A stretch of DNA of 61,432 nucleotides from Planctomycetaceae bacterium (GTDB lineage Bacteria; Planctomycetota; Planctomycetia; Planctomycetales; Planctomycetaceae): positions 1 to 61,432 of the forward strand of contig WFTL01000041.1 of assembly GCA_015485495.1 (NCBI GenBank). The letters run 5' to 3'. Shown here one piece after another: positions 1-61,432 of this stretch; within the stretch, counting starts at the first letter, position 1, and the number at the start of each line of letters is the position of its first letter. The position numbers were made by a program, and so were the translations under genes. The notes beneath the pieces were generated by a model. The model searched no databases. It saw nothing but the letters and a program-made list of their open reading frames with translations, and had not been told where the DNA came from.

Positions 1-277
1 GTCCGTACAGGCAGCCATCGGGATTCGGCTGGTGAATCGCACGACAGACTGCCGGCAGAAAAATGCTCATCAAACAGTCAGACGACGTGAAACACGGCTG
101 CTATCGACGGTTGATCCGAATATACTTTAGTGGGTGAGGACGCTGCGGCAGTGGAACAGATCCGGAGCGGCACACGAACCGGGGAGAAGAATCACGACAG
201 AACAGCATGATGCTGTGAAGACTGCTCGGACGTCCCGATGGCTCCGCAGACTGGTCCTGTCAGCGGGTTGCAGACAC

Positions 278-595
278 ATGTCATCCGATGATTCCCAAAA
301 AATCGGCGAACTGGTTCAGCGAATCGAGCTGGCCGAAGCCCGCATTCGTGCCCTCCAGTACAGCCTGATCGGTGTCGTCCTCGCTGGCATCGCTGTTCTG
401 GCAGCACCGGGCGTCGCTGCGATCGGAATAATCGTACTGCTGATTTCGATTTCCCTGTTTGCTTTTATGCACTTTGTGATGCGAATGTGCGACCGCATTG
501 AACGCACCGGCGGGCGCCCACACACGAAGCGGAATCGTTCTGCGATACAGGGCAGAGTTCAGACGGCCACAGAGTCTCGTGAACGGAAGGAGTGA
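278..595 (+). CDS. small two-helix membrane protein, hypothetical
   Basis: I do not recognise a family. From the ATG at 278 the product is 105 residues: a short charged N-terminus with a predicted amphipathic helix (IGELVQRIELAEARIRALQ), then two closely spaced hydrophobic segments (about residues 28-48 and 51-68), then a basic polar tail. The reading frame stays open back to a GTG at 134, but the added 48 residues are Arg-rich and low in hydrophobicity, so I prefer 278. It would sit in the cytoplasmic membrane. It lies upstream of and codirectional with the ECF sigma gene but is separated from it by a hairpin, so co-transcription is doubtful. Confidence 0.55.
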   Translation: MSSDDSQKIGELVQRIELAEARIRALQYSLIGVVLAGIAVLAAPGVAAIGIIVLLISISLFAFMHFVMRMCDRIERTGGRPHTKRNRSAIQGRVQTATESRERKE

Positions 596-598
596 TCG

Positions 599-624
599 CC
601 TGCCGGACAGCCCTGCCCGGCAGG
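599..624 (+). terminator. GC-rich hairpin after the small membrane protein gene
   Basis: Eight-base perfect arms CCTGCCGG (599-606) and CCGGCAGG (617-624) with a ten-base loop start three bases after the stop codon. There is no T-run, so it could be a weak or Rho-assisted terminator or an RNA 3'-end stabiliser. Confidence 0.45.
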
Positions 625-737
625 GTCTGATCAGCGGAACAGATCACCCGGTCACCGATTGATCCGTTTGATGTTGTCGCGGACCTCTTCGTCGGGACGT
701 CGTTTCAGATTGAACGCAATCAGGACGAGCTGCCTTT

Positions 738-1355
738 ATGAACCAGCCGGTCGGAAACAGGCAGTCGCTTCTGGATAAAGCAAAGGCGGAGAACCCGTCT
801 GCGCTCGGTGCCCTTCTGGACCAGCACCGCAATGAACTGCGGCGGCAGGCGGAGGAGCAGATCGGACATCGTCTGCAGGCTCGTGTTGACGCTTCCGACA
901 TTGTCCAGCAGACGTGCCTGTCGGCTGTACGGGCCTTTGGTGCGTTTCGCGGAACAACAGCGGCGGAATTTGCTGCGTGGCTGCGGCGGATTCATGATCA
1001 GAACATCCACAACGTGATCCGCGATCACACGGCTGCGAAAAAACGGGCTCTGAATCGGGAAGAACAGATCGATCATCCCGACAGGCGGGCAGGACAGATC
1101 CGTCATCCCTGCGAGCAAACAGCGAGCGCCATTGCGGAAAACAGGGAGCGACGGGAAACAGTGCGACTCCTGTTGAAACAGTTACCGCAGGACCAGCAGA
1201 CGGCCGTCCGGATGCGGCATCTGGAAGGGAAAGCGCTGCGGGAGATCGCAGAGACCATCGGACGATCTGAATCGGCCGTCATCGGTCTGCTGAAACGAGG
1301 AATGCAGGAGCTGCGCCGGCGGCTGAACGGCGGTGATGCCGGGTCTCGGGGATGA
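738..1355 (+). CDS. ECF-family RNA polymerase sigma factor
   Basis: A 205-residue sigma-70-like protein. Region 2 is visible around residues 50-95 (DASDIVQQTCLSAVRAF, then AAWLRRIHDQNIHNVIRDH). Region 4, a helix-turn-helix that reads the -35 element, lies around 150-198 (LPQDQQTAVRMRHLEG, LREIAETIGRSESAVIGLLK). There is no region 1 or 3, as expected of the extracytoplasmic-function class. It is followed 370 bases later by a codirectional membrane Ser/Thr kinase. This ECF/kinase pairing is known to be frequent in planctomycetes, where the kinase may control the sigma factor in place of an anti-sigma factor. No anti-sigma gene is seen nearby. Confidence 0.88.
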   Translation: MNQPVGNRQSLLDKAKAENPSALGALLDQHRNELRRQAEEQIGHRLQARVDASDIVQQTCLSAVRAFGAFRGTTAAEFAAWLRRIHDQNIHNVIRDHTAAKKRALNREEQIDHPDRRAGQIRHPCEQTASAIAENRERRETVRLLLKQLPQDQQTAVRMRHLEGKALREIAETIGRSESAVIGLLKRGMQELRRRLNGGDAGSRG

Positions 1356-1725
1356 ACGGTTCCCGGGGCGAGCTGCTTTTACGGGCGGCGCCGTCAGACA
1401 GGCCGGAAGGAACCTGATGAAGTATGCGAAAGGATTTACGGAAAGCGGAGTTCACAGCAGAACGCCATTGCGTGTTCGGGTTGCTTCGAGGGATTCAGCA
1501 ACCGTCGCCGGTATTCCGTGCGAGTCGGATTCAGACCATCGATCTGCGGTGGACGATGTGGTCCACGGTGAAAATCTGGTGAAAATTTCGAATTTTTTCT
1601 GAATTGAGCGCCCGGAACGCCGCAGAAATGGTGCCCTTCAGAGACAACAGGTCCACGCACATCCTGTCGCGAGAGATCCCGTCTGTGATGGACCGACACA
1701 GCGGATTTCAACCTTTCGGAGCATA
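1356..1725 (+). promoter_or_regulatory. 370-base gap between sigma factor and kinase
   Basis: No convincing gene. It holds a 6-base-arm hairpin GTGGAC/GTCCAC (1549-1566), then a short AT-rich symmetric stretch AAAATT-TCG-AATTTT (1582-1596) running into T6. Together these could end the sigma transcript. The remaining 130 bases before the kinase ATG probably hold its promoter, but I cannot pick out -35/-10 boxes. Confidence 0.3.
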
Positions 1726-4700
1726 ATGATGCCCCCGCAGCAGCAGACGGAGGGGCCGGACCGGTTCCAGAAGGCTCTGACAGACTGGATGGCTCGCTGT
1801 GACCGGGGTGAGCATGTTGATCGCGAGTTATTTCTGACGGAGTACCCGGATGTCGCGAATTCTCTGCGGGACTACTTCGAGACCGCCGATCTCGTGGAAT
1901 CCATCGAAACCACAGCCTGGGAACGGGTTGATGCACGGCGTCTTCCGGCTGAAGACGCCAGCGGGGAACACGATCAGCGGACCGAAACTGCACCCGGCGG
2001 AGATTCTGCGGGATCCGTCGAATCGTCCCGGATTGCCAGTCTGGACGTCGAAACACTGATTCAGGCAGCAGGCACTTCGGAACACGTTCCGCCGGGAAAG
2101 TCAGGCGCATCCCTCGCTGTTCCGGAGGACCATTCCGACAGGGAAACTCTGTTCGGCCGGTACCGAATTGAACGCGTCCTTGGATCGGGGACGATGGGAA
2201 CCGTTCTTCTGGCGTGGGACACGGAACTGGAACGGCAGGTCGCGGTCAAACTGCCGATGGGGTCTTCCAGGGACCCGGAGCTTGCAGAACGGTTTGTCCG
2301 GGAATCGCGGGCGGCTGCGGTGCTGCGGCATCCGAATATCTGTCCGGTCTACGATGCGGGAGTTCGGGACGGGCAGCAGTATATCGTGATGGCCTTTATT
2401 GAGGGTCATCCGCTGAGTGAGTACCTGCGCCGGAGACCGCAACAGTCCGAACGGGCGGTGGCGGTCGTCATCCGCAGGCTCGCCCGTGCACTGCAGGTCG
2501 CTCATGAGGCAGGGATCGTGCATCGTGATCTGAAGCCGGCGAACATCATGATCGATCCTTCCGGCGAACCGGTTGTGATGGACTTCGGACTGGCCCGACG
2601 GAATGCCGAGAACCAGGAAGTTCAGCTCTCACGTGAGGGGATGATCATCGGTTCACCCGCGTATATGTCGCCTGAACAGGTGGCCGGCACCCAGAGCCGC
2701 ATCGGGCCGGCGTCGGACATTTTCAGTCTGGGGGTGATCCTGTTCGAGATGCTGACCGGTCGAAGGCCGTTCACCGGTTCTCTGGGCGCGGTGCTGGCCC
2801 AGATCACGGCCGAGCCGGCCCCACGGCCGTCTTCGTTACGTGCCGGTCTGAACCGGGAGCTGGAACGGCTCTGCCTGAAGATGCTCGAAAAGGAACCGGA
2901 AGACCGCCCATTGTCGATGCAGTCCGTGGCGGACCGCATCTCTGAACTGCTGTCGGGAGGCCGGTTATCATCGGTTTCACAGACGGTAAAAACCGAACGG
3001 GAACCGGGTAACGCTGCGGAAGGTGGTCCCCGACCCGCTGGCGACATCGGCAATGAGTCCACGTTATCTGCAGTCGACAGGTCGGTTTCGATTCTCGCGG
3101 AAACCGGCGGGTTCCGGCCCGGAGACCTTTCCGGCATCAAGGCAGCGGCGCGGGACCTTTTGCGTCAGCGCGACTTCCGGATGGCCACCGAAGTTCTGGA
3201 AGCGATTCCGGAAGAATTCCGTGACGATGAAACCCGCGCGCTGCTCGAAGAAACCACCGCTCTGGCGAACGAAGTGGACTGCCTCGAACTTCGAATATCC
3301 GAAGCCGAGCGTACAGGGGAGGACGATGGCCTGCTGCCTGTCGTAGAGCGTTATCTGGAACTCCGCCCGCTTAGCAGACGAGCCAGGAAGCTGCGTCGCC
3401 GACTGCGCCGGGCGTTCGGTCAGCATTCCCTTTCAGGGGATGGAAAAGCCCGCGTGACCGATGGCCGGTTCCGCGACTGGTTCAGAACGCCGGGCCGAAT
3501 GGTTCTCCTGATCGCGCTGATGTTCGGTGTGGCGCTGGGAGCGATTACGTTCTATGTGAAGTCGGACGACGGCCAGCTCGTCGAAATCCACATCGATGAT
3601 TCGACCGCCCGATTCTCAGTCGACGGGGAGGTGGTTGAGATCAGTGGGGAGGGCATCGGACGTGTCCGGCTGGAACCAGGCAAACACACCTGGATCGTTC
3701 GCCGAGACGGTGTCACCGTACGCGGTCCGGAGGAATTCACTGTCGCACCCGGCGGCGATTCGCTGCTGCGGATCCGGACACTGCCACCGATCGAAGTTCT
3801 CAACGACGATCGCTCAGTATCAGCACGCACTGCTGCCCCGCAGACTGCAGTCTCTCCGCCGAAGCAGCGGACAGCGCGCGACGCCGATCCATCGACCGGA
3901 ACGAAAGCTCCCCATGTGAACGATCCTTCGGATTCGCAGTCGGCAGCGATGACACCCCGTCAGGCAGCCGAATGGGTTCTCGACAGCGGCGGCTGGCTGA
4001 CGATTGCCGTCGAAGGAAGACCGTATGTTCAGATCCGAAACCGAGGTGATCTCCCGAACACACCGTTTTTGCTGACCGGCATCAATCTTTACGGAAAGCC
4101 GATCGGGAACGAAGACCTGGTTCGATTCGCTGAACTGCATTCCCTGCAGACGCTGAATCTCAGTCACACTCGGATTACGGATGCCGGACTCGTTCACGTT
4201 GAGAAGCTGACATTCCTGCGGATTCTGAATCTTGGAGGGACACAGGTCTCGGATGCTGCATTGAAGCATCTTCAGGGGCTGTGGCGCATGCAGGATCTCA
4301 TACTGGCCGACACGCTGATCAGTGACGCCGGACTGGCGCGGCTGAAAACGTTCTCCCGGCTGCGATATCTCGCAGTGGGAGGACCGGAAATCAGTGATGC
4401 CGGTCTAACCCACATCTCCGGCCTGACCAGTCTGGAAACCCTCAGACTTGCAGGCGATGGAATCACCGATGCCGGCCTCGAACATTTGAGAGGATTGACC
4501 AAGCTCCGACACCTCGACCTCCGATATACAAACGTCACCGAAGCCGGCGTGAACTTGCTCCGAAAATTCCTCCCCGGATGCGAGATCGAATACACCGATG
4601 CCGGTTCAGAAAAAACCGCATCGGCGGGTACGCCCGCCGCGTCGGAAGGCCAGACTGCCCTCTTCGACCAGGTTCAGCAGATCAAGAGGGCTGCCGAGGA

Positions 4701-5007
4701 GCAGCGGAAACAGGGCGCGTTCGGAACTCCGGTGAACCACGAAAAGATGGAAGCCTGGCTCAACGCCGAAGCCGCGCGCCGCAAGGAGCAGGGATTGTTG
4801 CCGGCTCACCTGAACGTGAAGTTCTCCGTCAGGGACAACGGAATGATCCTCTGGGGCGTAGGCGGTGGCGGCGGCTTCGGAGGTGGCGGCGGATTCGGAG
4901 GCGGCAAGGGCTTTGGTGGCGGAGGCGGAACAGGCGGCGGTCGTGGTTTCGGAGGCGGAAAGGGTGTAGGAGGTGGAGGCGGTGCCGGCGGCGGGAAGAG
5001 CAAATAG
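1726..5007 (+). CDS. transmembrane Ser/Thr protein kinase with external LRR domain and glycine-rich tail
   Basis: A 1093-residue Hanks-type kinase. After about 140 N-terminal residues comes a complete catalytic domain: P-loop GSGTMG (153-158), Lys in VAVKLP (about 175), catalytic loop HRDLKPAN (from 266), DFG (from 286) and a SPAYMSPEQ activation-segment end. A linker leads to one membrane helix (about 592-612). The exported part has a PEGA-like beta stretch and then leucine-rich repeats of the form LxxLxLxxTxITDAGL (about 786-955). A Gln/Lys-rich helix follows, and the last 50 residues are almost pure glycine with Phe, Lys and Arg. It probably senses an envelope signal and phosphorylates cytoplasmic targets. 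The upstream ECF factor is a natural candidate target, by inference. Confidence 0.9.
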   Translation: MMPPQQQTEGPDRFQKALTDWMARCDRGEHVDRELFLTEYPDVANSLRDYFETADLVESIETTAWERVDARRLPAEDASGEHDQRTETAPGGDSAGSVESSRIASLDVETLIQAAGTSEHVPPGKSGASLAVPEDHSDRETLFGRYRIERVLGSGTMGTVLLAWDTELERQVAVKLPMGSSRDPELAERFVRESRAAAVLRHPNICPVYDAGVRDGQQYIVMAFIEGHPLSEYLRRRPQQSERAVAVVIRRLARALQVAHEAGIVHRDLKPANIMIDPSGEPVVMDFGLARRNAENQEVQLSREGMIIGSPAYMSPEQVAGTQSRIGPASDIFSLGVILFEMLTGRRPFTGSLGAVLAQITAEPAPRPSSLRAGLNRELERLCLKMLEKEPEDRPLSMQSVADRISELLSGGRLSSVSQTVKTEREPGNAAEGGPRPAGDIGNESTLSAVDRSVSILAETGGFRPGDLSGIKAAARDLLRQRDFRMATEVLEAIPEEFRDDETRALLEETTALANEVDCLELRISEAERTGEDDGLLPVVERYLELRPLSRRARKLRRRLRRAFGQHSLSGDGKARVTDGRFRDWFRTPGRMVLLIALMFGVALGAITFYVKSDDGQLVEIHIDDSTARFSVDGEVVEISGEGIGRVRLEPGKHTWIVRRDGVTVRGPEEFTVAPGGDSLLRIRTLPPIEVLNDDRSVSARTAAPQTAVSPPKQRTARDADPSTGTKAPHVNDPSDSQSAAMTPRQAAEWVLDSGGWLTIAVEGRPYVQIRNRGDLPNTPFLLTGINLYGKPIGNEDLVRFAELHSLQTLNLSHTRITDAGLVHVEKLTFLRILNLGGTQVSDAALKHLQGLWRMQDLILADTLISDAGLARLKTFSRLRYLAVGGPEISDAGLTHISGLTSLETLRLAGDGITDAGLEHLRGLTKLRHLDLRYTNVTEAGVNLLRKFLPGCEIEYTDAGSEKTASAGTPAASEGQTALFDQVQQIKRAAEEQRKQGAFGTPVNHEKMEAWLNAEAARRKEQGLLPAHLNVKFSVRDNGMILWGVGGGGGFGGGGGFGGGKGFGGGGGTGGGRGFGGGKGVGGGGGAGGGKSK
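4855..5004 (+). repeat. glycine-rich coding repeat (GGGxGF-type)
   Basis: Tandem degenerate ggaggcggn units encode about 50 residues of GGGGGF, GGGKGF, GGGRGF and GGGKGV blocks at the kinase C-terminus. The DNA is low-complexity and likely to vary in copy number between strains. Confidence 0.8.
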
Positions 5008-5175
5008 GCGCGGCGTTCTGGATGATGGGTGTGGTGGTCCGAAAACCGGGGTCCACCTCACAGTGCGTTGACATCGGTCAGGGTGGCGTGCGATATTCGC
5101 GGGTCGTAGGGTTTCCTCCGAGTGTCCGGCGCCGCGGGAGAACCGGAGAGTGGTCGCCTGTCTGAAAGCCTGCCC

Positions 5176-5835
5176 ATGTCGGTTCTGACACCTGAACAGG
5201 CCCGGACGTTCTATGACCGGTTCGGCCGACGCCAGGATTCTCAGGCGTTCTACGAAGATCCGGCCCTGGATGCGATGCTGGCTGCCGGACAGTTCGAAAC
5301 GGCCCGGTCCGTTTTCGAATTCGGCTGCGGAACCGGGCGGCTGGCGGAGCGGCTGGTGACAGAACGGCTTCCCTCTGACGCCGTATACACAGGGATCGAC
5401 ATCAGTCCCGTGATGATCGGACTGGCACGGCAGCGTCTGGAGACATTCGATTCACGGGTCTCCCTCCACGAATCCGACGGCAGCGCCGGAATCGACATGC
5501 CGTCCGAATCCTGCGACCGGTTCGTATCGACCTATGTACTCGATCTGCTGTCAGAAGATGATGTGCGAACGGTTCTGGAGGAAGCGCATCGCATTCTGTC
5601 AGCCGGAGGACGTCTGTGCCTGACCGGTCTGACCGCCGGCTTCACTCCGGTCAGCCGCTGCGTGACGGCTCTGTGGTCGGCCGTTCACCGAATCCGTCCA
5701 CAGCTTGTGGGAGGGTGCCGGCCCGTCCGTCTGGACCGTTTCCTGGACAACGGTCGGTGGCACATCACGTTCCAGCAGCAGGTGGCTCCCTGGGGCATTC
5801 CGTCTCAGATCGTCGTGGCCGAAAAAACGGCCTGA
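5176..5835 (+). CDS. class I SAM-dependent methyltransferase
   Basis: A 219-residue Rossmann-fold methyltransferase from the ATG at 5176; an in-frame start at 5122 adds an unlikely Gly/Glu-rich leader. Motif I is FEFGCGTGRLAERL (about residues 48-61) and motif II is the acidic YTGIDISPVMI. The motif III/IV region (DRFVSTYVLDLLSEDDV) is followed by ILSAGGRLCLTGLT, all typical of UbiE/Methyltransf_11 proteins. The C-terminus (WHITFQQQVAPWGIPSQIVVAEK) resembles type-11 enzymes acting on small molecules or lipids. The substrate cannot be read. It stands alone, convergent with the M20 peptidase gene. Confidence 0.8.
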   Translation: MSVLTPEQARTFYDRFGRRQDSQAFYEDPALDAMLAAGQFETARSVFEFGCGTGRLAERLVTERLPSDAVYTGIDISPVMIGLARQRLETFDSRVSLHESDGSAGIDMPSESCDRFVSTYVLDLLSEDDVRTVLEEAHRILSAGGRLCLTGLTAGFTPVSRCVTALWSAVHRIRPQLVGGCRPVRLDRFLDNGRWHITFQQQVAPWGIPSQIVVAEKTA

Positions 5836-5850
5836 CCACGTCCGGTCAGG
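5822..5850 (-). terminator. intrinsic terminator of the M20 peptidase gene
   Basis: Perfect 7-base arms CCTGACC (5831-5837) and GGTCAGG (5844-5850). Read leftward the hairpin is followed by CCG and T6 (the A6 at 5822-5827 on the plus strand), a classic Rho-independent arrangement. It overlaps the 3' ends of both convergent genes. Confidence 0.7.
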
Positions 5851-7039
5851 AACCGATCCGCGACCGTTCTCCGGCGTCTGACAGAAAACGCACCAGGATT
5901 TCCGCGGCCAGATCGAGCTGTTCGATTTCGATCCATTCGTCTTTCGTGTGTGCCTGGTCGATGGATCCCGGGCCGAACACCACGGCCGGAATGCCGGCCG
6001 CATCGACCGCTGCGGCGTTCGTGCCGTAGGCAACGCCTGTTTTCCGACGAGGGCCGGCGACCGATGCCACATGGTGCAGCAGCCGATCGGCCAGATCGCC
6101 GTTGCGGGCATCGGACAGCGGTTCCACGACGCACCAGGGAGGCCGCATTTCGAAATCGACATCGACCCGTTCCCGCAGCCAGGTGTCCACATCGGGCATC
6201 ACGCGCGATGCATCTTCTCCCGGCAGGACCCGGCGGTCGATTTCGATCCGACACGAATCGGGGACCACGTTCACACTGATGCCCCCGCCAATCCGCCCCA
6301 CACTGAGTGTCGGCGTGCCACACAGCGGATGCGGGGCACCGGTGCGCTCCAAGTGGTCGGCGTATTCTTCCAGACCGCTCACAATCCGGGCCATCCGGTA
6401 AATCGCGTTGATGCCATCGGAAGGCCGGGAACTGTGGACTGCACGGCCGGAGGTGGTGATTTCCCAGCGAACCACTCCCCGGTGGGCAACGACGATATCC
6501 AGAGAAGTGGGTTCGCAGATGATGACCGCATCGGGGCGGCGGCCCATCCAGTCTGAGGAATCGCTGCTGTTCCAGCGATTCACCAGATCCCGAATGCCGG
6601 CCATGCCGTGTTCTTCGTCGCAGGTGCAGGACATGATCACATCTCCGCATCCGGCCGGGCGATCCCGCACGATGCGGGCAAACGCTGTGAGCATCGCGGC
6701 CATACCGCCTTTGATGTCACAGGCCCCGCGGCCATACAGGCGGCCGCCGCGTTCGTGCGGTTCGAAGGGGGGAATCGTCATGCCGTCCACCGGAACCGTG
6801 TCCTGGTGGGCATCCAGCACCGTGACGGGCCGGTCCGGCCGCCCCGCATACCGGGCCACCACATTGTGGCGCCTCGGTGCGACTTCGATGCGGCGGCACT
6901 CCACGCCCAGTTCGCCGAACCAGCGTTCCAGGTAATCGCTCATCCGGCCCTCGAAGAATTCGGGACCGTCAGCATCCTGACCCATCGGGTTGATGCTGGG
7001 GATGGCAATGAGTTCTTTCAGGAGCGAAGCAGGACTCAT
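5846..7039 (-). CDS. M20-family metallopeptidase / ArgE-DapE-like deacylase
   Basis: A 397-residue zinc amidohydrolase that probably removes an acyl group from an amino acid or peptide. Metal-site motifs appear in order: VLDAHQDTVPVDG (first His/Asp), GRGACDIKGGMAAML (bridging Asp) and SCTCDEEHGM (catalytic and metal Glu). A dimerisation domain and a C-terminal GTNAAAVDAAGIPAVVFGPG, PGSIDQAHTKDEWIE segment with the last His ligand follow. This is the full family length. The start MSPASLLKELIAIPSINPMGQ matches family N-termini; an upstream in-frame start at 7063 adds only eight residues. Whether the substrate is acetylornithine, succinyl-DAP or another acyl compound cannot be decided. The same-strand amidohydrolase gene ends 65 bases upstream. 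Confidence 0.82.
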   Translation of the reverse strand: MSPASLLKELIAIPSINPMGQDADGPEFFEGRMSDYLERWFGELGVECRRIEVAPRRHNVVARYAGRPDRPVTVLDAHQDTVPVDGMTIPPFEPHERGGRLYGRGACDIKGGMAAMLTAFARIVRDRPAGCGDVIMSCTCDEEHGMAGIRDLVNRWNSSDSSDWMGRRPDAVIICEPTSLDIVVAHRGVVRWEITTSGRAVHSSRPSDGINAIYRMARIVSGLEEYADHLERTGAPHPLCGTPTLSVGRIGGGISVNVVPDSCRIEIDRRVLPGEDASRVMPDVDTWLRERVDVDFEMRPPWCVVEPLSDARNGDLADRLLHHVASVAGPRRKTGVAYGTNAAAVDAAGIPAVVFGPGSIDQAHTKDEWIEIEQLDLAAEILVRFLSDAGERSRIGS

Positions 7040-7104
7040 CAACAGGCTCCACGCATTCCACATGACGCACAGGCCGCTGCCAGCGGGCGGTCGGTGCTGT
7101 TCGT

Positions 7105-8088
7105 TCAGCCGACATTCAGCCGATAGACGGCAACCGCATTGTCATGAAACAGTTTCTGCTGAAACTCCTGTGACCGCGTGCGGACGATTCTTTTCAGGGC
7201 ATGCACCCAGTCTTTCAGGGAAGCTCCCAGCAGGCACACCGGCCAGTCTCCACCGAACAGGCAGCGATCCGGTCCGAAAGCATCCAGACAGAAATCGACG
7301 CCGGGCGCCAGATCGTCCGGGGTCCAGTGGTCTTTGTCCACGGAGGCAATGATGCCGGAGATCTTGATGTACATGTTCGGCTGATCGGCAGCCGCCCGGA
7401 TGCCGTCCTTCCACCGCTGCTGCCGATCGGGATCGCCACTGCGAACCGGCCAGTTGCCGCAGTGATCCAGAATGAACCGCGTGTTCGGACAGCGGGCCGC
7501 CAGGCGGGCTCCGTCGCGCAGTTCATCCGGACGCATACACAGGTCGAAGCTGAGATCCAGGTCTCCCAGACGCCGCATGTTGTCCACGAAAGTCGGCTGC
7601 AGACACAGTCCTGCCGGGCGGTCCGGATCGTGCAGCACCATGCGGACGCCTTTCACCGCGTTTCGTTCGGCCAGAGGCTGGATGTCATGAGCGAATTCAC
7701 GCAGGTGCGGGGATCCTCCGATGACGGCTCCGGCAACACCGCTGTCCCGCCGTCCGCAGAGTTCCGTGGCGAAGTCCGCTTCCGCCCGCTGCTGATCGGC
7801 CCGCACGTTGACTTCCATATAAACGGTGTTCACGATCCCCAGCCCGCGGGAGTGTCGGCGGTATTCCGGAATGAGGTAGTTGTGGCGCAGCGGTGCGTGG
7901 TCCGGCCGGGTGGGACTGATCCAGGGGAGGACGAAACGGTCCAGATCCCACAGATGCTGGTGCGTGTCGATGATGGGCCGATCGTCGTTTGCAGACATGG
8001 TGTGCGCGGCGGAGCCGCCGGCTGCTGTCAGAGCGCTGAACCCGGCGGCTGCCGATCGGGTCAGAAACGTGCGGCGGGAAGACATCAT
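7105..8088 (-). CDS. Tat-exported amidohydrolase (amidohydrolase_2, fuconolactonase-like)
   Basis: About 327 residues from the double ATG at 8085-8088 (MMSSRRTFLTRSAAAGF); another ATG at 8130 adds 14 residues. The N-terminus is a twin-arginine signal, SRRTFLTRSAA plus an Ala-rich segment. The mature part opens with IIDTHQHLWDL, the metal-binding His-x-His of the amidohydrolase-2 TIM barrel. FILDHCGNWP follows, and LFGGDWPV carries the late Asp. These features fit lactonases such as L-fuconolactone or 4-sulfomuconolactone hydrolase and related decarboxylases. It probably acts in the periplasm, on a sugar lactone by inference. The M20 gene follows on the same strand. Confidence 0.78.
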   Translation of the reverse strand: MMSSRRTFLTRSAAAGFSALTAAGGSAAHTMSANDDRPIIDTHQHLWDLDRFVLPWISPTRPDHAPLRHNYLIPEYRRHSRGLGIVNTVYMEVNVRADQQRAEADFATELCGRRDSGVAGAVIGGSPHLREFAHDIQPLAERNAVKGVRMVLHDPDRPAGLCLQPTFVDNMRRLGDLDLSFDLCMRPDELRDGARLAARCPNTRFILDHCGNWPVRSGDPDRQQRWKDGIRAAADQPNMYIKISGIIASVDKDHWTPDDLAPGVDFCLDAFGPDRCLFGGDWPVCLLGASLKDWVHALKRIVRTRSQEFQQKLFHDNAVAVYRLNVG

Positions 8089-8130
8089 GGCTGCCTGGTC
8101 ATCGGGAAGGGCGCTGAAAACGGGATTCAT

Positions 8131-8470
8131 CGTAGCCCGGCCGCGGTCCGGATTGAAGCACGTTCGAACACCGTGCATTCGGTCGCATTCGGCGTCAGGC
8201 CATGACAGGCGGTCCTCTGCACGGTTATCGAGCGTCACTGCGCCATCGCCTTTCGGCCGTGGTCCAGGGGAGCGGCAGAAGAAGCCGAATCCGGGACGGA
8301 AACCGGTCACGCAGCGGCAGAAACCGTCCCGATTGTGCGAAATCCGGCCGGACAGCGGGGCCGCCGCGCTGGACGAACGGTTCGGGGCTGGTATCGTCGA
8401 TGATGGTTGCCGGCTGCCCGATTCGTTCGGATGGATTCGTTCGTCGATGCCTGAGTGAAAAGGTTTTTCC
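8131..8470. promoter_or_regulatory. 340-base divergent intergenic region
   Basis: It separates the leftward amidohydrolase from the rightward aminotransferase and must carry both promoters. The only pattern I see is a 14-base-spaced direct repeat GATTCGTTCG at 8420-8429 and 8434-8443, about 30 bases before the aminotransferase GTG. An AAAAGG ribosome site lies at about 8457-8462. Confidence 0.35.
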
Positions 8471-9655
8471 GTGAGTTCTGTGCCTTTTTCTGTCGATCCC
8501 CCCGCCAGAATTCTCATGGGTCCCGGTCCCAGCGATATTCACGCGAGCGTCCTGGCTGCCCTGGCCGCTCCCACCGTCGGCCATCTCGATCCGTATTTCC
8601 TGCAGGTGATGGACGAGGTTCAGTCGATGCTGCGGGCCGTGTTTCAGACGACCAGCGACATGACGCTGGCTGTCAGCGGCACCGGCAGTGCGGGCATGGA
8701 AACCTGCATCGCGAACCTCATCGAACCCGGCGACCGCTTCATCGCCTGCGTGAATGGTGTCTTTGGCGGCCGCATGGCCGACGTGGCGGAACGCTGCGGA
8801 GCCGTGGTCACGAAACAGGAACGCGATTTCGGAGAAGCCTTCGATCCGGAAGAGATCGAACGGGTCGTACGCGAACAGGCTCCCAAAGTGGTCGGTATCG
8901 TGCATGCGGAAACATCGACCGGCGTTCTGCAGCCGCTGGAGGACATTGCCCGCATCGTTCATGATGCCGGCGCTCTGCTGCTGGTGGACTGCGTGACCTC
9001 ACTGGGCGGACTGCCTGTGGAAATCGACCGGCTGGGCATCGATGCGGCGTACAGTGGAACGCAGAAGTGCCTGAGCTGTCCGCCGGGGCTGTCTCCGGTG
9101 ACCTTCGGCCCGCGGGCCCTGGATGCGATGGACAGCCGCAAAACACGCGTGAAAAGCTGGTATCTGGATGTCGGTCTGCTGCGCAATTACTGGGGAGGCG
9201 AACGGGCCTATCACCACACCGCGCCGATCAACATGAATTACGCCCTGCATCAGGCGCTGCGACGCGTTCTGGACGAAGGCCTGGATGCCCGGTTCGCGCG
9301 GCACCGCCTGCATCATCAAGCACTGAAGGCGGGGCTGGCGGCGATGGGAATCGACTGTTCCGTTCCGGAAGGCCGGCAGCTTCCCATGCTCACATCCGTC
9401 TGGATTCCCGAAGGGGTCGACGACGGACGTCTGCGAAGTCAGCTTCTTCAGGATTTCGGTGTGGAAATCGGCGGCGGGCTGGGCCCCCTGAAGGGACGCA
9501 CCTGGCGAATCGGACTCATGGGAGACAGCGCCCGCAGGTCGAACGTGATGCTGTTCCTGACGGCTCTGGAACAGTGTCTGAAACAGCAGGATATTCGGGT
9601 GCCGGTTGGTGCCGGAGCGGACGCGGCGGCCGCCGTGTACGCGGAGTCGTCCTGA
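8471..9655 (+). CDS. alanine/serine-glyoxylate aminotransferase family protein (class V PLP)
   Basis: A 394-residue class V aminotransferase, transferring an amino group from alanine or serine to glyoxylate. Family landmarks are [17 protein letters not shown] near the N-terminus, the cofactor loop [15 protein letters not shown], the Asp in [14 protein letters not shown], and the PLP-binding Lys199 in YSGTQKCLS. The C-terminal [18 protein letters not shown] is also family-typical. The start is a GTG at 8471 preceded by AAAAGG. Glyoxylate use would connect it to the isocitrate lyase and malate synthase genes near 26-31 kb, but this link is only by chemistry. The hairpin at 9717 separates it from enolase. 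Confidence 0.87.
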
Positions 9656-9716
9656 ATCGGCAGCAGCCCCGCCGTTTCTGCAGTTCCCGGAAAGGCTCCG
9701 GTCGGAGGCGTCCTGG

Positions 9717-11087
<1,371 letters not shown>

Positions 11088-11153
11088 CGGCCGAATCCAT
11101 CCGGGCAGTCCGGGCGACGCGGCCGACCACGATCCGGCCGATGGAACCCGACC

Positions 11154-11858
11154 ATGTCCGAACATTCGGTCGACAGACTGCAGAATCCCGAGCTGCCCGC
11201 ACCGGCTTCGCCGGTGCGGGCGGTGTCGCTGGCGTTCTGGCTGTGTCTGTTCACGGCCGGCCTGATTTATGCGGCGGTGGCGCTGGCACCACGGCTGTCC
11301 GAATGGACGGCCGTCCGTCACGATTACATCCGCCGGGCCCACCGGCTGCGGGCTCTGGAAGAAGAAATCGACTACCTCGAACGCGTCCGGAAGGCCCTGC
11401 AGACGGATCCGGAATTCGTCCGCCGCCTGGCCCGCGCAGCCGCTGACCGCGATCCCGACGATGCGGATGTCATCCCGGTCAGCGGCACTCTGGTGTTCGG
11501 CAGCGAGTACGAACTTCTCGAAAGACTGCCCGATCTGGATCCGCCGTTCGGAGCGGCCGTGATTCACCGCCTGGCGGTCGATTCGTCTCTGCGAACCGGC
11601 CTTCTCATCGGGACTGCCGTTCTGGTCCTGTTCGCCTTCACGGTGCTCAACGGCGACGGCGGCTGGTTCGTACGCATGGTGGTGCACCTGGCGGTCGTGT
11701 GTGTCCGTCTGCCGATTCGTCGGTACTTTCGGGTTCCCGAAACGGAAGCCGGCGGGCACCTGTCGCAGCAGACGGCCGAATCCGGCAGGACCGCCCGCGG
11801 GAAGACAAATTCCGAATCAGGGCGCCTGCAGGCGATCGATGAGGAACTCATCGATTGA
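11154..11858 (+). CDS. FtsB/DivIC-like septum formation initiator family protein with an extra membrane helix
   Basis: A 234-residue membrane protein. A short cytoplasmic N-terminus leads to a first membrane helix (24-44). A coiled coil (59-90) reads LRALEEEIDYLERVRKALQTD then PEFVRRLARAA, the pattern of FtsB/DivIC proteins, which bridge divisome parts. Unlike FtsB (about 100 residues, one helix) it continues to a second membrane helix (about 148-166) and a basic, polar tail. Its place directly after eno supports the family call. Planctomycetes generally lack FtsZ, so its role is open. Start codons at 11154 (ATG), 11214 and 11223 (GTG) are possible because a strong hairpin covers codons 14-23. 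The 3' end overlaps the convergent esterase gene by 42 bases. Confidence 0.7.
   Translation: MSEHSVDRLQNPELPAPASPVRAVSLAFWLCLFTAGLIYAAVALAPRLSEWTAVRHDYIRRAHRLRALEEEIDYLERVRKALQTDPEFVRRLARAAADRDPDDADVIPVSGTLVFGSEYELLERLPDLDPPFGAAVIHRLAVDSSLRTGLLIGTAVLVLFAFTVLNGDGGWFVRMVVHLAVVCVRLPIRRYFRVPETEAGGHLSQQTAESGRTARGKTNSESGRLQAIDEELID
11195..11221. repeat. 27-base perfect inverted repeat inside the start of the FtsB-like gene
   Basis: Arms GCCCGCACCGGC (11195-11206) and GCCGGTGCGGGC (11210-11221) pair perfectly over 12 bases around a TTC loop. It lies 107 bases after the enolase stop codon and 41 bases into the FtsB-like frame. It could be an enolase terminator/attenuator or a translational block. 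Confidence 0.85.
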
Positions 11859-12734
11859 CGTGTACCGGTCGGATTGCGATGTACCCGGAATGATCAGGTG
11901 GCATTCGATTCCCAGATCCTGGGCGCGTTCCTGCACCTTGATTCCGAACAGTCCGTGGTGGATGGCATGCCCCGCGTTACGGGCCGGCAGTGTCATATCG
12001 GCCGGATAGGTCATCAGCAGAGGTGGATCGTCGGCCGTCATGTGGCAGATGGGCGAAAATTCCCGGTACCGTTCGGCATGGCGGTCGTAGTGTTCGAGTG
12101 CGTCTTTCATATTCGGCTCGCCGACCGCACACCAGATCATGCGGTGCTGCAGAACAGCCGGCCCCAGCCACGGCTCAATCATCTTCGGATCGATGGCCAT
12201 CTGAGCCGATGCGACGGCCGCCGCGCAGACGCGTGTCGATTCCCGCTGCACGGGATCGGCCGCATCCGGGTCGGCCAGGTCGTCGTGAAACAGCAGCCAG
12301 GCCGATGTGCAGCCGCCGGCGCTGCCACCGGTCAGAGCGATCCGGTCTGTGCGAATGTTCCAGTCGGCCGCACGAAAACGCAGGTACTGCACCGCACGGG
12401 CCGCGTCGTGTACCGGAGCCGGCAGAGGACAGGCCGGCGTGTGCCGATAGTTGATGGACGCCACGCTGATGCCATGGTTCAGAAACCGGGACACCTGTGT
12501 GGCAGCCGACCGTTTGTCGCCCCGCGTCCAGCCTCCCCCGTGAATCCACACCAGCAGCGGCCGGGGCCCCGCTTCATCCGCGATCCACAGATCCAGCCGG
12601 CATTCGGGTGCATCGGCATAGGCCACATCCGCATGCGTCGGCACGGGAGCGTCTGTCGCTCCGGCTGAAGGAGTCCGGATCGGGACGACCGCAAAAAGGA
12701 CCACGCAGATCAGCAGAACGCGGCGGGTGCACAT
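11817..12734 (-). CDS. exported alpha/beta-hydrolase (HSL/carboxylesterase type)
   Basis: A 305-residue esterase or lipase. A signal peptide (MCTRRVLLICVVLFAVV, then Ala-rich) precedes the fold. The oxyanion-hole motif LLVWIHGGGWTRGDKR and the nucleophile elbow RIALTGGSAGGCTSAW mark the hormone-sensitive-lipase/BD-FAE branch. A catalytic Asp and a C-terminal His (GHAIHHGLFG) are in the expected order. The start at 12734 was chosen because it begins the signal peptide; upstream in-frame codons add an Arg/His/Pro-rich stretch. It probably acts in the periplasm on esterified sugars or acetylated polysaccharide (inference). Confidence 0.8.
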   Translation of the reverse strand: MCTRRVLLICVVLFAVVPIRTPSAGATDAPVPTHADVAYADAPECRLDLWIADEAGPRPLLVWIHGGGWTRGDKRSAATQVSRFLNHGISVASINYRHTPACPLPAPVHDAARAVQYLRFRAADWNIRTDRIALTGGSAGGCTSAWLLFHDDLADPDAADPVQRESTRVCAAAVASAQMAIDPKMIEPWLGPAVLQHRMIWCAVGEPNMKDALEHYDRHAERYREFSPICHMTADDPPLLMTYPADMTLPARNAGHAIHHGLFGIKVQERAQDLGIECHLIIPGTSQSDRYTSIDEFLIDRLQAP

Positions 12735-13001
12735 CACGGGAATCTCCGGAAAACGGCTGCATGGCCCGAAACACCTCTGGACGATCACCGGGTGCCGGCG
12801 GCAGGAACGACGAGTGACCATAACCTGGACTCCACCGTGTGCAAACACATCGTCCCCGTCTCTTTTGCTGGGTCACCTGCCAGAATCCTTTGCACCTTTT
12901 CGGTGGCACGCATTTCTTCTGCCGGCGCCTGTCTGGTTGTCTGATTTCGGTTATCTGATGGCGAGTCGGAAATCCGGGACCACGTACCGACCTGAACCCG
13001 G

Positions 13002-13033
13002 CTGTCGGCGCTTCGGGCGCCGGGACAGTTTTT
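13002..13033 (+). terminator. orphan Rho-independent terminator-like hairpin
   Basis: CTGTC-GGCGC (13002-13011) pairs with GCGCC-GG-GACAG (13017-13028), with two unpaired G and a TTCGG loop, followed at once by T5. No plus-strand gene ends nearby, so it may end a small RNA or attenuate a leader of the DUF3127 gene. Confidence 0.6.
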
Positions 13034-13061
13034 GCCTGAGACACGGAGCTGGATCTCAGGC
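13034..13061 (+). ncRNA. second hairpin of a possible structured leader or small RNA
   Basis: Perfect 8-base arms GCCTGAGA (13034-13041) and TCTCAGGC (13054-13061) with a 12-base loop begin right after the T5 of the preceding terminator. Two adjoining stems of this quality outside a gene suggest a structured RNA; no known riboswitch family is recognised. Confidence 0.3.
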
Positions 13062-13159
13062 GCCTGGGCGTACTGTCTCCCGCTGAACCCCGTCTGTTGC
13101 TCTCTCCGCAGATCGGTCCACGGACTCACAGAGCTTTTGCCGGCACGCCTGCCGGTTCG

Positions 13160-13188
13160 TTGATGACCGGCCGGTGGGCTGGTATGGT
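13160..13188 (+). promoter_or_regulatory. putative sigma-70-type promoter of the DUF3127 gene
   Basis: TTGATG (13160-13165), a 17-base spacer and TATGGT (13183-13188) lie 38 bases before the ATG at 13226. A GAGGCGAG ribosome site directly precedes the start. Confidence 0.5.
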
Positions 13189-13225
13189 GGGAAGCTGTCC
13201 TGTGAGGTGAAACTGTGAGGCGAGT

Positions 13226-13594
13226 ATGAGCAGTCCGACCGTTATCGGCAAAGTCGAAGTGATCGAAGAAACGAAGACCTACGGTCAGAAGGGATTTCGA
13301 AAGCGACTCGTCGTGCTCACTCAGGACAACGGCCGATTCACCAACTACATCCCCGTCGAATTCATTCAGGACGGCTGCGACACCGTCGATCAGCTCAGCG
13401 TGGGCGATGAAGTCGAAGTGACGTATCGGCTGAGCGGACGGAGGTGGCAGCGGGATGCCGGCAGCGACGTGAAGTATTTTCTCAGCGCCGAAGCGCTGGA
13501 CTACCGGATCCTGTCGTCTGACTCGCCGACGGACCCGTCGGACGACATCCCGGTCGGCGAAACGTTTGTTTCCGACGAAGAACCTCCGTTCTGA
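13226..13594 (+). CDS. DUF3127-like OB-fold protein with SSB-type acidic tip
   Basis: A 122-residue protein. The body (GKVEVIEETKTYGQKGFRKR, then FTNYIPVEFIQDGCDTVDQLSVGDEVEVTYRLSGRRW) has the alternating strands of DUF3127, a small OB-fold-like family related to single-stranded-DNA-binding proteins. The sequence ends in an acidic, disordered region and SDEEPPF. This resembles the D/E-rich, Pro-Phe-ending tip with which bacterial SSB recruits repair and replication proteins. It is a single gene with its own promoter candidate. A role in nucleic-acid binding is an inference from fold and tail. Confidence 0.62.
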   Translation: MSSPTVIGKVEVIEETKTYGQKGFRKRLVVLTQDNGRFTNYIPVEFIQDGCDTVDQLSVGDEVEVTYRLSGRRWQRDAGSDVKYFLSAEALDYRILSSDSPTDPSDDIPVGETFVSDEEPPF

Positions 13595-13615
13595 CACCTT
13601 CGGACAGGCCCGGTC

Positions 13616-13632
13616 GCGGGAACGCGTCCCGC
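13616..13632. terminator. hairpin between convergent genes
   Basis: GCGGGA (13616-13621) and TCCCGC (13627-13632) around ACGCG. It lies 20 bases after the DUF3127 stop and before the 3' end of the leftward gene, so it could serve both directions; no T-run. Confidence 0.4.
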
Positions 13633-13671
13633 AGGCCGGATCCGGGAGCGTTCCGGCGCGGACGGTGTTCG

Positions 13672-15174
13672 TCACACGCGAATGCGGAACACGTGGATGA
13701 CAGGCAGCGGTTCGAAGGGGCTGTCGTGCGTTGTTCCGGCCTGGACCTGAACCACATACAGCAGGCGCCGTTCCTCATCCCAGGCCGCACCGCCCAGATA
13801 CTGTTCGCAGGTGGGAAACATGTAGCGGCTCAGCCCGCCACCCGGACTGCGGCTCGTCCAGCGATACACGGGCCGGATATCGTATGCCGGACGCCGGCCT
13901 TCGGCAGCCGCCAGAAGGTCTTCCGGAGAGTAAAACAGAATCTGTGCTTCGTACGGAGGACCGTGGTATCCTTTGTGTTCGTTGCAGTCTCCCGGACGAC
14001 CCACGCCGTAGTACACCGGTCCGGTGGCCTTCCGGCCGACGAAGATGACCGTCTGACGGTCGTTCACCTGCAGCCAGGCGGCGCCGGTCCAGGAATCGGC
14101 CGGATGGTGTTCGGCCAGCGGACGTTCCATGGAATACCAGAGAAGGGGGACTGCATCGAGACTGGTGCCGGCCGGCAGCGGACCTTCGGGAAGCCGGTAC
14201 GCGAACAGCGCCGGCCCCTGGCTGGACGTCTGCAGTCCGGTGCTGATCTGCAGTCCCGACAGGATGGTGCGCCCGCCCAGCCGCCGGGCGGCCTGATCCG
14301 GGGCCTGGCAGATGTAGCCGGCATGTTTGTAGGCATGCCAGACCGCTTCCCCGCTCCGATACGGTCCCAGATGCCACGGCCCGGCGGCAAACGGCCTGCG
14401 GACACTCAGCGATGACATGCCGTGCGACAAAAAGTCGTATCCTTCCACGTTGTAGTAGCGGTACATCGTCCAGTGCAGAGTCTGCCCGGTGACACACAGG
14501 CCTCCCAGCCGATACGGCTGAGAGGCATCGGTGGTCTGTGCCCCCAGAATGCCTCCTGTAATGTCTCCAAACGGCTGCAGCAGTTCCGCCACGCTCAGCG
14601 CATCCATGGAATGCGGCAGCGACAGAACGGGAGCGGGGATAGACAGTTCCGCCACCTGCTGATCGTAAACATGTCCGCTGAGAAACAGCGATCCGGGGAA
14701 GCCGTCGTCGTCTCCCTGCGGGTCTCCGTGCGGATTCCACGCAACGACCGCCCCGCCCCAGGAGAACTTCGACGACAGTCCTTCCACGTGGGGCGGCCGA
14801 AAGGCGCCCAGATATTCGAAGTTGCCCGGAAGAATGCCGTCGGAATCCGTGGGCCCCGGGTGCCGGACCGGAGCAGGTCCTGTCGCTTCGGGAACCGGAA
14901 CCGGATCGGCATCGGATTCCCCGGCTGCAGCAGCCGGTTCAGCGACTGCTGCGATTTCCGGGGACTGCAGTGCGGTGTGGTCCGGGAGCCGGTTTCTGAT
15001 GGCCGAGGATGCATGGGAGTCGGACAATCGATCGACAGCCCGATCTTCGGCCCGGTCCATAAAATGGTCTGCCTGCTGTCGGGTTTCCATAACGGCCCGG
15101 CTGTATTCCAGGAGGAACCGTCCGCCGACAGCGACCGTCATCAGAAGAAACAGACAGTAGGCAGCTTTCATCAC
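13672..15174 (-). CDS. exported protein of unknown function, last gene of the polysaccharide operon
   Basis: A 500-residue protein I cannot assign. It begins with a membrane anchor or signal (KAAYCLFLLMTVAVGGRFLL). A low-complexity acidic/Pro stretch of about 90 residues follows, then a compact domain opening GNFEYLGAFRPPHVEGLSSK. That domain has many aromatic and Gly-rich turns (FLSGHVYDQQVAELSIP, YYGVGRPGDCNEHKGYHGPP) and ends LLYVVQVQAG, FEPLPVIHVFRI, suggesting a beta-propeller or beta-sandwich fold. It starts 70 bases after the ligase-like gene on the same strand, so it is probably co-transcribed with the exopolysaccharide genes. It may act on or bind the polymer outside the membrane. 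Confidence 0.65.
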   Translation of the reverse strand: MMKAAYCLFLLMTVAVGGRFLLEYSRAVMETRQQADHFMDRAEDRAVDRLSDSHASSAIRNRLPDHTALQSPEIAAVAEPAAAAGESDADPVPVPEATGPAPVRHPGPTDSDGILPGNFEYLGAFRPPHVEGLSSKFSWGGAVVAWNPHGDPQGDDDGFPGSLFLSGHVYDQQVAELSIPAPVLSLPHSMDALSVAELLQPFGDITGGILGAQTTDASQPYRLGGLCVTGQTLHWTMYRYYNVEGYDFLSHGMSSLSVRRPFAAGPWHLGPYRSGEAVWHAYKHAGYICQAPDQAARRLGGRTILSGLQISTGLQTSSQGPALFAYRLPEGPLPAGTSLDAVPLLWYSMERPLAEHHPADSWTGAAWLQVNDRQTVIFVGRKATGPVYYGVGRPGDCNEHKGYHGPPYEAQILFYSPEDLLAAAEGRRPAYDIRPVYRWTSRSPGGGLSRYMFPTCEQYLGGAAWDEERRLLYVVQVQAGTTHDSPFEPLPVIHVFRIRV

Positions 15175-15244
15175 TCATATCCTGAATCGACCGTCACCGC
15201 GGGACTGTACGGAATGGCAGACCCCGGCAGCCGGTCGTGGCCGG

Positions 15245-16657
15245 TCAGTTCATGATCAGACAGTCTTCCTGGCGGACCGAAGGGGCCGGCCGGTTCAATG
15301 TTTCAGCCGGCCGGACCGGATGGCTGCCGACTTCATCCCGCCAGTCGACCGGGGCGGCTGGAGGAACAGACGGCGGGACGGGACCGGCGATGCGGACCGC
15401 GCAGGCGGCCGCCGCCCGCTGCTGCTGTTCCCGCGAGTACAGCACGAGGGTTCCGGTGCCCAGCAGGGCCACGTAGTACGGCACTTCGAGAGCTTCCAGG
15501 CTGACGAACTGCGCCGCCACGCCGAAGCCGCACAGAGACGCGATCGTCATCTGGCAGGCATCGCGGTACCACGGATCGTCGTCGGGGCGCAGCCGCAGCA
15601 GCGTGATCCAGCAGCGGGCCATGCACACCAGATAGAAACCGGCGAACATCACAATGCCGGGGATTCCGGTTTCGGCCGTCGTCTGGACCCACAGGCTGTG
15701 CGCTTCCTTGCCTTTTTCCCAGCCGAATGTGTGGGCGATGAGCGGCCAGTGATCCGGTCCGCATCCCATCACCGGGTTGCGGGCGATGACCACGGCGCAG
15801 TCGGCCCACAGATCGAGTCGGCTTTGAGCGGATTCTTCGTGCCGGCCGTCCTGTTTTTCGAATGTCTGCCAGAACCGGTCGTGCACTTCCGGCCCGGCCA
15901 GGCCGATCAGAGCGACGGCGGCCAGCGCGAACAGCGTATAGTGGAACGCCGTCTTGTTGCGGATCACGATCCAGGCGGTCACACCCAGCACGCCGGTGGC
16001 CAGCATGGCTCCGCGGGAAAACGAAAACTGGATGGCGTGAGCGATGAAGGCACCACAGGCCAGAAGGATGACGCGTTTCCACCATGCCGTTTCATGAAGA
16101 AACAGAAACGCGGTGACTCCCAGCGCCGTGACGAATCCGATGGCGGCCGAGTTGTTGTCGACGCCCCCGAAACCGATTTCCCACAGGTAATTGAAGCCGC
16201 CGAAGTAGTGCATGTTCAGTTCAAAACACACATAGCCTTCGCAGATCACGATCACCCAGGCGAGTTTCTTCAGGTCGTCGATGGAACGCAGCGACGTGAT
16301 ACCGATCAGAAACGGGAGCAGAATTTTTCCGATCTGTTCCACGTAGTACCAGGCGTGGGGCGGACTGTCGGCGTACAGGGCGCCGAGCACCGACCACAGC
16401 CAGAAGCCCGTGAACAGCAGCACGACCGGCCGACCCCGTCCCAGATCCCAGCGGCCGAATCCCCGCAGAGCCCAGCTGATCAGCATGGCGACCGCGACGA
16501 TCATGCTGAACCGTCCGCCGCTGATGGCATGCCCCCACAGATAGTCCGGGCGCAGCAGGGCCAGAGCCACATACACCAGGAATCCGTAAAACGGAGTGAT
16601 GACGCAGCCCGTGACGCCCAGCAGAGTGAGCAGCCAGGTGAGGATCAGGCCTTTCAC
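15245..16657 (-). CDS. O-antigen ligase/polymerase-like membrane protein (exosortase-A-associated type)
   Basis: A 470-residue multi-spanning membrane protein with about ten hydrophobic segments. The opening (LLTLLGVTGCVITPFYGFLVYVALALLRPDYLW) resembles the putative O-glycosylation ligase of exosortase-A/PEP-CTERM systems. Other matching blocks are FGGVDNNSAAIGF and IQFSFSRGAMLA, and a large periplasmic loop carries NPVMGCGPDHWPLIAHTFGW. The loop His and Arg residues are the usual catalytic candidates in Wzy/WaaL-type proteins. It would polymerise or transfer a lipid-linked glycan. Its start overlaps the stop of the upstream glycosyltransferase by four bases (ATGA), showing translational coupling. 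Confidence 0.78.
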   Translation of the reverse strand: MKGLILTWLLTLLGVTGCVITPFYGFLVYVALALLRPDYLWGHAISGGRFSMIVAVAMLISWALRGFGRWDLGRGRPVVLLFTGFWLWSVLGALYADSPPHAWYYVEQIGKILLPFLIGITSLRSIDDLKKLAWVIVICEGYVCFELNMHYFGGFNYLWEIGFGGVDNNSAAIGFVTALGVTAFLFLHETAWWKRVILLACGAFIAHAIQFSFSRGAMLATGVLGVTAWIVIRNKTAFHYTLFALAAVALIGLAGPEVHDRFWQTFEKQDGRHEESAQSRLDLWADCAVVIARNPVMGCGPDHWPLIAHTFGWEKGKEAHSLWVQTTAETGIPGIVMFAGFYLVCMARCWITLLRLRPDDDPWYRDACQMTIASLCGFGVAAQFVSLEALEVPYYVALLGTGTLVLYSREQQQRAAAACAVRIAGPVPPSVPPAAPVDWRDEVGSHPVRPAETLNRPAPSVRQEDCLIMN

Positions 16658-17877
16658 GAGGATGTCTCCGAAATCACCGCGGCCCGGGGCTGTTCCAGCA
16701 GTTCGTAAACCGGTTCCAGACAGCGGTCCCAGCGGTGATGCATCTGCACCCAGGCACTGGCCGCCAGTCCCAGTTCCTGGGCCCGGTTTTCATCTTCGAA
16801 GATCTCACCAACGGCCCGCTGCCAGTCTCCGGGAGCATCCGCCTTCAGCACATGCAGGCCCGGTTCAACGGCCAGTCCCTGAAGAGGGGCCGACGAACAG
16901 ACGACAGGACGGGCGCAGGCCATGGCTTCCAGCACCTTGTTCTGGACTCCGCGGGCGATCCGCAGAGGCACCACCACACAGGCCGCTCGATGCAGCCAGG
17001 GGCGGACATCGGGAACGGCTCCGGTCACCGTGATCCCGTCCCGGCGGTTCAGAGCGGACACGTCCGGTGCCGGGGAACGTCCCACGATGTGAAAACGCGC
17101 ATCGGGCCAGCGCTGGCGCACAGACGGCCAGACGTGTTCGGCGAACCAGCAGACGGCATCCACATTGGGCCGGTAGTTCATCACGCCCACGAACACGCAG
17201 CTGCGCGGCTGCACGCGGTCGCAGCCGGGACTGAAAAATTCCACGTCCACCCCGTTGGCCACAGCCTGAACCGGAGCCTGCGGGCAGAAGCTGTGAAACA
17301 GCGATCGTTCGGCTTCCGTAACCACCAGAAGCCGGTCCGTTCTCTCAGCCAGCCGGGTTTCCAGAGTCCGCAGGCGGCGGCCTTCACAGCGGTAAACGGC
17401 CGACAGAGGTCCGCGCGATGCGGCGGCGTAGTCCATCCACTTCTGGCTGTCGACATCGATCAGATCCACCCACCGCTGTCCCTGCACGGACACATTCGGC
17501 GGCAGAATGAACGGGGCGGTTCCGGACGATGAGGCCAGTGCGGCATCGTAGAGCGTGTCCTGATTCCAGGTGCGCAGAATGCGCGTCAGAGCACGGCTGC
17601 GAAACATGCCTTCGGTGATGGATCCTCCCCGCAACAGGGACACCATTCCGGACAGATATCGGCGCGGGCCGGTGTGCGGGACGACGGCGAACCGCCGTGT
17701 CACGCATGTGATCTGCCGCCGAACGGTATCGGTGACCGGTTCATCCGCCAGACAGGCCAGGTCGATGTCCGCGCGCGCGGCCAGAAACTTCAGCAGATTC
17801 CAGGTGCGAATCCGGTCGCCTCGATCCGGAGGAAACGGAACACGGTGCGTCACGTACAGAACTCGGGGTTTCATCAC
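16654..17877 (-). CDS. glycosyltransferase of the PEP-CTERM/XrtA-associated type (TIGR03087-like)
   Basis: A 407-residue GT4-like glycosyltransferase. The N-terminus KPRVLYVTHRVPFPPDRGDR with IRTWNLLKFLA is diagnostic of the TIGR03087 sugar transferase found with exosortase systems. WVDLIDVDSQKWMDYA, VVTEAERSLF and VANGVDVEFFSP follow the same pattern. The C-terminal Rossmann domain has VFVGVMNYRPNVDAV, FHIVGRSPAPDV and the nucleotide-sugar Glu region NKVLEAMACARPVV. It acts on the cytoplasmic face to extend a lipid-linked saccharide. It overlaps both neighbours by four bases and so is tightly co-translated. Confidence 0.87.
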   Translation of the reverse strand: MMKPRVLYVTHRVPFPPDRGDRIRTWNLLKFLAARADIDLACLADEPVTDTVRRQITCVTRRFAVVPHTGPRRYLSGMVSLLRGGSITEGMFRSRALTRILRTWNQDTLYDAALASSSGTAPFILPPNVSVQGQRWVDLIDVDSQKWMDYAAASRGPLSAVYRCEGRRLRTLETRLAERTDRLLVVTEAERSLFHSFCPQAPVQAVANGVDVEFFSPGCDRVQPRSCVFVGVMNYRPNVDAVCWFAEHVWPSVRQRWPDARFHIVGRSPAPDVSALNRRDGITVTGAVPDVRPWLHRAACVVVPLRIARGVQNKVLEAMACARPVVCSSAPLQGLAVEPGLHVLKADAPGDWQRAVGEIFEDENRAQELGLAASAWVQMHHRWDRCLEPVYELLEQPRAAVISETSS

Positions 17878-18791
17878 ACACCCTCCGTCGGGGATGCCAG
17901 CGCCGCGCCCCGCGAACCGGATCGGGACGGAATGCGGGAACAGAACCGGTCATCCAGAACCACCGACATGCGATCCAGAGAAAAGGCCGTCATCACGCGT
18001 TCTGTTTTTCGAGCGGTCGTGCGGAGATTCTGATAGTGACGCAGGCGGGATTTCAGCGGCGCCGGAATGCGAGGCTGCTCGGGATCCAGCTCCCACGGAT
18101 GGACATACACATTCAGCGGCCGGCCCTGACTGCGGACTCGCTTCAGCAGACATTCGGTCATCGACCAGGGAAACAGACGCAGATACCCGCCGCCGCCGAC
18201 CGGTACCCGCATTCCGGCGATTTCACAGACCGTGCCTGGAAATTCGCGAATCGTTCCGGAAGCCGTGTCGATCAGGTGCGGTTCCGGAGAGGCATCCGGA
18301 ATGCCGTAGCGATCGTGGTGAACGGGATAGATGCTGGAATCCGTATGGAACCCTTCTTCGGCCAGAATCCGCAGAGCCCAGGTGGATCGACGCGTGATGG
18401 AAAAACTGGGAGATCGGTACAGCCGGACCGGGCGGCCGGTCACGTCTTCCAGAACGGTTCGGGCTGCGATGAGGTCGGCGCGGAATCGATCCGGTCCCAG
18501 GTCGTAAACGAGCTGATGCCACATGCTGTGGCATCCGATTTCGTGTCCGGCCGACTGGATGTCCTGCACGAGATGCGGATAGCGTTCGGCCACCCAGCCC
18601 AGAACGAAGAACGTTCCGAACGTGCCGCAGCGGGCCGCGATGTCCAGAAGACGCCGGGTGTTCTGTTCAATCCGGCATTCGCAGTGATCCCAGTCATCCG
18701 GACGCAGGCACGATGCGAATGCAGATACGTGGAAGTAATCTTCCACATCGACCGTGAATGCTCCGTCCAGGGTTCCCGGATGTCCGGCCAT
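17874..18791 (-). CDS. polysaccharide deacetylase of the XrtA-associated type (TIGR03006-like)
   Basis: A 305-residue NodB-fold deacetylase that removes N- or O-acetyl groups from sugars. FTVDVEDYFHVSAF carries the catalytic/metal Asp pair (Asp15, Asp18). GCHSMWHQLV carries the two metal His (88 and 92), and YRSPSFSITRRSTWAL and DSSIYPVHHDRYGIP are hallmarks of the exosortase-associated subfamily. The start at 18791 gives the standard N-terminus; the longer frame only adds residues overlapping the upstream kinase gene. It lies between the chain-length/kinase gene (31 bases away) and the glycosyltransferase (4-base overlap). Confidence 0.87.
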   Translation of the reverse strand: MAGHPGTLDGAFTVDVEDYFHVSAFASCLRPDDWDHCECRIEQNTRRLLDIAARCGTFGTFFVLGWVAERYPHLVQDIQSAGHEIGCHSMWHQLVYDLGPDRFRADLIAARTVLEDVTGRPVRLYRSPSFSITRRSTWALRILAEEGFHTDSSIYPVHHDRYGIPDASPEPHLIDTASGTIREFPGTVCEIAGMRVPVGGGGYLRLFPWSMTECLLKRVRSQGRPLNVYVHPWELDPEQPRIPAPLKSRLRHYQNLRTTARKTERVMTAFSLDRMSVVLDDRFCSRIPSRSGSRGAALASPTEGV

Positions 18792-18822
18792 ATCGCTGGT
18801 CTCCTGCTCTGGCGGGCCCGGT

Positions 18823-20973
18823 TCAGTTCGGCACCGCCGTGACAGCCGCAGCCGGGTCGATCTGCTGGCGGTATCCATAGGTCTGCCGCTGCAGATCGGA
18901 ATCACAGCCCACCATGATGGCTCCCAGCAGCGGCACATGAAGGCTCAGCAGGGCATCCCGTGTTCTCACCACATAAGGGATCCGGCTGTAATCTTTGCGG
19001 GTCGACAGCAGCACGATGTCGGCGTTCTGGGCCAGCATGGACGGTTCCGCCACGAACAGAACCGGTGAGGTATCGATGATGACGAAGTCGAATTCCGCCT
19101 TGAGTCGACTGATCAGAGAACGACCGCCGTCACGGGACAGAGCCTGCAGCGTTCTCTGGTCGACCTGTCCGGCGGGGATGAAAGTGAGGTTTTCCGTCTG
19201 AGTCGTCTGGCAGATGGTGTGCAGATCGGCCTGGCCGCGGAGGAATTCCGACAGGCCGGGCCCGCGCTGTCCGTTCAGCAGTTCATGAGCCGAGGGGCGG
19301 CGGAAATCGCAGTCCACCATGACCGTGCGGCGGCCGATGCGGGCCATGCTGGCGGCGAGCTGACAGGAAACAGTGGTCTTGCCTTCGTTGGCTGATGCGC
19401 TGGTGATCAGGATGGAGGCCGGACGGGACGGATCGATGTGCCTCAGCAGACAGGTGCGGACAACGTCCATCGATTCCACCACCGCCTGCTGCCATTCCTT
19501 CGGATCCACCGGACTGGCAAAGATTCCCAGCCCCAGCAGGCCGCCTCGGTCCGGCGACGGGATGGACCCGATCAGCCGGAGCCCTGTCTGCCGTGTGACA
19601 TCGGCAGCGGCCGTGATGCGATACGAGAACCATTCGAACAGCGTGAAACCCGAAACGATCAGTGAGAACACACCCAGAAAGGCGAGCGTCGAAAGCTGGA
19701 TGCGTTTTTTCTGATCTTCCTGTTCCGGGACGTTGGCCGCGTCGATTTCGCGGACCCGATCCGGGGCATTCAGTTCGATTTCCTTGCGTTCGATTTCCAT
19801 CCGCATTTCATCCCGCTGTTTTTCCAGCAGGACGATGTCGCTGCGTTCCCGGTTGAGCAGCACCATGTTGTTGCCCAGACGTTCAAGTTCCTCGGTCAGT
19901 TCCTCGATTTCCTGCTCCAGCCGATCCCGGCGGCGTTCCAGCCAGGCCAGCGGCGACAGAGGCACCGATGAGGAACTGCCCGACTGTTCCAGGCCGGTCA
20001 GAGCGGCCACCAGAGTCCGTTCTTCCTCGCGCAGAGCTTCCAGGTCCGGATGGTCGGGCCGGCGGAGCTGTGTTTCGAAGGCCCGGATCTGACGGCGGAC
20101 TTCCGCCAGGCGCTGACGGGGACCCGATGTCAGGGAGCCATTGGTCCCGGTCCCCGGAACAGCCGTCAGAGAGTCCACCGGCAGGCCGCGTTCCCGCAGA
20201 TATTCGCGGGCCGTCAGTTCGTCACGAATCTGAGTGTTGATTTCCTGAAGTTCACGGCGCAGATCGCGCAGGGCCATCTGATACTGCTGCTGACTGACCG
20301 CCGCGTTTTCGGGACTGCCGGTGCCCAGTTCCCGGGCCAGACTGTCGATTCGGTCCTGATGCTCCCGGAGCTTCTGATCGAGGCGGCGGTAGGTTTCCTT
20401 CAGCTTCTGCAGCGATTCGATGCGGTCCTGTTTTTCGTTGTAGACCACCCGGTCCAGGTAGGCGTCTTTGACCGCATTGACGATGAGAGCCAGATCTTCC
20501 GGATACCGGCCCTGAAGGGAGATTTCGAGAATTTCCGGACTGCGGTCCGTTTTGATTTCCAGATACTTCCTCAGCCACTGAACCGGATGGTCCACGTCGC
20601 GCAGAGTGCGGCACGTGCGCACCCCTTCCTTCCGCAGTGCCTCCAGCAGCACGGGCCGGCTCTTCATGAAGCTGATCTGACTGTCCCGATAGGTTTCGAA
20701 TTCGGCCGTTCCTTTGTCGGTCGCCTTCATCAGAACCTGTTCGTACTGGTGGACCTGCAGATAGGCCGACGATTCGTAATTGGGCGGCAGCAGTTCCCAG
20801 ATCAGCGCGGCCGCCAGAACGGCGGCGGGCAGAGCCACTGCCAGTGCCGGCACCCAGCGACGGCGGAAGGCGTCCAGCAGACCCCACATCGTGATCTGCC
20901 GTCCTTCTTCCGGCAGCGCAGCGGACGGCGGTCCTGAAGGGCCAGGAGCGTTCAAAGGTGGATTCCCTGACAT
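18823..20973 (-). CDS. Wzz-type chain-length determinant fused to BY-kinase (polysaccharide co-polymerase)
   Basis: A 716-residue fusion. A first membrane helix (about 40-62) leads to a Wzz domain and long coiled coils (about 190-380, many Glu/Arg heptads) in the periplasm. A second helix (about 425-445) leads to a cytoplasmic BY-kinase ATPase. Its Walker A is SASANEGKTTVS (about 522-533), Walker A' is VMVDCDFRRPSAHELL, and Walker B is FVIIDTSPV. The C-terminal tail has only two closely spaced Tyr (QTYGYRQQ) rather than the usual tyrosine cluster, so autophosphorylation may be reduced. It heads the leftward five-gene operon and would set polymer length. Confidence 0.87.
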   Translation of the reverse strand: MSGNPPLNAPGPSGPPSAALPEEGRQITMWGLLDAFRRRWVPALAVALPAAVLAAALIWELLPPNYESSAYLQVHQYEQVLMKATDKGTAEFETYRDSQISFMKSRPVLLEALRKEGVRTCRTLRDVDHPVQWLRKYLEIKTDRSPEILEISLQGRYPEDLALIVNAVKDAYLDRVVYNEKQDRIESLQKLKETYRRLDQKLREHQDRIDSLARELGTGSPENAAVSQQQYQMALRDLRRELQEINTQIRDELTAREYLRERGLPVDSLTAVPGTGTNGSLTSGPRQRLAEVRRQIRAFETQLRRPDHPDLEALREEERTLVAALTGLEQSGSSSSVPLSPLAWLERRRDRLEQEIEELTEELERLGNNMVLLNRERSDIVLLEKQRDEMRMEIERKEIELNAPDRVREIDAANVPEQEDQKKRIQLSTLAFLGVFSLIVSGFTLFEWFSYRITAAADVTRQTGLRLIGSIPSPDRGGLLGLGIFASPVDPKEWQQAVVESMDVVRTCLLRHIDPSRPASILITSASANEGKTTVSCQLAASMARIGRRTVMVDCDFRRPSAHELLNGQRGPGLSEFLRGQADLHTICQTTQTENLTFIPAGQVDQRTLQALSRDGGRSLISRLKAEFDFVIIDTSPVLFVAEPSMLAQNADIVLLSTRKDYSRIPYVVRTRDALLSLHVPLLGAIMVGCDSDLQRQTYGYRQQIDPAAAVTAVPN

Positions 20974-21230
20974 GGTGATGATCCAGGTCGCAGCGATTGT
21001 GACGTCTGCCGCCGCCGGGACGCGGCAGCGCGCAGGACCAGCGCCAGTTCGGAAACTGGAATTCGCTGCTGGAAACTAGGTCACAGACGGGCCGCGGGAC
21101 GAAAAATTTCAACACGTGCCGCCGAAAACAAACAGATGCCGCACGGCAGGTGATGCGTTCGACAGGCCGGCTGCGAGCCCGGAAAAGCAGGAACCAGCTG
21201 CCTGCAGTCGGCGCAGTCGTCAGATCCGAT
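20974..21230 (-). promoter_or_regulatory. leader of the polysaccharide operon
   Basis: Between alkB and the operon. It contains a perfect hairpin CTGCCGC/GCGGCAG (21006-21028) and a small CCAGTT/AACTGG stem near 21050. No promoter boxes are clear. Confidence 0.3.
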
Positions 21231-22304
21231 TCAGCCGGCCGCCGACGGCAGAGCCGACGGAGCAGGAGGAATGTCCCGCTCGTCCAGACGCGGATGGATG
21301 ACGCGGAACCACAGAGGCGGCAGGAGCGCCAGCATGAGAGCTGTCGGATAGCCGAAAGGGAGCTGCGGACTGTCCGGCATATGCCGAAGAATCTGATATT
21401 TCCGGCTGGCGCTGTAGTGGTGATCGGCGTGGCGGGTCAGTTCGAACAGCATGATGCGGCCCAGCACATGATCGCTGTTCCAGGAATGTTCCGGTCGCAC
21501 GCGTTCGTACCGCCCCGGTTCCGTTTCTGTTCGCAGCAGCCCGTAGTGTTCGATGTAGTTGACCGTTTCGAGAAGCAGAATGCCGTTCAGGGCGGCTCCC
21601 AGAAAACTGAGCAGGGCCAGCGGCCCGAAAACGATTCCGATGCCGATCACCAGCGCTGCCTGAATGAGCATCAGGCGAAGCACCTCATTTCCCGGGCCGA
21701 AAACGCGGCCGCCGCGGCGACGCACGTCATCACAGGAAAGACGCCAGGCGGACCGAAACACACCGGGGATGCACCTCAGCCAGAAACGATATACCGATTC
21801 TCCCCGCCGTGCCGTGGCCGGGTCCCGGGGAGTGGCCACCCATTTGTGATGCCCCCGGTTGTGTTCGATGGTGAAATGCGCATACAGCGAAGAAAACAGA
21901 AGCAGCCGGGCACTCAGACGACTCAGACGGTCCGTCCGATGGCCCAGTTCATGGGCCACGTTGATTCCCAGAATTCCGCAGCACATGCCCATGCTGAGCG
22001 TCATGCCGGTGATCTGCAGGAACGAAAGCGAATCGAACGCCACACGAAACAGCAGCAGAAACATCAGACCCCACTGAATCGGCACCATGGCGTACAGCAT
22101 CGCATCGTACAGCCGATCTGCCAGCAGGGACGGTTCGGCCGCTTCGTCATGATTGCGCGGATCCGGCGGCAGCAGCACTTCCAGAAGCGGGATGATGCCG
22201 AAGGAATACACCACTCCGGCGAAGGCCAGCGTTTCCGGCCACAACAGGGCCGCCAGAGTGATGACCGGAAGGGTGAACGCGAAGAAGTACTGAAATCGCT
22301 TCAT
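21231..22304 (-). CDS. alkB: alkane 1-monooxygenase, membrane di-iron hydroxylase
   Basis: A 357-residue integral membrane enzyme that inserts oxygen at the end of an alkane chain, using electrons from rubredoxin. All four histidine motifs are present: HELGHR (118-123), HNRGHH (148-153), the AlkB-specific NYIEHYG (249-255) and RHADHH (291-296). Six hydrophobic segments surround them. NYxEHYG separates it from fatty-acid desaturases and xylene monooxygenase. The start at 22304 (KRFQYFFAF) begins the first membrane helix. No rubredoxin or rubredoxin reductase gene is nearby, so electrons must come from elsewhere. The chain-length range cannot be read. Confidence 0.87.
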   Translation of the reverse strand: MKRFQYFFAFTLPVITLAALLWPETLAFAGVVYSFGIIPLLEVLLPPDPRNHDEAAEPSLLADRLYDAMLYAMVPIQWGLMFLLLFRVAFDSLSFLQITGMTLSMGMCCGILGINVAHELGHRTDRLSRLSARLLLFSSLYAHFTIEHNRGHHKWVATPRDPATARRGESVYRFWLRCIPGVFRSAWRLSCDDVRRRGGRVFGPGNEVLRLMLIQAALVIGIGIVFGPLALLSFLGAALNGILLLETVNYIEHYGLLRTETEPGRYERVRPEHSWNSDHVLGRIMLFELTRHADHHYSASRKYQILRHMPDSPQLPFGYPTALMLALLPPLWFRVIHPRLDERDIPPAPSALPSAAG

Positions 22305-22474
22305 CGAACGTCCCCTGCTGTGTCCGTGAGTCCGGTCGCCGGTGCGGCCCGGAACCTGTTGAGTGCCATCGGAATTCCGCAACGGTCGGACTGGTATCCA
22401 TCATAAGCGTCCGGACACAGAACGCCTACTGCCGAATCCGCCAAACGGGCACTGTTTTCTCCGATGCCCGGCTT

Positions 22475-22503
22475 TCCGGCGCCGAAGCATCGGATCCGCC
22501 GGA
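22475..22503 (-). terminator. hairpin after the formylglycine-generating enzyme gene
   Basis: Perfect 7-base arms TCCGGCG (22475-22481) and CGCCGGA (22497-22503), three bases past the stop on the leftward strand; no T-run. Confidence 0.4.
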
Positions 22504-22506
22504 CGT

Positions 22507-23787
22507 TCAGGGAACGGCCGCGGTCTGTCTGCTGTCGGACAGCATGGCCGGAGTCATGATCGTGCGGAATCCCGTATGAAAGGCACCGCTGTCTTCTTCT
22601 CCCTTCATGCGGGCGGACACGCGATAACCGATGCAGTACTGATCGCTGCACATGAACGACCCGCCCCGCTGCACACGTTTGATGATGTCCGGTTCCTGCG
22701 GATCCAGGCTTTCGGACGGTCCCGGCGGATTCCGCAGAGGACTGACGGCATAGTAGTCCGGCCGGTAGTAGTCCTGACACCATTCCCACACATTGCCCGA
22801 CATGTCGTACAGGCCGAAATCATTCGGTTCGAACGAACCGACCGGAGCCGTGCCGACGAATCCGTCTTCTCCGGTGTCTTCGATCGGGAAGGTTCCCTGC
22901 CAGATGTTGTGTTTCCAGCGGCCGTCCGGTCGCTGTGTGCTCCCCCAGGGATAAACACGTCCGTCGTGTCCGCCACGGGCCGCGTATTCCCACTGCGCTT
23001 CGGTCGGCAGCGCCCGCCCGGCCCATTCACAGTACGCCTGCGCATCCAGCCAGCTCACATGCACCACCGGATGATCCATGCGGTCGCGGATGTCGCTGTC
23101 CGGACCTTCCGGATGCTTCCAGCAGGCCCCCGGAACATACTGCCACCAGCTGTAGGCTCCCCGCAGCGGATCGATGTCCTGCCGGCTGTTCAGAGGCAGA
23201 CTGCAGATGGAACCGGGCTGGTTGAGTTCTTCCAGGATGGCCGCCTGCTCATACACGGATCCGGCTTTGATGCTGCGCAGTTCCGGCTGCCTTTCGGCCA
23301 GCGTGATGTAGCCTGTCGCTTCCGTGAATTCGGCGAACTGAGCGTTCGTGATTTCGTACGGGGCCATCCAGAAACCGTCCAGAGCCACCGGATGGCGAGG
23401 AGCCTCGTCCGGCGGCCCCGGATTGTTGCCCATGACGAAGACCCCGCCGGGAATCCACACCATGCCGCGAACCTGTTCCCGCAGGCGTTCGTCCAGTGGC
23501 GGTTCGTTCACGATGAGCGATTCTGCCACGTCCGACGGAACCCGGGCCCGCAGCGCTTCCAGTTCCCGGGCCAGAACCTTCGGATCGACGTCCGGTTCCG
23601 GGTCCGGAGGCCGGTAAGGCAGCGGAATGTCGGTTTCCTTCCTTTCCGGCTCCGCCGGCAGAGGATCGGCTACGGCCGTCGGCGGGACCGAAACAGTCCG
23701 TGTTCCGTCGACGGGCAGCAGCAGCACGGCCGCCAGAGACCCGGTCGCCAGAATGAAAACGCCAGCGGCGACAGACGAATGTTTCAC
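22507..23787 (-). CDS. formylglycine-generating enzyme (SUMF1/FGE) with N-terminal membrane anchor
   Basis: A 426-residue protein from a GTG at 23787; another GTG at 23901 adds an implausible leader. A hydrophobic segment (about residues 7-25, VAAGVFILATGSLAAVLLL) anchors or exports it, followed by a Pro-rich linker and the FGE-sulfatase fold. Visible blocks are MVWIPGGVFVMG, PYEITNAQFAEF, LPTEAQWEYAARGG, GNVWEWCQDYY and RVQRGGSFMCSDQYC. The last holds Cys380 and Cys385 with the same five-residue spacing as the copper-binding catalytic pair of human FGE. Many bacterial SUMF1-domain proteins lack these cysteines, so this one is probably a true sulfatase-activating enzyme. No sulfatase gene is in the window. 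Confidence 0.82.
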   Translation of the reverse strand: MKHSSVAAGVFILATGSLAAVLLLPVDGTRTVSVPPTAVADPLPAEPERKETDIPLPYRPPDPEPDVDPKVLARELEALRARVPSDVAESLIVNEPPLDERLREQVRGMVWIPGGVFVMGNNPGPPDEAPRHPVALDGFWMAPYEITNAQFAEFTEATGYITLAERQPELRSIKAGSVYEQAAILEELNQPGSICSLPLNSRQDIDPLRGAYSWWQYVPGACWKHPEGPDSDIRDRMDHPVVHVSWLDAQAYCEWAGRALPTEAQWEYAARGGHDGRVYPWGSTQRPDGRWKHNIWQGTFPIEDTGEDGFVGTAPVGSFEPNDFGLYDMSGNVWEWCQDYYRPDYYAVSPLRNPPGPSESLDPQEPDIIKRVQRGGSFMCSDQYCIGYRVSARMKGEEDSGAFHTGFRTIMTPAMLSDSRQTAAVP

Positions 23788-24041
23788 GTGAGAGATCTTC
23801 AGCAGAACAACGGAAACCGGTCCAGGGGTCCTCGGACGGACGCCGCCTTCCGCACAGACTGCCGTCTGTCGGCTGGCGACCGTCCGCTTCCATCCAGACA
23901 CCTGTTCTCGGAGAATTCGTCCGGTACCATGGAGCGCCGCTCCACGGCCTCCGTTCGTTCAGGTCGACGTTCATGATACCGAACAGATTTCATCATACCG
24001 AACGGATGCCCGTTTTCCCCGCTTTCTTCGGAACCAATGTG

Positions 24042-25394
24042 ATGACCACGGCTGCTTCGATTCTTCTGCGGACACTGCCTGTCGCCCTTCTGGGGTGCGT
24101 GTTCAGCCGGCCCGCCTGCGGCGATGACTGGCCGCAGTGGAATGGTCCCACGCGCGACGGCATTCTCCGGGAACGCGGAATCCGATCCGTCATCCCACCG
24201 GAAGGACTTCCGAAGCTGTGGAGTCAGCCGATTCATTCGGGATATTCCGGGCCTGCGGTCGCCGGAGGCCGCGTGTATGTGACCGATTACGTGCGCCGCG
24301 CGGGCCGCGTGGCCAATGATCCGGGGACGCGGGACCGTCTGGAAGGCACCGAACGGGTTCTCTGCTTCGATGCCCGCAGCGGCCGTCCGCTCTGGAAACA
24401 CGCATACGACCGCTCCTACGCCGTTTCGTACGGTGGCGGTCCCCGGGCGACTCCCGTCATTCACGACGGCCGCGTCTACACGGTCGGAGCCGAAGGCAAT
24501 CTGATCTGTTTCGATGCGGAAAACGGAACCGTTCTGTGGCAGTCGGACTTTCATCAGGACTTTCAGGCGGACACACCTCTGTGGGGGCATGCGGCAACGC
24601 CCCTGATTCATGGGGATTCTCTGATCTGTCTGGTGGGAGGCCCCGGCAGCCTGGTCGTGTCCTTCGACCGCCGCACCGGGACGGTGCAGTGGCGGAGCCT
24701 GACAGCGGAAGAAACCGGGTACTGTTCACCGGTCATTGTCCATGCCGGAGGAACCGAACAGCTGATGATCTGGGATCCGACCACCATCCACAGTCTCCGA
24801 CCGGACAACGGCCAGGAATACTGGCAGCATCCTCTGCGCCCCGGATACGGCATGTCGATCCTCCCGCCGGTCACCAGCGGTCCATTCATGTTCGTGTCGG
24901 GGGAGGGCGACGCGTCGGTTCTGCTGCGGCTGGATGAGAACGAACCGAAGGCGTCTGTCGTGTGGACGGGCGGCCCGCGCACATCCATGTCTCTGGCCAC
25001 GTCCGGAGCCATTTTCGAAGACGGCTGGATCTACGGCTGCGACTGCCGCGCCGGGGCCCTGGTCTGCGTGCGGGCAGCCGACGGAAAACGCATGTGGCAG
25101 ACGACCGCCCCGACATCGGGCGGCGATCGACGACGCGGCCGGCGGTACGGATCGGCCTTCCTCATCCGCACCGAAAACTCCTGGCTGATCTTCAGCGACA
25201 CGGGAGATTTCATTTCGGCCGATCTGAGTCCCGACGGGTATCGCGAAACCGGACGTTTCCACGCCATCGATCCGGGGGAACAGATCTGGAGCGACCAGGT
25301 GGTGTGGATGTACCCGGCCATTTCCGACGGCCGCCTGTTTCTTCGCAACAACCGGCAGCTGGTGTGCTACGACATCCGCGATCCGCGGCAGTAG
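24042..25394 (+). CDS. exported PQQ-like beta-propeller repeat protein
   Basis: About 450 residues from the ATG at 24042. A signal peptide (AASILLRTLPVALLGCVFSRPACG) precedes DDWPQWNGPTRDGILRE, the usual opening of planctomycete BamB/PQQ-like propellers. Blades of the form GRVYTVGAEGNLICFDAENG, plus LWQSDF and VVSFDRRTGTVQWRS, repeat through the protein. The residues needed to bind the PQQ cofactor are not evident, so it is more likely a binding scaffold or an orphan propeller than a dehydrogenase. It is divergent from the FGE gene. Confidence 0.78.
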   Translation: MTTAASILLRTLPVALLGCVFSRPACGDDWPQWNGPTRDGILRERGIRSVIPPEGLPKLWSQPIHSGYSGPAVAGGRVYVTDYVRRAGRVANDPGTRDRLEGTERVLCFDARSGRPLWKHAYDRSYAVSYGGGPRATPVIHDGRVYTVGAEGNLICFDAENGTVLWQSDFHQDFQADTPLWGHAATPLIHGDSLICLVGGPGSLVVSFDRRTGTVQWRSLTAEETGYCSPVIVHAGGTEQLMIWDPTTIHSLRPDNGQEYWQHPLRPGYGMSILPPVTSGPFMFVSGEGDASVLLRLDENEPKASVVWTGGPRTSMSLATSGAIFEDGWIYGCDCRAGALVCVRAADGKRMWQTTAPTSGGDRRRGRRYGSAFLIRTENSWLIFSDTGDFISADLSPDGYRETGRFHAIDPGEQIWSDQVVWMYPAISDGRLFLRNNRQLVCYDIRDPRQ

Positions 25395-25404
25395 CGGACC
25401 GGGC

Positions 25405-25431
25405 CGGACGGCCTGGAGACGACACCGTCCG
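25405..25431. terminator. hairpin between convergent propeller and LysR genes
   Basis: Perfect 7-base arms CGGACGG (25405-25411) and CCGTCCG (25425-25431); no T-run. Confidence 0.4.
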
Positions 25432-26346
25432 TCATTCCTTCCAGTCCGGATACAGCGTGCGGACGAAGGCCGCGGCCGCTTCCGAAAGCTGACGCCCCTT
25501 CCGCAGAACGACGCCATAACGGCGCTGCGGAAAATAACGGGCCAGCGACCGGCGGTAGAGCTGATCCCGATCCGTCACACAGTGACTCATGACGACGGAA
25601 ATCCCCAGATTCAGTCGCACATACTGCTTGATCACTTCGTAGCCGCCGACTTCCAGCCGCACATCGTATTCGAGTCCGCGTTCGGTGAACACGGCATCCA
25701 GCAGGCGGGATGTGCTGCTCTGTTCCTTCGGAGCCAGAATCAGCGGATAGCGGACCAGATCCTTCAGCCGCAGGCGCCGCCGCTCAGCCAGAGGATGGTC
25801 CTGACAGGTGATGAGCATCGGCTCGAACGTGAACAGCGGATGAAACGTGATGTCCGGCGGCACCTCGAACATCGGTCCCACCGCGAAATCCAGTTCTCCG
25901 TTGCGCAGCAGAGCCAGACCCGCCTGGCCGGTCACATTGCACAGGCGGACGTCCACCTTCGGATATGCGCTGACGTACTGTTCCACGAAGGACGGCAGAA
26001 TGTACTGAATGGTCGATCCGCCCGCGGCAATGGACACCGATCCTGTGCCGGCATCCCCCCGCCGGCGGGCAAACGATTCTTCCAGCTTCTCGATCCCTTC
26101 CACCAGAGGCTCGGCCACTTCCAGCATGGCCCGGCCGTCCGCAGTGAGCTGAATGCGGGGGCCCTGGCGTTCGAAAAGCTGCGCTCCGAAATCCCGTTCG
26201 AGCGCCTGAATCTGCAGAGAAACCGACGGCTGACTGAGCTGCAGTTTTTCCGCCGCCCGGGAAAAGCTGCCCGTTCGTGCCGCGTAACAGAATCCCCGCA
26301 GCTGAGCCATCCGGTTGTGTTTGTAACGCACCGCCTGCGCCCCCAT
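25432..26346 (-). CDS. LysR-family transcriptional regulator, probable regulator of the glyoxylate genes
   Basis: A 304-residue LysR protein. The winged helix-turn-helix spans about residues 14-70 (MAQLRGFCYAARTGSFSRAA, LQLSQPSVSLQIQALERDFG, LFERQGPRIQLT). The effector domain begins GSVSIAAGGSTIQYILPSFV, resembling the CysB/Cbl and RbcR-like branch. It is transcribed away from aceB-aceA across an AT-rich intergenic region, the usual arrangement for a LysR protein that controls its divergent neighbour. The inducer is unknown; a glyoxylate-cycle intermediate is a reasonable guess. Confidence 0.87.
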   Translation of the reverse strand: MGAQAVRYKHNRMAQLRGFCYAARTGSFSRAAEKLQLSQPSVSLQIQALERDFGAQLFERQGPRIQLTADGRAMLEVAEPLVEGIEKLEESFARRRGDAGTGSVSIAAGGSTIQYILPSFVEQYVSAYPKVDVRLCNVTGQAGLALLRNGELDFAVGPMFEVPPDITFHPLFTFEPMLITCQDHPLAERRRLRLKDLVRYPLILAPKEQSSTSRLLDAVFTERGLEYDVRLEVGGYEVIKQYVRLNLGISVVMSHCVTDRDQLYRRSLARYFPQRRYGVVLRKGRQLSEAAAAFVRTLYPDWKE

Positions 26347-26585
26347 GACGCCTCTCCCGAATTATAGATGCAAACAATGATTCATTATAATCATCATTGG
26401 GCATGCTACTCCCCAACGTCAATGAATATGTATTGATATTTATAGTATTTGTCAATGTCGGGAGGCGGGTAGACTGAGGCAGCCGTCAGGACAGAGGCGT
26501 TCGGCGGTGCCCGGCCTGTCCGGGGCTTTGGTCCTTTTCCGCCGGCCGCGGGATGTCCGCGGCCTCAGCAGCAGGAACCCGCATC
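26347..26585. promoter_or_regulatory. AT-rich divergent control region between the LysR gene and aceB
   Basis: This stretch is clearly richer in A+T than its surroundings. It has an inverted repeat ATGATT-N6-AATCAT (26377-26394) whose centre includes TATAAT read on either strand. A second imperfect repeat ATTGA...TCAAT (26432-26456) surrounds TATAGT. These are candidate LysR sites and overlapping promoters. On the leftward strand TTGACA (26450-26455) is a good -35 candidate. Confidence 0.5.
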
Positions 26586-28535
26586 ATGACCGCGACGCAG
26601 ACCAGGCCGTGTTCTCTGGAAATCCGGGACGGACTGCGTCGGCAGTATGCCGACATTTTCACGCCGGAAGCCGTGGGTGCTCTGCAGGCCCTGATTCCCT
26701 TCGATGAATCGAGACGGCGCCTGATGACCGAACGGATTCAGCGCCGCCAGGAGCGGGCTCGGCGCCGGCAGCCGATCGAGTTTCTTCCGGCCGACAGCAT
26801 CATTCCGGGCACGAATCTGCGGGTGCAGGATGCCCGCGACGGCCGGTTTGAAGGGGGAGACATCCCCGAGGATCTGCGGCGACAGTGGATTCAGGGAACC
26901 GGTCCGGCCGCGCGGCCGGGAACTCCCGTGGAACGCAGCATCCGCAACGTCGCCTATGCACTGCTGTCCGGGGCGGACGGCTGGATGTTCGACGGGGAGG
27001 ACGCTCTGGGACAGATCGACACCATGTCGCTGGACAACCAGCGCAATCTGAAACTGGCCGTTCACCGTGATCCGCTGTTCCTGCGGGTGGCCGAACAGGT
27101 GGCGGAAGAAATGAATGCATGGGCCCGGGAGTTTTTCGGGCATCCGATCATCAGCGACTGGCGCACGCAGCTCGATTTCACCACCGTCATCTACCGTGCC
27201 CGAGGCCTGCACCTGGATGATCGCCATGTGCAGCGCAGCGACGGACAGGGGTTTTCGGCATCCATCGTCGATGCCGTCCTGTATGTCGTCAGCCAGTACC
27301 GGGCCCTGCAGAAGGCCGGCCGTTCGATCGTGCTGTATCTGCCCAAGATTCAGACGGCGGAGGAGGCGGCGCTGTGGAACGCCATGCTGTCCGCTCTGGA
27401 GAACCACCTCGGACTGGAACCGTCCGCCATCCGCACCTACGTGCTGGTGGAACAGCTCGAAGCGTCTTTCCAGCTCATGGAAATCCGCGCAGCGCTGGGG
27501 CGGCGATTCGTGGGGTTCAACACGGGGCGCTGGGATTACATCAACAGCGTGGCCGACGCCATGGCCTGGGATCCGGACTTCATCAATCCGAACATCGATG
27601 CGATCAGCATGACCTGGGGCTACATGCGGCACTACGAAGACCGCGTGCGGCGGGCCGTCAACACGCCCGATCAGCACGGCCGGTATGCTCTGTGGCAGGG
27701 CGGCATGGAACCCAACATCCCGGTCGGTTCGGCCGCCGGAGTGGAAGCGGGCATGAAAAAGGCGGTGGCCGGAGCCCGGCGGGAACAGGAAGCCGGAGCC
27801 AGCGGAAAATGGGTGGCTCACTGGAAAATGGTTCACATCGTGCGTCCGGTGTGGGAAGCGGTCGGAGAAGCGAATCAGACGGGGCGGCGGTTTCCGCGGC
27901 TGACATACACCGATGCCGACGCGGCGGCCCTCACGGAACTCGAACCGGCTCCGCGTACCGTGACGGGAGCCCGGGACCTGCTGAGCGTCGCGCTGCAGTA
28001 CGGCAACGCATTCGCTCAGGGCTACCAGGCGGCCGCTTTGAAACCGGCGGACCACTTCGGCAACGACGACGTGCTGTATCTGATGGAAGACATGGCCACC
28101 GGCGAAATCCGCCTGGGCATTCTGTGGGAATGGCTGCACAAGGCGGCCGCCTTCACAGAAGACGATGCCCGCACGGGCATCCGAAAAGGAGATGTCTTCA
28201 CCCGGGAACTGTTCGATCGGCTGCTGCGCGAAGAATACGAAAAACTGCTGCAGGCGGACGACCGGGACGTCCATGACGATTCGAAAACGACCACGCTGCC
28301 GATTGCCCGGGAGATCGTGGACACGTTCGTGACAGGACACACACGGCTGCCGTGGTACATCGACCTGCTGAACATCAACCTGAACAACCACGATGTCGAA
28401 GTGGCCCGGCAGCGGATCCGGCAGTACGTCGAAGCGTTCACGACAGACGGCACACGCATCACGAAGAATCTCGATTTCGATGCAGCCCGCATGTCGCCCG
28501 GCGGAACCACGGAGACACTTTCGGCCGTCCCGTGA
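26586..28535 (+). CDS. aceB: malate synthase, A-type, long form
   Basis: A 649-residue enzyme condensing glyoxylate with acetyl-CoA to malate. The TIM barrel has VIYRARGLHLDDRHV (catalytic Arg), YLPKIQTAEEAALWN, YVLVEQLEASFQLMEI (metal Glu), GFNTGRWDYINSV (metal Asp) and the late catalytic Asp in VLYLMEDMATGEIR. These match malate synthase A of E. coli (about 530 residues), but this protein is longer by about 115, mainly at the N-terminus and near the C-terminus. The ATG at 26586 was chosen over 26553 because homology-like sequence starts later. It is the first gene of aceB-aceA; the next starts 69 bases downstream. Confidence 0.88.
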   Translation: MTATQTRPCSLEIRDGLRRQYADIFTPEAVGALQALIPFDESRRRLMTERIQRRQERARRRQPIEFLPADSIIPGTNLRVQDARDGRFEGGDIPEDLRRQWIQGTGPAARPGTPVERSIRNVAYALLSGADGWMFDGEDALGQIDTMSLDNQRNLKLAVHRDPLFLRVAEQVAEEMNAWAREFFGHPIISDWRTQLDFTTVIYRARGLHLDDRHVQRSDGQGFSASIVDAVLYVVSQYRALQKAGRSIVLYLPKIQTAEEAALWNAMLSALENHLGLEPSAIRTYVLVEQLEASFQLMEIRAALGRRFVGFNTGRWDYINSVADAMAWDPDFINPNIDAISMTWGYMRHYEDRVRRAVNTPDQHGRYALWQGGMEPNIPVGSAAGVEAGMKKAVAGARREQEAGASGKWVAHWKMVHIVRPVWEAVGEANQTGRRFPRLTYTDADAAALTELEPAPRTVTGARDLLSVALQYGNAFAQGYQAAALKPADHFGNDDVLYLMEDMATGEIRLGILWEWLHKAAAFTEDDARTGIRKGDVFTRELFDRLLREEYEKLLQADDRDVHDDSKTTTLPIAREIVDTFVTGHTRLPWYIDLLNINLNNHDVEVARQRIRQYVEAFTTDGTRITKNLDFDAARMSPGGTTETLSAVP

Positions 28536-28592
28536 CGGCATTCGTCCTTTCACCGTTTTTTTCAGACAGTCCCTTCATTGTATCCCTTCATC

Positions 28593-28598
28593 AGGAGA
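28593..28598 (+). promoter_or_regulatory. Shine-Dalgarno AGGAGA of aceA
   Basis: A near-consensus ribosome site six bases before the ATG at 28605, which decides that start over the in-frame codon at 28578. Confidence 0.7.
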
Positions 28599-28604
28599 TC
28601 CGTC

Positions 28605-30905
28605 ATGGATTCTTTCGAGCAGCAGGTCATGGAAACGCGCGAGTGGTTGCAGCAGCCGCGGTTCAGCGGGATCACACGGCTGTACACGGCCGAACAGGTC
28701 GTGCAGCAGCGCGGTACGATTGCCGCCGACTATCCGGTGGCCCGGGAAGCGGCTTCCGCGTTTTATGATCGTCTGAGGGAACTGTTCGAGCAGCGGCGGG
28801 GAATCACGACCTTCGGCCCGTATTCTCCCGGCCAGGCCGTGGCCATGAAGCGCATGGGAATCGAAGGCATCTACCTGGGCGGCTGGGCCACGTCGGCGAA
28901 GGGATCTGCCAGCGAAGATCCGGGGCCCGATCTGGCCAGCTATCCGCTCAGCCAGGTCCCCGACGAAGCTGCCGTTCTGGTGCGGGCTCTGCTGACAGCC
29001 GATCGGAATCAGATGTTCCAGCGGTCCCGCATGACCGACGAGGAACGACGAAAGACGCCGGAACACGATTTTCGTCCCTTCATCATCGCCGATGCCGATA
29101 CCGGTCACGGCGGAGACGCCCACGTGCGCAACCTGATTCGCCGTTTCGTGGAAGCCGGAGTTCCGGGGTATCACATCGAAGACCAGCGCCCCGGAACCAA
29201 AAAATGCGGCCACCAGGGCGGCAAAGTGCTGGTGTCCGTCGAGGAACAGATCAAACGGCTCAACGCCGCCCGCTTCCAGCTCGACATCATGGGAGTGGAA
29301 GGCATCATCGTGGCCCGTACCGATGCGGAAGCGGCCACGCTGCTGGACAACAACAGCGATGAACGCGACCAGCCGTTTATTCTGGGCACCACGTCTGTCA
29401 CGATTCCGGCGTACAAAACGGCCTGGCTGACCGTCCTGAAAAAACTCCACGATGCCGGAATCGACGTCAACGGCCACCTGCTGTATGCCCTGTCTTATGA
29501 CGACTATGTGGCCGCCGAGGAATGGCTCACCCGCACCGGGATCACTCAGTTCCTGGAGGACACTGTGGCCACCGGCCGGCGCGACGGCGATGTGGAGACC
29601 ATTCTGGAAACCGTTGTCAGCCGCTTTGCCGATGCGTGGCAGGCGGAAGCTCACCCGCAGACATTCGGCCAGGCGGTGGCCGACCACATGAAGTTCCGCA
29701 TGAACGAAGGCGAAACCTTCGACATGACTCCGGACGAATGGCTCGATTTCGCCCGCACGGCTTCTTTTTCCGCAGCCCGGGCGAAGGCACGGGAACTGGG
29801 GATCTCCATCGTGTGGGACTGTGAACGGGTCCGTACGCCGGAAGGCTTCTACCAGATTCAGGGCGGCATCGATTACGCCATCGCGAAGTCGCTGGCTGTC
29901 GCCCCCTTCGCCGACCTGCTGTGGATGGAAACGAAAACGGCCTGTCTGGACGATGCCCGGCGGTTCGCGGAAGCCATTCACGCGGTGTATCCGGATCAGA
30001 TGCTCGCCTACAATCTGTCACCGTCGTTCAGCTGGGACACCACCGGAATGACGGATGAACAGATGCGGGCCTTTCCCGAGGAGCTGGGACGTCTGGGGTT
30101 CGTGTTCAACTTCATCACCTACGGCGGACACCAGATCGACGGCCTGGCGGCTGAGGAGTTCTCGCAGTCGCTGCGACAGGACGGCATGCTGGCTCTGGCG
30201 CGGCTGCAGCGCAAATTCCGGCTGCTCGAATCCCCCTTCCGGACGCCCCAGACACTGGTCGGCGGACCCCGACTGGATGCGGCCCTGGCGGCGTCTTCCG
30301 GACGGACGGCCACCACTCGGGCCATGGGCAAAGGGTCGACTCAGTTCCAGCATCTCATCCAGACTGAAGTCCCGCCCGGACTGCTGCAGAAATGGGTGGA
30401 TGCCTGGCGGGAACATTACGGGTACCAGGGCACCATTCGAGTGGAACTGCGGCCGCATCGGGCCGGGGCCGATCTGCTGGAACTGCGTCTGCTGAACGAA
30501 ACCGGCCGCAGACTGGCCAATATCATCTTCGCCACGATTCAGGACCGGCGCGGTCAGGCCATTCTGTCCGTCCGCGATCAGAACACCTTCGACGCATCGC
30601 TGCGCAAGCGCCGTCTGATGACTCTGATGCACCTGTTCCTGATTCACCGTTATCAGTCGACGTCCGTGCATTATCTGAGTCCCACGGAAGACAATCAGAA
30701 CCAGACGGCCCGCATGGCGGAACTGGGCATCTACAGCCGCGTGGCCAGCGAAGTGGGCGACATCATCGTGGCCGATGTGGATGCCGACGGAGTGGCCGCA
30801 CTGCTGCAGGAGGACGGCCGCGGCGTTCAGGCACTGATTCGCAAACAGAAACCACGCGTGCGCGCGGTCGCTCAGCCGGCCGCATGTTCTCCGTCGGCGT
30901 CCTGA
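28605..30905 (+). CDS. aceA: isocitrate lyase, long (AceA2-like) form
   Basis: A 766-residue enzyme splitting isocitrate into succinate and glyoxylate. The signature [12 protein letters not shown] holds catalytic Cys201, and substrate/metal motifs include [30 protein letters not shown] and the late [11 protein letters not shown]. It belongs to the long class (about 760 residues, as in mycobacterial AceA2) rather than the 430-residue E. coli type. The extra C-terminal domain covers about residues 560-766. With aceB it completes the glyoxylate shunt, allowing growth on acetate, fatty acids or alkanes. Strong hairpins follow the gene. Confidence 0.92.
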
Positions 30906-30925
30906 CAGAACCCCGGCGAAAAACA

Positions 30926-30951
30926 ACAGCGGAAGCTGCCGGTTCCGCTGT
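30926..30951 (+). terminator. first hairpin after aceA
   Basis: Perfect 9-base arms ACAGCGGAA (30926-30934) and TTCCGCTGT (30943-30951) with an 8-base loop, 21 bases after the stop codon. No T-run, but stem quality and position fit the end of the aceBA transcript. Confidence 0.55.
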
Positions 30952-30958
30952 CGAACGC

Positions 30959-30993
30959 GGCACGCGGGCATTCCGAACGGGATGCCCCGTGCC
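30959..30993 (+). terminator. second, longer hairpin after aceA
   Basis: GGCACG-C-GGGCAT (30959-30971) pairs with ATGCCC-CGTGCC (30982-30993), 12 pairs interrupted by one bulged C, only seven bases after the first hairpin. Confidence 0.5.
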
Positions 30994-31237
30994 GCGCGGT
31001 CGCTGCGCTCGCGCATGTGCCAGCGCACCCTGGTGGCCCATTGATAACATCGGGGCATTTCCAGCCCGTACCACGAGCCACCTGTCTGTGCCAATGCCTC
31101 ACATGGTCCGGACAAAACGGACACGGCCAAAGTGAGGACCGGTGTCTGTGTATGTCTGGTTCTGTCAGAGACCGTCTGCCCGGATTCTCCGGTGCCCGCC
31201 CTGGCGGCAGACCTGCGGCATCTGCAGGCATTATGAG

Positions 31238-31257
31238 GGGCCGTTGCGCGACGGCCC
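31238..31257. repeat. isolated intergenic hairpin
   Basis: Perfect 7-base arms GGGCCGT and ACGGCCC around TGCGCG. Function unknown; it lies 150 bases before the next gene. Confidence 0.5.
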
Positions 31258-31408
31258 GATGTCACTCAACCGACGTAACTCACAGCCGTGAAGGACATTG
31301 TGGCCACCGGTCAGGCTCCGCAGCTCAGGTCGCCTCCGCTTCGGCATGGGGATTGATTGATCGACAGACGTTGTTCACGCGCCCGTTGACTGAATCTGCG
31401 GAAACATC

Positions 31409-32308
31409 ATGCTGCGACCTGGGTTTCTGTCTGTCGTGTCTGTTCTGACGTTCATCGGATTTCCTGGTGGCACCACCTCCCTGCTGCGGGCGGAAGACGC
31501 ACCAGAAACCATCTGTACGACCACGTACCGGGGATCCTGGCGGATCCTTACATCCGCCAACTTCCGCATCTCCACCCGCAGCTCCAAAGTGCCGCTCGAC
31601 CGCCTGCCGGCTGTGTGCGAGTCACTGCGGACAGCGCTGCAGGCAGTCTGGCTGGGAACGGACCACGCCGACACATGGCGTCCGCGATGCGATGTCGTCG
31701 TCCATCGCACGCTGACCGAATACACCCGGGTGCTGGGAATCGGCGCCGGGAATTCCGTCGGCTGTGCGACGATTCGGATGGATGATGGACGCGTGGTCGG
31801 ACGGCGGATCGATCTGCGTCTGGACGGAGACAGCGGAATGGCCGATGCCCTGCCGCACGAACTGGCACACGTTGTTCTGGCGGATCGCTTTCGCCATCGC
31901 CGCATCCCGCCGTGGGCGGATGAGGGAATCGGCGTTCTGGCAGAATCATCCGCCATGCAGAACACTCGAGCCGAAGCGCTGCGGCGCTCCTGTCAAAGAG
32001 GGCACGTGTTTCGCACCAGGGACCTCCTGACGCTCAGCCGCTTCCCCATGCCGAACTACCGTGATGCGTTTTACGGACAAAGTGCACACCTGATCCGGTT
32101 TCTGATGGAGCGCAGCCGATCACCTTCCCAGGTCCTCGATTTCATCGACGATGCCATGACGCACGGATACGAAACGGCTCTGCAGAAACACTATGACATC
32201 GACGGACCGGATGCACTGGACCGCATTTCCTGGACACCGGACAGTCTGTCCGGCGGGCTGAACAGTGTGACGGCCGGCATCGACCTCACATCGTTCAGCG
32301 TTCGATAA
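31409..32308 (+). CDS. exported zinc-metallopeptidase-like protein (peptidase MA-like)
   Basis: A 299-residue protein with a signal peptide (MLRPGFLSVVSVLTFIGFPG) and, after a beta-rich segment (WRILTSANFRI), a gluzincin-type site. HELAH (150-154) supplies two zinc ligands and the catalytic Glu; 15 residues later WADEG (169-173) supplies the expected third, acidic ligand. The rest is helical (QSAHLIRFLMERSRSPSQVL). This layout is that of peptidase-MA-like/DUF1570-type proteins common in planctomycetes. It probably acts in the periplasm; the substrate is unknown. It is monocistronic and followed by a good bidirectional terminator. Confidence 0.75.
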   Translation: MLRPGFLSVVSVLTFIGFPGGTTSLLRAEDAPETICTTTYRGSWRILTSANFRISTRSSKVPLDRLPAVCESLRTALQAVWLGTDHADTWRPRCDVVVHRTLTEYTRVLGIGAGNSVGCATIRMDDGRVVGRRIDLRLDGDSGMADALPHELAHVVLADRFRHRRIPPWADEGIGVLAESSAMQNTRAEALRRSCQRGHVFRTRDLLTLSRFPMPNYRDAFYGQSAHLIRFLMERSRSPSQVLDFIDDAMTHGYETALQKHYDIDGPDALDRISWTPDSLSGGLNSVTAGIDLTSFSVR

Positions 32309-32350
32309 CCCGGCAGGTTCCGGCACCATCGACTGTCCGCGGCGCAACAG

Positions 32351-32390
32351 AAAAGCGCGGTGAATCGATTCCCGTCCACCGCGCTGCTTT
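32351..32390. terminator. bidirectional intrinsic terminator
   Basis: AAAAGCGCGGTG...CACCGCGCTGCTTT: perfect 9-base arms (32354-32362 and 32377-32385), flanked by A4 on the left and GCTTT on the right. It serves the rightward metallopeptidase-like gene and the leftward repeat-protein gene. Confidence 0.75.
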
Positions 32391-32430
32391 GAAACGTACT
32401 CTGTTGTGCTGAATCCTTCCTCTTTCCTTG

Positions 32431-32916
32431 TCAGCGGACTCCCGGATGCAGCCGGCGACGAACGGTCGCCCCCGTGCGGGATGCGGTTCCCGGAGCATTT
32501 CGTCCGGCTGGCTGCGGCCTGACGCGCACAGCGGGCGGGGCGGCAGCCGGTCCAGGAGAGGCCTCCTGCTGTGGGGCACTGCCTGGCTCGAATGAAAAGC
32601 TCCGGCGCGTCTGGTCACTGGACACGGGTGGATTCACCTCGGCCGACCGGCAACCGGTGGAAACGGACGGAAAAGAATCGGCAGCAGCGTCCGGTGAGGA
32701 GGGCGCAAATGAGAAGCTGCGGTATGTCTGCGGAATCGGTGCCACTGTGCGATTCATCGAAAAGCTGCGGCGGACCGCAGAGGGAATCGATCTTCGCGTG
32801 CCGATTCCGGGTCGAAGCCGTCGCTGAACGGTGGACTGAGCGAAACTGTCACTGACGCACAGCCCGGCCAGAGCCACAGCGGCGATCAGGGTCGCGAATT
32901 TCATGTGTCTGTTCAT
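32431..32916 (-). CDS. small exported basic protein with RSFSF and RRLxPG repeats
   Basis: A 161-residue protein of no recognised family. The ATG at 32916 has a strong GGGGAGAG ribosome site five bases upstream. A clear signal peptide (HMKFATLIAAVALAGLCVSDSFA) precedes a mature chain rich in Arg, Ser, Pro and Ala and probably disordered. Three copies of an aromatic motif occur: RRSFSM, YRSFSFAP and RRSFSFEPG. Related blocks flank the chain, TVQRRLRPGI just after the signal and TVRRRLHPGV at the very end. Exported, positively charged and repetitive, it could be a surface or polymer-binding protein. Confidence 0.6.
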   Translation of the reverse strand: MNRHMKFATLIAAVALAGLCVSDSFAQSTVQRRLRPGIGTRRSIPSAVRRSFSMNRTVAPIPQTYRSFSFAPSSPDAAADSFPSVSTGCRSAEVNPPVSSDQTRRSFSFEPGSAPQQEASPGPAAAPPAVRVRPQPAGRNAPGTASRTGATVRRRLHPGVR

Positions 32917-32921
32917 GGCTG

Positions 32922-32929
32922 CTCTCCCC
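32922..32929 (-). promoter_or_regulatory. strong Shine-Dalgarno (GGGGAGAG) of the repeat-protein gene
   Basis: Lies five bases upstream of the ATG at 32916 on the leftward strand and decides the start between 32931, 32916 and 32904. Confidence 0.65.
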
Positions 32930-33532
32930 ATTACAACGGAACGTAACAGGCGACGATCCGGTCCGAATCGCCATCTGGAAAAGGCATCGGTGCCTGTCGG
33001 ATTACCTGAATTATCCGCAAGTCGCGCGCCAAATCACACGGTTTTCCGGCCTCCCAATCGGCCCTGGCAACACGCTTCCGAAAATCGAACGCATCACCTG
33101 ACGGTGACAGAACTTACAGAAAGCGACTGGCTCCGCACCACCAGCGAAGCATGGCTGTTTCAGCGTGAACAGCCGCAATGGCTGTGCAGATTTTTGCCGA
33201 TGAGGCGGCTTCTCCGGGTCACCAGACGATGGAATGTCGTAACGCTGTCGAAGGACAAGGACGGCTGTTGAACAGACGCAGACTTTTACAGAGTCAGCCC
33301 GCCATCGATGCTGCCCCGTATCGGCAGTTCCCTGGTCAGCTCCAGAAGACCGCCCCGGGTGAAGACGGTCCCTGGCAGAATCCCGGTCTCCACCAGTGCT
33401 TCCAGAGACGGGGCATCGGTCTTCATGGCGGAAACCTTTCGGGGACATGTGGGTGATTCATTGGCAGAATCGGGCCAGGTGGTTCGGGGCAGACAGGGTG
33501 CCCTGCGGCCCGACAGGTGTTATCATATCCGT
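32930..33532. other. 600-base gap upstream of the DUF1501 gene
   Basis: Apart from the methyltransferase-like fragment (33286-33426) I see no gene. The left 100 bases must hold the promoter of the small repeat-protein gene. A TATCAT box lies eight bases before the DUF1501 ATG and could be part of a promoter for a leaderless or short-leader transcript. Confidence 0.35.
33286..33426 (-). pseudogene. 46-residue fragment resembling the N-terminus of a SAM methyltransferase
   Basis: An ATG at 33426 opens a short frame ending in TAA at 33286. It contains [20 protein letters not shown] then TRELPI. Spacing and residues resemble the N-terminal lead-in of arsenite/UbiE-like methyltransferases, where LVESGxLGxxxxHPGGLExTRELA precedes the SAM-binding motif; that motif is missing here. 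An AAAGG-like site precedes the ATG. I read it as a decayed or truncated gene. A genuine small protein is possible. Confidence 0.4.
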
Positions 33533-34981
33533 ATGGATACGCCTGAACACACACACCGGCTTGCAGAAACACGTCGACACTTTTTCACTCACAGCAGTCC
33601 AGGACTGGGACTGGCGGCTCTGGGCACGCTGCTGGCCGCCGACACCGGGGCGGCCGCCACAGAAGTTCCCTCTGCCCTGCGGCATTTCGCTCCCCGGGCC
33701 CGCCGGGCGATCTGGCTGTTCATGGCCGGAGCCCCCTGTCAGATGGATCTGCTGGATCACAAACCGGTCATGCAGGAATGGTTCGATCGCGATCTGCCCG
33801 AATCGGTGCGCATGGGGCAGCGTCTGACGACCATGACGTCCGGCCAGAAACGGTTTCCCATCGCTCCGTCGAAATACGCGTTTCGCCGGTACGGACAGGC
33901 CGGTACGGAATTCAGCGAACTGCTTCCGTACACGGCGCGGCTGGCCGACGACATCTGCGTGATTCGGTCGATGTACACCGAAGCGATCAATCACGATCCG
34001 GCCATCACCTACATCTGCACGGGGCATCAGCTTCCCGGCCGGCCCAGTCTGGGTGCCTGGCTCAGCTATGGCCTGGGCAGCGACAACCGGAATGTCCCCA
34101 CATTCGTCGTGATGACTCCCACCTGGACGGGCCGCAGGTCGGCGCAGGCGCTGTACAACCGTCTGTGGGGATCGGGCTTTCTTCCCAGCCGGCATTCCGG
34201 AGTGGCGCTGCGGCGCCAGGGGGATCCCGTTCTGTTCCTGTCGAATCCTCCAGGCGTCAGCCAGGCAGCCCGGCGGCGCATGCTGGACCGTCTGGAAGAA
34301 ATGAATCAGCGGACTCTGGCAGCCGTGGGCGACCCGGAAACTCAGGCGCGCATCGATCAGTATGAAATGGCGTTCCGCATGCAGACATCGATGCCCGAAC
34401 TGACATCCATCGATCAGGAACCGAAACACGTTCTGGATCTGTACGGACCGGAAGCGACGACGCCGGGCACATTTGCCTACAGTTGTCTGCTGGCCCGGCG
34501 CATGCTGGAACGCGATATCCGCTTCGTCCAGATTTTCCATCGAGGCTGGGATCAGCACGGAAACGTGGCCGGCGACCTGCCCAGACAGTGCCATGATGTG
34601 GACCAGCCCTGTTATGCTCTGGTCCGTGATCTGAAGACGCGTGGACTGCTGGATGATACGCTGGTGATCTGGGGCGGAGAGTTCGGACGCACGGTTTACT
34701 GCCAGGGCGGTCTGACACGCGACAACTACGGCCGCGACCATCATCCACGCTGCTTCAGCATCTGGATGGCCGGTGGCGGAATCCGTCCAGGGATGACGTA
34801 CGGAAAAACGGACGACTTCAGCTACAACATCGTGGAAAACCCGGTTCACATCCACGATCTGAACGCCACGATTCTGCATCAGCTTGGCATCGACCACGAA
34901 CGGCTGACGTACCGGTTTCAGGGCCGCGATTTTCGTCTCACCGACGTGCACGGCGAAATCGTCCACGACATCCTCGCCTGA
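33533..34981 (+). CDS. DUF1501 protein, Tat-exported, alkaline-phosphatase-fold-like
   Basis: A 482-residue member of the large planctomycete DUF1501 family. A twin-arginine-like leader ([20 protein letters not shown]) precedes [20 protein letters not shown], the usual family opening. [28 protein letters not shown] and [20 protein letters not shown] follow, with Asp/His residues placed like the metal ligands of the alkaline phosphatase superfamily. Its function is unproven. These genes are normally paired with a DUF1553/DUF1549 cytochrome-type gene, which is absent here; upstream is only the methyltransferase remnant. Confidence 0.85.
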
Positions 34982-34983
34982 CA

Positions 34984-36630
34984 TCACGCTGGCGGTGATG
35001 GTGACGACGAAGCGGACGGCGGGAATGGTTCGGACAGCAGCCGGGCGGCGGACAGTCCGGTTACGGACAGGGCCGCCCAGTAGACGGCTCCGCCGACAGC
35101 AACCGGCCCCAGGGTGCGCAGCGCGCGATGGAACAGGTCGGATTCTTCCGGCAGCAGCGGGTGCAGCAGCCGACAGGCGAACGTCATCAGCACCACCCCC
35201 AGACCACTCCGCCACAGAACCGGAAGGAACCGGCCGAATCGGGCCGTCAGGAACCGGTGACGCAGGGCGTTCAAAGTCAGCAGGAGCTGACAGAGTCCGG
35301 CCAGGACGCTGCCGGCCGGCAGGGCCAGTTCCTTCAGAACCGGCAGCAGGGCGACATCGAGCACCAGGTTGATCAACATGGCCGCAAGGCCATGCCGGGC
35401 CGGTGTCCACTGATCCCCGGCGGCATAGAAAACGCGGTTGACGATGAGCAGTCCGCAGAAAACGGCCACGCCGGATCCATAAGCAGCGATCATGCGGGCT
35501 GTCAGAACAGCATCCTCCGCATCGAAGGCCCCTCGAAGAAACAGCAGATCGGTCGCCGGTCGGGAGATCAGCCACAGGCCGGCGGCAGCGGGGAGACCGA
35601 TCACCACCACGAGCTGCAGGCCGTGGACAATGTCTTCATTCAGTTCCTGACGGCGGTTCTGCGCCGCATGCCGGGCGAATCGGGGGAACAGAACGGTCCC
35701 CAGCGCCACTCCAAACACCCCCATCGGAAACTGAAACAGCCGCTGCCCCAGATACAGGGCGGACGCCGTTCCTTCCGTCAGACGCAGTGCATCCGGGATG
35801 AAGCCGCCGGGTGCGGAAGGCTGAGCCAGAAACCAGGCCAGCAGACTGTCGACCAGAACATTCACCTGCGTGATGGACAGGCCGAACAGGATCGGTCCCA
35901 TCTGGTAAAACAGAACATTCACCTGCCGATGCGTTTCCCGGTCTGGTTCTGCCGGCCGCAGCCGGATCCCGTACGCAGCCCCCGCGCGGACACTCAGCAG
36001 CAGCTGCACGCATCCTCCGGCCAGAACGGCTGCCGCAATGAACCGCGCCTGATCGGGATGACGGAAACGCCCCTGCAGAGCCAGGAAGCCTCCGGCCAGC
36101 CACACGACGTTCAGGGCCACCGGAAGCAGAGCGGGAACAGAAAAGTGCCCCACGCCGTTCAAAGCCGCGCAGTACAGAGCCGCGATGCAGATGAGCAGTG
36201 CGTAGGGCAGCATGATCATCGTCAGTTCCGCCAGCAGCGCGCTGCGTGGCGACAGGCCGGCCCGCCACCAGACGGCCAGGAGTCCGCATTCGCACAGCCC
36301 GATGATCAGTCCCAGCCAGAGAATGAGCCGGCGGGCGACGGCCGCGAACAGCCGGGAGGCGGCCGGGCGGCCGTGGAGCCGGTCTTCTTTCACGAAACGC
36401 GGCAGGAACGCGGCCGTCATGGCGCCTTCTCCGAAAAGCCGCCGAAACAGACCGGGAATGCGAAACGCCAGAGTGAACGCATCGAACACCCAGGCCGTGC
36501 CGAACAGGCCGGCCATCAGCATGTCGCGGGCCAGACCGAGAAACCGGCTGACCAGCGTGAGGCTGCTGACAATGCGCAGTCCCTTCAGCCGGCGGGGTGG
36601 TGAAGACGAAGCGGAAACAGCACGATCCAT
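34984..36630 (-). CDS. murJ: lipid II flippase MurJ (MviN)
   Basis: A 548-residue polytopic membrane protein with 13-14 hydrophobic segments. The start region (LKGLRIVSSLTLVSRFLGLA, then RDMLMAGLFGTAWVFDAFTLAFRIPGLFRRLFGEGAMTAAFLP) is highly characteristic of MurJ/MviN, including the Arg residues in RRLFGEGA that line the transport cavity. It flips lipid-linked peptidoglycan precursor across the membrane. Presence of murJ and uppS in this window supports peptidoglycan synthesis, now accepted for planctomycetes. It is convergent with the DUF1501 gene, with a two-base gap, and divergent from mutL. Confidence 0.93.
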   Translation of the reverse strand: MDRAVSASSSPPRRLKGLRIVSSLTLVSRFLGLARDMLMAGLFGTAWVFDAFTLAFRIPGLFRRLFGEGAMTAAFLPRFVKEDRLHGRPAASRLFAAVARRLILWLGLIIGLCECGLLAVWWRAGLSPRSALLAELTMIMLPYALLICIAALYCAALNGVGHFSVPALLPVALNVVWLAGGFLALQGRFRHPDQARFIAAAVLAGGCVQLLLSVRAGAAYGIRLRPAEPDRETHRQVNVLFYQMGPILFGLSITQVNVLVDSLLAWFLAQPSAPGGFIPDALRLTEGTASALYLGQRLFQFPMGVFGVALGTVLFPRFARHAAQNRRQELNEDIVHGLQLVVVIGLPAAAGLWLISRPATDLLFLRGAFDAEDAVLTARMIAAYGSGVAVFCGLLIVNRVFYAAGDQWTPARHGLAAMLINLVLDVALLPVLKELALPAGSVLAGLCQLLLTLNALRHRFLTARFGRFLPVLWRSGLGVVLMTFACRLLHPLLPEESDLFHRALRTLGPVAVGGAVYWAALSVTGLSAARLLSEPFPPSASSSPSPPA

Positions 36631-36772
36631 GAGATTGACGACCGTCGGAAAGCCGGCTGACGACGAGATTCGACAGTGCCGCCGCTGTTACGGCTTCTGA
36701 ACGGCCGAAATCCGTTCCGCTCCCTGCCGCCCTGCAATCGACGAAGCACGCTCCACAGCCTACGATATTCTC

Positions 36773-38686
36773 ATGTCGCACCGCATCCGACAACTGCACC
36801 CTCAGGTCGTCAACCGCATCGCGGCCGGTGAAGTCATCGAACGTCCGGCCAGTGTGGTCAAGGAACTGCTGGAAAACAGCATCGATGCTCTGGCCACCCG
36901 CGTGGAAGTCGACATCGTTTCCGGCGGCCTGGAACTCATTCGCGTCACAGACAACGGAGCGGGCATTCACGCCGATGATCTGGCTCTGGCCGTCACCAGC
37001 CATGCCACCAGCAAGATCCGGAGTGATGCGGATCTGGATCAGGTGGCGACTCTGGGATTTCGCGGCGAAGCGCTGGCTTCGATTGCGTCCGTCAGCCGTC
37101 TGGAGATCCGCACGCGTCCGGCCGAACAGCCGCTGGGCCGTGAACTGAATGCGGATGGCGGAGACATCGTGCGTCAGCAGGACTGCGGCTGCCAGGAAGG
37201 CACCCGCATCGAAGTGCGCAGTCTGTTTTACAACACGCCGGCCCGCCGCCGGTTTCTGAAGAAGCCATCCACGGAATTCGGCCGCATCAGCGACCAGTTC
37301 TGCCGCATCGCTCTGGCCTGCCCGATGGTGCACATGAACCTAACGCACAACGATCGCCGCGTGTACAGCCTGCCGGGCGGAGCCGATCCGGAAGACCGCA
37401 TCCGCCGCCTGTTCGGTTCCGACCTGACCGACAGACTCATTCCCGTGGAATCCGAAACCACCTCGGCGGACGGCCAGGTGACGCGTCTGTGGGGCTTTGT
37501 GGGAGACCCCACGCTCAGTCGATCCACGCGCCGGCATCAGTTTCTCTATCTGAACGGGCGCTGGATTCAGGACCGCAGCCTGCAGCACGCTCTGGCGGAA
37601 GCCTATCGCGGTCTGCTGATGGTGGGCCGTCATCCGGTCAGTTTTCTGTTTCTGGAAGTGCCGCCACACCTGGTGGATGTCAACGTCCACCCGACGAAAA
37701 CCGAAGTGCGGTTTCGGGACAGCCAGACGCTTTACCGGCAGTTGCTGAGCACGATTCGGGACCGCTTTCTGCAGCTCGATTTTCACGTCGATTTTCAGGT
37801 CCCGGCATCGGCCGCCGCGGCCGATGCCGACAGGGCCGTCCCGGACGCACCGGCCCGCCGCGACCTGTTCGTCCGGGCCGAAGCGGCCGTCCCGGCCGGG
37901 GCCGGTTCCATGGCGCCGCCGACCGTGCTGCCGGACCACGTGGCCGAACAGTTCCGTCCTCTGCCGGATGATTCCGCGGCTTCCGAAACAGAATCCGGTT
38001 CTGTTTCGTCCGATCCTGCCGCGGACGCTGCGTTCCGTTCTTCGCCGGTCGCTTCGGACTCAGATGCCACACATCCGGAACCGCCGCCGGCCGCCCCGAC
38101 AGCGCCGCTGTCCGATTACCGCGCTCTGCAGATCCACGACTGCTATCTTGTGATCGCCGTGGAAGACGGCATCGAAATCGTCGACCAGCATGCGCTGCAC
38201 GAACGGATCCTGTATGAACAGCTCCGAACGCGCATCCTGGAAGGACCGGTGGAACGGCAGAAACTGCTGATTCCTCAGACGGTCGAATGCAGTCCGGGAG
38301 AAGCGGCCGTTCTGTGTGAACATCAGGATCTGCTGCACGAAGTCGGTTTCGAGCTGCAGGAATTCGGCGGCACGACCGTTCTGGTCGAATCGCATCCGGT
38401 TCTGATTCCGCGGGGCGATTTCGTGCGCATTCTTCGCGATTTCGCAGCGCAGCTGGAACAGACGGACGGCCGCACGTCGCGCCGGGATCTGCTGGACCGG
38501 ATGCTGCAGACGATGGCCTGCCGGGCGGCCATCAAAGCCGGCCAGCGCCTGACTCAGGAAGAAATCCGCGATCTCATGCAGCAGCGCCCCCGGGTGACGG
38601 ATTCTCACCACTGTCCGCACGGGCGGCCCACGGCCATGCGGATTTCCCGCGCTGCCCTGGACCGGCAGTTCGGCCGGCTCGGATAG
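36773..38686 (+). CDS. mutL: DNA mismatch repair protein MutL with endonuclease motifs
   Basis: A 637-residue MutL. The GHKL ATPase domain shows ELLENSIDAL, VTDNGAGI, TSHATSKI and GFRGEALASIASVSRLEI. A Pro/Ala-rich, poorly conserved linker spans about residues 340-450. The C-terminal domain has DQHALHERILYE (from 471), fitting the DQHAx2Ex4E endonuclease signature, plus MACRAAIKAG and CPHGRP. It can therefore nick DNA itself, unlike E. coli MutL, which relies on MutH. It is the only repair gene of its pathway in the window; mutS is elsewhere. Confidence 0.96.
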   Translation: MSHRIRQLHPQVVNRIAAGEVIERPASVVKELLENSIDALATRVEVDIVSGGLELIRVTDNGAGIHADDLALAVTSHATSKIRSDADLDQVATLGFRGEALASIASVSRLEIRTRPAEQPLGRELNADGGDIVRQQDCGCQEGTRIEVRSLFYNTPARRRFLKKPSTEFGRISDQFCRIALACPMVHMNLTHNDRRVYSLPGGADPEDRIRRLFGSDLTDRLIPVESETTSADGQVTRLWGFVGDPTLSRSTRRHQFLYLNGRWIQDRSLQHALAEAYRGLLMVGRHPVSFLFLEVPPHLVDVNVHPTKTEVRFRDSQTLYRQLLSTIRDRFLQLDFHVDFQVPASAAAADADRAVPDAPARRDLFVRAEAAVPAGAGSMAPPTVLPDHVAEQFRPLPDDSAASETESGSVSSDPAADAAFRSSPVASDSDATHPEPPPAAPTAPLSDYRALQIHDCYLVIAVEDGIEIVDQHALHERILYEQLRTRILEGPVERQKLLIPQTVECSPGEAAVLCEHQDLLHEVGFELQEFGGTTVLVESHPVLIPRGDFVRILRDFAAQLEQTDGRTSRRDLLDRMLQTMACRAAIKAGQRLTQEEIRDLMQQRPRVTDSHHCPHGRPTAMRISRAALDRQFGRLG

Positions 38687-38689
38687 ACA

Positions 38690-38714
38690 GCCCGGTCTGT
38701 TCGTCGTGCCGGGC
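38690..38714 (+). terminator. weak hairpin after mutL
   Basis: Six-base arms GCCCGG and CCGGGC with a 13-base loop, immediately after the mutL stop; no T-run. Confidence 0.3.
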
Positions 38715-38824
38715 GGCTGTTCGGAAAACAACGCTACCGACGGCCCTGTCGATGCAGTATTCTGCCCCGGGCATTCTTTTGTTGTTTTTCTGCTCCTCTG
38801 TAGAAATCGGTCGGGCCCTCAACG

Positions 38825-40546
38825 ATGACAAATGACATTCGGGACATTCTGAACACGTGCACTCTGGAACGTTATGAAACGGAATTCGCCGATCGGCATC
38901 TGCTGCACGGAGCCATCGAAAAGTGGGCCCGGGAAACTCCCGATCAGGAAGCGCTGGTGGATTTCGAAACCGGTCGGCGATTCACGTATCGGGAACTGAA
39001 CGACATCACCACAGCGCTGGCCCTGCGGCTGCTGAAAGCCGGTTATCGCCAGGGAGATTTTCTGGCGACGATGCTGCCTCTGCTGCCGGAACACATTTTT
39101 CTGGAATACGCCTGTTTTCGCATCGGCGTGATTCACGTCCCGCTGGATCTGCGACTGAAAGCTCCGGAAATCGTGCGTTCGCTGGGCCTGGTCCGGGCCC
39201 GCGGCTTCGCCTTCCTCGGCCGCACACCGGTGGCCGATTTCCGTGATGTGGGCCGGGCCGTGAAACAGGAATGCGATTTCGTCGAACATCTCCTCCAGTT
39301 TTCCGCTCCCGATGAATGTCTGGAAGAAGCCGAATCGTTCGGCGTGTTTCTGGAAGAAGCGAAGAGCCTGGCCGCCGACACCGGGTCGGAACTGTGGCAG
39401 GCTTATCAGGCGGCGACGGCAGCCGTCGTTCCCACGGACGGCGCCCAGGTGATCTACACGACCGGTTCCACGGGCCTTCCAAAACCCGCTCTGCTGTCGC
39501 ACCGGAACATCACTTCTCAGAACATGTGTCTGGCGGCGGGATTCGATCTGGAAAATTCCCCGTCCATGCTGGTCAACCTGCCTCCGTCTCATGTGGGCTG
39601 CCAGGGAGAGCAGCTCATGACCACATTTTTCGGAGGCAAAACGGCCGTCATTCTGCATGTGTTCGACGCGGAAAAATCTCTGCAGGCGATTCAGCAGGAA
39701 CGCGTCGACAGCTTTGGTCAGATTCCTGCCATGTTCAACATGCAGTTTCTGCTGCCGAATTTTTCCGATTACGACCTGTCGTCGATTCAGCGGGTCCTGT
39801 ACGGCGGGCAGCAGGTCAGCAACGAATTCATCCGTCAGCTTTTCGAACATTTCCCGGCGGTGGGCACCGGTCTGGGACTCAGTGAGATGGCCGGTTTCGT
39901 CACCTACACAGGAATGACGAACCGCATCGACCAGCTTCTGGACACGGTCGGCTGGTGGGCGCCCATCACGCCGCTGACCATCCGGGCTCCCATGAAAGAA
40001 GACGGGACCGCCGGCGATGTGCTGCCGGACGGTGAGACGGGGGAAATCTGTTTCAGCGGGCCGCAGGTGTTCATCGATTACGTGAACAATCCGGAAGCGT
40101 ACCGCAAAACCGTATCCACGGACGGAGTCTGTTATACGGGCGATCTGGGTTACATCAGTGACCGCGGACTGGCCTTCGCCGGCCGGTCCAAACTGGTCAT
40201 CAAACCCAAGGGATATCAGGTGCATCCGGCGCAGATCGAAAGCCATTTCGCCGAACTGCGGGATCAGGTGGCTGCCTGCGGAGCGGTGGGGGCACCGCAC
40301 AACGTGTTCAGTGAAGGCATCGTCCTGTTCATCGAACGCAAACCGGATGCCGTTCTGGACCGGGCCACTCTGGACGCTCATGCCAAAGGCATCGCCGCAT
40401 ACATGCGGCCGCTGCACTATGTCATTCTGGAACCGGGGACGTTTCCGCTGAACCGCGTTGCCAAGACGGATTACGTGGAACTGGCTGCCCGCGCCCGGCA
40501 GGAAATCGAACAGCTCCGGGTCGAAAACGGCTGGGATGCTGCATGA
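38825..40546 (+). CDS. AMP-dependent acyl-CoA synthetase/ligase
   Basis: A 573-residue ANL-superfamily enzyme that activates a carboxylic acid as an acyl-adenylate. The phosphate loop is VIYTTGSTGLPKPALLSHRN (a variant with Pro-Ala after the Lys instead of Gly). The A5-like segment reads GTGLGLSEMAGF, A7 reads GVCYTGDLGYISDRG, and the A10 catalytic Lys lies in NRVAKTDYVEL near the end. The substrate cannot be predicted by eye. The downstream MaoC-type gene overlaps by four bases, so the two proteins are probably made together and may act on the same acyl chain. Confidence 0.85.
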   Translation: MTNDIRDILNTCTLERYETEFADRHLLHGAIEKWARETPDQEALVDFETGRRFTYRELNDITTALALRLLKAGYRQGDFLATMLPLLPEHIFLEYACFRIGVIHVPLDLRLKAPEIVRSLGLVRARGFAFLGRTPVADFRDVGRAVKQECDFVEHLLQFSAPDECLEEAESFGVFLEEAKSLAADTGSELWQAYQAATAAVVPTDGAQVIYTTGSTGLPKPALLSHRNITSQNMCLAAGFDLENSPSMLVNLPPSHVGCQGEQLMTTFFGGKTAVILHVFDAEKSLQAIQQERVDSFGQIPAMFNMQFLLPNFSDYDLSSIQRVLYGGQQVSNEFIRQLFEHFPAVGTGLGLSEMAGFVTYTGMTNRIDQLLDTVGWWAPITPLTIRAPMKEDGTAGDVLPDGETGEICFSGPQVFIDYVNNPEAYRKTVSTDGVCYTGDLGYISDRGLAFAGRSKLVIKPKGYQVHPAQIESHFAELRDQVAACGAVGAPHNVFSEGIVLFIERKPDAVLDRATLDAHAKGIAAYMRPLHYVILEPGTFPLNRVAKTDYVELAARARQEIEQLRVENGWDAA

Positions 40547-41085
40547 CGCAGCCGGCGGACCGGCGGCCGGCCGGAATTCTTTCCCTTCTTCAGCGAGAAC
40601 CCGATCCCGTGACGTCTCCTTCGGAATCCATCCGCGCGCACTACGGGAATGAAACCCGCACATCCGACTGGTTTCTCGTGGACCAGGAGATGATCTGCCG
40701 ATTCGGCGAAGCCACGGCCGATTCCGACTGGCTGCATACGGACCCGGAACGAGCCCGACGGGACAGTCCGTTCGGAGGAACGATCGCCTTCGGATTCTGG
40801 ACGCTGTCCATGCTCACCTATTTCAGCCGGCAGATCTTCCGCTGCCCGTACCCGGGCAATGCCCTGTACGGGCTCAATTACGGTTTCGACCGCGTTCGTT
40901 TCATGACGCCGGTGCCTGTGGGAAAACGCATTCGCTGTCATGTGCGTCTGCTGGACGTGGAAGATCGCGGTGACGGCCGCTGGCTGGTGAAATCGGAATA
41001 CCGCATCGAAGTCGAAGGAACAGAGAAGCCGGCCATGATGGCCGAATGGCTGTTTCTTCTGGTCTACCCGGAATCGTCGGACTGA
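40543..41085 (+). CDS. MaoC-like hot-dog-fold dehydratase
   Basis: A 180-residue protein. Residues about 40-175 form a MaoC domain: FLVDQEMICRFGEATADSDW, LHTDPERARRDSPFGGTIAFG with the catalytic Asp/His pair of R-specific enoyl-CoA hydratases (the segment AxxSGDxNPxH is replaced by ATADSDWLHTD), then GFDRVRFMTPVPVGKRIRCHV. It would hydrate or dehydrate an acyl-thioester. The first 35 residues are extra and overlap the ligase stop (ATGA), implying translational coupling. An internal GTG or ATG start at the domain edge is possible. Confidence 0.75.
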   Translation: MTQPADRRPAGILSLLQREPDPVTSPSESIRAHYGNETRTSDWFLVDQEMICRFGEATADSDWLHTDPERARRDSPFGGTIAFGFWTLSMLTYFSRQIFRCPYPGNALYGLNYGFDRVRFMTPVPVGKRIRCHVRLLDVEDRGDGRWLVKSEYRIEVEGTEKPAMMAEWLFLLVYPESSD

Positions 41086-41160
41086 CACCCGCCGCATTCT
41101 GCGGCCGCTCTTTGCCGAACCCGGGATGCCGGAAGACCTGTTTTTCGCAAAGGCAGCACC

Positions 41161-42435
41161 ATGAACGCATTCATCGGGCGTCGCACCTGTCTGACGGGAC
41201 TGGCGGGAATCGGTCCGCTGGCCGCCGGTGTTCACAGCGATGCGGATTCATCGCTCCCCGACAGGCGGAATCAGGTCGTGGTCACACCGGCCGGTCCGGG
41301 CGACGGGGGAGATTTCGGGCCGGGCACCCCGGGCACGAAAACATCGGGCCTCCAGGAAGCCTTCGACGCAGCCAAACGGGATCGCCGCGACCTGTACATC
41401 TGCGGGGGAAGCTGGACCGAAGGAGTCAACCAGCCGGTCGTGTATCACCTGCACGAAACGCTCCGCATTCCGTGGATGCAGGATTTTCGGGTGGACAGTG
41501 GACACGGTGTCATCCAGTACGTGCCTCGGACCGGGCACGCAGTGGAAATCGACAGCCAGATGAGCTGTTTTTTCCGTCTGGGACTGATTGTTTCGAATTC
41601 GGATGGAGCGGTCGTGCGGCTGAATCCTGTGACGAAAGGCCCGGACCGTTTTCGAGTCATCACAGCGACGGAATTTCACATCAACGCTCTGGTCGGCGGC
41701 GGTGGTGCATGGCCGGGAGGAGAACCATTCAACAGTCAGCTCGACCAAAACCTGCGCCGAACCGGAATCGGCCTGTGGTGCGACGGCCGTACCGGATCCA
41801 TCGACGCCAATGAAATTTCCGTCACGGAAATCGTCGGCTGCCGGCAGGGACTGTTTCTGGACGGAGCGGTGACTCACAATTTCATCCGGGCCGCCAACAT
41901 CCATCTGTGCCATGAACATCTCACGGCAGGAACCATCGAAGACGGGCGGCCCCGGGGCAACGACATTCAGGCGGCCGTCAACAGCGAAGGGATCCCGGAT
42001 GCCGTGGGTGTCCGCATGGCCGGACAGGCGAACCGCCTGCAGCTGATCGTCCGGCAGATGAGCGACGGCAACGACGTGATTCTCGAAGAGACATCGGCCG
42101 ACAACATGATCATCAGCCCGCGTCTGCCGCACGGGATCACGATCCGCACCGCCTCCGCATCCGACCGGGTCTGTTCAGCCGCCATGCCGGATACCGTCAC
42201 TCCTGCTGTTCCCCGGAGCCGCGAATGGATCCGAAACACCATGCCGTGGCCCGTGGAAGTCCGGGTGATCGATCCGGGTGACGTTCAGAGCTGGTCGGAA
42301 CGGTCGGCCGACGGCGCGGTCTGTTCGATTTCCGGCGGGCTGTTTCCCGGACAGAGTTTTCTGCTGAATCCGGGAGACGCTGTGAAGCTGACTTATCACC
42401 GTCCGCCCCGGTGGCGCTGGAAAACGGCAGGCTGA
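41161..42435 (+). CDS. exported hypothetical protein, probable right-handed beta-helix
   Basis: A 424-residue protein I cannot place in a named family. The N-terminus (IGRRTCLTGLAGIGPLAAG) looks like a Tat or Sec signal. The body starts with TSGLQEAFDAAKRDRRDLYI, the pattern that opens pectate-lyase-like and phage-tailspike beta-helices. Short strands repeat every 20-25 residues (GLIVSNSDGAVVRLNPV, LFLDGAVTHNFIRAANI, NRLQLIVRQMSDGNDVIL, DNMIISPRLPHGITIRTA). It could be a polysaccharide-binding or -cleaving protein. It follows the MaoC gene by 75 bases on the same strand. Confidence 0.62.
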   Translation: MNAFIGRRTCLTGLAGIGPLAAGVHSDADSSLPDRRNQVVVTPAGPGDGGDFGPGTPGTKTSGLQEAFDAAKRDRRDLYICGGSWTEGVNQPVVYHLHETLRIPWMQDFRVDSGHGVIQYVPRTGHAVEIDSQMSCFFRLGLIVSNSDGAVVRLNPVTKGPDRFRVITATEFHINALVGGGGAWPGGEPFNSQLDQNLRRTGIGLWCDGRTGSIDANEISVTEIVGCRQGLFLDGAVTHNFIRAANIHLCHEHLTAGTIEDGRPRGNDIQAAVNSEGIPDAVGVRMAGQANRLQLIVRQMSDGNDVILEETSADNMIISPRLPHGITIRTASASDRVCSAAMPDTVTPAVPRSREWIRNTMPWPVEVRVIDPGDVQSWSERSADGAVCSISGGLFPGQSFLLNPGDAVKLTYHRPPRWRWKTAG

Positions 42436-42442
42436 ACGGAAA

Positions 42443-43309
42443 TCAGCGGTCATACGTCAGATTGACGCGCACCCCCAGTTCCCGCAGTTTCGGAATCTGC
42501 ACGTTCTGCGCTTCTTCGCTGAGCGGATTTCCGGCCAGGTACAGTTTCCAGAAGCGCACGAATCGCTTCGGCCCGTCCGCGTCGTCCTGGGCCAGCCGGA
42601 CCAGCGGTGCCAGATCCGTGATACGGTTGCCGTGCAGATAGGTCGTGTACACGCTGGATCGGCAGGCCGGCAGTGAGGAAACGTCTTCGATCTGATTGTG
42701 TGCCAGTCCCAGTGTGTCGATACGCGGCAGAGAAGCCACTGGATCGATGTTCTGAATCCGATTGTGGTTCACGTCGAGCGTATACAGTTTTTCCAGTCCC
42801 GAAACGGGAGACAGGTCTTCGATTTCGTTCCCGGACGCATACAGGCAGTTCAGGTTCGTCAGAGCTTCCACGCCTTCCAGAGAACGAACGCGGTTGTTCT
42901 CAATGTTCAGGTACTGAAGACGTTCTCCGATTCCTCGCAGAGGAGTCAGGTCTTCCACCGCATTGTGCGAGACATCCAGAGACTGGAGATTCCGGCAGTG
43001 TTTCAGAGGTTCCAGATTCTGAATCCGGTTGTGCAGCAGCCGGGCTTCACCCAGATTGATACAGTGTTCCAGACCGGTCAGATCGGCGATGTCCTGGTCG
43101 CGGGCGTCGAGAAAATACAGCCCTGTCAGAATCTCCTTCGGAATCATTTCTCCGTCCGGAACCGGCTTCCGGCGGGCCCGGCAGACCGCTTCCCGCAGGT
43201 GCGCATCCGGAACACGGACCAGATCCTGTTTTTCGTTTTTTTCTTCATCAGCAGCCAGCACCACCGGAGAAACGGCCAGCAGCATCGCAGGCAGAACAAA
43301 TCGCAGCAT
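42443..43309 (-). CDS. exported leucine-rich-repeat protein (internalin/SDS22-like)
   Basis: A 288-residue protein with a signal peptide (LRFVLPAMLLAVSPVVLAA) and about eight 21-23-residue repeats of the SDS22 type. Examples are LQSLDVSHNAVEDLTPL, LQYLNIENNRVRSLEGV, LYTLDVNHNRIQNIDPV and IDTLGLAHNQIEDVSSL. A short Lys/Glu-rich stretch links signal and repeats. Such curved solenoids bind proteins or glycans outside the cell; no partner is evident. It is convergent with the beta-helix-like gene (7-base gap) and divergent from the DUF6807 gene. Confidence 0.78.
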   Translation of the reverse strand: MLRFVLPAMLLAVSPVVLAADEEKNEKQDLVRVPDAHLREAVCRARRKPVPDGEMIPKEILTGLYFLDARDQDIADLTGLEHCINLGEARLLHNRIQNLEPLKHCRNLQSLDVSHNAVEDLTPLRGIGERLQYLNIENNRVRSLEGVEALTNLNCLYASGNEIEDLSPVSGLEKLYTLDVNHNRIQNIDPVASLPRIDTLGLAHNQIEDVSSLPACRSSVYTTYLHGNRITDLAPLVRLAQDDADGPKRFVRFWKLYLAGNPLSEEAQNVQIPKLRELGVRVNLTYDR

Positions 43310-43608
43310 GTCGTTGTTCCTCAGAAAACCCCGGCAGGAGGCCAGGGAGGCAGGAGGGCGGGGTACCGCATGGGAGTCGCGCCGCCGCCGCCGGCCGCCC
43401 GGAACGCATGCCGAGCGCCAGCCGGTCCGGCGGCCGCATTTCCACGAACATCAGGAAAACAGAATAAACGGCCGGCGGTGGTGGTTTCAACATTCCGCCG
43501 CAGGCTCCTCTGACACGACAATTTCGTGGGAAACAGACGTGTCCGCCGGCAGAATTCCATCTGCCGGATCTCTGCCTCCGCATTCCTGGATCCACTCCGG
43601 AGCCTCCT
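43310..43608. promoter_or_regulatory. 299-base divergent region between LRR and DUF6807 genes
   Basis: It holds a perfect 8-base hairpin CCGGCAGA/TCTGCCGG (43546-43567), 41 bases before the GTG of the DUF6807 gene, and a weaker CGGCGG/CCGCCG stem near 43475. No clear promoter boxes. Confidence 0.35.
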
Positions 43609-44634
43609 GTGACACCATGGATTCTGAAACTGCTGACCGGTCTGTTCCTGCTGATCGTGCCGGCCACCGGATTCGCGCAGCAGCCGCCCCACTGTGAACT
43701 CATTCCTCTGCCCGGACGCCGGGTCAGTCTGCAGATCGACGGTGTGGAACAGACTCAATGGCATGCCGGACTGCAGGACCCGCATCCCTTCCTGTTTCCG
43801 GTTCGCGGGCCGTCCGGCGCGCTGCTCACACGGCTGGGTCATCCGGGAGCACCGGATCACGAGCATCACCGATCGATCTGGCTGGGATATCAGAACATCG
43901 ATGAACAGGATTTCTGGACGGACAGCGCGGGGACGCGGATTCGCCAGACGCACTGGTACGACTACCGCAGCGGGACGGACGAAGCGATTCTGGCCGTCCG
44001 GCTGGGCTGGATCGACGCAGACGCGAAAGAACGGCTCGATCAGGACGCCATCATCGCTCTGCGGCCCCGCGACGCCGGGGAATACGAACTCGAATTCCAC
44101 TTCACACTGCGTCCGCCTGACGGCCGGTCATCCGTGACGCTTGGGCAGACATCTTTGGGACTGCTGGCGGTGCGTGTGAGCGAATCGATTTCGGAACATT
44201 TCGGTCGCGGACAGCTCACCGGCAGCAGCGGACGCACCGGAGAAGCCGACCTGTTCGGGCAGCCGGCTGCATGGATGGATTACAGCGGACCGGTGGCTGT
44301 CGGCCGCGGATCGGGACGACGGATGGTGACCGAGGGAATCACGTTTCACGATCATCCCGACAACCCCCGTTATCCCGCGCGGTGGCATGTGCGCAGCGAC
44401 GGATGGATGGGAGTGTCCTTCGGCCGGCCGGGCCCCTGGGTGATTCGATCCGGTGATCCGCTCATCCTGCGTTACCTGCTGCACATTCACAGGGGACCGG
44501 TCGATGCGGTGGAGGCTGACCGCGTGCACCGAACTTTCGCGGCCCGGGCGGGGTTCACCATTCTGCCGCCCGGGAAATCCGGACCGCATCGACGTTATCG
44601 TGTGCAGCGGGCGACCGACGCGGCCGCCGACTGA
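43609..44634 (+). CDS. exported DUF6807 (PmoA-like) family protein
   Basis: A 341-residue protein starting at GTG 43609. A signal peptide (PWILKLLTGLFLLIVPATGFAQ) is followed by a beta-rich domain whose landmark is LGHPGAPDHEHHRSIWLGYQ and IDEQDFWT. This corresponds to the HxHHRGIWxxxxxxNGxDFW core of the so-called PmoA family (DUF6807), abundant in planctomycetes. Despite the name it is not a methane monooxygenase subunit. The His cluster suggests metal or sugar binding, possibly in glycan breakdown. No ribosome site is obvious before the GTG; an alternative start inside the signal peptide is unlikely. Confidence 0.78.
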   Translation: MTPWILKLLTGLFLLIVPATGFAQQPPHCELIPLPGRRVSLQIDGVEQTQWHAGLQDPHPFLFPVRGPSGALLTRLGHPGAPDHEHHRSIWLGYQNIDEQDFWTDSAGTRIRQTHWYDYRSGTDEAILAVRLGWIDADAKERLDQDAIIALRPRDAGEYELEFHFTLRPPDGRSSVTLGQTSLGLLAVRVSESISEHFGRGQLTGSSGRTGEADLFGQPAAWMDYSGPVAVGRGSGRRMVTEGITFHDHPDNPRYPARWHVRSDGWMGVSFGRPGPWVIRSGDPLILRYLLHIHRGPVDAVEADRVHRTFAARAGFTILPPGKSGPHRRYRVQRATDAAAD

Positions 44635-44636
44635 CA

Positions 44637-46649
44637 TCACTGTCGGGCCGCTGCTCGGTCTGCCGCGGCTGTCCGCGACCGGTCCGTCGTCCCGGCCAGA
44701 ATCGGACGGAACAGCGGCCTGAGCTGCATGGCGCCGTGAGCGGACAGGTGATCCTGATCCACATAGGCGGCGATGCCTTCGACCGCCACCTGATACCGCC
44801 CGGAATCATCCGCGAAGCAGGGCGCCGGATCGAGGAAGTGAATCCGTTCGCCGGCCGCGGCATCCAGCAGTCCGTTGATGGCGGCGAAGTGCTGTCGGTT
44901 TTCTTCCACGCGCGACGCCAGGCCGTTCAGGTCACGCTGTCTGAGAGCCAGCTTCAGAATCGTGCCCGGCGTGTTCCGCGGCTGAATGGGCACCTGCCGC
45001 AGAATCCAGATCTCAGCGCCGGCGTTCCGAAGCTGCCGACAGGTCCGCTGCAGAGCCCGGCGGAACACGTTCTGAGCTTCTTCCGGTGTGGTCGATACGG
45101 TGGTTTCGTCACACAGCAGATCCTGGTAGTGGCCGCTGTCTCCGAACACATACATGTTCCAGCGGGCGGCCAGAATGACGTGTTCGATCCGCCGCGTGCG
45201 CACGAATTCCACAACCGGCACCGGAGCCTCGTCCCGGAAGTACTGTTTGCGAATCGGCCAGGTTCCGATCAAAGGCGGACGGCCAGGATCGGCAGCCACG
45301 TAGATTCCGATTCCCATGCTCCGCCCCATATCATCCAGAGCCGGCATGATGCTCATCGCATGGCTGTCCCCCCACAGCAGAACCGTTGGCGGACGATCCG
45401 CATCGGTCGCGCCGATGACGGGCATCCGGGAAGCCGATGTCACTTCATCGTGCCGGATGAACTGCGGAATCCGGTATTCGTAACTTCGGTGCGCGTAGAT
45501 GTCTGACGGGAAGCGGCCGGGCAGGCCGTCCATCTGCAGGACGGCTGCCGCGCTGCCGGCCAGCCCGGCAGAAACCAGACCGCCTGCCGCAACCAGGTGA
45601 ACGGGCGCGGGGAGCAGAGCCGCCCGGCGAAAGGGGGTTTCCACATATTTCCAGGACAGCACCGCCAGCAGGCAGGATGCTGCCAGAGCCGCCGCGCGGG
45701 CGGCCGGAGTGAATCCGTCGATGAGAACGTATTCGGTCAGGACGAGCACCGGCCAGTGCCACAGATACAGGGAGTACGAAATGCGCCCCGTGAACACGAC
45801 CGGCCCCAGACTCAGCAGCCGTCCGACGCGTGTCGTCCGTCCGGTGTGAGCATGAATCAGCAGAGCCGTTCCCAGGCAGGGCACGGCGGCCGTCAGACCG
45901 GGGAATGGCGTCTCGCTGTTCCAGAAGAATGCGGGAATCAGAATGAGACCGATGCCGAGCAGCGACAGCAGCTCGTTTCCGGTTCCGCGGAGCTGTCCGC
46001 GACCCGGCCAAAAACGGTGCAGCATGGCCAGACCGATCCCGACGGCGAATTCCCAGATCCGCGAGGGCAGAAGAAAAAACGCGGCCGCCGGAAAATGCCG
46101 CGTCCCGTAGACACTCCAGGCCGCCGACAGGCCGACGACTGCAGCGGCGGCAGCGGCGGCCGTCACGGGGCGGCGACGAACCATCCAGGCCGCGACCGCC
46201 GGAAAAAACAGGTAGAACTGTTCTTCCACGGCCAGTGACCAGGTGTGCAGCAGCGGAATCTGTTCTGCTTCCGGTGCGAAGTAGCCCGACTGGTTCCAGA
46301 ACAGGAAGTTGGCGTACAGAAACGGCTGAACGAACACGCTTTCAGCCAGTTCATTCAGATGTTCCGGGACCAGAACGAACAGCCCGGCAGCGAAGGTTCC
46401 GGCGACCATCACGGCCAGAGCCGGAAACAGCCGCCGCACACGCCGCAGCCAGAAATCGCGGAATCGAAATGTCCCCTGCTGCAGATCGCGCACGACCAGA
46501 GTGCTGATGAGATATCCGGAAATGACGAAAAACACATCGACCCCGATGTATCCTCCCGTCAGCCCGAACCGGGCATGAAACAGCAGCACGATCGTCACGG
46601 CGAGAGCGCGAATGCCGTCGATGTCGGGTCTGTACTGCGAGTTCGTCAT
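44637..46649 (-). CDS. OafA-type membrane acyltransferase with SGNH domain
   Basis: A 670-residue two-domain protein. The N-terminal acyltransferase-3 domain has ten membrane segments, with YRPDIDGIRALAVTIVLLFH, GGYIGVDVFFVISGYLI and the His of LLHTWSLAVEEQFYLF. The C-terminal periplasmic SGNH domain opens with TVLLWGDSHAMSIMPAL (nucleophile Ser) and ends near VDQDHLSAHGAMQL (catalytic Asp/His). Such proteins move acetyl groups across the membrane and attach them to surface sugars. The MBOAT gene lies just upstream on the same strand, suggesting a shared role in decorating envelope polysaccharide, perhaps that made by the 13-21 kb operon (inference). Confidence 0.88.
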   Translation of the reverse strand: MTNSQYRPDIDGIRALAVTIVLLFHARFGLTGGYIGVDVFFVISGYLISTLVVRDLQQGTFRFRDFWLRRVRRLFPALAVMVAGTFAAGLFVLVPEHLNELAESVFVQPFLYANFLFWNQSGYFAPEAEQIPLLHTWSLAVEEQFYLFFPAVAAWMVRRRPVTAAAAAAAVVGLSAAWSVYGTRHFPAAAFFLLPSRIWEFAVGIGLAMLHRFWPGRGQLRGTGNELLSLLGIGLILIPAFFWNSETPFPGLTAAVPCLGTALLIHAHTGRTTRVGRLLSLGPVVFTGRISYSLYLWHWPVLVLTEYVLIDGFTPAARAAALAASCLLAVLSWKYVETPFRRAALLPAPVHLVAAGGLVSAGLAGSAAAVLQMDGLPGRFPSDIYAHRSYEYRIPQFIRHDEVTSASRMPVIGATDADRPPTVLLWGDSHAMSIMPALDDMGRSMGIGIYVAADPGRPPLIGTWPIRKQYFRDEAPVPVVEFVRTRRIEHVILAARWNMYVFGDSGHYQDLLCDETTVSTTPEEAQNVFRRALQRTCRQLRNAGAEIWILRQVPIQPRNTPGTILKLALRQRDLNGLASRVEENRQHFAAINGLLDAAAGERIHFLDPAPCFADDSGRYQVAVEGIAAYVDQDHLSAHGAMQLRPLFRPILAGTTDRSRTAAADRAAARQ

Positions 46650-46715
46650 GGCAGAAAAGGCGATCCGGCGGCCCCGGGCAGACCCGATCGACTCAGGCGG
46701 CTGCCGATTCCGGAT

Positions 46716-48155
46716 TCAGAACTGAAAGTAGATGAAGTCCTGCTGCTGGCCTCCCAGAGCCGGAATGAGGGCGCAGATCGTGTAGTAGAAAGCCAGGCGA
46801 GCCGGGCGGGGCCAGGAAAACCCGAACCGGGAAATGGCGTAGGGTTCCCGCCGTCCCTGCCATTCCAGTCCCAGAAACACGATCAGCAGCAGCACGACAT
46901 CGGCCGGAAGCACCTGGGGCCAGGACAGCAGCGCCGACGAAAAAATGCCGGCGGTGTACTGTGCTGCATGAGAAATGGATTCGGCCCGGAAGAAGATCCA
47001 CGCGAACGTCGTCAGGCCGAAGGTCAGCAGCATGGAAGCGGCTTCCTTCACCGTGGGAAGAGCGCGGTGTTCGGCCACCAGATCCGTGTGGCTGCGGTTC
47101 CGGTTCAGCAGCAGCAGCGGCAGAAAGAAGACCGCGTTCAGAGCTCCCCAGACCACGAAGGTCCAGTTCGCTCCGTGCCACAGCCCGCTGACCAGAAACA
47201 CGATGAACACATTGCGAACGCTTTTCCAGGTGCCGCCCCGGCTGCCGCCCAGAGGGATGTACAGGTAATCGCGAAACCAGGTGGACAGCGATATGTGCCA
47301 GCGGCGCCAGAATTCCGCGATGTCCCTTGAAAAGTACGGATATGCGAAATTGCGCATCAGGCGGAACCCGAACAGCTTCGCTGTGCCGATGGCGATGTTG
47401 GAGTAGCCGGAGAAGTCTCCGTACACCTGAAAGCTGAAAAAGACGACACCGGCCACCAGTGTCGATCCGGCGTATTCGCCGGAATTGTTGAAGACCGCAT
47501 TGGCACAGGCGGCGCAGTTATCGGCAATCACCACTTTGGTGAACATGCCCCAGAGAATCTGCCGCAGGCCGTCCACGGCGGTCGAGTAATCGAATGTGCG
47601 CGACTTCAGAAACTGCGGCAGCAGGCTGGTGGCCCGTTCAATGGGCCCGGCAACCAGCTGAGGAAAAAAGCTGACGAAGGCGGCGAATGCCAGAAAATCG
47701 CGTGTCGGTTTCATCCGCCCGCGATAGACATCGATGGTGTAGCTGAGTGTCTGCAGGGTGTAGAAACTGATGCCGACCGGCAGCACGATGCCCAGCGACG
47801 ATGTCTGAACGGGGTGTCCGAACAGAGTGAACGCGGCAGCGAAGGATTCGGCGAAAAAGTCGCAGTACTTGAAGAACCCCAGAAAGCCCAGATTGACCAG
47901 AATGCTGGTCCACAGGAGCCGGCGGCGGGCCGCTTTGTCGGACGTGACATCCAGCCGGATGCCGACGAGAAAATCCACGATCGTGCTGAAAGCGATCAGT
48001 GCCAGAAAACGGTAATCCCACCAGCCATAGAACAGATAGCTGGCGACCACGACCAGCAGATTCTGCCGACGCAGACTCCGACGCACCGGACGCAGCCAGA
48101 AAAGCGTCAGCACGATGGGAAGAAAAACGGCGAATTCAACGGAATTGAACAGCAT
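46716..48155 (-). CDS. MBOAT-family O-acyltransferase (AlgI-like)
   Basis: A 479-residue polytopic membrane protein. LFNSVEFAVFLPIVLTLFWL at the start, LPVGISFYTLQTLSYTIDVY, FPQLVAGPIERA and FWRRWHISLSTWFRDYLYIP are family hallmarks. The catalytic His sits in VSGLWHGANWTFVVWG. AlgI-type proteins take acyl groups for O-acetylation of exported polysaccharide, normally passing them to an SGNH/AlgJ-like partner. The neighbouring OafA-type protein carries an SGNH domain and could fill that role. The start at 48155 gives the typical N-terminus; an ATG nine bases upstream is equally open. Confidence 0.88.
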   Translation of the reverse strand: MLFNSVEFAVFLPIVLTLFWLRPVRRSLRRQNLLVVVASYLFYGWWDYRFLALIAFSTIVDFLVGIRLDVTSDKAARRRLLWTSILVNLGFLGFFKYCDFFAESFAAAFTLFGHPVQTSSLGIVLPVGISFYTLQTLSYTIDVYRGRMKPTRDFLAFAAFVSFFPQLVAGPIERATSLLPQFLKSRTFDYSTAVDGLRQILWGMFTKVVIADNCAACANAVFNNSGEYAGSTLVAGVVFFSFQVYGDFSGYSNIAIGTAKLFGFRLMRNFAYPYFSRDIAEFWRRWHISLSTWFRDYLYIPLGGSRGGTWKSVRNVFIVFLVSGLWHGANWTFVVWGALNAVFFLPLLLLNRNRSHTDLVAEHRALPTVKEAASMLLTFGLTTFAWIFFRAESISHAAQYTAGIFSSALLSWPQVLPADVVLLLIVFLGLEWQGRREPYAISRFGFSWPRPARLAFYYTICALIPALGGQQQDFIYFQF

Positions 48156-48313
48156 GGCGAGCATCCATTCTCGGTCCGTCCGCCGCGCAGCAGACGGTCG
48201 CCGCGGCCCCTGCCCGACTCCTTCGAACCGACCGCCGCCCGAGCGTATCGGGAATCCCGCTGCAGGATCAAGATCAGCTCAGGAAACTGCTGCCGCGCTG
48301 CCGCGCCGGGGAC

Positions 48314-48350
48314 TGCCGCGCCGGGTGCCGCATACCGGGGCGGCGCGGCA
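48314..48350 (-). terminator. GC-rich hairpin downstream of prpC
   Basis: Perfect 10-base arms TGCCGCGCCG (48314-48323) and CGGCGCGGCA (48341-48350), about 70 bases past the prpC stop. A third GCCGCGC copy just to the left allows alternative pairing. Confidence 0.5.
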
Positions 48351-48417
48351 ACAGGGCATGGAGCACCGTGATGCCGCCGCCGGCCCGGCAGGACCGGTCG
48401 GGCGGTCAGTCGGTCTG

Positions 48418-49575
48418 TCAGCGATCGGCCAGGGGCACCCAGGGGCGGGGTTCTGGTCCCGTGTAATGGGCACTCGGGCGAATGATCCGGCCTTCTTCCC
48501 GCTGTTCCACGATGTGCGCGCCCCACCCGGCCACACGGGCGATGACGAACAGCGGCGTGAACATATCCGTCGGGACACCCATCTGGTGGTAGGAAACGGC
48601 GGAAAACCAGTCCAGATTGGGAAACATGCGTTTGCTGTCCCACATGACCTGTTCCAGACGGGCTGCCACGTCGAACATCGTGCGATCACCCGATTCATCG
48701 GACAGACGCTGAGCCACCTGGCGGATGATCTGATTGCGCGGATCGCCGGTCGTATACACGGGGTGACCGAAACCGATGATGATTTCCTTCCGGGCGACGC
48801 GATCCCGGATGTCGGCTTCCGCTTCGTCGGGGTCCCGGTAGCGGCTCTGAATATGAAAGGCCACTTCGTTGGCTCCCCCGTGCTTCGGCCCCCGCAGTGC
48901 TCCAATGGCGCCGGTGATGCAGGAATACAGATCGGATCCGGTACCGGCGATGACCCGCGCCGTGAAGGTGGACGCATTCAGTTCGTGTTCCGCGTACAGA
49001 TTGAGCGACGTGTGCATCGCCCGGATCCAGGAATCCTTCGGCTTCTGCTGATGCAGAAGCTGCAGAAAGTGTTCAGCCACAGATTCCGCGTTCGTCTGCA
49101 GTTCAATGCGGCGGCCGCTGCGGGAATAGTGGTACCAGTACAGCAGCATGGACGGGAAGGCCGCCATCAGACGGTCGATGAATGTCCGGGCCTGGTCCGC
49201 AGGATGCTCCTCCGCTTCCGGAAAGCAGTGTCCCATCACCGAACAGCCGGTGCGCAGCACATCCATCGGGTGGGCGGATTCCGGAATGATTTCCAGCACC
49301 TGCCGCACCGCATCGGGAAGTTCCCGGTACGTCTTCAGCCGATCGCGGTACTCCCGAAGCTGTTCCCGGGTCGGCAGATTTCCGTGAATCAGCAGAAAGG
49401 CGGTTTCCTCGAATTCCGCCGTGTCCGCGAAATCCAGAATGTCGTAGCCGCGGTAGTGCAGATCGTTTCCGCTGTGCCCCACCGTGCAGATCGCCGTGCT
49501 GGCGGCGGCCACTCCGGAAAGGGCCACGGATTTTTTGGGCCGACGGGCGGAAGAATCGGGGGTGTCCGCAGTCAT
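48418..49575 (-). CDS. prpC: 2-methylcitrate synthase / citrate synthase
   Basis: A 385-residue citrate-synthase-fold enzyme joining oxaloacetate with propionyl-CoA (or acetyl-CoA). [29 protein letters not shown] is the usual 2-methylcitrate synthase opening. [14 protein letters not shown] holds the first catalytic His, [14 protein letters not shown] the second, and [12 protein letters not shown] precedes the catalytic Asp region. The length fits PrpC-type enzymes rather than the longer hexameric citrate synthases. The gene upstream on the same strand encodes the matching lyase PrpB, which favours the methylcitrate reading. prpD (dehydratase) is not in the window. Confidence 0.85.
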
Positions 49576-49622
49576 CAGAACAGGCTCCTGCTGGCTGAGT
49601 CGTATTTGCTGGCGTGAGGTCG

Positions 49623-50498
49623 TTACCGGCGGGAGGCGAACAGGTCATCCAGTTTTTTTTCCCATGCGTGGTAGCCCAGCAGTTCGTACAGTTCTTCCCG
49701 TGTCTGCATGGTGTCCACGACGGATGCCTGAGTGCCTTTTTGCCGGATCGTCCGGTACACGTTCAAAGCGGCCGCATTGGCAGCTCGAAAGGCCGACAGC
49801 GGATACAGGGCGATGGCGATGCCCGCATCGGCGAGTTCTTCCACAGTGAACAGAGGCGTCTTTCCGAATTCCGTGAGATTGGCCAGGACGGGCACATCCA
49901 GATGCGATGTGAATCGCCGGTAGTCATCGAGCGATGCCATCGCTTCCGGAAACACCATGTCGGCTCCGGCTTCCACACAGGCGGCCGCCCGTTCCACGGC
50001 TGCATCCAGACCATCGACAGCCGCCGCATCCGTGCGGGCCATGATGACGAAATCGTCATCGATGCGGGCATCCACCGCAGCCCGGATGCGATCGACCATC
50101 TCCTGCTGCGGCACGACGACCTTGTTGGGCCGGTGTCCGCAGCGTTTTTGCTGTTCCTGGTCTTCAATGTGGATTCCGGCGGCTCCGGCCCGCTCCATCT
50201 GACGCACGGCCCGGGCGATATTGAAGGCACCGCCCCAGCCGGTATCGATGTCCACCAGCACCGGCAGTTCCGTCACATCCGTGATCCGCCGCAGATCGAC
50301 CAGGACATCGTCCATTGTGGTGATGCCCAGGTCCGGCAGTCCGCAGGATCCGGCCGCCACGCCGCCTCCGGACAGATACAGAGCCCGAAAGCCGGCCGAT
50401 TCGGCCAGCAGTGCATGGCAGGCATTGATCGCCCCCGCGCACTGCAGAGGCGATTCGGCCGCCACGGCGGACCGCAGTCGAGACCCGGGACCGTTCAT
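49623..50498 (-). CDS. prpB: 2-methylisocitrate lyase
   Basis: A 291-residue isocitrate-lyase superfamily enzyme cleaving 2-methylisocitrate to pyruvate and succinate. It begins [20 protein letters not shown]. Metal and substrate motifs are [40 protein letters not shown] with the catalytic Cys of KRCGH, and [20 protein letters not shown]. Two adjacent ATGs (50501, 50498) give standard-length proteins; a further start at 50588 adds an unlikely leader. It is followed by prpC after 47 bases. The pair degrades propionyl-CoA from odd-chain fatty acids or branched amino acids. Confidence 0.88.
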
Positions 50499-50762
50499 CA
50501 TGATGGTGACTCGAAAAACCTTCGAAACCGTACTCCCCGGCCGGGCAGCGTCCACCGACGACTGCTCCCGATGCACGGCGTTCTTCATGCTGCGGACTTC
50601 CTGCCCGGCGGTCCAGACCTGGCCGAAGGAATCCTGAAAAGACGCCGGATTCCCGCCGCGCAGAAAGAAGGCCGCGTCGGCCTCGATCGGGCCGACACGG
50701 CACTGCAGCGTTCAGATCGGCTGTCCGACGGACAGCACGGACGTCCGAAAACGTATCCGATG

Positions 50763-51527
50763 TCAGGACTCGGAATCGTCCTTCGTCGCCACCCGCCGTC
50801 CCGTGACGGCAGCTGTCAGTTCATTGTCGTTGATCACGACATCGGCTTTTCCTTCCAGGCGGTTGCCGCGGGGTTTTCCGCGGAATTCGGCGCGGAACCT
50901 GGCCCCGTCCGGCGCTTCGCCTTCCACGACAAGCGTCAGGACGTTGTTTTTCAGAGTGACATCGCTGAGTTCGTGATCGCCGGCGGCGGCATCCGAGTAA
51001 GTTCCCACCAGTCTGCCGCGGCGCAGTTCCAGAGTCACCGTCGGTTCGAAAAACTCACCGTTGTCTGTTTCCACCGACAGTTCCCATTTCCCGACCACAT
51101 CGCGGCGGCTGGTTCGGCGGCGGGCGTCGATCGGCAGGTCGATGGGTTCTCCGTTGAGCGTCAGTTTCGTCAGCCCTTTCAGGCTGTCCCCGTCGGCCGT
51201 CCCCGAAAAATCGGCCTGCACTTCGTTGCCGTCGACATCGAATTCCAGAGAAAAGGTGACAGTTTTTCCGTCGAATGCTCCTTTGGAAATCTCCAGACTG
51301 ACATTCTGATCGCTGTATTCACCGGTCAGTTTTCCGTCGTCGTCCAGTGCGAGCCGAAGCTGGCTTTCAATGAACGCGCCGGCGACTTCGGTTTCCCAGA
51401 CCCATGTACCGGTCGGATCGTGCCGGGCGGATTCCGCACTCTTTTCGGTGCTCTGGTCATCCGCGGAAATCGACGGCCCTGTCAGACACACGGCAGCAGC
51501 AGTCAGAAGAAAAAACACGGTTCTCAT
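50763..51527 (-). CDS. exported protein with two tandem lipocalin-like beta domains
   Basis: A 254-residue protein of unknown function. A signal peptide (RTVFFLLTAAAVCLTGPSISA) leads to two related halves. The first is about residues 40-135 (TGTWVWETEV, GKLTGEYSD, FSLEFDVDGNEVQADFSGTA) and the second about 145-245 (VGKWELSVET, GRLVGTYSDAA, LTLVVEGEAPDGARFRAEF). Both have the G-x-W start and alternating strands of small beta barrels, suggesting internal duplication. An exported binding or structural role is likely. The start at 51527 coincides with the signal peptide. Confidence 0.65.
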   Translation of the reverse strand: MRTVFFLLTAAAVCLTGPSISADDQSTEKSAESARHDPTGTWVWETEVAGAFIESQLRLALDDDGKLTGEYSDQNVSLEISKGAFDGKTVTFSLEFDVDGNEVQADFSGTADGDSLKGLTKLTLNGEPIDLPIDARRRTSRRDVVGKWELSVETDNGEFFEPTVTLELRRGRLVGTYSDAAAGDHELSDVTLKNNVLTLVVEGEAPDGARFRAEFRGKPRGNRLEGKADVVINDNELTAAVTGRRVATKDDSES

Positions 51528-51832
51528 ACGTCGGGTCTCCGGAAACAGAAAAACGAAAGAACATTTCGGACGTCGGGCCGGATGCCGGCCGGCCGACCGA
51601 CCCGCTTCAGCAGGGCCGCCGGCAGATCGATCCCCCCCCGCTGGATCCCTCGAATAGAACAACGGCGGACGGATGCTGTGTCAAGGTCCGATGCCGCCGG
51701 GGCCGGAGGAACGGGATTCTGCGGAAATGATTTCCGCAGAATTCTGCGGATGGATGCGGTAGTTCCGCCGGCCAGATTGGTTTAGATTGACGGATTCTTC
51801 GGAATCCTTTGTTGCCGGGCCGGCCGGATGGA
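51528..51832. promoter_or_regulatory. 305-base divergent region upstream of uppS
   Basis: It separates the leftward exported-protein gene from the rightward uppS gene. The outstanding content is the nested palindrome at 51716-51750. No convincing -35/-10 pair was found; TTTAGATT near 51781 could include a -10 box. Confidence 0.45.
51716..51750. promoter_or_regulatory. two overlapping perfect palindromes (three half-sites)
   Basis: ATTCTGCGGAAA (51716-51727), TGA, then TTTCCGCAGAAT (51731-51742) form a 12-base-arm inverted repeat. The right arm overlaps an 18-base uninterrupted palindrome (51733-51750) ending in another TTCTGCGGA. The result is the order A, A-inverted, A. It looks like a multi-site operator for a dimeric regulator or a switchable RNA structure, about 85 bases before the uppS start. 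Confidence 0.75.
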
Positions 51833-52672
51833 ATGCCCGTCACGCCGTGTGGTCCACGGAGCAGCAGATCGTTGAGTCGAGAAACTCCGTATTCTGATGA
51901 ACAACTGGCTGCTTTCGGGCTGCAGAGAGCCCGGCTGCCGCGGCATGTGGCCATCATCATGGACGGCAACGGACGCTGGGCTCAGCAGCGCGGTCTGCCG
52001 CGCATTGAAGGGCACCGGCGCGGAGTGACGTCCGTCCGGGAAACCGTGGAAGAATGTTCCCGGCTGGACCTCGATCAGCTGACGCTCTACTGCTTTTCGA
52101 GTGAAAACTGGAAACGGCCGCCGAATGAACTGTCGTTCCTGATGCGTCTGCTGAAAAAGTACGTCGTCGAAGAACGCCGCCGGATTCGCGATCAGGGACT
52201 GCAGTTCCGCGTGATCGGCCACACCGAACAGCTTCATACCGACATCCGGAAGGAAATCGCCGAAACGATCCGCGAATCGGCCGACAACGACGGCATGACG
52301 CTCTGCCTGGCACTGAATTACGGTGCCCGATCGGAAATCACCCATGCCGTCCGGCAGATTGCCGCTCAGGTGCAGGCCGGTACGCTGGTTCCCGATGACA
52401 TTTCCGAACAGACTGTGGCCGATCATCTGATGACAGCCGACATGCCCGATCCGGATCTGGTCATCCGCACCGCCAGCGAGATGCGGGTCAGCAATTTTCT
52501 TCTCTGGCAGATCAGTTATTCGGAGTTGTGGATCACAGACACCTTCTGGCCGGAGTTCCGGCGGGAACATCTGCATGAAGCACTCCGGTCGTATGCCCGA
52601 CGCGATCGCCGATTCGGCGGTCTCAGCGAGCCGTCTGCGAAACCGCCGCTGCCGGCTCTGAAACACGACTGA
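51833..52672 (+). CDS. uppS: isoprenyl transferase (undecaprenyl diphosphate synthase)
   Basis: A 279-residue cis-prenyltransferase building the C55 lipid carrier for peptidoglycan and exported polysaccharide. VAIIMDGNGRWAQQRGLPRI carries the catalytic Asp and Trp, and EGHRRGV, YCFSSENWKRPPNE and the C-terminal DLVIRTASEMRVSNFLLWQI and SELWITDTFWPEF complete the family signature. The Arg-Gly of the usual RTSGExRxSNF is here RTASEMRVSNF. The start at 51833 (ATG, preceded by GGATGG) is chosen; a TTG at 51809 is in frame. cdsA follows after nine bases, the common uppS-cdsA pair. Confidence 0.93.
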   Translation: MPVTPCGPRSSRSLSRETPYSDEQLAAFGLQRARLPRHVAIIMDGNGRWAQQRGLPRIEGHRRGVTSVRETVEECSRLDLDQLTLYCFSSENWKRPPNELSFLMRLLKKYVVEERRRIRDQGLQFRVIGHTEQLHTDIRKEIAETIRESADNDGMTLCLALNYGARSEITHAVRQIAAQVQAGTLVPDDISEQTVADHLMTADMPDPDLVIRTASEMRVSNFLLWQISYSELWITDTFWPEFRREHLHEALRSYARRDRRFGGLSEPSAKPPLPALKHD

Positions 52673-52681
52673 CTCACTTTC

Positions 52682-53584
52682 ATGCTGGCGTGGCGTCTTG
52701 GAATTTCGGCCGTTCTCATTCCCCTGCTGGTGGGTCTGTTCCGCATGGACGCCGCTCAGGGAAACCAGGCCGTTATTCTGCTGATCCTGTGCTGCCTGCT
52801 GAGTGTGCGGGCCTGCCGGGAAACCACCTGGCTGCTCAGCGTACGCCGCATGCGCCCGTCCTTCCCGGCCGCCGCACTGTGCAGTGTGCTGATCGTGACA
52901 GCCGGCTGGGGACACACATTGCTGAATCCGGCTGACGGACTGCCGCGTCTGCTCACATCGCTGGGCCTGATCGCCGGGGCGCTGGTCCTCAGTTTCCAGG
53001 GACTGTTCATTCGGGAAGTCGTTCGATTCGAACAGCCGGGAACGACCATGGAAACTCTGGGAGCCGATCTGCTGTCGGTGATGTACAGTGGTGTCCTGCT
53101 GGCGGTGACGAGCCAGCTGCGATGGTTTCCGTCGCCTGAGATCGGATATTTCGTTCTTGTGTCTCTGATTGTCGCCGTCAAGAGCGGTGACACGACGGCC
53201 TATGCCTTCGGACGACTCTGGGGCCACCGCAAAATGACGCCGATCCTCAGCCCGGGCAAGACCTGGATGGGAGCGATCGGGGCCGTCACCGGATCTGCCG
53301 CGGGCACGGGCCTGTGGCTGGCGTTCGGCGGGCATCTGTTCGAAGCCGCTCCTGCGGTCCGAAGCTGGCCGGCCGTTTTCGTGTATGGGGTCGGTCTGGG
53401 GATCGTCGGTCTGACTGGCGATCTGTGCGAATCTCTGATCAAACGCGATGTGGACCAGAAAGATTCCGCCTCGCTGATGCCCGGCTTCGGCGGCCTGCTG
53501 GACCTGCTGGACAGTGTTCTGTTTTCCGGCCCGTTCGCTCTGGCCTTCTGGATCTTCTGGCCTCCGGCAACAGCCGCGGGCTGA
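52682..53584 (+). CDS. cdsA: phosphatidate cytidylyltransferase
   Basis: A 300-residue polytopic membrane enzyme making CDP-diacylglycerol from phosphatidate and CTP. Eight hydrophobic segments are visible. The signature regions are SGDTTAYAFGRLWGHRKMTP, SPGKTWMGAIGAVTGS and GDLCESLIKRDVDQKDSASL followed by MPGFGGLLDLLDS. In the last block the usual PGHGGxxDRxDS His and Arg are Phe and Leu. Similar changes occur in other lineages, but the loss deserves notice. It is transcribed with uppS. Confidence 0.9.
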   Translation: MLAWRLGISAVLIPLLVGLFRMDAAQGNQAVILLILCCLLSVRACRETTWLLSVRRMRPSFPAAALCSVLIVTAGWGHTLLNPADGLPRLLTSLGLIAGALVLSFQGLFIREVVRFEQPGTTMETLGADLLSVMYSGVLLAVTSQLRWFPSPEIGYFVLVSLIVAVKSGDTTAYAFGRLWGHRKMTPILSPGKTWMGAIGAVTGSAAGTGLWLAFGGHLFEAAPAVRSWPAVFVYGVGLGIVGLTGDLCESLIKRDVDQKDSASLMPGFGGLLDLLDSVLFSGPFALAFWIFWPPATAAG

Positions 53585-54303
53585 ATTGTCCGGCGGCACT
53601 TTTCCGGACCGCTGTCCCGGAAGCGTCCGGGCCGCTGCCTGCAGTTCGCTGTGCGTGAATACGGACGACGGCGCTGAAGCTGGTCCGGCCTGTGTAATTT
53701 TTCCCATGGGCACAACGCGATCGTTTAACCGCGGGGCCGCAGGCCCGCGCTTCGAACCGCCGTGTCGCGCGAACGCCGCCGGATCACTTCTGCAGACAGA
53801 TTCTCCCTCACAGCAGATGGGGCGAGCTCTCCGGCTGAGGACGATTCCCCGCGCACCGATCGGACAGCTCGCGCCGTTCCGCTGTCATGTTCTGTCCTGG
53901 CCACGGAGATCCGGACTGCCGGGCGCTGCATCACTGTGGCTCTGAGCCTCCGTGAGAGATCCCCCGTTCGCAATGGATCTTTCTCGATGCGCCGCGCTGA
54001 CATGGGGCAAAGTTCCGGAGGCCGAAAAGAGGGAGCGCTGTTCGGACGACTGTTCATGTGATCACCTGCCAGCGCCTTCCGCACTGCCGGATCGTTATCG
54101 CTCCGCTCCTGCTTCCGGCTGGTTTGGTCGCTGCCTGGAGTTCGCCATGCGCGCACCAAGCGTCGTATGGTTCGACGGCCGGTTTGCGCACGAGCGGTTG
54201 ATAAGAGATCGCACTTCGGACAATGGCTGCTTGTGCCGGCCCTCTGTGCTTCTCAGAATGCGACCTGTCTGTCAGAATTCCGCTCCGTTTCTGCGACCTG
54301 TTC
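53585..54303. other. 720-base gap after cdsA without a convincing gene
   Basis: Open frames exist on both strands but look Arg/Ser/Pro-rich and random; none has a recognisable domain or good start. A hairpin at 53730-53749 probably ends uppS-cdsA. The remaining 550 bases are unexplained. They may be decayed coding sequence or a long promoter region for the sugar-isomerase gene. Confidence 0.4.
53730..53749 (+). terminator. hairpin downstream of cdsA
   Basis: CGCGGG-G-CC (53730-53738) pairs with GG-CCCGCG (53742-53749): eight GC pairs with one bulged G and a GCA loop, 145 bases past the stop; no T-run. Confidence 0.45.
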
Positions 54304-55272
54304 ATGACCATTTTTCGCCGAGAGTTTCTGAGTTCCTGTTCTGCCGTGTTCTGCTCGGGTGTCCCGCTGTCCCTCCTGGCCGCGGCGGACCATTCGCAGG
54401 CGGCGTTTTCTTCTGTAGAAGCCGGTTCCATGTCCCATCGCATCCGTTACTGTCTGAATACCAGCACCATTCGCGGCCAGCAGCTCAGTGTTCCCGAACA
54501 GATCGATCTGGCGGCCCGTGCGGGGTATTCGGGCATCGAGCCCTGGATTCGCGACCTGGTCGCGTATCGCGATGCCGGCGGCCGCCTGACGGATCTCAAA
54601 AAACGCCTCGACGATCACGGGCTGACGGTGGAAAGCGGAATCGGATTCGCTTCCTGGATCGTCGATGATCCGGAAGAGCGAAAACGCGGACTGGAAACGG
54701 CTCGGCACGACATGGAACTGCTGCGTGAAATCGGCGGCCGCCGCATCGCGGCGCCTCCGGCCGGAGCGCAGAAAGGACCTGTGATCGATCTTGCGGTCGT
54801 GGCGGAACGATACCGGGCTCTGCTGGAACTGGGCGATTCCTGTGACGTGGTGCCGCAGCTGGAAGTCTGGGGATTCAGTACGAATCTGTCACGGCTGGGA
54901 CAGTCGGCGGCCGTGTGCATCGAAGCGGGCCACCCGAAATCCTGTCTGCTGCCGGACGTTTATCACCTGTTTCGCGGCGGATCCGGCTTTGCGGGTCTGG
55001 ATCTGCTGGCCGATCAGGCGGTCCAGGTGTTTCACATGAACGATTTTCCCGGAAACGTTCCCCGCGAACAGCTCAACGACAGCGATCGCGTCTATCCGGG
55101 CGATGGTGCGGCGCCGTTGTCTCGCATCCTGCAGTCGATCGCCGGAAACGGCCACAGCGTGGTGCTGTCTCTGGAACTGTTCAACCCGGACTACTGGGCC
55201 CAGGACGCTCTGGAAGTCGCCGAAACCGGCCTGAAAAAAATGCAGGATGCCGTCGCGGCGGCCGGTCTGTAA
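54304..55272 (+). CDS. Tat-exported sugar phosphate isomerase/epimerase-like TIM-barrel protein
   Basis: A 322-residue protein. The ATG at 54304 gives a twin-arginine-type leader (TIFRREFLSSCSAVFCSGVP, LSLLAAADH). The rest is an AP-endonuclease-2/xylose-isomerase-like barrel: YCLNTSTIRGQQLSVPEQID, GYSGIEPWIRDLVAY and the metal-ligand positions in VVPQLEVWGFSTN, LLPDVYHLFRGGSG, QVFHMNDFPGN and VVLSLELFNPDYW. Planctomycetes carry many such exported copies, thought to act on sugars released from polysaccharides. It lies tail to tail with a Gfo/Idh gene, a frequent functional partner. Confidence 0.85.
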   Translation: MTIFRREFLSSCSAVFCSGVPLSLLAAADHSQAAFSSVEAGSMSHRIRYCLNTSTIRGQQLSVPEQIDLAARAGYSGIEPWIRDLVAYRDAGGRLTDLKKRLDDHGLTVESGIGFASWIVDDPEERKRGLETARHDMELLREIGGRRIAAPPAGAQKGPVIDLAVVAERYRALLELGDSCDVVPQLEVWGFSTNLSRLGQSAAVCIEAGHPKSCLLPDVYHLFRGGSGFAGLDLLADQAVQVFHMNDFPGNVPREQLNDSDRVYPGDGAAPLSRILQSIAGNGHSVVLSLELFNPDYWAQDALEVAETGLKKMQDAVAAAGL

Positions 55273-55368
55273 CGGAACACGGACTGTTCACGGCTGCGCC
55301 CCGCCCGAGGCAGCGGATCGCTGGCTGCACACCCGTACAGAACCGGAGTCGAACGGGGCACCGCCTGG

Positions 55369-56913
55369 TCAGCCGATGACCTGCGGGTCCGTTTCGGGGA
55401 CGTCGTCACTGTCCACATCGAACCAGGACGGCCGAAACTCGATGCGTTTCCGGTGCTTCATGGCCAGGTTGGCAGTCAGTGCCATGATGGCATCGGCCAT
55501 GGCCACGCGGCCGTCGCAGCGCAGTTCGTTCCGTCCGGTGCGAATGCAGTAACAGAAATGTTCCATTTCTTCGCGATACCCGCGGCTGATTTTCTGCCCC
55601 ATGGCAGCGGCCGCCGCGCTGGCTGCCGCAGAAGGCGCTGACGTTTCGTACGAATCCAGCACCGTTCCGCCATCGGCGCTTTCGATGGCCCAGATGCGCT
55701 GTTCGATACCGCCGGGGCTGGCCTTGCTCGCTTCCTTGTACAGCAGAGCTTCTTTTTCCGTGCTCATGATGAGTGTGGCGCGGCTGCCGAACACGGCTTC
55801 TCCGTAGGGTTCCCAGCGGTTCGTGTTCATGGATGAATACGTCACCACACTGATATCGCGGCGGGCCTGTTCATCGTTCGGGTTGTACAGCCGTCCGGGA
55901 AATTCGAATGTGACGAAGATCTGGTCATCGATGTCGCGGTCATCGTCCCATGCGGATTCCGGTCCCAGTCCGGGAATGCCGAAAAAGTTTTTCCCGCCGT
56001 AGCCCTGGACGGCCAGCGGATGCACTTTTCCCAGAAAGATGCTGGCCGCATCCAGCTGATGGCTGCCCAGTTCGGCCATGAGACCGCCGCCGGTTTCGTT
56101 GTACAGACGCCAGTCAATCAGTTTGCGGGCCGAATCGTAGCCGAATTCCTTCAGCGATCCGTCCTGTTCCATTTTCGTGAGCACTTCGCGGTCCTGCGGA
56201 TGGGCCTTGTCCCATTTCTGCCAGGCATCGCTGTTGGGAAAACTGTTGTTGCGGTGCCACTGAGCGCGAATGAACTTGATGTCTCCCAGCAGCCCCTGTT
56301 CCGTCAGATACGCGGCATTGGCATACAGCACGCTGTAATGCCGCTGGTGTCCCACGGCCAGCATGAGTCCCTTTTTGTCGGCCAGCCGGATCATGTCCTT
56401 GCACTGAGTCACGGTCTTGGCCATCAGCTTTTCGCACAGCACATGCAGACCGGCGTCCAGGCATTCCATGGCGATCGGTGCATGCTGATTCAGAGGCACC
56501 GCGATGACGACGGCTTCCAGACCCAGTTCGTCCTTCGCGGCCAGCAGATCCCGGTGACTGCTGAAGACCTTCACACTGTCGGCTTCCGGTCCCATGACGG
56601 CTTTCAGACCGCGCCGCGCCACCGGGTGGCTTCCGGTGAAGGTTCGTTTGCGGTTGGCCGGCCGCAGGTCCGCGATGGCCACGATCTGCATGTAGTCGGT
56701 CGGGTGCTCATTGATCAGCACATTGCCTTCGTCTCCGCAGCCGATGAATGCCGTGCGAACACGTTCGCCCCGCAGCCGTTCATAACCGAAATACAGCGCT
56801 CCCAGACCGGCGCCGGCACCGGCCGCTCCCCTGATGAAGTCGCGCCGCGTGAATCCGACCACTTCGTTGAAGTTGTCTTTGCCAATGGCTTTCTGTTCCG
56901 GTGTCAGCTGCAT
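55369..56913 (-). CDS. Tat-exported Gfo/Idh/MocA-family oxidoreductase
   Basis: A 514-residue NAD(P)-dependent sugar oxidoreductase. A Tat signal ([20 protein letters not shown]) is followed by the Rossmann segment [19 protein letters not shown]. The EKP motif of the family appears as CEKLMAKTV, with Leu for Pro. The C-terminal domain shows [38 protein letters not shown] (the His of the usual GGGxxxDxxxHxxD pattern) and [10 protein letters not shown]. Export of a cofactor-dependent enzyme by Tat is typical of planctomycete members. It probably oxidises or epimerises a sugar derivative. The DoxX gene lies 75 bases upstream on the same strand. Confidence 0.87.
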
Positions 56914-56988
56914 GAAAGATGTCCCGATATTTCCTCTGAGGAAAAGAAAATTGTGTGCCAGGGTGTGCCGGACGCAGGTTCCGCGTCG

Positions 56989-58233
56989 TCAGGCGGGAGA
57001 CGGCGCCGTGCTCTGAGACCGGCGGCGGGACCGCCAGCCGGCGATCCAGGAATCGATTCCGAACCAGCGTCCGGTGGGCAGAGCGGCAATCGCCAGCAGA
57101 GCGATGACTTCGATCAGATTCTTGTTGACGATCAGGCTGTGTTCCGGGCCGGGCAGTTCAGGAACCCCCGGAAACGGAGGCATGGCCAGATAAAAGCTGA
57201 ACAGCATGACGGCCGCCAGAACGGCTGCCAGACGTGTGAACAGTCCGGCGATCAGAAGCAGCCCCAGGACAGTCAGTCCCCACATCGTGGCGAAGTCCGA
57301 CCAGGCCAGGACCGATGCCGGTTCAGAAACCGGGCCGCGCTGCATCTGTTCCACCGTCAGCAGCTTCATGGCCGCTTCGCGAAATTCCTGATCCAGCGCC
57401 TTGACCGGTCCGGTGATTTCCGCACGAAGCGTCTGGATTTTTTCCCAGTCGTCCTGCAGGTGATCCCACTGAAAAGCGGTGGCCGCCCTTTTTCGCTCCC
57501 GTTCATAGCGTGCCAGCCGCGTCTGGTACTCGCTTTTTCTGCCCACCCGCTGCCAGGCTTCGTTGCCCAGCAGATCGGGATTGCCTTTGAGGGCTCCGGC
57601 CAGTTTTTCCCGGAACCCGATGCCCCGTTTCTGACGGGCATCCACTTTTTCCACGGCCGCACGAAACGCGGCTTTCTGTTCTTCCGGAGCTCCCGCCGCC
57701 GGCGCGTCCTCATCCCGGACCAGATCCAGCAGCCGCTGCTTCTCCGCGGCACTCAGATGCCGCCGGCCGTCCACATAAAGCCGTTTCTTTTCCGGGTCGT
57801 ACCAGACGATCTTTTCGGACACCCGGGCGGCCTGGTTCAGATCGTCAATGCCTTCCGGCAGGCGATCCAGTTCGTCGCTGGCGTACACCGGCCGGTCTCC
57901 CAGCCGCCCGTGGGCTCCATTGAGAAGCTGATCCAGCTTTTTCGCCTGCCGATCGCTCAGCCGGTAATGAGTCCGGAAATCCCGCGCCCAGCGATCCCAG
58001 CGAGCGGCCACCGTGTCGAAATCCAGCCAGTCCAGTTCATCGGGGTCTCCGGCCATGGACCGAAACAGATCGCGAAAGGGGCCCTGGGCGTTTTTCAGGT
58101 ATCCGGCTGCCGTCCAGGGACGCACTGTGTCCTGCGTGTCGAGCTTCCAGATTCCCTCGTAAAAAAGCTGCCAGCCGATGGCCAGTCGCAGGGCGACGAT
58201 GAACACCGCGGCCGTCAGGGAATTACGAACCAT
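56989..58233 (-). CDS. DoxX-family membrane protein with a very long soluble insert
   Basis: A 414-residue protein. Residues 5-24 form the first membrane helix (SLTAAVFIVALRLAIGWQLF, then YEGIWKLDT, a DoxX/DoxD hallmark). The remaining three helices come only at about 317-395 (FATMWGLTVLGLLLIAGLFT, RLAAVLAAVMLFSFYLAMPP, NLIEVIALLAIAALPTGRWF). Between them about 270 residues form a highly charged, helical, partly coiled-coil insert (EKIVWYDPEKKRLYVDGRRH, QTRLARYERERKRAATAF). Ordinary DoxX proteins are about 130-180 residues. Family members are linked to quinone-dependent thiosulfate or thiol oxidation; the insert probably forms an external module. It precedes the Gfo/Idh gene and may share its transcript. 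Confidence 0.78.
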   Translation of the reverse strand: MVRNSLTAAVFIVALRLAIGWQLFYEGIWKLDTQDTVRPWTAAGYLKNAQGPFRDLFRSMAGDPDELDWLDFDTVAARWDRWARDFRTHYRLSDRQAKKLDQLLNGAHGRLGDRPVYASDELDRLPEGIDDLNQAARVSEKIVWYDPEKKRLYVDGRRHLSAAEKQRLLDLVRDEDAPAAGAPEEQKAAFRAAVEKVDARQKRGIGFREKLAGALKGNPDLLGNEAWQRVGRKSEYQTRLARYERERKRAATAFQWDHLQDDWEKIQTLRAEITGPVKALDQEFREAAMKLLTVEQMQRGPVSEPASVLAWSDFATMWGLTVLGLLLIAGLFTRLAAVLAAVMLFSFYLAMPPFPGVPELPGPEHSLIVNKNLIEVIALLAIAALPTGRWFGIDSWIAGWRSRRRSQSTAPSPA

Positions 58234-58255
58234 TTCGATTGTACCGGTTGTCGTG

Positions 58256-59302
58256 TCAGCGAAGAGTCACAGGTGTTTCATCCCAGAGAATCTGATCGTC
58301 CGGTATGCCGACGATCGTCGGCTGCACGCGCGAACCGCGTTCCGGGAACGGGATGAGAATCGCACCGATTCCTTTCATAGTATCACAGCAGGCTGCCGCC
58401 TTTTCGACCCCCAGTACGAAAAACGCGGTGGAAAGCGCATCGGCCACGGCTGCGGAATCGGCCACCACACTGACAGACAGCATCCCGTCTGTCGGCCAGC
58501 CCGTGCGCGGGTCGAGAATATGGCCGAATCGGCGGTCCCCCACGCGGAAGAACTGAATGTTGGATCCGCTGGTGGACAAAGCCTGATTTCTGAGAATCAC
58601 GGTTCCCAGTCGACGCCGCGTCAGCAGCGGATTGCCGATTCCCACGGGCCAGCCGTCGGACTGTCCGTGTGTCCCCCGCGCCGTCACGCTGCTGCGGCCG
58701 CCGTGCAGCAGAAAATCGGCTTTCGGTTCCGCGTCCAGAAGGTTCCGGGCGGCTTCATCCAGAGCCCAGCCTTTCCCGATCGCACCCGGATCCAGCAGCA
58801 GGCCGTCTGTTTTTTTTCGCACTTCTGGAGGCTCCCTGTGGACACTCAGTCGCGCCATGCCGGATGCCGCCAGAGCCGCACGGATTTCTTCTTCTGTCGG
58901 CAGACGCTTTTCCTCGCGACAGCGCTTCCACAGAACGATCTGGGCTCCCGTTGCCAGATCGAAAGCCCCGTCCGTCTGTTCGTGCAGATCTTTGGCCAGA
59001 CACAGCAGGTCCAGCAGCGCCGCCGAAGGTTCGAACGGTTCCTCAGCCGGCAGAGCATTCAGCCGCGACAGTTCGCTGTCCTCCCGCCACGGACTCAGCC
59101 ACGACTCGATTTCGGGAACCACTTCCAGAGCCGTTCCGCACTGCAGCAGCAGTTCCGCGGCTCCGGCCCGCACGACGGCTCCGAAATCGCAGGCCATCGC
59201 GTGCATGGCCAGATGCAGGGTTCCTGCGGCGGCCCCCGGTCCGTGCGGCAGGGCGCCGGGCGGCTGAGGCGATCCAGATGGCTCCAGGGGATCCGGGGGC
59301 AT
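58256..59302 (-). CDS. apbE: FAD:protein FMN transferase (ApbE)
   Basis: A 348-residue ApbE-family protein that attaches FMN to Thr residues of partner flavoproteins such as Nqr/Rnf subunits. MHAMACDFGAVV, EIESWLSPWREDSELSRLNA, LHEQTDGAFDLATG, LLLDPGAIGKGWALDEAA, and FGHILDPRTGWPTDGMLSVS with DALSTAFFVLG follow the family order, including the metal-binding Asp/Thr region near the C-terminus. A lipoprotein or Sec signal is not evident; the first 45 residues are Gly/Pro-rich, so the true start may be internal at about 59208. No Nqr or Rnf genes are seen here. It lies between trpE and the DoxX gene, same strand. Confidence 0.82.
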   Translation of the reverse strand: MPPDPLEPSGSPQPPGALPHGPGAAAGTLHLAMHAMACDFGAVVRAGAAELLLQCGTALEVVPEIESWLSPWREDSELSRLNALPAEEPFEPSAALLDLLCLAKDLHEQTDGAFDLATGAQIVLWKRCREEKRLPTEEEIRAALAASGMARLSVHREPPEVRKKTDGLLLDPGAIGKGWALDEAARNLLDAEPKADFLLHGGRSSVTARGTHGQSDGWPVGIGNPLLTRRRLGTVILRNQALSTSGSNIQFFRVGDRRFGHILDPRTGWPTDGMLSVSVVADSAAVADALSTAFFVLGVEKAAACCDTMKGIGAILIPFPERGSRVQPTIVGIPDDQILWDETPVTLR

Positions 59303-59390
59303 GCGCAGAACCGAAAAGGGGATTCATCGGAAACATCCGGGGCGCTCTTCCGGGTTTCCCGGAGCCCCGGACGGGGAACAACAGACCGGA

Positions 59391-60899
59391 TCAGGCATCG
59401 GTCGACGACAACTGGTTTTCGGCCACGCAGATGGCTTTGAGCAGGGCGCGGGCTTTGTTGAGTGTTTCCTGGTATTCCCGGGCCGGCACGCTGTCGGCCA
59501 CAATGCCGGCTCCGGCCTGCACGTAAATGACATCGTTCTGCATCACCAGTGTTCTCAAAGCGATGCAGGTGTCCATGTTGCCGGTGAAATCGATGTACCC
59601 GACGGCTCCTGCATAGGGCCCCCGTTTGTGGGGTTCGATTTCATCGATGATTTCCATGGCCCGGATCTTGGGGGCCCCGGAAACGGTTCCGGCGGGCAGT
59701 CCGGCCCGCAGCGCTTCCACGGCCGACATTTTCGGCCGCAGCCGGCCGCTCACGCTGGACGTGATGTGCATGACATGGCTGTAGCGTTCGACGGTCATCA
59801 CATCCTGCAGCGACACGGAACCGAACTCGCACACGCGGCCCACATCGTTGCGGGCCAGATCGATGAGCATCACATGTTCGGCCCGCTCCTTCGGATCCGC
59901 CAGCAGTTCGTCTGCCAGGGCCCGGTCTTCTTCTTCCGTATGACCGCGGCGGCGGGTTCCGGCCAGAGGCCGAATGGTGGCTTCCCCGTCTTCCACACGC
60001 ACCATGATTTCCGGAGAACTGCCGACCAGATGGACATCGGGAGTCTGCAGCAGAAACATGAAGGGACTGGGATTGACCATGCGCAGGGCACGATACACAT
60101 CGACAGGAGCGGCCGTGCTGCGATGCACGAGGCGCTGACCGATGACCACCTGAAAAATGTCGCCCGCCCGAATGTATTCCCGGCAGGTTTCCACGGCCGC
60201 TTCGAATTCTTCCTGCGTGTAGTTCGATTCGGTGGTGATGTCCGGTTCCGCCGTCAGATCGATGTCCTGAATGGGAACCGGACGGCTGTCGACCGACAGC
60301 CGATCGCACAGAACCTGCAGGCGGCGTTCGGCATCCGCCCGGGCATCCTGCGGCGCGGCCGTGCCGCAGTCGGCCAGAGCCACGGCCAGAACCGTCTTGC
60401 TGATGTGGTCGAACACGATCATGGTGTCGTACAGCGAAAAACAGAGATCCGGCAGGCCCCGGTCATCTTCCGGCACATGCGGCAGATGTTCGGTGTAGCG
60501 AACCACGTCGTACCCCGCGAACCCGACGGCTCCGCCGCAGAACCGCGGCAGTCCGGGAATCGGCACACACGAATACTCGCTGAGCAGGGTGTCCAGTTCC
60601 TGCAGCGGATCGTCCGCGTGCCATTCGCGCACCGTTCCGTCGGCCTCCTGTCGCCGCATGGCATGCCCGCGGGCAGAAAGGGTGAGGAACGGGCGGCTGC
60701 CGGCGAAGCTGTACCGTCCGATCTTTTCTCCACCGACCACGCTTTCGAAAAGAAACGACCAGTCGCCTTCCTGCAGTCGCTGCCAGGCCATGACGGGGGT
60801 CAGGGCATCGGATGTGAGCTGACGGAATACGGGGACGAACCGGGCCTGCTGAGCATACCTGGCGAAAGCATGGGGATCGGGATGGTGCGTGACAGACAT
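59391..60899 (-). CDS. trpE: anthranilate synthase component I
   Basis: A 502-residue chorismate-utilising enzyme making anthranilate for tryptophan. The N-terminal domain has [20 protein letters not shown], containing part of the Trp feedback site (the LLES element appears as LFES). The catalytic domain includes [70 protein letters not shown] and [20 protein letters not shown]. Full length. Its partner trpG is not adjacent in the window. An aminodeoxychorismate synthase role (PabB) is less likely given the TrpE-like N-terminus. It is the first gene of the leftward run trpE-apbE-doxX-Gfo/Idh, though gaps are large enough for separate promoters. Confidence 0.92.
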
Positions 60900-61057
60900 G
60901 CGGCGATGACTTCAGACGGGCGACAACCGGCGGGCGGGACGGGCTGTGCGCCGATCGGCCCAATCGATCAGCGGACCATGGACGCCGGCAGAGCAGGGCA
61001 GATACGATGCACGTTGTAGCCACTCATTCCGTTCGATACCACCAGGAAGCCGACCCC

Positions 61058-61432
61058 ATGATGCAGACTCTGATGCGCCCTGCTCTCGCAGCCGCTGCCG
61101 TCCTCATCATCAGTTCTCCGAACCGGGCTGATGACACTTTGTCGGTGGAACACGGATTCGTCGATTCGGACGGCGTGAAGATCCATTACGTGACGGCCGG
61201 TACCGGGCCGCTGGTCGTGATGATTCACGGATTTCCCGACTACTGGTACACGTGGCGGAAGCAGATTCCGGTTCTGGCAGAGCATTTTCGGGTCGTGGCG
61301 ATCGACCAGCGCGGCTACAACCGCAGCGATCAGCCGGACGGTGCGGACAACTACACGATCGAGCGGCTGACGGGCGATCTGAAGGCCGTGGTCCGGCACT
61401 TCGGAGACGAACCGGCGGTCATCATCGGACAC
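61058..61432 (+). CDS. alpha/beta hydrolase, epoxide-hydrolase-like (5' part, cut by window end)
   Basis: The first 125 residues from ATG 61058 (or 61061), preceded by AGGAAG. A signal peptide (MRPALAAAAVLIISSPNRAD) leads to VEHGFVDSDGVKIHYVTAG, then LVVMIHGFPDYWYTWRKQIP (HGFP oxyanion-hole motif with W-x-W cap contacts) and FRVVAIDQRGYNRSDQPDG, typical of epoxide hydrolases and haloalkane dehalogenase relatives. The window ends at AVIIGH, just before the nucleophile elbow, so the catalytic residue that would separate these enzymes is not visible. Confidence 0.82.
   Translation, partial: MMQTLMRPALAAAAVLIISSPNRADDTLSVEHGFVDSDGVKIHYVTAGTGPLVVMIHGFPDYWYTWRKQIPVLAEHFRVVAIDQRGYNRSDQPDGADNYTIERLTGDLKAVVRHFGDEPAVIIGH

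Follow-up and report, generated by a model that had tools for sequence, protein, structure and literature searches.

A probable FtsB descendant with two membrane helices encoded behind eno in a planctomycete without a detectable FtsZ

A two-helix membrane protein gene downstream of enolase

The gene described here lies on the forward strand of the window (the whole 61,432-nt stretch of Planctomycetaceae DNA that was analyzed), directly downstream of the eno reading frame and separated from it by a gap of 66 bp (Table 1). The list of open reading frames gives it an ATG start and a product of 234 residues, referred to below as the window protein; the genome measures 4.67 Mb and is 98% complete. 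The reading frame is a real, coding gene: relative to a same-genus relative, the second codon position differs least and the third most (0.43, 0.31, and 0.68 for the three positions), and a family search recovers the protein from 56 of the 61 genomes of its taxonomic family (50 of the 53 of good quality). Its nearest named relative found, from a Fuerstiella MAG, is 55% identical at the protein level. No promoter-like site was found, and the three terminator-like sites detected fall within one standard deviation of shuffled sequences. The last 42 bp of the gene (11817–11858) are shared with the 3′ end of an esterase reading frame that runs toward it on the reverse strand (11817–12848; named from Pfam).

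Table 1. Features of the eno-linked gene, in window coordinates
Feature	Position	Strand	Basis
eno (enolase), gene directly upstream	9759..11087	+	TIGR01060, 668 bits, above cut-off; ORF
Probable FtsB-derived protein, two membrane helices, 234 aa	11154..11858	+	Family search; DivIC in members; hhalign
First membrane helix, residues 25–46	11226..11291	+	Kyte-Doolittle maximum 2.18; W29 invariant in A1
Coiled coil, residues 47–84	11292..11405	+	AlphaFold2 helix 19–84; DivIC match 35–95
DPEF...LAR...IPV segment, residues 85–109, at the position of the FtsQ-docking helix-loop-strand of FtsB	11406..11480	+	Alignment with E. coli FtsB; column counts
Second membrane helix, residues 147–166	11592..11651	+	Kyte-Doolittle maximum 2.06; F162 invariant in A1
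Helix and basic tail with R190-Y191 motif, residues 170–191, predicted cytoplasmic	11661..11726	+	AlphaFold2 helix; R190 in at least 90% of rows; R-[YF] in 26/29

The architecture is shared across an alignment and profile of 29 family members (A1), from which one fetched locus (L030) was omitted for its missing start codon. The Kyte-Doolittle hydropathy of the first helix reaches at least 1.6 in 28 members and that of the second in 25, with the remaining four at 1.35 to 1.5. Besides the two invariant positions, W29 and F162, at least 90% of the members agree at S25, F28, P46, L65, A81, F88, and R190. The tails are mostly basic, and 26 of the 29 carry the R-[YF] motif. The AlphaFold2 model (mean pLDDT 78, rising to roughly 90 or higher in helix 1 and the coil) places the second membrane helix at residues 144–166 and predicts a further helix in the tail, the two membrane helices being joined by the coiled coil. 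A second helix and basic tail had been proposed in an earlier, sequence-only reading of this locus, and both are borne out by hydropathy, by the tail motif, and by the predicted structure.

An N-terminal membrane helix leading into a coiled coil is thus present by hydropathy and in the model, as it is in FtsB. The chain does not stop at one membrane pass, because of the second helix, and FtsB is described as a bitopic, single-pass protein (PMC6134095). We therefore speak of an FtsB-derived variant rather than of FtsB.

Relationship to the FtsB/DivIC family

Scored alone, the window protein reaches 18.6 bits against the Pfam family DivIC (PF04977), below the cut-off of 28.9, and NCBIfam yields no match to it. 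Its relatives, in contrast, match the family widely: DivIC is found in 24 of the 29 aligned members (best E-value 3.9e-9), no other family is found in more than eight, and two of the two-helix relatives exceed the cut-off (L033 with 33.6 bits and L057 with 51.3 bits). When A1 is aligned by hhalign with a set of single-helix FtsBs (ten rows, nine from planctomycetes and one from E. coli), the two profiles match over 90 columns with a probability of 98.2% and an E-value of 4e-14. A second profile, A6, built from 16 planctomycete rows with no E. coli row, finds FtsB first in the PDB, where the six best sequences are all FtsB (E-values 1.1e-8 to 8.2e-6) and designed coils come next. The corresponding profile search of the PDB with A1 alone returns coils and unrelated chains and no FtsB, and querying the PDB with the single sequences of L057 and L033 likewise finds no FtsB.

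On the strength of these profile comparisons, the window protein is in all probability derived from FtsB. The resemblance to FtsB/DivIC noticed in the sequence-only reading hence holds as a statement of ancestry, and the profile search bears it out for the members and the profiles, but not for the window protein taken singly.

One other family deserves mention. The window protein scores 20.7 bits against the EccD transmembrane domain (PF19053; cut-off 30) over residues 126–184, with an E-value slightly better than that for DivIC. We rejected this identity, as the match is below cut-off, covers the region of the second helix only, and is shared by 1 of the 29 members.

Distribution and eno linkage across the Planctomycetota

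Comparison of gene positions with enolase in the same 61 genomes places the gene on the same strand and 56 to 1627 bp behind eno in 39 of the 56 family genomes that carry it. Among the 17 unlinked copies, 12 lie on a contig other than that of eno, so that broken assembly may explain part of the unlinked share; 4 are distant from eno though still on its contig and strand, and 1 is on the opposite strand. In some complete family genomes the link is truly gone.

Outside the family, A1 matches a further 15 genomes among the 246 examined from the phylum (28 once the family is counted), and some of the 15 have a plain single-helix FtsB behind eno. Profile A6 matches 155 of the 246, including 142 outside the family: FtsB has not been lost in Planctomycetota. 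We checked the best-scoring 79 of these 142 non-family loci, 48 of which have the gene downstream of eno and in the same orientation; contig ends cut some of the other 31. Linkage to eno is thus found in the family and in the wider phylum. The earlier expectation that eno–ftsB synteny exists elsewhere is correct for these planctomycete loci but not for E. coli K-12, where ftsB is not adjacent to eno.

Two oddities among these records concern the assemblies. In G010, the pair of eno and an FtsB-like gene is present twice (C201 and C89), and the assembly may be mixed. Records L091 and L095, both MAGs under the title Candidatus Kuenenia stuttgartiensis, encode an enolase 77.5–79.4% identical to that of the window and a protein of the Planctomycetaceae type; their titles look wrong.

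A second helix after the coil is present in 15 of the 79 non-family loci by a strict cut and in 17 by a looser one, in families f33, f44, f47, f58, f71, f75, and f76. The two-helix form is accordingly neither restricted to the window's family nor universal, and the suggestion that the second helix is peculiar to this lineage has to be given up. On an enolase tree, for which 72 of 112 loci had enough enolase, five changes of helix state are needed; 1 or 2 of them are forced by well-supported branches, and the deep forks are weak.

The protein is also encoded in G359, by approximately the 20th reading frame of the chromosome, at about 24.5–25.2 kb and away from eno. The gene order around ddl and murC in this genome agrees with the locus tags of P. 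limnophila (PMC12283558), the species we infer for G359, and the protein is very likely present in this genetically tractable organism, where it could consequently be tested directly.

In other families of the Planctomycetia, the position behind eno is often taken by a short two-helix protein that lacks the coil. Among 43 eno-downstream loci examined, 10 match a profile of this short protein (A5, of which 8 are rows) and 7 match A1 at E < 0.01, two of the latter (f88) lying outside the ten; all of these matches are behind eno. The hhalign comparison of A1 with A5 gives 94%, over 28 columns that comprise helix 1 only. Judged from helix 1 and gene position, the short proteins are probably kin to the A1 family. 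At L111, L115, L126, L127, L128, L130, L140, L141, and L145, eno and the short protein come before a further small membrane protein, which also has a soluble domain; one such protein weakly matches the Rv0361 C-terminal family.

FtsZ, FtsQ, and a possible role in wall synthesis

The absence of FtsZ presumed for this lineage is confirmed for the window genome, in which PF00091 finds no match, the same search being positive in 13 of 14 control genomes. Across the phylum, TIGR00065 exceeds its cut-off in none of the 246 genomes and matches weakly in nine (G100, G171, G201, G070, G155, G138, G212, G264, and G154), which may represent divergent FtsZ or contamination. A strict tie between the second helix and the loss of FtsZ was considered and rejected, given a two-helix family with weak FtsZ-like matches (f76) and many FtsZ-less families with a single helix. 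We likewise rejected a strict tie to MurG: it is matched in each of the 37 family genomes in the class set, and full-length MurG occurs without the long form in genomes of f92, f94, f95, f96, and f97 (with at most 21 candidates scored per genome).

FtsQ is the partner to which FtsB would be expected to dock. The Pfam family PF03799 proved too insensitive a probe, with matches in 1 of the 61 family genomes and just 5 of the 14 controls, and we therefore used as query an FtsQ-like protein found in a sister genome behind a reading frame that we read as ddl-like. This protein matches 58 of the 61 family genomes, including that of the window. By sequence, its PDB matches are weak: FtsQ accounts for four of the eight PDB sequences at E ≤ 1, with E-values of 0.06–0.23. 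Among seven members the FtsQ-type POTRA is matched by four and the FtsQ C-terminal family by three. Its AlphaFold2 model (pLDDT 84) has FtsQ as all nine best Foldseek matches (E-values 4.7e-9 to 2.5e-4), with Z scores of 10.4–11.3 for six FtsQ entries versus 7.5 for unrelated POTRA proteins. The window genome thus appears to encode an FtsQ with the predicted fold of the solved FtsQ structures.

In FtsB, residues R72–E82 and F84 matter for FtsQ binding (PMC6134095). We examined the corresponding columns in an alignment (A3) of 23 two-helix rows and 8 planctomycete single-helix rows. Arginine occupies the R72 position in 17 of the two-helix rows and all single-helix rows, an acidic residue (E or D) occupies that of E82 in 16 and again in all eight, and phenylalanine is found at F84 in 2 and in none, respectively. 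The window protein has R94, A104, and V106 at these positions. Because the R72 and E82 columns are mostly kept and F84 rarely, and because the window protein has no acidic residue here, the alignment favors a docking site that has been kept but has drifted, and is weaker in the window's lineage than elsewhere.

We consider it reasonably likely that the window protein is a two-pass, FtsQ-docking descendant of FtsB that still assists in making cell wall where the cell buds or divides. Its ancestry, two-helix architecture, inherited eno linkage, and co-occurrence with a protein of FtsQ fold in a genome without FtsZ are the computed part of this explanation. The N terminus would be cytoplasmic, with helix 1 and the coil paired to an FtsL-like protein, and the DP-F-AR-(PGE) segment would bind periplasmic FtsQ in the manner of FtsQLB. 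A second membrane crossing, through helix 2, would leave the basic R-Y tail in the cytoplasm, and the protein as a whole may act as a scaffold or switch for cell-wall synthesis at the site of budding or division. As a putative role for helix 2 and the tail, the latter might offer a second contact in the cytoplasm, one not made by ordinary FtsB. A bolder and rather doubtful extension is that the tail is an FtsZ-independent input to the FtsQ–FtsB switch, with a cytoplasmic binder taking the place of FtsZ and FtsA in setting the site and timing of the wall-synthesis complex.

The protein could instead be an FtsB descendant that has left division altogether: with FtsZ gone, it would have turned to a role in the envelope, as a step toward the short two-helix proteins found behind eno in other Planctomycetia families. 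The frequency of those proteins downstream of eno and their helix 1 similarity to A1 are consistent with such a course, as is the reported non-essentiality of ftsQ in P. limnophila (PMC10632474). We nevertheless think it improbable, given that the coil and the DPxF/AR segment are conserved in the window's own family. The retention of FtsQ in nearly all family genomes and the partly conserved FtsQ-docking salt bridge point to a kept FtsQ–FtsB function rather than to the different division or envelope role suggested in the sequence-only reading.

A membrane coiled-coil protein unrelated to FtsB, with a DivIC likeness of the kind usual among coiled coils, would account for the sub-threshold score of the window protein, as DivIC gives many weak coil matches in any genome, 28 of them here at E ≤ 10. 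It would also fit the structural comparison: a Foldseek search of the PDB with the window model gives 54 matches at E ≤ 10 and none at 0.001, all to unrelated helical proteins, although such a search is uninformative for a long helix. We regard this reading as very unlikely, since the window protein is the best of those 28 matches, no family other than DivIC recurs to any comparable extent among the members, A6 ranks FtsB above all designed coils, and the eno linkage ties the window protein to clear FtsBs.

FtsL and FtsB have the same helix-coil plan, and a single-helix relative (L066) weakly matches ftsL_broad (E 0.0087), but that the window protein is an FtsL-type partner instead of an FtsB-type subunit is the least credible reading, since L066 matches DivIC at 4.1e-11, the PDB matches are FtsB, and the DP...R...PGE segment aligns with the FtsQ-binding end of FtsB. 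The FtsL family is absent among the Pfam and NCBIfam matches of the window protein and among the 25 families listed of the 30 matched by the 29 members.

Returning to the reading as a retained, FtsQ-docking FtsB descendant, the original observation at this locus is confirmed and its interpretation partly supported: ancestry, eno link, absence of FtsZ, and the remodeling by a second helix and tail stand, whereas the lineage specificity of that helix does not. What is new is that planctomycetes without FtsZ retain FtsB, which in this family has gained a tail and crosses the membrane a second time. For division in the absence of FtsZ, such a kept FtsB, often linked to eno and accompanied by FtsQ, is a candidate component of the machinery that builds wall where the bud forms; the probable P. 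limnophila copy makes direct genetic testing possible.

Published surveys differ from this result. An ortholog-group survey lists ftsB as lost in planctomycetes (PMC10632474), and an EggNOG-mapper analysis reports no ftsB in P. limnophila and its loss in Chlamydiota and the surveyed Planctomycetota groups (PMC12283558); ortholog groups can miss divergent sequence, which would explain the difference. In the open-license literature, the scope of our search, we found no description of FtsB in planctomycetes or of a two-helix FtsB. A precedent is in a related phylum, in which FtsB is likewise kept without FtsZ: ftsB is reported in all chlamydial genomes surveyed, and the available text of PMC10591338, by whose description we compare, mentions no second helix. 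With FtsB of E. coli (PF04977), the window protein shares the membrane helix, the coiled coil, and an R...PGE-like segment at the FtsQ-docking position, and it differs in having a further membrane helix and a basic tail with the R-Y motif, in being about twice as long, and in belonging to a genome without FtsZ. DivIC of Gram-positives belongs to the same Pfam family as the relatives of the window protein and differs from it in being single-pass.

Follow-up and report, generated by a model that had tools for sequence, protein, structure and literature searches.

A unique array of alternating half-sites between divergent genes of a Planctomycetaceae bacterium, possibly an orphan site of integrase-arm type

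Two nested perfect palindromes lie upstream of uppS and cdsA in the window (the whole stretch of 61,432 nucleotides that was analysed, contig WFTL01000041.1 of a Planctomycetaceae bacterium), and they raise the question of whether they serve as a site on DNA or as a structure in RNA, and on behalf of which genes. The earlier note on this DNA placed uppS-cdsA and/or the divergent exported-protein gene under their control, the element being either a cooperative operator or a two-state RNA switch. A switch at uppS, if true, would tie the lipid supply of the cell envelope to a new regulator; the evidence presented here does not support it. The features of the region are as follows.

50763-51527, minus strand: gene for a predicted exported protein of 254 aa, divergent, start at 51527, no Pfam match
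51714-51726, plus strand: half-site 1, GGATTCTGCGGAA, identical at 13 of 13 positions to the inverted-repeat arm before the tyrosine integrase of genome G086
51716-51742, no strand: perfect inverted repeat (half-sites 1 and 2), 13-base arms, 1-base spacer, exact scan
51733-51750, no strand: 18-base perfect palindrome TCCGCAGAATTCTGCGGA (half-sites 2 and 3), 9-0-9, exact scan
51760-51788, plus strand: weak candidate uppS promoter, TAGTTC-17-TAGATT, hypothetical, crude matrix scan
51792-51804, plus strand: fourth near half-site, GGATTCTTCGGAA, matching half-site 1 at 12 of 13 positions
51872-52672, plus strand: uppS (undecaprenyl diphosphate synthase), start TTG at 51872 by homology
52682-53584, plus strand: cdsA-like cytidylyltransferase gene, after uppS

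The stretch 51710-51756 reads AACGGGATTCTGCGGAAATGATTTCCGCAGAATTCTGCGGATGGATG, and the array within it is laid out as GGAACGGG-ATTCTGCGGAAAT-G-ATTTCCGCAGAAT-TCTGCGGA-TGG, that is, as a word of 9-10 bases occurring three times in alternating orientation, all within 35 bases. The exact scan confirmed the coordinates and letters of both palindromes, as well as the order A, A-inverted, A, with exact copies of the core TTCTGCGGA at 51717-51725 (+), 51733-51741 (-) and 51742-51750 (+). The inverted repeat had been described with 12-base arms; it is indeed perfect, but an inner A/T pair brings the arms to 13 bases, so that it reads 12-3-12 as a hairpin and 13-1-13 as an inverted repeat. Its right arm, the middle copy, is common to the palindrome. 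Downstream, a one-mismatch copy of the core is found at 51795-51803, and the fourth near half-site begins 42 bases beyond the array. The divergent spacer measures 344 bases, with the array 188 bases from the start of the exported-protein gene and 121 from that of uppS. The region is truly intergenic and divergent, which makes a DNA-binding site plausible.

Chance was assessed in an own-genome sample of 20 stretches (400 kb) plus the window, 461 kb in all, from a genome of 4.67 Mb. Markov shuffles of the window predict 0.03 perfect repeats with arms of at least 13 bases per 61 kb, and the sample holds eight; six of the eight are intergenic, although non-coding DNA makes up only 54 kb of the sample, and strong hairpins between genes are thus an ordinary feature of this genome. 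The first palindrome alone would be unremarkable. A 9-mer accompanied within 60 bases by an inverted as well as a direct copy has a shuffle expectation of 0 per 461 kb; seven matches were found at five places, and the words at the other places are mostly GC-rich, tandem or self-palindromic. What is unusual about the pattern is thus the nested third copy, and the arrangement exceeds chance. The claim that such perfection is rarely chance holds for the nested array, which goes beyond the shuffles, but not for lone intergenic repeats with 13-base arms, which are normal here. Among the latter are intergenic repeats with perfect arms of 22, 19 and 17 bases (L081:18711, L086:3777 and L082:19682, respectively); T-runs follow the first two, which look terminator-like, while the third lies in a divergent spacer and has no T-run. 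Another perfect 13-1-13 inverted repeat, CGGCATCGGCCGCcGCGGCCGATGCCG, occurs in the window at 37803-37829, inside mutL (36773-38686).

The paired core in the window is the sole one in the 4.67-Mb genome, and no other copy of the 18-mer was found there at up to two mismatches. Single core words are common inside genes, because CTG-CGG-AAA is ordinary coding sequence. Copies scattered through genes, which had been named as evidence against a functional element, are thus a property of the single word and not of the paired arrangement. The core word was accordingly rejected as a regulon marker, and a dispersed palindromic repeat of the REP or MITE type was rejected because the array is unique rather than many-copy.

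The link with uppS was examined in 64 leaders upstream of the conserved MDGN motif, the window included, from about 60 planctomycete genomes, a few of which are represented twice. The array stands before uppS in the window only, the leader of a same-genus genome being among those compared. The best other leaders match 14 of the 18 bases of the palindrome; one such match, in G054 (L010), and another in G025 (L099) are slightly above chance (0.1 expected) and isolated. In the same-genus genome G001 a different gene lies upstream of uppS, and two same-genus genomes have no homologue of the exported-protein gene. A conserved uppS operator was rejected on the absence of the element from the leaders of relatives. 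That absence had been named beforehand as the observation that would speak against control of uppS, and it is what the leaders of all the other planctomycete genomes examined display; control of uppS-cdsA is therefore unsupported. The candidate uppS promoter begins 10 bases downstream of the array, which is a position typical of activator sites, and is missing from a stricter promoter scan.

If the region were transcribed, copies 1 and 2 would pair with -23.4 kcal/mol including flanks (z -6.3), and copies 2 and 3 with -11.1 kcal/mol. A two-state switch draws on the complementarity of the middle copy to both neighbours, with either of which it would pair; however, the 1-2 pairing exceeds its alternative in stability by about 12 kcal/mol, and the 2-3 palindrome is loopless, so that its centre has to open to form a loop. 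On energy the bistable switch was excluded, and this half of the earlier proposal is hardly credible. We also regard as very improbable an RNA hairpin of the untranslated leader, with a role in transcript processing, stability or attenuation. The great stability of the 1-2 hairpin would suit such a role, but no U-tract follows it on either strand, the fold of the region behind it is no more stable than those of shuffles (z -0.7), the plausible uppS promoter sits downstream, so that the hairpin is perhaps untranscribed, and the element is unconserved and matches no Rfam family above any gathering score. A simple hairpin is possible only if the region is transcribed. Intrinsic terminators resemble the element as strong intergenic hairpins, a common class in this genome, but the window hairpin is free of a U-tract on both strands and lies between gene starts instead of gene ends; an intrinsic terminator was rejected for want of the U-tract. 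Nearer to uppS, 65 bases before its start, a separate hairpin with a UUCG loop, GGATTC-TTCG-GAATCC, is found at 51792-51807 (+), where it overlaps the fourth near half-site and is followed by TTTGTTG. It is weakly terminator-like, and may either act as a weak attenuator or coincide with the start of transcription.

A different context for the word emerged from 99 related genomes searched for the paired core and the 18-mer. The paired core, unique in its own genome, has one copy among these relatives, about 25 bases before a tyrosine integrase gene (PF00589) in G086, a genome of another family of the same class. At one mismatch the 18-mer has two other copies in the relatives, one of them also in G086. 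The two G086 sites are 11.6 kb apart and represent the two ends of one island of 11.9 kb, which is bounded by 51-base direct repeats of the tRNA-3'-end type and carries TCCGCAGAATTCCGCAGAATACTGCGGA 115-145 bases inside its right end; the half-site word is thus common to the window and to both ends of the island. Recurrence of a half-site at both ends was observed in two islands. The half-site that forms the inverted repeat before the integrase comes back near the opposite end, at L149:15216-15243 and on the right of the L187 island, in direct repeats spaced by 10 bases, with words specific to the element (TTCCGCA in the L149 island and TTCCACA in the L187 island). A second island of G086 carries a word of its own, TTCCACA, both in the left inverted repeat and in four copies near the right end. 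Because this word differs from that of the first island and stands at both ends, the island words are element-specific DNA sites and candidates for the arm type.

Likeness between the window and G086 extends beyond the searched core, as 12 of the 18 positions scored outside it agree (probability 8e-4 in simulation); among the 17 places with the core, G086 ranks first, ahead of 16 unrelated genomes. With an arm motif built without G086, the window repeat scores 12.2 against 4.6 and is a clear outlier among 28 strong inverted repeats of its own genome, although this motif still depends in part on the window's own core as the search query. Because the core was the query that led to the family, resemblance within it does not count as independent evidence.

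These comparisons suggest that the window site consists of arrayed DNA half-sites and is most probably an orphaned site of integrase-arm type, a reading to which we give a probability of about 0.35 and which we rank ahead of a local operator and of a product of template switching. The double-stranded array, with three exact half-sites and one near half-site (core TTCTGCGGA, fullest form GGATTCTGCGGAA), would be occupied pairwise by a dimeric or multimeric DNA-binding protein. The specificity of that protein would be most like that for the arm-type sites of planctomycete tyrosine-integrase islands, in which a half-site inverted repeat lies directly before the integrase and further copies of the half-site stand just inside the opposite end. 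As integrase, tRNA and island are missing here, the site would be an orphan, either a relic or the target of a protein encoded on an absent element. We infer that the array binds protein, perhaps one resembling an integrase or RDF, and that the copy in the window may be a relic; a binding specificity shared with integrase islands is the best lead that the sequences offer. Like the arm sites of lambda integrase/Xis type, which are short direct and inverted half-sites near the element ends and before the integrase, the window carries direct and inverted copies, and its 13-base word is also that of the G086 island. The window differs from tyrosine-recombinase arm sites in having no integrase, core att site, tRNA or island, and in the compression of its half-sites into one 35-base array. 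Against the orphan-arm reading, the own genome has no homologous integrase, its recombinases being two XerC/D-like proteins and one fragment only, the window contains no tRNA, and no island remnants flank the array. If the orphan-arm reading is true, the site would illustrate how the end-sites of islands persist or move away from tRNA genes. One specific version, which explains the array as a scar left by deletion of an integrase island, appears improbable. Here a G086-like left repeat, ATTCTGCGGAA-cga-TTCCGCAGAAT, would have recombined with a right-end array, TCCGCAGAATACTGCGGA, at the shared word TTCCGCAGAAT, and loss of the whole island would have left the order A, A-inverted, A behind.

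Two explanations at the level of DNA compete with the orphan-arm reading. The operator of a host transcription factor, common to the divergent promoters and bound by dimers on copies 1-2 or 2-3, is a possible but doubtful one. The intergenic position of the array between divergent genes, its distances to the two gene starts, its perfect and repeated dyads in a divergent promoter region and the weak -10/-35 candidate about 10 bases downstream all agree with it, and to this extent the cooperative operator of the earlier note keeps its ground, though without the proposed control of uppS. Known palindromic operators in divergent promoters likewise combine perfect dyad symmetry with overlapping sites. 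However, a single paired site in the genome implies that there is no regulon, the element is missing before uppS in the other leaders examined, and no regulator gene is adjacent, the only one among the scanned genes encoding a LysR protein about 26 kb away. The window thus differs from known operators in regulon, conservation and neighbouring regulator, and among the papers listed in a literature search there was no regulator paper, nor was the word found there as a known operator half-site. Alternatively, the array may be a functionless mutational product, in which short-range template switching copied a nearby word in inverted form to give A, A-inverted, A. Template switching can create perfect hairpins in a single event (PMC8794818), and its action at quasipalindromes in E. 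coli has been reported (PMC7202029). The perfect identity, uniqueness and non-conservation of the array would all follow from such an event, but template switching predicts neither the 13 identical bases and matching flanks shared with the G086 island site nor the fourth near-copy downstream, and we consider this origin unlikely.

The search also brought out a conserved structure in planctomycete integrase leaders, between a tRNA gene and the start of the tyrosine integrase. It reads GCCG(AAGC...GCTT)AC(CCCGG...CCGGG)TGCGGC, with three helices, followed by a 13-3-13 inverted repeat. A covariance model, R1, was built from 16 leaders.

L154:1416-1505, L155-L168, L171, L172; also L149:3511-3600, L187: members of the R1 leader family, tRNA-proximal, in planctomycete islands

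The window was rejected as a member. R1 gives it 28 bits through the hairpin alone; scores of 25 bits for an unrelated phage contig that shares the core, and of 27-29 bits for true members read on the antisense strand, make this value uninformative. The window does have the inverted repeat P4 with arms of the NTTCTG(T/C)GGAA type, a likeness that is partly circular because the family was reached via the window core. Helices P1-P3 were not found upstream of it, only 7 bases being present where both P2 and P3 should lie, and there is neither an integrase gene directly downstream nor a tRNA upstream. In the 16 leaders themselves, pairing holds in 92.6% of cells, both sides have changed in 15 of 29 pairs, and no shuffle reached the covariation score. 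Rfam matches in five representative leader loci were to tRNA alone. R1 finds the leader in 10 of 98 other genomes, best in one family of the class and weakly in the family of the window. A covarying, tRNA-proximal leader without an Rfam match is thus widespread among planctomycete integrases.

In a genome-wide collection, the core pair at its exact spacing has 16 copies, spread over unrelated phyla, and none of the 16 has a third copy. The phage and plasmid collections yielded nothing relevant; in one phage contig the hairpin is present and no integrase was found nearby. The same 18-base palindrome occurs in viral contigs at L205:4128, L205:4304 and L209:7477, hence twice in L205. Judged by eye, the GC-rich 18-mer copies inspected there appear to be coding, and they seem to encode a PQNSAE-type peptide before a helix-turn-helix-like stretch.
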